Shown here: positions 1 to 12,373 of the stretch, in pieces
Layout: every line of letters starts with the position of its first letter
Position numbering within the stretch: position 1 is the first letter of the stretch
Origin: Pseudomonadota bacterium
GTDB lineage: Bacteria > Myxococcota > Bradymonadia > UBA4248
DNA length: 12,373 nucleotides
Reading direction: 5' to 3'
Assembly (NCBI GenBank): GCA_017629415.1
Contig: JAGBXG010000470.1
Coordinates: 1 to 12,373 of the forward strand
Notes under the pieces: generated by a model
Seen by the model: only the letters and a program-made list of their open reading frames with translations
Databases searched by the model: none
What the model was told of the DNA's origin: nothing
Translations under genes and position numbers: made by a program

Positions 1-640
1 CTGATTCAGTATTAAACATAACCATCACATGCAGGGATATTGTCAATCAAACGACATGGAACCTTCATTGAATCATTGGGGAAAGAGCAAATTTTCCAGC
101 AATTCATGTAAAAAGATCGCCAAAAATCGCTCTTTTTATTGAGTTAATAAAATTTGTTTTTTCTGTCAATGATTATGATTCATTTATTCATATTTTTCGC
201 TCTATTTTTCATCCAGAAAACTCAAAATGGGTTAAAATTGGCCAACCCTTTATATGAACAAACAATCTTTTGTATCAAATGTACACATCACAGCGTTAAC
301 CATTTGATTTTGACGATTTTTTGTTAAATATCGTCTTTTTTTAAAGCTTATCAAGAGACTTTATTCTTTGTTTATCAGTCCATAAATCCACTGAAACTTA
401 ACTTTTCCATCAACAATACAGAGAAGCCAATTTGCAGACTGTTGATTTTAAAGAGAAATTTATTATCTGATGCCGTTTTGGCTTATCTTCATCTTGTCCT
501 AAGGTGTCATCATCTGCGATTTTGTGCCATGATATCGTCAGCGCGATGGCAGGAAATACGAATGCTCCAATCCACGAAAACGCTCCAAAAAAAACTTTGC
601 ATACGCCGTCCCCCCCTGTGATGGGATTTGAGGCAGAAGC
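1..640. other. AT-rich intergenic region without a convincing gene
   Basis: I see no supported coding region in this stretch. It is strongly AT-rich with many A and T runs. Its structured spots are a short inverted repeat GGGTT/AACCC (229-233 and 244-248) around a TTGGCCAA palindrome, and an AAAAAGA/TCTTTTT pairing near 111-138. A weak minus-strand open frame at 410-646 is listed separately. Confidence 0.5.
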
Positions 641-646
641 TCTCAT
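410..646 (-). CDS. Possible small single-pass membrane peptide (doubtful)
   Basis: This is a 78-residue open frame starting at an ATG. It contains one hydrophobic stretch, roughly residues 18-41 (VFFGAFSWIGAFVFPAIALT), followed by an acidic and lysine-rich segment and a hydrophilic tail, so it could be a single-pass membrane peptide. Against it being real, no ribosome binding site precedes the ATG. The start codon also lies directly behind the T run of a minus-strand terminator-like hairpin (647-678), and I recognise no family. It may be a chance frame or a remnant. If it is expressed, transcription would have to read through that hairpin or begin very close to the ATG. Confidence 0.2.
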   Translation of the reverse strand: MRASASNPITGGDGVCKVFFGAFSWIGAFVFPAIALTISWHKIADDDTLGQDEDKPKRHQIINFSLKSTVCKLASLYC

Positions 647-719
647 AAAAAAAGCCGCGCGTATCCCATAGCGCGGCTGCCGGACGTATCGGCTGTCAAG
701 CCGATAGGACGGCGCAGCT
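647..719 (-). ncRNA. Candidate structured small RNA with intrinsic terminator
   Basis: Read on the minus strand, this ~73-nt segment has two adjacent hairpins. The first is TATCGGCT/AGCCGATA (8 bp, 4-nt loop, 687-706). The second is AGCCGCGC/GCGCGGCT (8 bp, 10-nt loop, 653-678), followed directly by a run of six Ts (652-647), the form of an intrinsic terminator. No minus-strand gene lies upstream for it to terminate, because the neighbouring lipoprotein gene is on the other strand. A TATGAT box (730-725) sits about 6 bases before the structured part and could be a -10 element, but the -35 region is poor. The transcript would be divergent from the lipoprotein promoter at 758-786. It could instead be a dispersed hairpin repeat. 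Confidence 0.4.
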
Positions 720-757
720 TAAAAATCATAACGTTGTCATGAGTTATCCGGCAGGGA

Positions 758-786
758 TTGCACAGAAAGCATAAAAACAATAATAA
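758..786 (+). promoter_or_regulatory. Sigma-70-like promoter of the lipoprotein-RNase operon
   Basis: TTGCAC (758-763) and TAATAA (781-786) are separated by exactly 17 bases. The start point would be near 793, leaving a leader of about 46 nt before the ATG at 839. The assignment rests on match and spacing only. Confidence 0.5.
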
Positions 787-838
787 TGTAGATGATTTGT
801 ATGACGTGCCGAATACGAGGCACTTTTCTGGATAAAAA

Positions 839-2161
839 ATGAAAAGATTTACCATTTATATGACCATATTGACCGTTCTCAGCTGCACGGGATGCGGCGA
901 AGAACCCGAATGTACGATCGGACAAAGAATCTGTGAGAATAATGTCTCCAAAACATGTCATGAAGGCCACTGGCGTTCGATAGAATGCGCCAATGCCGCA
1001 CCGATATGCGATGAAACATACGGCTGCATTCCCATTCCACAAACATGCGGCAATGAACAGATCGAAGGCACGGAAGAATGCGACGGCGCAGCTTTGGGCG
1101 GCAAAACATGCAACGACATGTTCACAGGACTTGTCGGAAACCTGACCTGTCACGAATGCAAGTTTGACACCAGCGGCTGCCATGCGCCGGGATGTGCCGA
1201 AAATACCAAACGATGCGGCGAAAACGGCGTTGAAACATGTACCGACGGCCAATGGCTGCAAACCCAACTTTGCAGCACCGGCGAACGATGCGATAATGCA
1301 AAAGCCGAATGCGTACCTTATATTGCTTGCGAAACACCCGGTGTCAGCTGCATCGAACATATTTTATCAATATGCGCCGGCGGCCAGCTCTTTGAAACAG
1401 AATGCACAAACGGCCAAGTCTGCAGCGTTTCTCATGCCGCCTGCGAACCCCAAATCTGCGACGAAAATGCTCGCCGGTGCGATGGCTCAAAATCTCAAAT
1501 CTGTATTCAAAATGGCTGGTATGACACCATGGATTGCGCAACATCTGAAATGATATGTGACAACAGCAAAGGCGTTTGCGCACCGACCTGCACGGAAGGA
1601 GAAACCTCCTGTCATGCAGACTATTCTGCAGTTGTTTCATGCCAAGACGGCATCCAGACGGTGACGGAATGCGGCCCGAACAGCCGCTGCATGCTCGAAA
1701 ATGGCACCCCCAAATGCGCCCCATACGTCTGCGACGAAGGCATCGAATGCAAAGGTGCCAACCCCAACAGCACCATCAAAATGCTCAAGGTTTGCGAAAA
1801 TAATGTGCTCGTCAAAAAAGAAACATGCAAAGAAAGCGACGGCGTCATCTGCAGCGTGACCGAAGCTGCCTGCGTTCCCCTCGTGTGCAAAGCCGACGAT
1901 GTCGAATGCCAAACCAAAGATGGTGTCTCTTATATAGCACGATGCGGTAATAATGCCTGGGTGCTTGAAGCCTGCACCAATGGCACCGTCTGCACCATGG
2001 ATATCGAAGGCGACGGCAGTCTCTCATGCGCTGAAAAAGTCTGCGATGAAGGCTACAAATGCAATCATCATCAATCTGTTTTTTGCTGGAATAACAACGT
2101 TGCAACCCATATCGATTGCGGAGATGCCGGATGCGACGACTCAACGGGTAAGTGTAAATAG
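839..2161 (+). CDS. Secreted cysteine-rich lipoprotein with eight six-Cys modules
   Basis: This 440-residue protein starts with a short lipoprotein-type signal peptide (MKRFTIYMTILTVLSCTGC). The lipidated Cys is either C16 (lipobox VLSC) or C19 (CTGC), so it should be anchored in an envelope membrane and face away from the cytoplasm. The mature part contains eight modules of about 40-50 residues, each with six Cys spaced roughly x6, x7-14, x9-10, x5-7, x5-11. Many modules carry a G-x-W/L-x-x-x-x-C pattern in the middle. Between modules 1 and 2 lies a different unit (about residues 68-117), CGNEQIEGTEECDG followed by CHECKFDTSGC, resembling the Myxococcus disulfide repeat family. The even pairing of Cys suggests oxidative folding outside the cytoplasm. 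Its function is unknown; adhesion or surface display are guesses. The ATG has only a weak GGA upstream. The next gene starts 2 bases after the stop, implying co-transcription. Confidence 0.85.
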   Translation: MKRFTIYMTILTVLSCTGCGEEPECTIGQRICENNVSKTCHEGHWRSIECANAAPICDETYGCIPIPQTCGNEQIEGTEECDGAALGGKTCNDMFTGLVGNLTCHECKFDTSGCHAPGCAENTKRCGENGVETCTDGQWLQTQLCSTGERCDNAKAECVPYIACETPGVSCIEHILSICAGGQLFETECTNGQVCSVSHAACEPQICDENARRCDGSKSQICIQNGWYDTMDCATSEMICDNSKGVCAPTCTEGETSCHADYSAVVSCQDGIQTVTECGPNSRCMLENGTPKCAPYVCDEGIECKGANPNSTIKMLKVCENNVLVKKETCKESDGVICSVTEAACVPLVCKADDVECQTKDGVSYIARCGNNAWVLEACTNGTVCTMDIEGDGSLSCAEKVCDEGYKCNHHQSVFCWNNNVATHIDCGDAGCDDSTGKCK

Positions 2162-2163
2162 CG

Positions 2164-4002
2164 ATGGATACTCAATTTATTCGTACAGAACGCGTTGTGC
2201 GCGTCCAAAATTCGGACAACGGCTTATTTCTTGAAAGCCAAATGGGCAATGTTGAACTCCAGAATGTCGAAAATATTGAATGTTTTCGCTCGCAGCTCAA
2301 AACCGGCGATTTTATCAAGCTGGAACGCCGGGCGCCGGAAACTTTTAAGATTTTAGGCATCATTCAGGCCGGCAGCGTCCTGCATGAAGTCTATGAACTG
2401 GCTGCCAAACAAAACCTTGAATTCGGTTTCAGCGAAGCCATCGAAGCGGAAGTGGCACAACTCACAGATGTCGAAATGGATTTCTCCGATTGCGAAGATT
2501 TTTCACATATTCCGTTCGTAACGGTCGACGGTGCCGGCACCAAAGACCTCGACCAGGCCCTGTATGTGGGCACACCTGATGACGGATTCTACCAGCCGCA
2601 CAACGATTGTGCCTATGTCGTCTGGTATGCCATCGCCGATGCTTCATGGTTTGTACGGCCGGGCAGCGCCCTCTTTGAAGAAGCCCTCAAGCGCGGCACC
2701 AGCATTTATTTCGCCGATATGAGCGTCCCCATGCTGCCGCGCGCACTCTCCCAGGGCATCATCAGCCTCAATGCCGATGTCGATCGCCGTGCGCTCGTCT
2801 TCATCATGCAAGTCGCCGCCAACGGTGTCTGCCTCAAAACCGAACTCCGACGCGGAAAAATCCATTCACGCGCCAAACTGGCCAACGAAGATGTCAGCGT
2901 TTTTCTCAAAGATCCTCAAAATCATGCCTGGTCCAAGACCGATTACGCCCAAAGTCTTATCCATTTTAAAGATGTCGGCCTCATCCGCATGGCCGAAAGC
3001 CGCACACGCAACGTCGTCCATTTCAACCGCGTGGCCCTCGATGTCGGCCTGAACTATCACAAAACCGACTACGAACTCGGCGTAGATGCGCGCGCCGAAG
3101 TCGACCTCTACAACGAGCAGCTTTCTCTGCTCTGCAACATGGAAGGCGCCAAAATCCTCAATCATCTGGCTCAAGACGATCCCGAAGTTCTCGCTATTTT
3201 CCGCAACCACGAAGCGCCATCCGAACATGCACTTGCGGAACTTCACATCGAAATGAACGCCCTTGCCAAAGCCCAAAACATGCCCGAAGGCTGGCTCTGG
3301 AACCCCGAAACGACCAGCCTGGCCGACTTTTTCGAAGCCCTGCCGCGCGAAAGCCTCACCTGTGACGAAACCTGCGGCACCGACCATCAGCGCATGTGGC
3401 GTGTCCGACAAGCCATGGAACGCCTCGTCCTCATGATGCAGCGCCGAAGCGTCCTCTCCCCCGATGCCGGCCTCCATAGCGCCCTCGGTGTCAATCCCTA
3501 CGCGCGTTTCAGTGCCCCCATGCGCGAAATCGTCGGCATTTTCACACACAAAGAAGCCATCGAAGCCGAATTCGACGTCGAAAGCCCCCTCAGTCGTGAC
3601 GAAAATGCCCAGCTGCGCTCGCAGGTCATCCAAGCCGCCACCAAAGCCAAAAGCGTCCAGCGCAACATCGACAAAGCCGTCGACTCATGCGCCATCGCCC
3701 ACATCATCAGCCATGACTACGATGTCGAACCCGAAAAACGTCCCCTGCGACGCGGCACCATCCTCGGCATGAAATCCAGCGCCATCTACGTCCGCCTCGA
3801 CATGCCGCCCATCGAACTCAAAGTCTATATCAAAGACATCGCCGAAGCCACCGGCCAGAACTGGACCCTCAACGACGACAAAACCATCCTGACCAGCGCC
3901 GATGGCACCATCCGTTATGTCGTCGGCGACAGCATCGACTTGCGCGTCTCCAGTTTCGAGCCCGTCAAGAAAAAATGGCGCGTCATCCCCATCATCCCCT
4001 AA
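2164..4002 (+). CDS. RNB-domain exoribonuclease (RNase II/R family)
   Basis: The protein has 612 residues and should degrade RNA 3' to 5' in the cytoplasm using Mg2+. The RNB catalytic motif is at residues 119-134 (VTVDGAGTKDLDQALY), with D122, D128 and D130 in the places of RNase II D201, D207 and D209. The fourth acidic position (D210) is Q131, as in the DLDQ variants I recall from actinobacterial RNB proteins. The end of the RNB domain is seen in PYARFSAPMREIVGIFTHKEA (near residue 445), the counterpart of the RNase R 'HFTSPIRRY' region with substitutions. An OB/S1-like barrel probably occupies the last 80 residues. The N-terminal ~115 residues are too short for the two cold-shock domains of full RNase R. 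Third codon positions are strongly C/G, unlike sbcC and sbcD. The start follows the lipoprotein stop by 2 bases with only a weak purine stretch, suggesting translational coupling. A terminator follows at 4022. Confidence 0.92.
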   Translation: MDTQFIRTERVVRVQNSDNGLFLESQMGNVELQNVENIECFRSQLKTGDFIKLERRAPETFKILGIIQAGSVLHEVYELAAKQNLEFGFSEAIEAEVAQLTDVEMDFSDCEDFSHIPFVTVDGAGTKDLDQALYVGTPDDGFYQPHNDCAYVVWYAIADASWFVRPGSALFEEALKRGTSIYFADMSVPMLPRALSQGIISLNADVDRRALVFIMQVAANGVCLKTELRRGKIHSRAKLANEDVSVFLKDPQNHAWSKTDYAQSLIHFKDVGLIRMAESRTRNVVHFNRVALDVGLNYHKTDYELGVDARAEVDLYNEQLSLLCNMEGAKILNHLAQDDPEVLAIFRNHEAPSEHALAELHIEMNALAKAQNMPEGWLWNPETTSLADFFEALPRESLTCDETCGTDHQRMWRVRQAMERLVLMMQRRSVLSPDAGLHSALGVNPYARFSAPMREIVGIFTHKEAIEAEFDVESPLSRDENAQLRSQVIQAATKAKSVQRNIDKAVDSCAIAHIISHDYDVEPEKRPLRRGTILGMKSSAIYVRLDMPPIELKVYIKDIAEATGQNWTLNDDKTILTSADGTIRYVVGDSIDLRVSSFEPVKKKWRVIPIIP

Positions 4003-4021
4003 TGAATATTCTCACCTTCCC

Positions 4022-4054
4022 ATCGGCATCCTAAATACGGGATGCCGATTTTTT
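4022..4054 (+). terminator. Intrinsic terminator after the RNB ribonuclease gene
   Basis: A perfect 10-bp stem, ATCGGCATCC/GGATGCCGAT (4022-4031 and 4040-4049), with an 8-nt loop is followed by six Ts (4049-4054). It lies 20 bases after the RNase stop codon. Confidence 0.9.
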
Positions 4055-4073
4055 GTGCCAGCTATGGCGGCAT

Positions 4074-4220
4074 ATGCTCATGATATCCAACCCAATTCCG
4101 TTTTCTGCCTCACACCGTTCGTATCATTCCTTTGACATGCCGCCATACGCCTGGCACCGGCTCTGCTATGTCGCCGGCTTCACCGGCTCCATACGCGCCG
4201 CCAAATTTGTCGAAAATTGA
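4074..4220 (+). CDS. Short open frame, 48 aa, possibly a remnant
   Basis: An ATG-initiated frame of 48 residues includes the stretch MPPYAWHRLCYVAGFTGSIR and ends KFVEN. Codon choice (GCC, GGC, TTC, ACC) resembles the RNase gene upstream, which is the only reason to list it. There is no good ribosome binding site, it lies after a strong terminator, and I recognise no family. The opposite strand is also open here over about 34 codons, so it may be a decayed gene fragment in either direction. Confidence 0.15.
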   Translation: MLMISNPIPFSASHRSYHSFDMPPYAWHRLCYVAGFTGSIRAAKFVEN

Positions 4221-4250
4221 AAGTCCGAAGAACTGCATATTACCCACATG

Positions 4251-4292
4251 TAATCCTTTGTAATCCTTTGTAATCCTTTGAAATACAAAGGA
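4251..4292. repeat. Three tandem TAATCCTTTG repeats plus an inverted half-site
   Basis: Three exact head-to-tail copies of TAATCCTTTG occupy 4251-4280. They are followed after AAATA by CAAAGGA (4286-4292), the reverse complement of the repeat core TCCTTTG. The period is 10 bases, about one helical turn. The block lies just upstream of the extended -10 promoter at 4311-4319, in the position expected of an activator or operator site. Confidence 0.8.
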
Positions 4293-4310
4293 AATATTAA
4301 GAAAAACACT

Positions 4311-4319
4311 TGCTATTAT
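4311..4319 (+). promoter_or_regulatory. Extended -10 promoter of the P-loop NTPase gene
   Basis: The sequence TGCTATTAT matches the extended -10 form (TGn followed by a TATAAT-like hexamer). No good -35 hexamer is found at 16-18 bases, which suggests dependence on an activator, possibly acting at the repeats at 4251-4292. The start point would be near 4326. Confidence 0.45.
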
Positions 4320-4353
4320 ATTGGTATGACGGTTAAAAACGAGCCTTCACTTG

Positions 4354-4376
4354 CTACTCACGGTGAGTAGTTTTTT
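4354..4376 (+). promoter_or_regulatory. Leader hairpin with T run, attenuator-like
   Basis: CTACTCA (4354-4360), loop CGG and TGAGTAG (4364-4370) form a 7-bp stem, followed directly by six Ts (4371-4376). The AGGAG ribosome binding site of the next gene begins only 3 bases later. It has the shape of an intrinsic terminator inside the 5' leader, so it could attenuate transcription or mask the ribosome site. The stem is only moderately GC-rich. Confidence 0.5.
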
Positions 4377-4389
4377 CCAGGAGAATGAG

Positions 4390-5373
4390 ATGGCAGAAAT
4401 TTTTGACACATCGTTGCTGCTTGCGCTTCCTGCATCCGGCAAATCTGAAGTTCGTAATTTTCTTACGAACAAAGATCCCGAAATGTTCCACATGGGTGAA
4501 ACGATTCAGCTTGATGACTATCCCTATGTCCACGTTCAGCTGGTCATTGACGAAGTGCTCGTTGAAATGGGCGAACCGCGCATTTATCACAGCGAAGATG
4601 ATGCCGGCGGCCGCAACGGCCCCTTCCTCGATAGCTTTGACTGGCCGGCCTTGATCGAACTTCTGAACGAAGACTATCATGAAATTTTGACGGGCAAAGC
4701 CGAAAATCCGAAGTATGCAGCCATCCGTTTGTTCGAACGTCTCGACAGTGCAGCTGTTCGCGTCGGCGGCGTTGCCAAGATTGCAGCTCTCAGCCCTGCA
4801 GTCCGTGACAAACTGGAAGAAAAACTCGAAGACGAAGCTCGCGAACTGTTCGACGAAAAAATCAAGAACGTGCTCAAATCTCGCGAGGGCAAAACGATCG
4901 TTATCGAATTCTCCCGTGGCGGCCCTGCTGGCGTTCGTCCGCTTCCCGAACACTATGGCTATGCCGGCAGCCTTCCCTGGCTTTCGCCCGAACTCCTCAA
5001 GCGTGCTGCCATTCTCTATATTTGGGTCACGCCTGAAGAATCACGCCGTAAGAATCGCGATCGCGCCCGTCCCGGCGAAGACAAATCGATCCTCTTCCAC
5101 GGTACGCCCGAATCGGTCATGCTCCAGGATTACGGCTCGGACGACATGGTCGAACTCATGGAAATGAGCGACCGCGAACACACCCTCCGCATCGAATCCC
5201 AGGGCAATGTTTACTATGTCCCGGTCGCACGCTTTGATAACCGCCGCGACCTCACGACATTTGCACGTAAAGATCCCTCTGAATGGAAAGCCGAAGAAAT
5301 CGAAGCCCTCGATAACGGCATCCGTGACACCGCTCTCAAACTTTGGGATGTTTACAAATCGATGCATTCCTAA
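4390..5373 (+). CDS. P-loop NTPase of unknown function, kinase-like
   Basis: This 327-residue, probably cytoplasmic protein has a P-loop close to its start, residues 12-19 (ALPASGKS), in which the first Gly of the usual GxxxxGKS is Ala. A second clear segment near residues 207-230 (LYIWVTPEESRRKNRDRARP) resembles the strand and Arg-rich lid of nucleotide-kinase-like proteins, where the lid closes over the phosphates. FSRGGPAGVRPLPEHYGY lies between them. I cannot name a substrate or family, and this fits a phosphotransferase or a regulatory NTPase. The start at 4390 is chosen because AGGAG (4379-4383) lies 6 bases upstream. A longer frame from a TTG at 4351 would run through the leader hairpin and is unlikely. 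It has its own promoter region and terminator and is a single-gene unit convergent with sbcC. Confidence 0.85.
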   Translation: MAEIFDTSLLLALPASGKSEVRNFLTNKDPEMFHMGETIQLDDYPYVHVQLVIDEVLVEMGEPRIYHSEDDAGGRNGPFLDSFDWPALIELLNEDYHEILTGKAENPKYAAIRLFERLDSAAVRVGGVAKIAALSPAVRDKLEEKLEDEARELFDEKIKNVLKSREGKTIVIEFSRGGPAGVRPLPEHYGYAGSLPWLSPELLKRAAILYIWVTPEESRRKNRDRARPGEDKSILFHGTPESVMLQDYGSDDMVELMEMSDREHTLRIESQGNVYYVPVARFDNRRDLTTFARKDPSEWKAEEIEALDNGIRDTALKLWDVYKSMHS

Positions 5374-5393
5374 TCTGAATCCCATTCAGACTT

Positions 5394-5425
5394 AAGCCCT
5401 CCGAATTGCCGGAGGGCTTTTTTTT
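5394..5425 (+). terminator. Intrinsic terminator of the P-loop NTPase gene
   Basis: A 10-bp stem, AAGCCCTCCG/CGGAGGGCTT (5394-5403 and 5410-5419), with a 6-nt loop runs into eight Ts (5418-5425). The other strand lacks a T run on its far side, so it is unlikely to stop the convergent sbcC transcript. Confidence 0.92.
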
Positions 5426-5539
5426 GTGTGCAGCGAGCTCTGCATGAGGGACGAAAAACGGTGAAGCAAATCCCCGGTTTTCTAAAAAAAAATAATTATC
5501 AGTAACCGTCCGAACCCACAAAACCGTTAAATCCATTGC

Positions 5540-5655
5540 AGGTTCCAAGGGACTCAGCTTCTTGGCGGAGTTTGGGGCGGAGCCCACAAAAACTTTATGT
5601 ACACCGTGAGCTTCTTGGCGAGGTTTGGGTCGGAGTCCCCCAAAAACTTTGTGTA
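5540..5655. repeat. Decayed GC-rich intergenic repeat, locally duplicated
   Basis: The segment starting GGTTCCAAGGGACTCAGC resembles the intact repeat at 12188-12256 over its first ~47 bases. Inside it, AGCTTCTTGGCG occurs at 5556-5567 and again at 5609-5620. The surrounding sequence is duplicated at a 53-base period with differences, for instance AAAAACTTTATGTACACC against AAAAACTTTGTGTAAGCC. The hairpin arms of the intact copy are broken here, so this looks like an old, eroding copy. It fills the space between the P-loop gene terminator and the end of sbcC. Confidence 0.65.
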
Positions 5656-5672
5656 AGCCGTACCTTGAAACG

Positions 5673-8600
5673 TCATGCGCACCCGGGACCGTGCAGACGG
5701 CTCCTGCCGTTACCTAATTTTTCAGCGACAATGACGGTTCCGACAGTTTCCTGCGCACGAGATACGTGCGTAATAATACCAATGAGCTGATTGCGGTTCA
5801 CACTTCCAAGCGTTTTTAACATATTCAATGCTGTATCAAGTGTTTGATCATCTAGGGTACCCAAACCTTCATCAATGAATAACGAATCGATCACGACATT
5901 TTGACTGGCCATTTCCGCCAGCCCAAGTGCAAGCGCAAGACTCATGCAAAATTTTTCACCACCAGACAGATTGCTTGATTTCCGAATTTGTCCTGTCTGA
6001 TAATCATGAACCAGAAATTCGAGTGATTCAGCTCCCATCTCATCATCAGGAGATATCAGCTCATACCGTTTCATTAAGGCTTTCTCGCGAAGATAATAAT
6101 TGGCATTCTGAAGCAAAATTTTGAATGTAAACGTTTGAGCGAAATTACGGAATTTGCTGGTTTTGACATCGGCACTTCCAATCAGATTCGACAGTGCCCC
6201 CCAGCGTTCAAGCTCTTGCTTAGCTTTTTGGAGTTGAACCATGATTTCGTCTGATTTGGCCATACTTTCTTCATGATTTTGAAGCCTTTGAATCAAAATG
6301 CCCAATCGCGTTTGTTTTTCATCCTTTTCTGATGTTTTGGCATTTTTTTCTGCGGTCAATACATCCATAGTTTGTTCCGTCAGATTCAAATTTTGGAGTT
6401 CTTCCAATGCTTTGCCGGCTTCAGCAGCACGTGAAGCAATGTCTTTGGTTGTTTCATCCAATGTCACTGCCTTTTGTTTGAGTTGATTGAGTTCATTTTC
6501 CGGCAATCTTGCCTTTTCAAAAGCAGATTCATCGCCAAACCCTTGAGCTTCCAAAGCAACAGTCCATGCACTGCGGCTAGATTCCATATTTTGGGTACAT
6601 GTCGAAACATAGGCTACCTTGCCATCTGCCTGGATTTTCAGATTACTGAGTGCTGTTTCTGCATGATGGTAGGCATCCACAGCATTTGAGTATTCACGTT
6701 CAGCAATGGCTTCTAAATTCAGCAATGTTCTTTCTTCATCATCGACGTTTTTATCGCCAAAGATGGATTCGATTTCAGCTTTCTTACTATCGATATCGGC
6801 GGCAAGCCTTGCCAAATTTGCCGTTAACTCCGCGAATTCTCTGAGCATGGCATCATGTTCAGCCTGATACCTGACGCGTTCTTGCTGAATACGTCCTTGC
6901 TCATCTTCAAGGTTTTTCTTCAGTTCAAGAGCTTTGCGCCATTTTTCCAAACGCGTACCTAACCGTTGGCATACGGCTTGAACCTGGCTTGCCTCGTCAA
7001 TCTGTTCATCATATTTAGCAATATTCTGATTAAACTCTGACACACGAATGGCCAGAATTTCTTGACCTTTCTCAACAGCTTGCCGTTGTTCTGTCATGCG
7101 GTTGAGCTTATCTTCATATTTATCCTCTGCACCAGACAAAGATACCGTGCATTTATCCACATCGACTGCAGCTTTTTGTTCTTTTTTTTGCATATCCTCC
7201 AAAAGATTTTTAGATTCACGAATTCTGACCATCCAATGGCGTGTCGCCTTGATTTGCATGTCAATTTCAGAAATTTGATAGGGAACGCCTATACAATAAG
7301 GATGACTGACTGCGCCACATAAAGGACAGGCTTCACCTTCACGAAGATTTTTGCGTCGTTCTTCGTAGCTGGCCACAGTTTCTGCATTTTTCTTTTCTTC
7401 CTGAAGTTTTTCTAATTCAGCCTCTAGCGTTTCAAGTGTTTGCCCATTGCAAGCATCTTGATAATCCTCGCCTGCACGTGTCACATTTGCTTTAGCTTCT
7501 TCATAAAATGCCTGCTGTGACTCAAGTGATTTTTGTGCATTTTCCAAGGCAAGTTTGGCATTCTCAAGTTCTGATTGTGATTGACACAAGCTGTTTTCAG
7601 TATTTTTTACGTCATCTGCCGCTTGTCGGACGAGGTGCGCCAAGCCTTGTACATTTCCAAGGTCACTGATGAGGTTTTCGTCTATGCTATTTTTCTGAAA
7701 ATAGCTATTCCCTTTGGCAAGCCTCTCTAAAAGAGACGTATCTTGTTCGCGCGATATCTGAAGTTGTTTCTTCACGTTTTCAAGTTGAGCATTTTTATCA
7801 TCTTTGCGTTTTTGCTCTTCATCATACTGGTTTTGAATCGTATTTTGTTGTGTTTTAAGGGCGCGCACTTGCTCAAAAAGCGGCCTGCTGTCTGCCAAAT
7901 TTTGCCGTGCATCTTCCAACAGTTTTTTATGATTCTCATAAGATGCAAGCTTTTGGTTCATCATCAGTTCTGCCTTTGGGATCTCTGCACGAATGGCATC
8001 AAGTTCCCCAGTTGCATCCGTCCATGTTTTTTTGGCATCTCTAAAATTATCAAATAAATGCGCTATTTCAGCCGCACGTTTGCCTGCCTCCAGAATACTG
8101 CGTTGAGGCTCAAAGAGAGCCAATGCATTAAAGTGCATCTGTTTCTCATGATCTATATCCTGTAAGCGTTTTCGTGCATTATCCAAGTTTTCAAGCCAAT
8201 GCATGGCTTTCGTTAAACGCTCAATCTCCCCTTGAAGTAAATCAACATCTTCACGAATGCCCTCTTTCTCAGCCTTTAACTTCATGACCTCTTCATCGCT
8301 CATCAACTGAATATCGCCCAAACTTCTCATGATCTCATCGTGAGCAGTCTGAGCTTCTTTACAACGTTGATAGGCAGCAACCGAAAGCGTTGAATAAATC
8401 TCAGTATTCGTGAGTTTTTCGAGAATTGCCGCACGTTCATTGGGTGCAGCATTTAAAAACTCAGCAAATTTTCCTTGTTCCAAGAGCACTGCTTTTGAAA
8501 ACTGTTCATAACTCAGTTTAAGCAATGCTTCGATACGGTTATCAAAATCCCTTGCTTGACTGGCAAGCACACGCCCTGTTTCATGCTCACAAAGCTGTCG

Positions 8601-8930
8601 TTCCGGCGGATTTAAATTGCCATTGCGATTATATTTCTGAGACCATTTGGCACGATACAGCTTTCCATCCACTTGGAACGTCACCTCAGAAGAACATTCT
8701 CGTGTGCCTTTGGATAATATCTCATTGCCTGTTTTACTGATGCTTTTTTGCCGTGATGTGCGACCATACAAAGCCAATGTAATGGCATCTAAAACCGTCG
8801 TTTTACCAGATCCCATATCCCCCCAAAGCAAAAACAAATGATTATCCTGAAATGCTTTGACAGTAAAATCTATAGAATGCTTTCCATAGAGAGAATTGAG
8901 ATTCAATATTTCTATCTTTTCTATACGCAT
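5673..8930 (-). CDS. sbcC: Exonuclease subunit SbcC (Rad50-like ATPase)
   Basis: SbcC is the ATPase subunit of the SbcCD nuclease, which opens hairpins and processes DNA ends on the chromosome, as Mre11/Rad50 does. The protein has 1085 residues, usual for the family. Walker A is GDMGSGKTT at 37-45. A long heptad-rich coiled coil runs out and back from about 170 to 890, broken by the zinc hook CPLC at C535/C538. The ABC signature LSGGEKF is at 988-994, Walker B ends in D1020-E1021, the D-loop GTLD is at 1024-1027 and the switch His is H1055. The ATG at 8930 is preferred because AAAAGGA lies about 7 bases upstream; a TTG at 8951 is an alternative. It follows sbcD by 56 bases on the same strand. 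Its third positions are A/T-rich. I see no good terminator for it. Confidence 0.97.
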   Translation of the reverse strand: MRIEKIEILNLNSLYGKHSIDFTVKAFQDNHLFLLWGDMGSGKTTVLDAITLALYGRTSRQKSISKTGNEILSKGTRECSSEVTFQVDGKLYRAKWSQKYNRNGNLNPPERQLCEHETGRVLASQARDFDNRIEALLKLSYEQFSKAVLLEQGKFAEFLNAAPNERAAILEKLTNTEIYSTLSVAAYQRCKEAQTAHDEIMRSLGDIQLMSDEEVMKLKAEKEGIREDVDLLQGEIERLTKAMHWLENLDNARKRLQDIDHEKQMHFNALALFEPQRSILEAGKRAAEIAHLFDNFRDAKKTWTDATGELDAIRAEIPKAELMMNQKLASYENHKKLLEDARQNLADSRPLFEQVRALKTQQNTIQNQYDEEQKRKDDKNAQLENVKKQLQISREQDTSLLERLAKGNSYFQKNSIDENLISDLGNVQGLAHLVRQAADDVKNTENSLCQSQSELENAKLALENAQKSLESQQAFYEEAKANVTRAGEDYQDACNGQTLETLEAELEKLQEEKKNAETVASYEERRKNLREGEACPLCGAVSHPYCIGVPYQISEIDMQIKATRHWMVRIRESKNLLEDMQKKEQKAAVDVDKCTVSLSGAEDKYEDKLNRMTEQRQAVEKGQEILAIRVSEFNQNIAKYDEQIDEASQVQAVCQRLGTRLEKWRKALELKKNLEDEQGRIQQERVRYQAEHDAMLREFAELTANLARLAADIDSKKAEIESIFGDKNVDDEERTLLNLEAIAEREYSNAVDAYHHAETALSNLKIQADGKVAYVSTCTQNMESSRSAWTVALEAQGFGDESAFEKARLPENELNQLKQKAVTLDETTKDIASRAAEAGKALEELQNLNLTEQTMDVLTAEKNAKTSEKDEKQTRLGILIQRLQNHEESMAKSDEIMVQLQKAKQELERWGALSNLIGSADVKTSKFRNFAQTFTFKILLQNANYYLREKALMKRYELISPDDEMGAESLEFLVHDYQTGQIRKSSNLSGGEKFCMSLALALGLAEMASQNVVIDSLFIDEGLGTLDDQTLDTALNMLKTLGSVNRNQLIGIITHVSRAQETVGTVIVAEKLGNGRSRLHGPGCA

Positions 8931-8986
8931 AACATTGTCCTTTTCACGCAATTATCACGTTCTATATTTATTCATCCCATCTTAGT

Positions 8987-10249
8987 TCATGAACTTTCTT
9001 TGACTCGAATCAGCAACTCGGTAAAGGCCTCTGTTAGCATTTGTCTTTCTTCCGGAGAACTTTCTCGACATTTGTAATCTAAAAGCCGTGAAAAGATATT
9101 CTCTTCTGTGAATTCGGCAAGCGTCATATGTTCTTTTGAGCAACCACTTGCCTCCTCTTGTGCGCGCACTGCTTGATTTTGCGTATAAAGACAACGCACG
9201 ATATCTGATTCTCCAATAATTTCATGTACAAAGGCTGCAACATTTTCAACAGCGTTACTTCCTGTATAAGTCACAGAGACATAAACCACTTCATTCTCAT
9301 CCATCAATTCTGTTAACTGTGCTTTAATTTCGGCCTTATTTCCGACAACACGAGCCAGTTTCTGAAAACACGGCACATCGACAAGCGTCAAACTGGATTC
9401 CCGTCCTTTAAATGTCACCATACAAACGCTTTTCTGCTGTCCGGCTTCCCCAAATCCCATCGGAATCGGCGATCCCGAATACCGAATCCGCTCATTCCCC
9501 CCCACACATTGCGGCACATGAAGATGTCCAAGTGCAACATAATCAAAAGCTGGACTAAAGATGGATGCCCCCACACCGCCAAGCGATCCCACATAAGTCG
9601 TACGCACACCATCGTCATCCAGCATTCGTCCCCCTGTTACATACAGGTGCCCCATTGCCACCACCGGAATATCACGCCCGGCTCGCACACGTTCTGCCTC
9701 TTCCGCAACCATGCCATAATGCAATGCCATCCCACGCCGCATCTTTTCTTCTCGCGTTTCCGTATCTTCGCCAGCCTCAGCCAAACGAATATCACCATCC
9801 GAAAGGAATGGAACTGCAGCAACAATCAAGATATCGCTTCCTTTATCATCCTTTAAAACGATGACTTCATCCGACGCATTGCCTGCTTTGTTCACTCCAA
9901 ATCGAGCCTGTCCCACGACATGAACATTCAAATTTCGAAGCAAATTACCCGGCACGTCAATAAACGCTGCACTGTCATGATTCCCGGAAGTGATAACCGC
10001 ATGACGACAACATGTCGACATTAAAAGATGACAAAAATCATAATACTTCTGCTGCGCGGCATGCGGTGCATGAGAGGTATCAAAAATATCTCCTGCCACT
10101 AACAATACATCAATCCGCTCACGTTCAATTGTTTCAAGCAGCCAGCAAAGAAACTTATCATACTCCTCATCGCGACTCTTCTCATGTAAAGTCCGCCCAA
10201 GATGCCAATCAGAAGTATGAAGTATACGAACAGATTTCGAAGCAAACAT
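8987..10249 (-). CDS. sbcD: Exonuclease subunit SbcD (Mre11-like nuclease)
   Basis: SbcD is the Mn2+-dependent phosphoesterase subunit that partners SbcC. The protein has 420 residues, close to the family norm. The metal-binding motifs are all present: D14-x-H16 (SDWHLG), D54 (GDIFD), N90-H91-D92 (SGNHD), H201 (MGHLY) and H242-L-H244 (LGHLH). The C-terminal part after about residue 280 is the usual variable capping and SbcC-contact region. The ATG at 10249 is chosen because AGGG stands about 6 bases before it. A GTG at 10255 would overlap that site and is unlikely. It is first in the sbcD-sbcC operon, the common bacterial order. Confidence 0.96.
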   Translation of the reverse strand: MFASKSVRILHTSDWHLGRTLHEKSRDEEYDKFLCWLLETIERERIDVLLVAGDIFDTSHAPHAAQQKYYDFCHLLMSTCCRHAVITSGNHDSAAFIDVPGNLLRNLNVHVVGQARFGVNKAGNASDEVIVLKDDKGSDILIVAAVPFLSDGDIRLAEAGEDTETREEKMRRGMALHYGMVAEEAERVRAGRDIPVVAMGHLYVTGGRMLDDDGVRTTYVGSLGGVGASIFSPAFDYVALGHLHVPQCVGGNERIRYSGSPIPMGFGEAGQQKSVCMVTFKGRESSLTLVDVPCFQKLARVVGNKAEIKAQLTELMDENEVVYVSVTYTGSNAVENVAAFVHEIIGESDIVRCLYTQNQAVRAQEEASGCSKEHMTLAEFTEENIFSRLLDYKCRESSPEERQMLTEAFTELLIRVKESS

Positions 10250-10267
10250 AAACACCCTACAAGTTTA

Positions 10268-10282
10268 GCCATCATTTATGGC
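10268..10282 (-). promoter_or_regulatory. Small inverted repeat in the sbcD leader
   Basis: GCCAT (10268-10272) and ATGGC (10278-10282) with a 5-nt loop lie in the predicted 5' leader of sbcD, about 20 bases before the start codon. The stem is only 5 bp and may not be functional. Confidence 0.25.
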
Positions 10283-10314
10283 ATACCTCAATCCGATAAA
10301 ACCGACATCAATGG

Positions 10315-10343
10315 TTTTTAGTGCTTCACTCCAACCATGTCAA
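10315..10343 (-). promoter_or_regulatory. Sigma-70-like promoter of sbcD-sbcC
   Basis: On the minus strand a perfect -35 hexamer TTGACA (10343-10338) is separated by 17 bases from TAAAAA (10320-10315). The start point would be near 10308, giving a leader of about 59 nt. An inverted repeat AAAACC/GGTTTT (10298-10303 and 10313-10318) overlaps the -10 and start region and could be an operator. Confidence 0.55.
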
Positions 10344-10640
10344 ACATTATTCCACTGATGTTAAGTTCACCCGTTCGCCTCATTTGAATCCAACAAGAAC
10401 ACCCGCCTTTTGCCTATATGAAACCAGACTGGCTTGGGTACACGACATCGTCAGCTCAAAACAGATACAGCTGTAGCCACAGTATTCTCATGATAAGCTA
10501 TCCGATTAAAGCATATTTAATCTCGATGTTTAAAAACGATAGATTGAAACAATGAAATATCGTTTTAATTTTTTGTCACAGCAACGGCCAATTTCAACAC
10601 AAAAACCACAATTGGCTCGAGCTTAATTTTCAATGATACA
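10344..10640. other. Intergenic stretch between sbcD promoter and SRP RNA
   Basis: No gene is seen. The one clear structure is an AT-rich hairpin with arms AAAACGATA (10533-10541) and TATCGTTTT (10558-10566). A second small stem ATTG/CAAT (10543-10546 and 10550-10553) is nested inside. A run of six Ts follows on the plus strand (10569-10574). It could act as a weak back-up terminator, but no plus-strand gene precedes it. Confidence 0.5.
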
Positions 10641-10649
10641 AAATAAAAA

Positions 10650-10751
10650 AAGCAGCATCGAGGTGACGTACCCGCGTCGGTTCGTACCGTTGCTGCCTTC
10701 CGACCCTGGCGGATTAGTTCGTCTGCGCCACATCACCTCGATGCTGCTTTT
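10650..10751 (-). ncRNA. ffs: Signal recognition particle RNA (4.5S-type)
   Basis: On the minus strand the conserved domain IV is present: CCAGGGTCGGAAGGCAGCAA, with the GGAA tetraloop and the asymmetric loop that binds Ffh. The ends pair perfectly over about 19 bases (10648-10666 with 10733-10751, core GCAGCATCGAGGTGA), giving the long rod of a small bacterial SRP RNA of about 100 nt. It binds Ffh to target nascent membrane proteins to FtsY. The closing stem runs into seven Ts (minus strand), so the RNA probably ends at its own terminator. It is the last gene of the tRNA operon, starting about 3 bases after tRNA-Ser(GGA), so its 5' end must be made by processing unless it has a promoter inside the tRNA. 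Confidence 0.95.
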
Positions 10752-10754
10752 AAA

Positions 10755-10842
10755 CGGAGAGGGTGGGATTCGAACCCACGATACCCTTTTGAGATATACG
10801 CGATTTCCAATCGCGCGCCTTCGACCACTCGGCCACCTCTCC
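10755..10842 (-). tRNA. tRNA-Ser(GGA)
   Basis: It folds as a class II tRNA. The acceptor stem is GGAGAGG/CCTCTCC, the anticodon stem CGCGA/TCGCG with loop TTGGAAA (anticodon GGA, 10808-10806). It has a long variable arm and a T-loop TTCGAAT. The discriminator base is G, normal for serine. No CCA is encoded. It reads UCC and UCU. It is separated by 14 bases from tRNA-Ser(CGA). Confidence 0.96.
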
Positions 10843-10856
10843 AAGAAAAAGTGCCA

Positions 10857-10943
10857 AGGAGGAAAAGGGATTCGAACCCTTGATACGGCAAGCCGTATAC
10901 CTGATTTCGAGTCAGGCGCCTTCGACCACTCGGCCATTCCTCC
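10857..10943 (-). tRNA. tRNA-Ser(CGA)
   Basis: It is a class II tRNA with acceptor stem GGAGGAA/TTCCTCC, anticodon stem CCTGA/TCAGG with loop CTCGAAA (anticodon CGA, 10909-10907), a long variable arm built on TACGGC/GCCGTA, and a T arm AAGGG/CCCTT. It reads UCG. The base after the acceptor stem is T, so the discriminator would be U73, unlike the G73 usual for serine tRNAs. No CCA is encoded. It begins 7 bases after the tadA stop codon. Confidence 0.95.
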
Positions 10944-10950
10944 GAAAAAG

Positions 10951-11424
10951 CTACTTTTTCGATAATCTTAAATTGTCAAAGAAATCGCGAAGAAGTCTTG
11001 CTGATTCATCAGCATATATTCCTTCGTCAACTCTGATCCGATGATTCAATCTCGGATCTTCGCCCAAGGCGAAAAGAGATCGCATAGCGCCAGCTTTTGG
11101 ATCACGACACCCGAAAACAACCCGGTCAACACGAGACTGAAGCAACGCGCCTGTACACATAATACAAGGTTCAAGCGTCACATAAAGCGTCGAACGCATC
11201 AACCGCCAGTTCCCAAGCATCTCAGATGCTGTTTCAAGCGCGATAAGCTCCGCATGTCCCAGAATTCGATTTCCATCCATGCGCCGGTTGGAACCCCAAC
11301 CGCAAATCTTACCCTCAACAACAACCAAAGCACCTACTGGCACTTCGCCATGTAAATAAGCATCCCTGGCAAGTTTAAGCGCTAAAGACATATAGTGCTT
11401 ATCTAAAGAAGCCATAGAAGCCAT
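10951..11424 (-). CDS. tadA: tRNA-specific adenosine-34 deaminase TadA
   Basis: TadA deaminates A34 of tRNA-Arg(ACG) to inosine, so that one tRNA reads CGU, CGC and CGA. It is a zinc enzyme of the cytidine deaminase fold and is usually essential. In this 157-residue reading, H57-A58-E59 supplies one zinc ligand and the proton-shuttling Glu, and P86-C87-I-M-C90 gives the two Cys ligands. Further segments (GEVPVGALVV, YVTLEPCIMC, RVVFGCRDPKAGA, NHRI) align well with E. coli TadA. The start is uncertain: ATG at 11424 (chosen), GTG at 11427 or ATG at 11415. None has a Shine-Dalgarno sequence. The chosen ATG is 11 bases after the mature 3' end of tRNA-Arg, and the stop is 7 bases before tRNA-Ser(CGA). 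The gene is therefore embedded in a tRNA operon directly downstream of two copies of its substrate. Confidence 0.96.
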   Translation of the reverse strand: MASMASLDKHYMSLALKLARDAYLHGEVPVGALVVVEGKICGWGSNRRMDGNRILGHAELIALETASEMLGNWRLMRSTLYVTLEPCIMCTGALLQSRVDRVVFGCRDPKAGAMRSLFALGEDPRLNHRIRVDEGIYADESARLLRDFFDNLRLSKK

Positions 11425-11435
11425 CACACAACAAA

Positions 11436-11509
11436 TACACCGAAGTGGGCTCGAACCACCAACCTACGGCTTCGTAGGCCGTTGCTCTATCCAATTGAGC
11501 TATCGGTGC
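11436..11509 (-). tRNA. tRNA-Arg(ACG), copy next to tadA
   Basis: It is a 74-nt tRNA. The acceptor stem is GCACCGA/TCGGTGT with a G1-U72 wobble, and the anticodon stem ACGGC/GCCGT has loop CTACGAA (anticodon ACG, 11475-11473). The T-loop is TTCGAGC and the discriminator A, as in E. coli tRNA-Arg(ACG). A34 is the target of TadA, encoded immediately downstream. No CCA is encoded, so the 3' end must be trimmed and completed by CCA-adding enzyme. Confidence 0.96.
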
Positions 11510-11539
11510 ACAAATGACAACAATTTGACCAAATTGAAA

Positions 11540-11613
11540 TACACCGAAGTGGGCTCGAACCACCAACCTACGGCTTCGTAGGCCGTTGCTCTATCCAATT
11601 GAGCTATCGGTGC
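11540..11613 (-). tRNA. tRNA-Arg(ACG), second identical copy
   Basis: It is identical over the whole tRNA to the copy at 11436-11509, including the G1-U72 wobble and A discriminator; the identity extends a few bases beyond both ends. The two copies are spaced 104 bases apart, and the spacer between them differs from the outer flanks. It looks like a tandem duplication kept identical by selection or gene conversion. It doubles the dose of a TadA substrate. Confidence 0.96.
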
Positions 11614-11623
11614 ATAGTGAAAA

Positions 11624-11712
11624 CGAAGAGGGAGGGATTCGAACCCTCGATACATGTCAAAACGTATACTCGCTTAGCAGGCGAGCGCCTTCAGCCACTC
11701 GGCCACCTCTTC
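11624..11712 (-). tRNA. tRNA-Ser(GCT)
   Basis: It is a class II tRNA with acceptor stem GAAGAGG/CCTCTTC, anticodon stem CTCGC/GCGAG with loop CTGCTAA (anticodon GCT, 11678-11676), a long variable arm, T-loop TTCGAAT and discriminator G. It reads AGC and AGU. No CCA is encoded. It is the first gene of the stable-RNA operon, 10 bases before tRNA-Arg. Confidence 0.96.
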
Positions 11713-11774
11713 AAAATCCAGTCAAACTGTCATCGTGTCTGAGGATGTTTTTCATCATCCGTCGGACGAGCGGC

Positions 11775-11803
11775 CTTTTACGCATATCGAACTCATCATG
11801 CAA
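11775..11803 (-). promoter_or_regulatory. Possible promoter of the tRNA-tadA-ffs operon
   Basis: On the minus strand TTGCAT (11803-11798) and TAAAAG (11780-11775) are 17 bases apart. They are followed by a GC-rich stretch GGCCGC, as is typical of stable-RNA promoters under stringent control. The start would be near 11768, leaving a ~55-nt leader with a small GGATG/CATCC hairpin to be removed by processing. The -10 match is moderate. Confidence 0.4.
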
Positions 11804-12187
11804 GTTTTTTTTTCAAAAAAGTGATTTTCATTCTCTTTTGCACCTTTTCATATCTGACGAAAAACCTCGGAATTTGCTTATCCGGCATAGGGTTTAAAGG
11901 GATGGAATTTGGCATTTGGGGGCTTTTCTCATGGCAAACGCCACTTCACAAATCGCTTTGAACTGGTGTGACAGAAAAATGGAATTGGATATCTAAGTCC
12001 TTTTTCGCCCCTTTTACTCGATAGCATACCGTTTCTTCGTCAGTTGCATTCATCCAATCGGTCACCTGCGGCAGTGCGTTCTTTTCTTTTATTTCTTGTC
12101 TTCTTGAAATCACATTCGTCCAACGTCAAAACTCAGCAGCATTCGCAGAGTGATTAAATTTACGAATCTTGCAAATTCCCATTGTGG
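11804..12187. other. Intergenic stretch with no recognised gene
   Basis: I see no open frame with start signal and protein-like composition here, and no RNA gene. It contains T-rich runs near the tRNA promoter and mixed unremarkable sequence up to the GC-rich repeat. Confidence 0.5.
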
Positions 12188-12256
12188 GTTCCAAGGGGCT
12201 GAGCCCCTTGGTGGGGTTTGGGGCGAAGCCCCAACGGGGTGTGGGGCAGCGCCCCT
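12188..12256. repeat. GC-rich triple-hairpin intergenic repeat, intact copy
   Basis: Three consecutive perfect inverted repeats with 3-nt loops are present: CCAAGGGGC-TGA-GCCCCTTGG (12191-12211), TTGGGGC-GAA-GCCCCAA (12218-12234) and GGGGC-AGC-GCCCC (12243-12255). The composition is far more GC-rich than the flanks. A degraded relative is at 5540-5655, so this is a dispersed, REP-like family in this genome. It does not code for protein. Confidence 0.85.
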
Positions 12257-12260
12257 AAAC

Positions 12261-12373
12261 TGTACCCATAAAATAGGACACTAACAAAAGAGGGGTGTCC
12301 CAATGTCATAGACACTTGAAAAAGGGCCATCCCCTTGGTAGTGGACAATGTCCACATTGGAGTTTACCAATGA
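12261..12373 (+). mobile_element. Possible left end of an insertion sequence, cut by the window edge
   Basis: Immediately after the GC-rich repeat, TGTACCCATAAAATAGGACA has the look of an IS terminal sequence (TG start, CCC, then a T/AGGACA motif as in several IS3-family ends). It is followed by an inverted repeat GGACAC/GTGTCC (12276-12281 and 12295-12300). A frame is open from 12277 to the window end, with a possible GTG start at 12295. It reads CHRHLKKGHPLGSGQCPHW, which could be the Cys-containing N-terminus of a transposase. A second palindrome GTGGACA/TGTCCAC sits at 12341-12355. The family cannot be named from this fragment. Confidence 0.3.

What the first reader, a model, noticed from the sequence alone, without database searches (positions are those of the whole stretch)
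10951..11613. tadA lies directly behind two identical copies of its substrate tRNA-Arg(ACG)
The sequence shows two identical tRNA-Arg(ACG) genes followed on the same strand by tadA. Established knowledge is that in most bacteria the only major TadA tRNA substrate is tRNA-Arg(ACG), whose A34 becomes inosine. Enzyme and substrate in one transcript would tie modification capacity to substrate dose. I infer selection for co-regulation.
Basis: partly seen in the sequence, partly recalled or inferred. Interest (0 to 1): 0.72.

Follow-up and report, generated by a model that had tools for sequence, protein, structure and literature searches.

The report
Inosine enzyme inside its tRNA operon
A bacterium of the myxobacterial group carries the gene for the enzyme that edits one arginine tRNA between the genes of that tRNA and several serine tRNAs, a very old gene order that is only partly explained by the enzyme and its target needing each other.

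Summary
On the minus strand two identical tRNA-Arg(ACG) genes are followed by tadA. tadA starts 20 nt after one tRNA and ends 7 nt before the next, so the spacer has no room for a promoter. In five close relatives with the whole array in view, every near-identical tRNA-Arg(ACG) copy found lies in this cluster (2 or 3 copies).

The order is old. Among 240 tadA loci from seven phylum samples, 77 have tRNA-Arg(ACG) upstream on the same strand; some also have serS in front and dnaX behind. tilS, another enzyme with one tRNA substrate, had no tRNA beside it in the 30 loci read.

Against selection on the enzyme-substrate pair alone: non-substrate serine tRNAs lie behind tadA more often (140 of 240), and in a Bacillota phylum tRNA-Arg(CCT) separates tadA from its substrate in 11 of 12 loci. 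Best reading: one inherited stable-RNA operon, with a fixed TadA-to-substrate ratio as a plausible but unproven benefit.

The parts
11805..11820 (-). A/T tract just upstream of the -35 element (UP-element-like)
   Evidence: a run of six A is aligned in 7 of 7 upstream regions; UP-element function is inference
11798..11803 (-). -35-like hexamer TTGCAT
   Evidence: CTTGC conserved in 7 of 7 upstream regions; not reported by the consensus scan
11775..11780 (-). -10-like hexamer TAAAAG, 17 nt after the -35
   Evidence: GCGTANAAG conserved in 7 of 7
11767..11774 (-). G+C-rich discriminator, as in stringently controlled stable-RNA promoters
   Evidence: sequence; stringent control is inference from recalled knowledge
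11623..11713 (-). tRNA-Ser(GCT)
   Evidence: ARAGORN, Rfam RF00005 61.4 bits
11539..11614 (-). tRNA-Arg(ACG), first copy
   Evidence: identical to the second copy
11435..11510 (-). tRNA-Arg(ACG), second copy; CCA not encoded
11416..11435 (-). 20-nt tadA leader between the tRNA 3' end (11436) and the ATG; weak SD-like GATGG where L002 and L003 have AAGGG and AAAGG
10951..11415 (-). tadA, tRNA adenosine(34) deaminase, 154 aa
   Evidence: NF008113 152.1 bits; PDB TadA matches; start placed by relatives
10857..10943 (-). tRNA-Ser(CGA), 7 nt after the tadA stop codon
10754..10843 (-). tRNA-Ser(GGA)
10652..10744 (-). bacterial small SRP RNA; long stem followed by a T-run that probably also ends the transcript
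   Evidence: RF00169 36.7 bits, under gathering 40; of 12 relatives scanned 11 have the match and 9 are over 40; fold z-score -6.48

Best explanation
This is one mixed operon for stable RNAs and one protein. Transcription starts at a conserved, stable-RNA-type promoter about 60 bp in front of tRNA-Ser(GCT), runs through two tRNA-Arg(ACG) genes, tadA, tRNA-Ser(CGA), tRNA-Ser(GGA) and the SRP RNA, and stops at the SRP stem plus T-run. Cutting out the flanking tRNAs frees the tadA mRNA with a 20-nt leader and a 7-nt tail, so tadA output follows the production and processing of its substrate tRNA. The gene order descends from an ancient cluster serS - tRNA-Ser(TGA) - tRNA-Ser(GCT) - tRNA-Arg(ACG) - tadA - tRNA-Ser(CGA) - tRNA-Ser(GGA) - SRP RNA - dnaX, and inheritance explains most of the adjacency. 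In the window's clade tRNA-Arg(ACG) was multiplied in tandem inside the operon, so enzyme and substrate dose stay linked. Shown: anatomy, conservation of order, promoter footprint, location of the tRNA-Arg copies that were found. Inferred: promoter function, single transcript, release by processing, stringent control, a benefit of the fixed ratio.
For: Anatomy. Footprint A6-N-CTTGC-N-GCGTANAAG with a G+C-rich stretch behind it, aligned in all 7 upstream regions that were in view. Short tadA leaders in relatives: 13 to 21 nt in L002-L007. SRP RNA behind the cluster in 11 of 12 relatives scanned, 9 over the gathering score. Survey: 77 of 240 tadA loci have tRNA-Arg(ACG) upstream on the same strand, in six of seven phylum samples (Myxococcota 46 of 85, Nitrospirota 10 of 30, Bacillota phylum 12 of 30, Aquificota 5 of 8, Bacteroidota 3 of 30, Desulfuromusa phylum 1 of 31, Pseudomonadota 0 of 26). 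The order Ser(TGA)-Ser(GCT)-Arg(ACG)-tadA-Ser(CGA)-Ser(GGA) occurs in 26 Myxococcota, 4 Nitrospirota and 1 Bacillota-phylum loci. serS upstream in 15 and dnaX downstream in 63 of 240, with short flanks (family identity of samples). tRNA-Arg(ACG) copies elsewhere in the genome: of 42 matches outside the tadA contigs in 12 genomes, 41 were read; none is a complete tRNA with anticodon ACG, one is a contig-end piece beside tRNA-Ser(GCT). In E. coli tRNA-Arg2 competes with mRNAs for TadA, so the ratio matters (abstract and passages of PMC13170351).
Against: No transcript data. The generic promoter scan lists no match at the proposed promoter. The leader is about 70 nt in L001 (about 26 if an in-frame ATG further up is the start) and about 98 nt in L008, which leaves more room for an extra start there. 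The tadA ribosome-binding site in the window is weak. In B. subtilis the genes behind yaaJ (tadA) have their own promoters (passage of PMC10454642). SRP RNA at the gathering score was found in only 4 of 20 loci scanned from other samples (L120, L222, L286, L287). The window ends 660 nt in front of the cluster, so serS could not be looked for, and sbcD, not dnaX, lies behind.
Confidence: 0.7

Rival explanations
1. Selection for the enzyme-substrate pair itself: tadA sits behind tRNA-Arg(ACG) because a fixed ratio of enzyme to substrate is favoured.
For: Arg(ACG) is the nearest upstream tRNA in 46 of 47 Myxococcota loci that have an upstream tRNA, 9 of 10 Nitrospirota and 5 of 5 Aquificota. In 15 of 240 loci Arg(ACG) is with tadA although no Ser(CGA) or Ser(GGA) is behind it (some of these are near contig ends, 13 of 221 with 400-nt flanks). 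Tandem copies are inside the operon in the window's clade. More tRNA-Arg2 lowers mRNA editing in E. coli (abstract of PMC13170351).
Against: Ser(CGA) or Ser(GGA) behind tadA is commoner (140 of 240) and is there without Arg(ACG) in 78. Where Ser(GCT) is upstream in Myxococcota, Arg(ACG) is with it in 33 of 34, and L124 and L142 keep the Ser(GCT)-Arg(ACG) pair together on the other strand, away from tadA. In the Bacillota phylum Arg(CCT) lies between in 11 of 12 loci with Arg(ACG). Pseudomonadota 0 of 26. In E. coli less tRNA-Arg2 did not markedly raise mRNA editing (passage of PMC13170351).
Confidence: 0.25
2. Pure inheritance: the neighbours are leftovers of an ancestral translation gene cluster and have no regulatory meaning for tadA.
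For: Order and strand almost invariant: of Arg(ACG) genes within 1 kb of tadA, 79 are upstream on the same strand and 2 are otherwise; of Ser(CGA) genes 135 are downstream and 1 upstream. The cluster also holds serS and dnaX in some loci.
Against: 28 changes of the Arg(ACG) state on a quick TadA tree of 221 loci suggest that the link breaks easily, yet it persists in far lineages; the tree is weakly resolved, with only 5 independent pairs on well supported branches. The spacers of 20 and 7 nt make co-transcription hard to avoid in the window.
Confidence: 0.35
3. tadA has its own promoter inside or between the tRNA-Arg copies, so the genes are neighbours but not one transcript.
For: Longer leaders in L001 and L008; own promoters of genes behind yaaJ in B. 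subtilis.
Against: Only 20 nt between tRNA and ATG in the window, 13 to 21 nt in L002-L007. The 28-nt spacer between the tRNA copies folds no better than shuffles, and the one promoter-like match in 10400-12373 lies elsewhere; a promoter inside the tRNA gene would not be seen by conservation.
Confidence: 0.12

Closest known systems
B. subtilis yaaJ(tadA)-scr-dnaX-yaaK-recR region (PMC10454642, passages read)
   Same: tadA directly in front of SRP RNA (scr) and dnaX
   Different: The downstream genes are said to have their own promoters there, and the passages read mention no tRNA-Arg(ACG) beside yaaJ. The window has tRNA genes on both sides of tadA and sbcD, not dnaX, behind the SRP RNA.
E. 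coli serV-argVYZQ operon (named in passages of PMC13170351; serV as tRNA-Ser(GCU) is recalled)
   Same: tRNA-Ser followed by tandem tRNA-Arg2 copies
   Different: tadA is not part of it as named there; in 26 Pseudomonadota loci none had tRNA-Arg(ACG) within 1 kb upstream of tadA.
Mixed tRNA-protein operons such as E. coli thrU-tyrU-glyT-thrT-tufB (recalled; the one search for it, listed only an unrelated paper)
   Same: A protein gene is transcribed with tRNAs and freed by tRNA processing
   Different: There the protein is EF-Tu, which binds nearly all tRNAs; here it is an enzyme whose main tRNA substrate is in the same set, with tRNAs on both sides.

Membership tests
TadA, tRNA adenosine(34) deaminase | Full-length match to the curated family above its cut-off | tested here: met
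   NF008113 152.1 bits, cut-off 150; PDB matches 1z3a 134.6, 3ocq 131.2, 2b3j 130.2 bits
TadA, tRNA adenosine(34) deaminase | Zinc deaminase motifs HAE and PCxxC | tested here: met
   GHAELIALE and LEPCIMC in the translation; the motifs are recalled
TadA, tRNA adenosine(34) deaminase | Converts A34 of tRNA-Arg(ACG) to inosine | not testable with these tools
   needs RNA sequencing or an enzyme assay
tRNA-Arg(ACG) | Cloverleaf with anticodon ACG | tested here: met
   ARAGORN, RF00005 65 bits for each copy
Bacterial small SRP RNA | Rfam RF00169 at or above the gathering score | tested here: inconclusive
   36.7 against 40 in the window; 9 of 12 relatives scanned are over 40; strong stem, z -6.48
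Mixed tRNA-protein operon | One promoter in front, none inside, terminator at the end | tested here: inconclusive
   Conserved block in 7 of 7 upstream regions and SRP stem plus T-run; the consensus scan did not list the promoter
Mixed tRNA-protein operon | A single RNA spans tRNA and coding sequence | not testable with these tools
   no RNA data
Ancestral serS-tRNA-tadA-SRP-dnaX cluster | tRNA-Ser(GCT) and Arg(ACG) upstream, tRNA-Ser(CGA), tRNA-Ser(GGA) and SRP RNA downstream of tadA | tested here: met
   tRNA-Ser(TGA) is not in the window
Ancestral serS-tRNA-tadA-SRP-dnaX cluster | dnaX behind the SRP RNA | tested here: not met
   sbcD and an SbcC-like gene follow in the window; so the window holds the core of the cluster without this flank
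Ancestral serS-tRNA-tadA-SRP-dnaX cluster | serS in front | tested here: inconclusive
   only 660 nt of the window lie in front of tRNA-Ser(GCT); no ORF of serS length there

The most novel reading that the evidence does not exclude
The operon is a ratio device: because TadA also edits mRNAs and tRNA-Arg(ACG) competes with them for it, putting the enzyme and the copies of its tRNA substrate under one growth-controlled promoter keeps off-target mRNA editing constant through growth phases. Bacteria that split the pair (such as E. coli) gained growth-phase-dependent mRNA editing.
Probability: 0.18. Interest if true: 0.78.

Novelty: new variant of a known kind. Interest (0 to 1): 0.48.

Why it matters
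A tRNA-editing enzyme lodged between its substrate tRNA and other tRNA genes, in the same order in samples of several phyla, is a natural experiment on enzyme-to-substrate ratio. A 2026 study of E. coli, where the two are apart, reports that tRNA-Arg2 competes with mRNAs for TadA (abstract). Linked and unlinked species can now be compared: linked ones should show flatter mRNA editing through growth. It also gives a clear, old gene order (serS, serine tRNAs, tRNA-Arg(ACG), tadA, SRP RNA, dnaX) with which to annotate operons of stable RNAs in uncultured phyla.

Tried and rejected
Chance adjacency: rejected by the tilS control and by cross-phylum conservation. A tadA promoter in the spacer before its start: no room in the window. 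A terminator or regulatory hairpin between the two tRNA-Arg copies: fold no better than shuffles. A ribosome-binding site hidden in the tRNA: dropped when relatives showed the start at 11415 with an SD-like stretch in the leader. YrlA, sX4 and plastid 3'UTR matches: below their gathering scores and overlapping tRNA genes, taken as chance. Independent-pairs test of Arg link against Ser link on a TadA tree: too few supported pairs to decide. One search drew the same genomes as apart from its seed and added one locus. Literature: eight searches listed no paper whose title or abstract start describes tRNA-Arg(ACG)-tadA linkage; two searches listed 20 of 72 and 12 of 70 papers, and subscription papers and preprints are not held. 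Passages of PMC10454642, PMC4227106 and PMC4342826 were read and say nothing on the linkage.

What changed on checking: the novel case went from 0.2 to 0.18 and the best explanation from 0.72 to 0.70, because two results against them had been left out (less tRNA-Arg2 did not markedly raise mRNA editing in E. coli; SRP RNA in only 4 of 20 wider loci).

Full report
What is there. On the minus strand of the window, in order of transcription: tRNA-Ser(GCT) 11713-11623, tRNA-Arg(ACG) 11614-11539, tRNA-Arg(ACG) 11510-11435, tadA, tRNA-Ser(CGA) 10943-10857, tRNA-Ser(GGA) 10843-10754, and an SRP RNA 10744-10652. The two tRNA-Arg genes are identical over 76 nt. The tadA ORF passes the curated TadA cut-off (152.1 against 150 bits) and matches solved TadA structures. 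Relatives place its start at the ATG at 11415, 20 nt after the end of the tRNA; the stop codon ends 7 nt before tRNA-Ser(CGA). The SRP match is 36.7 bits, below the gathering score of 40; of 12 relatives scanned, 11 have the match and 9 are over 40, L004 ending before the place. The stem folds far better than shuffles (z -6.48) and is followed by a run of T, which would also serve as terminator (inference). CGT, CGC and CGA codons, which an ICG anticodon reads, make up 137 of 178 arginine codons in six ORFs of the window.

The promoter. Aligning the DNA in front of tRNA-Ser(GCT) in the seven members of the clade where it is in view (window, L001-L004, L008, L394) gives one conserved block: a run of A, CTTGC, and GCGTANAAG, with 17 nt between TTGCAT and TAAAAG in the window and a G+C-rich stretch behind. 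That is the make-up of stable-RNA promoters under stringent control (recalled, not tested). The consensus scan does not list it; the -35 hexamer departs from TTGACA. No conserved block was looked for elsewhere.

The close relatives. Eight MAGs with 74-88% TadA identity carry the same set as far as their contigs reach. Their titles say Proteobacteria or Myxococcales, four of them from goat, buffalo, roe deer and cattle guts; the phylum name Myxococcota is my inference. The number of tRNA-Arg(ACG) copies is 2 in L001 and L008 and 3 in L002, L003 and L004; in L005, L006 and L007 the contig starts close to the first complete copy. The tadA leader is 13 to 21 nt in L002-L007, about 70 nt in L001 (about 26 if an in-frame ATG further up is used) and about 98 nt in L008.

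Copies elsewhere. The window's tRNA-Arg searched in 12 genomes gave 63 matches, 21 of them in tadA contigs. Full-length matches (positions 1-76) lie only in the tadA contigs of G001-G004 and G006-G008; G005 matches from 2 to 76 in its tadA contig. Of the other 42 matches I read 41 in 40 fetched stretches; G014:C180 was not read. One of the 41 is a contig-end piece of 55 nt beside tRNA-Ser(GCT) in G005 (L394); the tRNAs called at the others have anticodons other than ACG. The search is blunt for far genomes: in G014 it missed the tRNA-Arg(ACG) beside tadA that ARAGORN finds in L035. The genomes are incomplete, so this shows clustering of the copies found, not of all copies.

The wider survey. 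In the 80 named loci, chosen by likeness to the window's TadA, tRNA-Arg(ACG) lies within about 350 nt upstream of tadA on the same strand in 15: L001-L011, L027 (WOR-3), L035 (Myxococcales), L060 (Nitrospirae) and L063 (Aquificota). I then searched phylum samples with the TadA model and read 240 loci with ARAGORN. Genomes with a match at 1e-25 and loci read: Myxococcota 85 of 112, 85 read; Nitrospirota 35 of 37, 30; Desulfuromusa phylum 31 of 35, 30, plus one seed (L278); Pseudomonadota 26 of 36, 26 (second hit L277 dropped); Aquificota 8 of 9, 8; Bacillota phylum 33 of 37, 30; Bacteroidota 37 of 37, 30. Where fewer were read they are the best scoring, not random; phylum names are those of the seed records or inferred. 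Paralogue hits (L101-L110) were not counted. tRNA-Arg(ACG) lies within 1 kb upstream on the same strand in 46 of 85, 10 of 30, 1 of 31, 0 of 26, 5 of 8, 12 of 30 and 3 of 30; total 77 of 240. tRNA-Ser(CGA) or (GGA) lies downstream in 69, 18, 21, 1, 6, 25 and 0; total 140 of 240. Requiring 400 nt of flank on both sides gives 72 and 128 of 221. Both links are present in 62, Arg alone in 15, Ser alone in 78, neither in 85.

The ancestral order. The commonest complete order is Ser(TGA)-Ser(GCT)-Arg(ACG)-tadA-Ser(CGA)-Ser(GGA): 26 Myxococcota, 4 Nitrospirota and 1 Bacillota-phylum loci; 4 more of the last have it with Arg(CCT) before tadA. SRP RNA reached the gathering score in 4 of 20 loci scanned from the wider samples: L120, L222 and, in its large form, L286 and L287; a short core pattern occurs behind tadA in 62 of 240. 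serS in front was found in 15 and dnaX behind in 63 of 240 loci, with family identity checked on samples. Flanks of 1.5-2 kb limit these counts. In L282 (Aquificota sample) Arg(ACG)-tadA-Ser(CGA) sits between queC and rho. Of Arg(ACG) genes within 1 kb, 79 are upstream on the same strand and 2 are otherwise. This near-fixed order speaks for one ancestral cluster, broken many times. A quick TadA tree needs 28 changes for the Arg link and 29 for the Ser link among 221 loci; the tree is weakly resolved.

Is it more than neighbourhood? TilS, also an enzyme with one tRNA substrate, is the control: no tRNA in the 30 best-scoring loci of 104 genomes with a match, against 29 of 30 tadA loci with any tRNA and 21 of 30 with Arg(ACG) on either strand. 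The tilS loci are centred on its N-terminal domain, so the rest of the gene takes up part of the downstream flank. The tadA link is nevertheless not specific to the substrate: serine tRNAs are commoner neighbours; Arg(CCT) is the nearest upstream tRNA in 15 of 30 Bacillota-phylum loci and stands between tadA and Arg(ACG) in 11 of 12; Arg(TCG) is nearest in 5 of 30 Bacteroidota loci; and Ser(GCT)-Arg(ACG) stay together where they have left tadA (L124, L142).

Mechanism. Most likely: one primary transcript; RNase P cuts in front of each tRNA and 3' processing follows behind; tadA mRNA is released with 20 nt in front and 7 nt behind (spacers shown, processing inferred). TadA output then follows stable-RNA transcription and tRNA processing. 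In E. coli more tRNA-Arg2 lowers mRNA editing, and TadA overproduction raises it; but less tRNA-Arg2 did not markedly raise mRNA editing, and editing of the one remaining tRNA-Arg2 copy fell, from which its authors speculate that tandem copies in one operon help to recruit TadA (abstract and passages of PMC13170351). A shared operon would hold the enzyme-to-tRNA ratio steady; this is the testable idea that makes the finding worth following. In B. subtilis yaaJ is dispensable and the genes behind it have own promoters (passages of PMC10454642), so the coupling cannot be essential everywhere.

Standing. The parts are all known kinds. For the operon with the editing enzyme between its substrate tRNA and serine tRNAs, eight searches of the held library listed no paper whose title or abstract start describes it.

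Noticed in passing
L016, L033, L046-L049, L057, L067, L073, L078, L099 and others: In Ignavibacteria-like and some Bacteroidota genomes the tRNA just upstream of tadA on the same strand is tRNA-Arg(TCG), which is not a TadA substrate; L336 and L338 have Arg(ACG) then Arg(TCG) then tadA.
   Followed up: partly
L290, L292, L296, L298, L302, L303, L305, L308, L312, L313, L315: In the Bacillota-phylum sample tRNA-Arg(CCT) is placed between tRNA-Arg(ACG) and tadA.
   Followed up: partly
L083, L195, L211, L212, L213, L218, L220: These Nitrospirota loci have some 600 bp between tRNA-Ser(GCT) and tRNA-Arg(ACG), enough for one gene that was not identified.
   Followed up: no
window 12188-12260 and 5357-5432: G+C-rich palindromic intergenic stretches that give weak, sub-threshold matches to CRISPR-repeat and sRNA families; they look like dispersed intergenic repeats, which was not tested.
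   Followed up: no
window 2164-4002 (+): RNB-domain exoribonuclease, RNase R-like but far below the RNase R cut-off (184.7 against 597.85 bits).
   Followed up: no
window 4351-5373 (+) and 839-2161 (+): Two ORFs without a Pfam match at 0.001; the second is a cysteine-rich repeat protein with a lipoprotein-like start (by eye).
   Followed up: no
L132/L037 seed genome G132: A MAG titled Chloroflexi (L037) falls in the same phylum group as a Desulfuromusa MAG in the held taxonomy, so its title is probably wrong.
   Followed up: no
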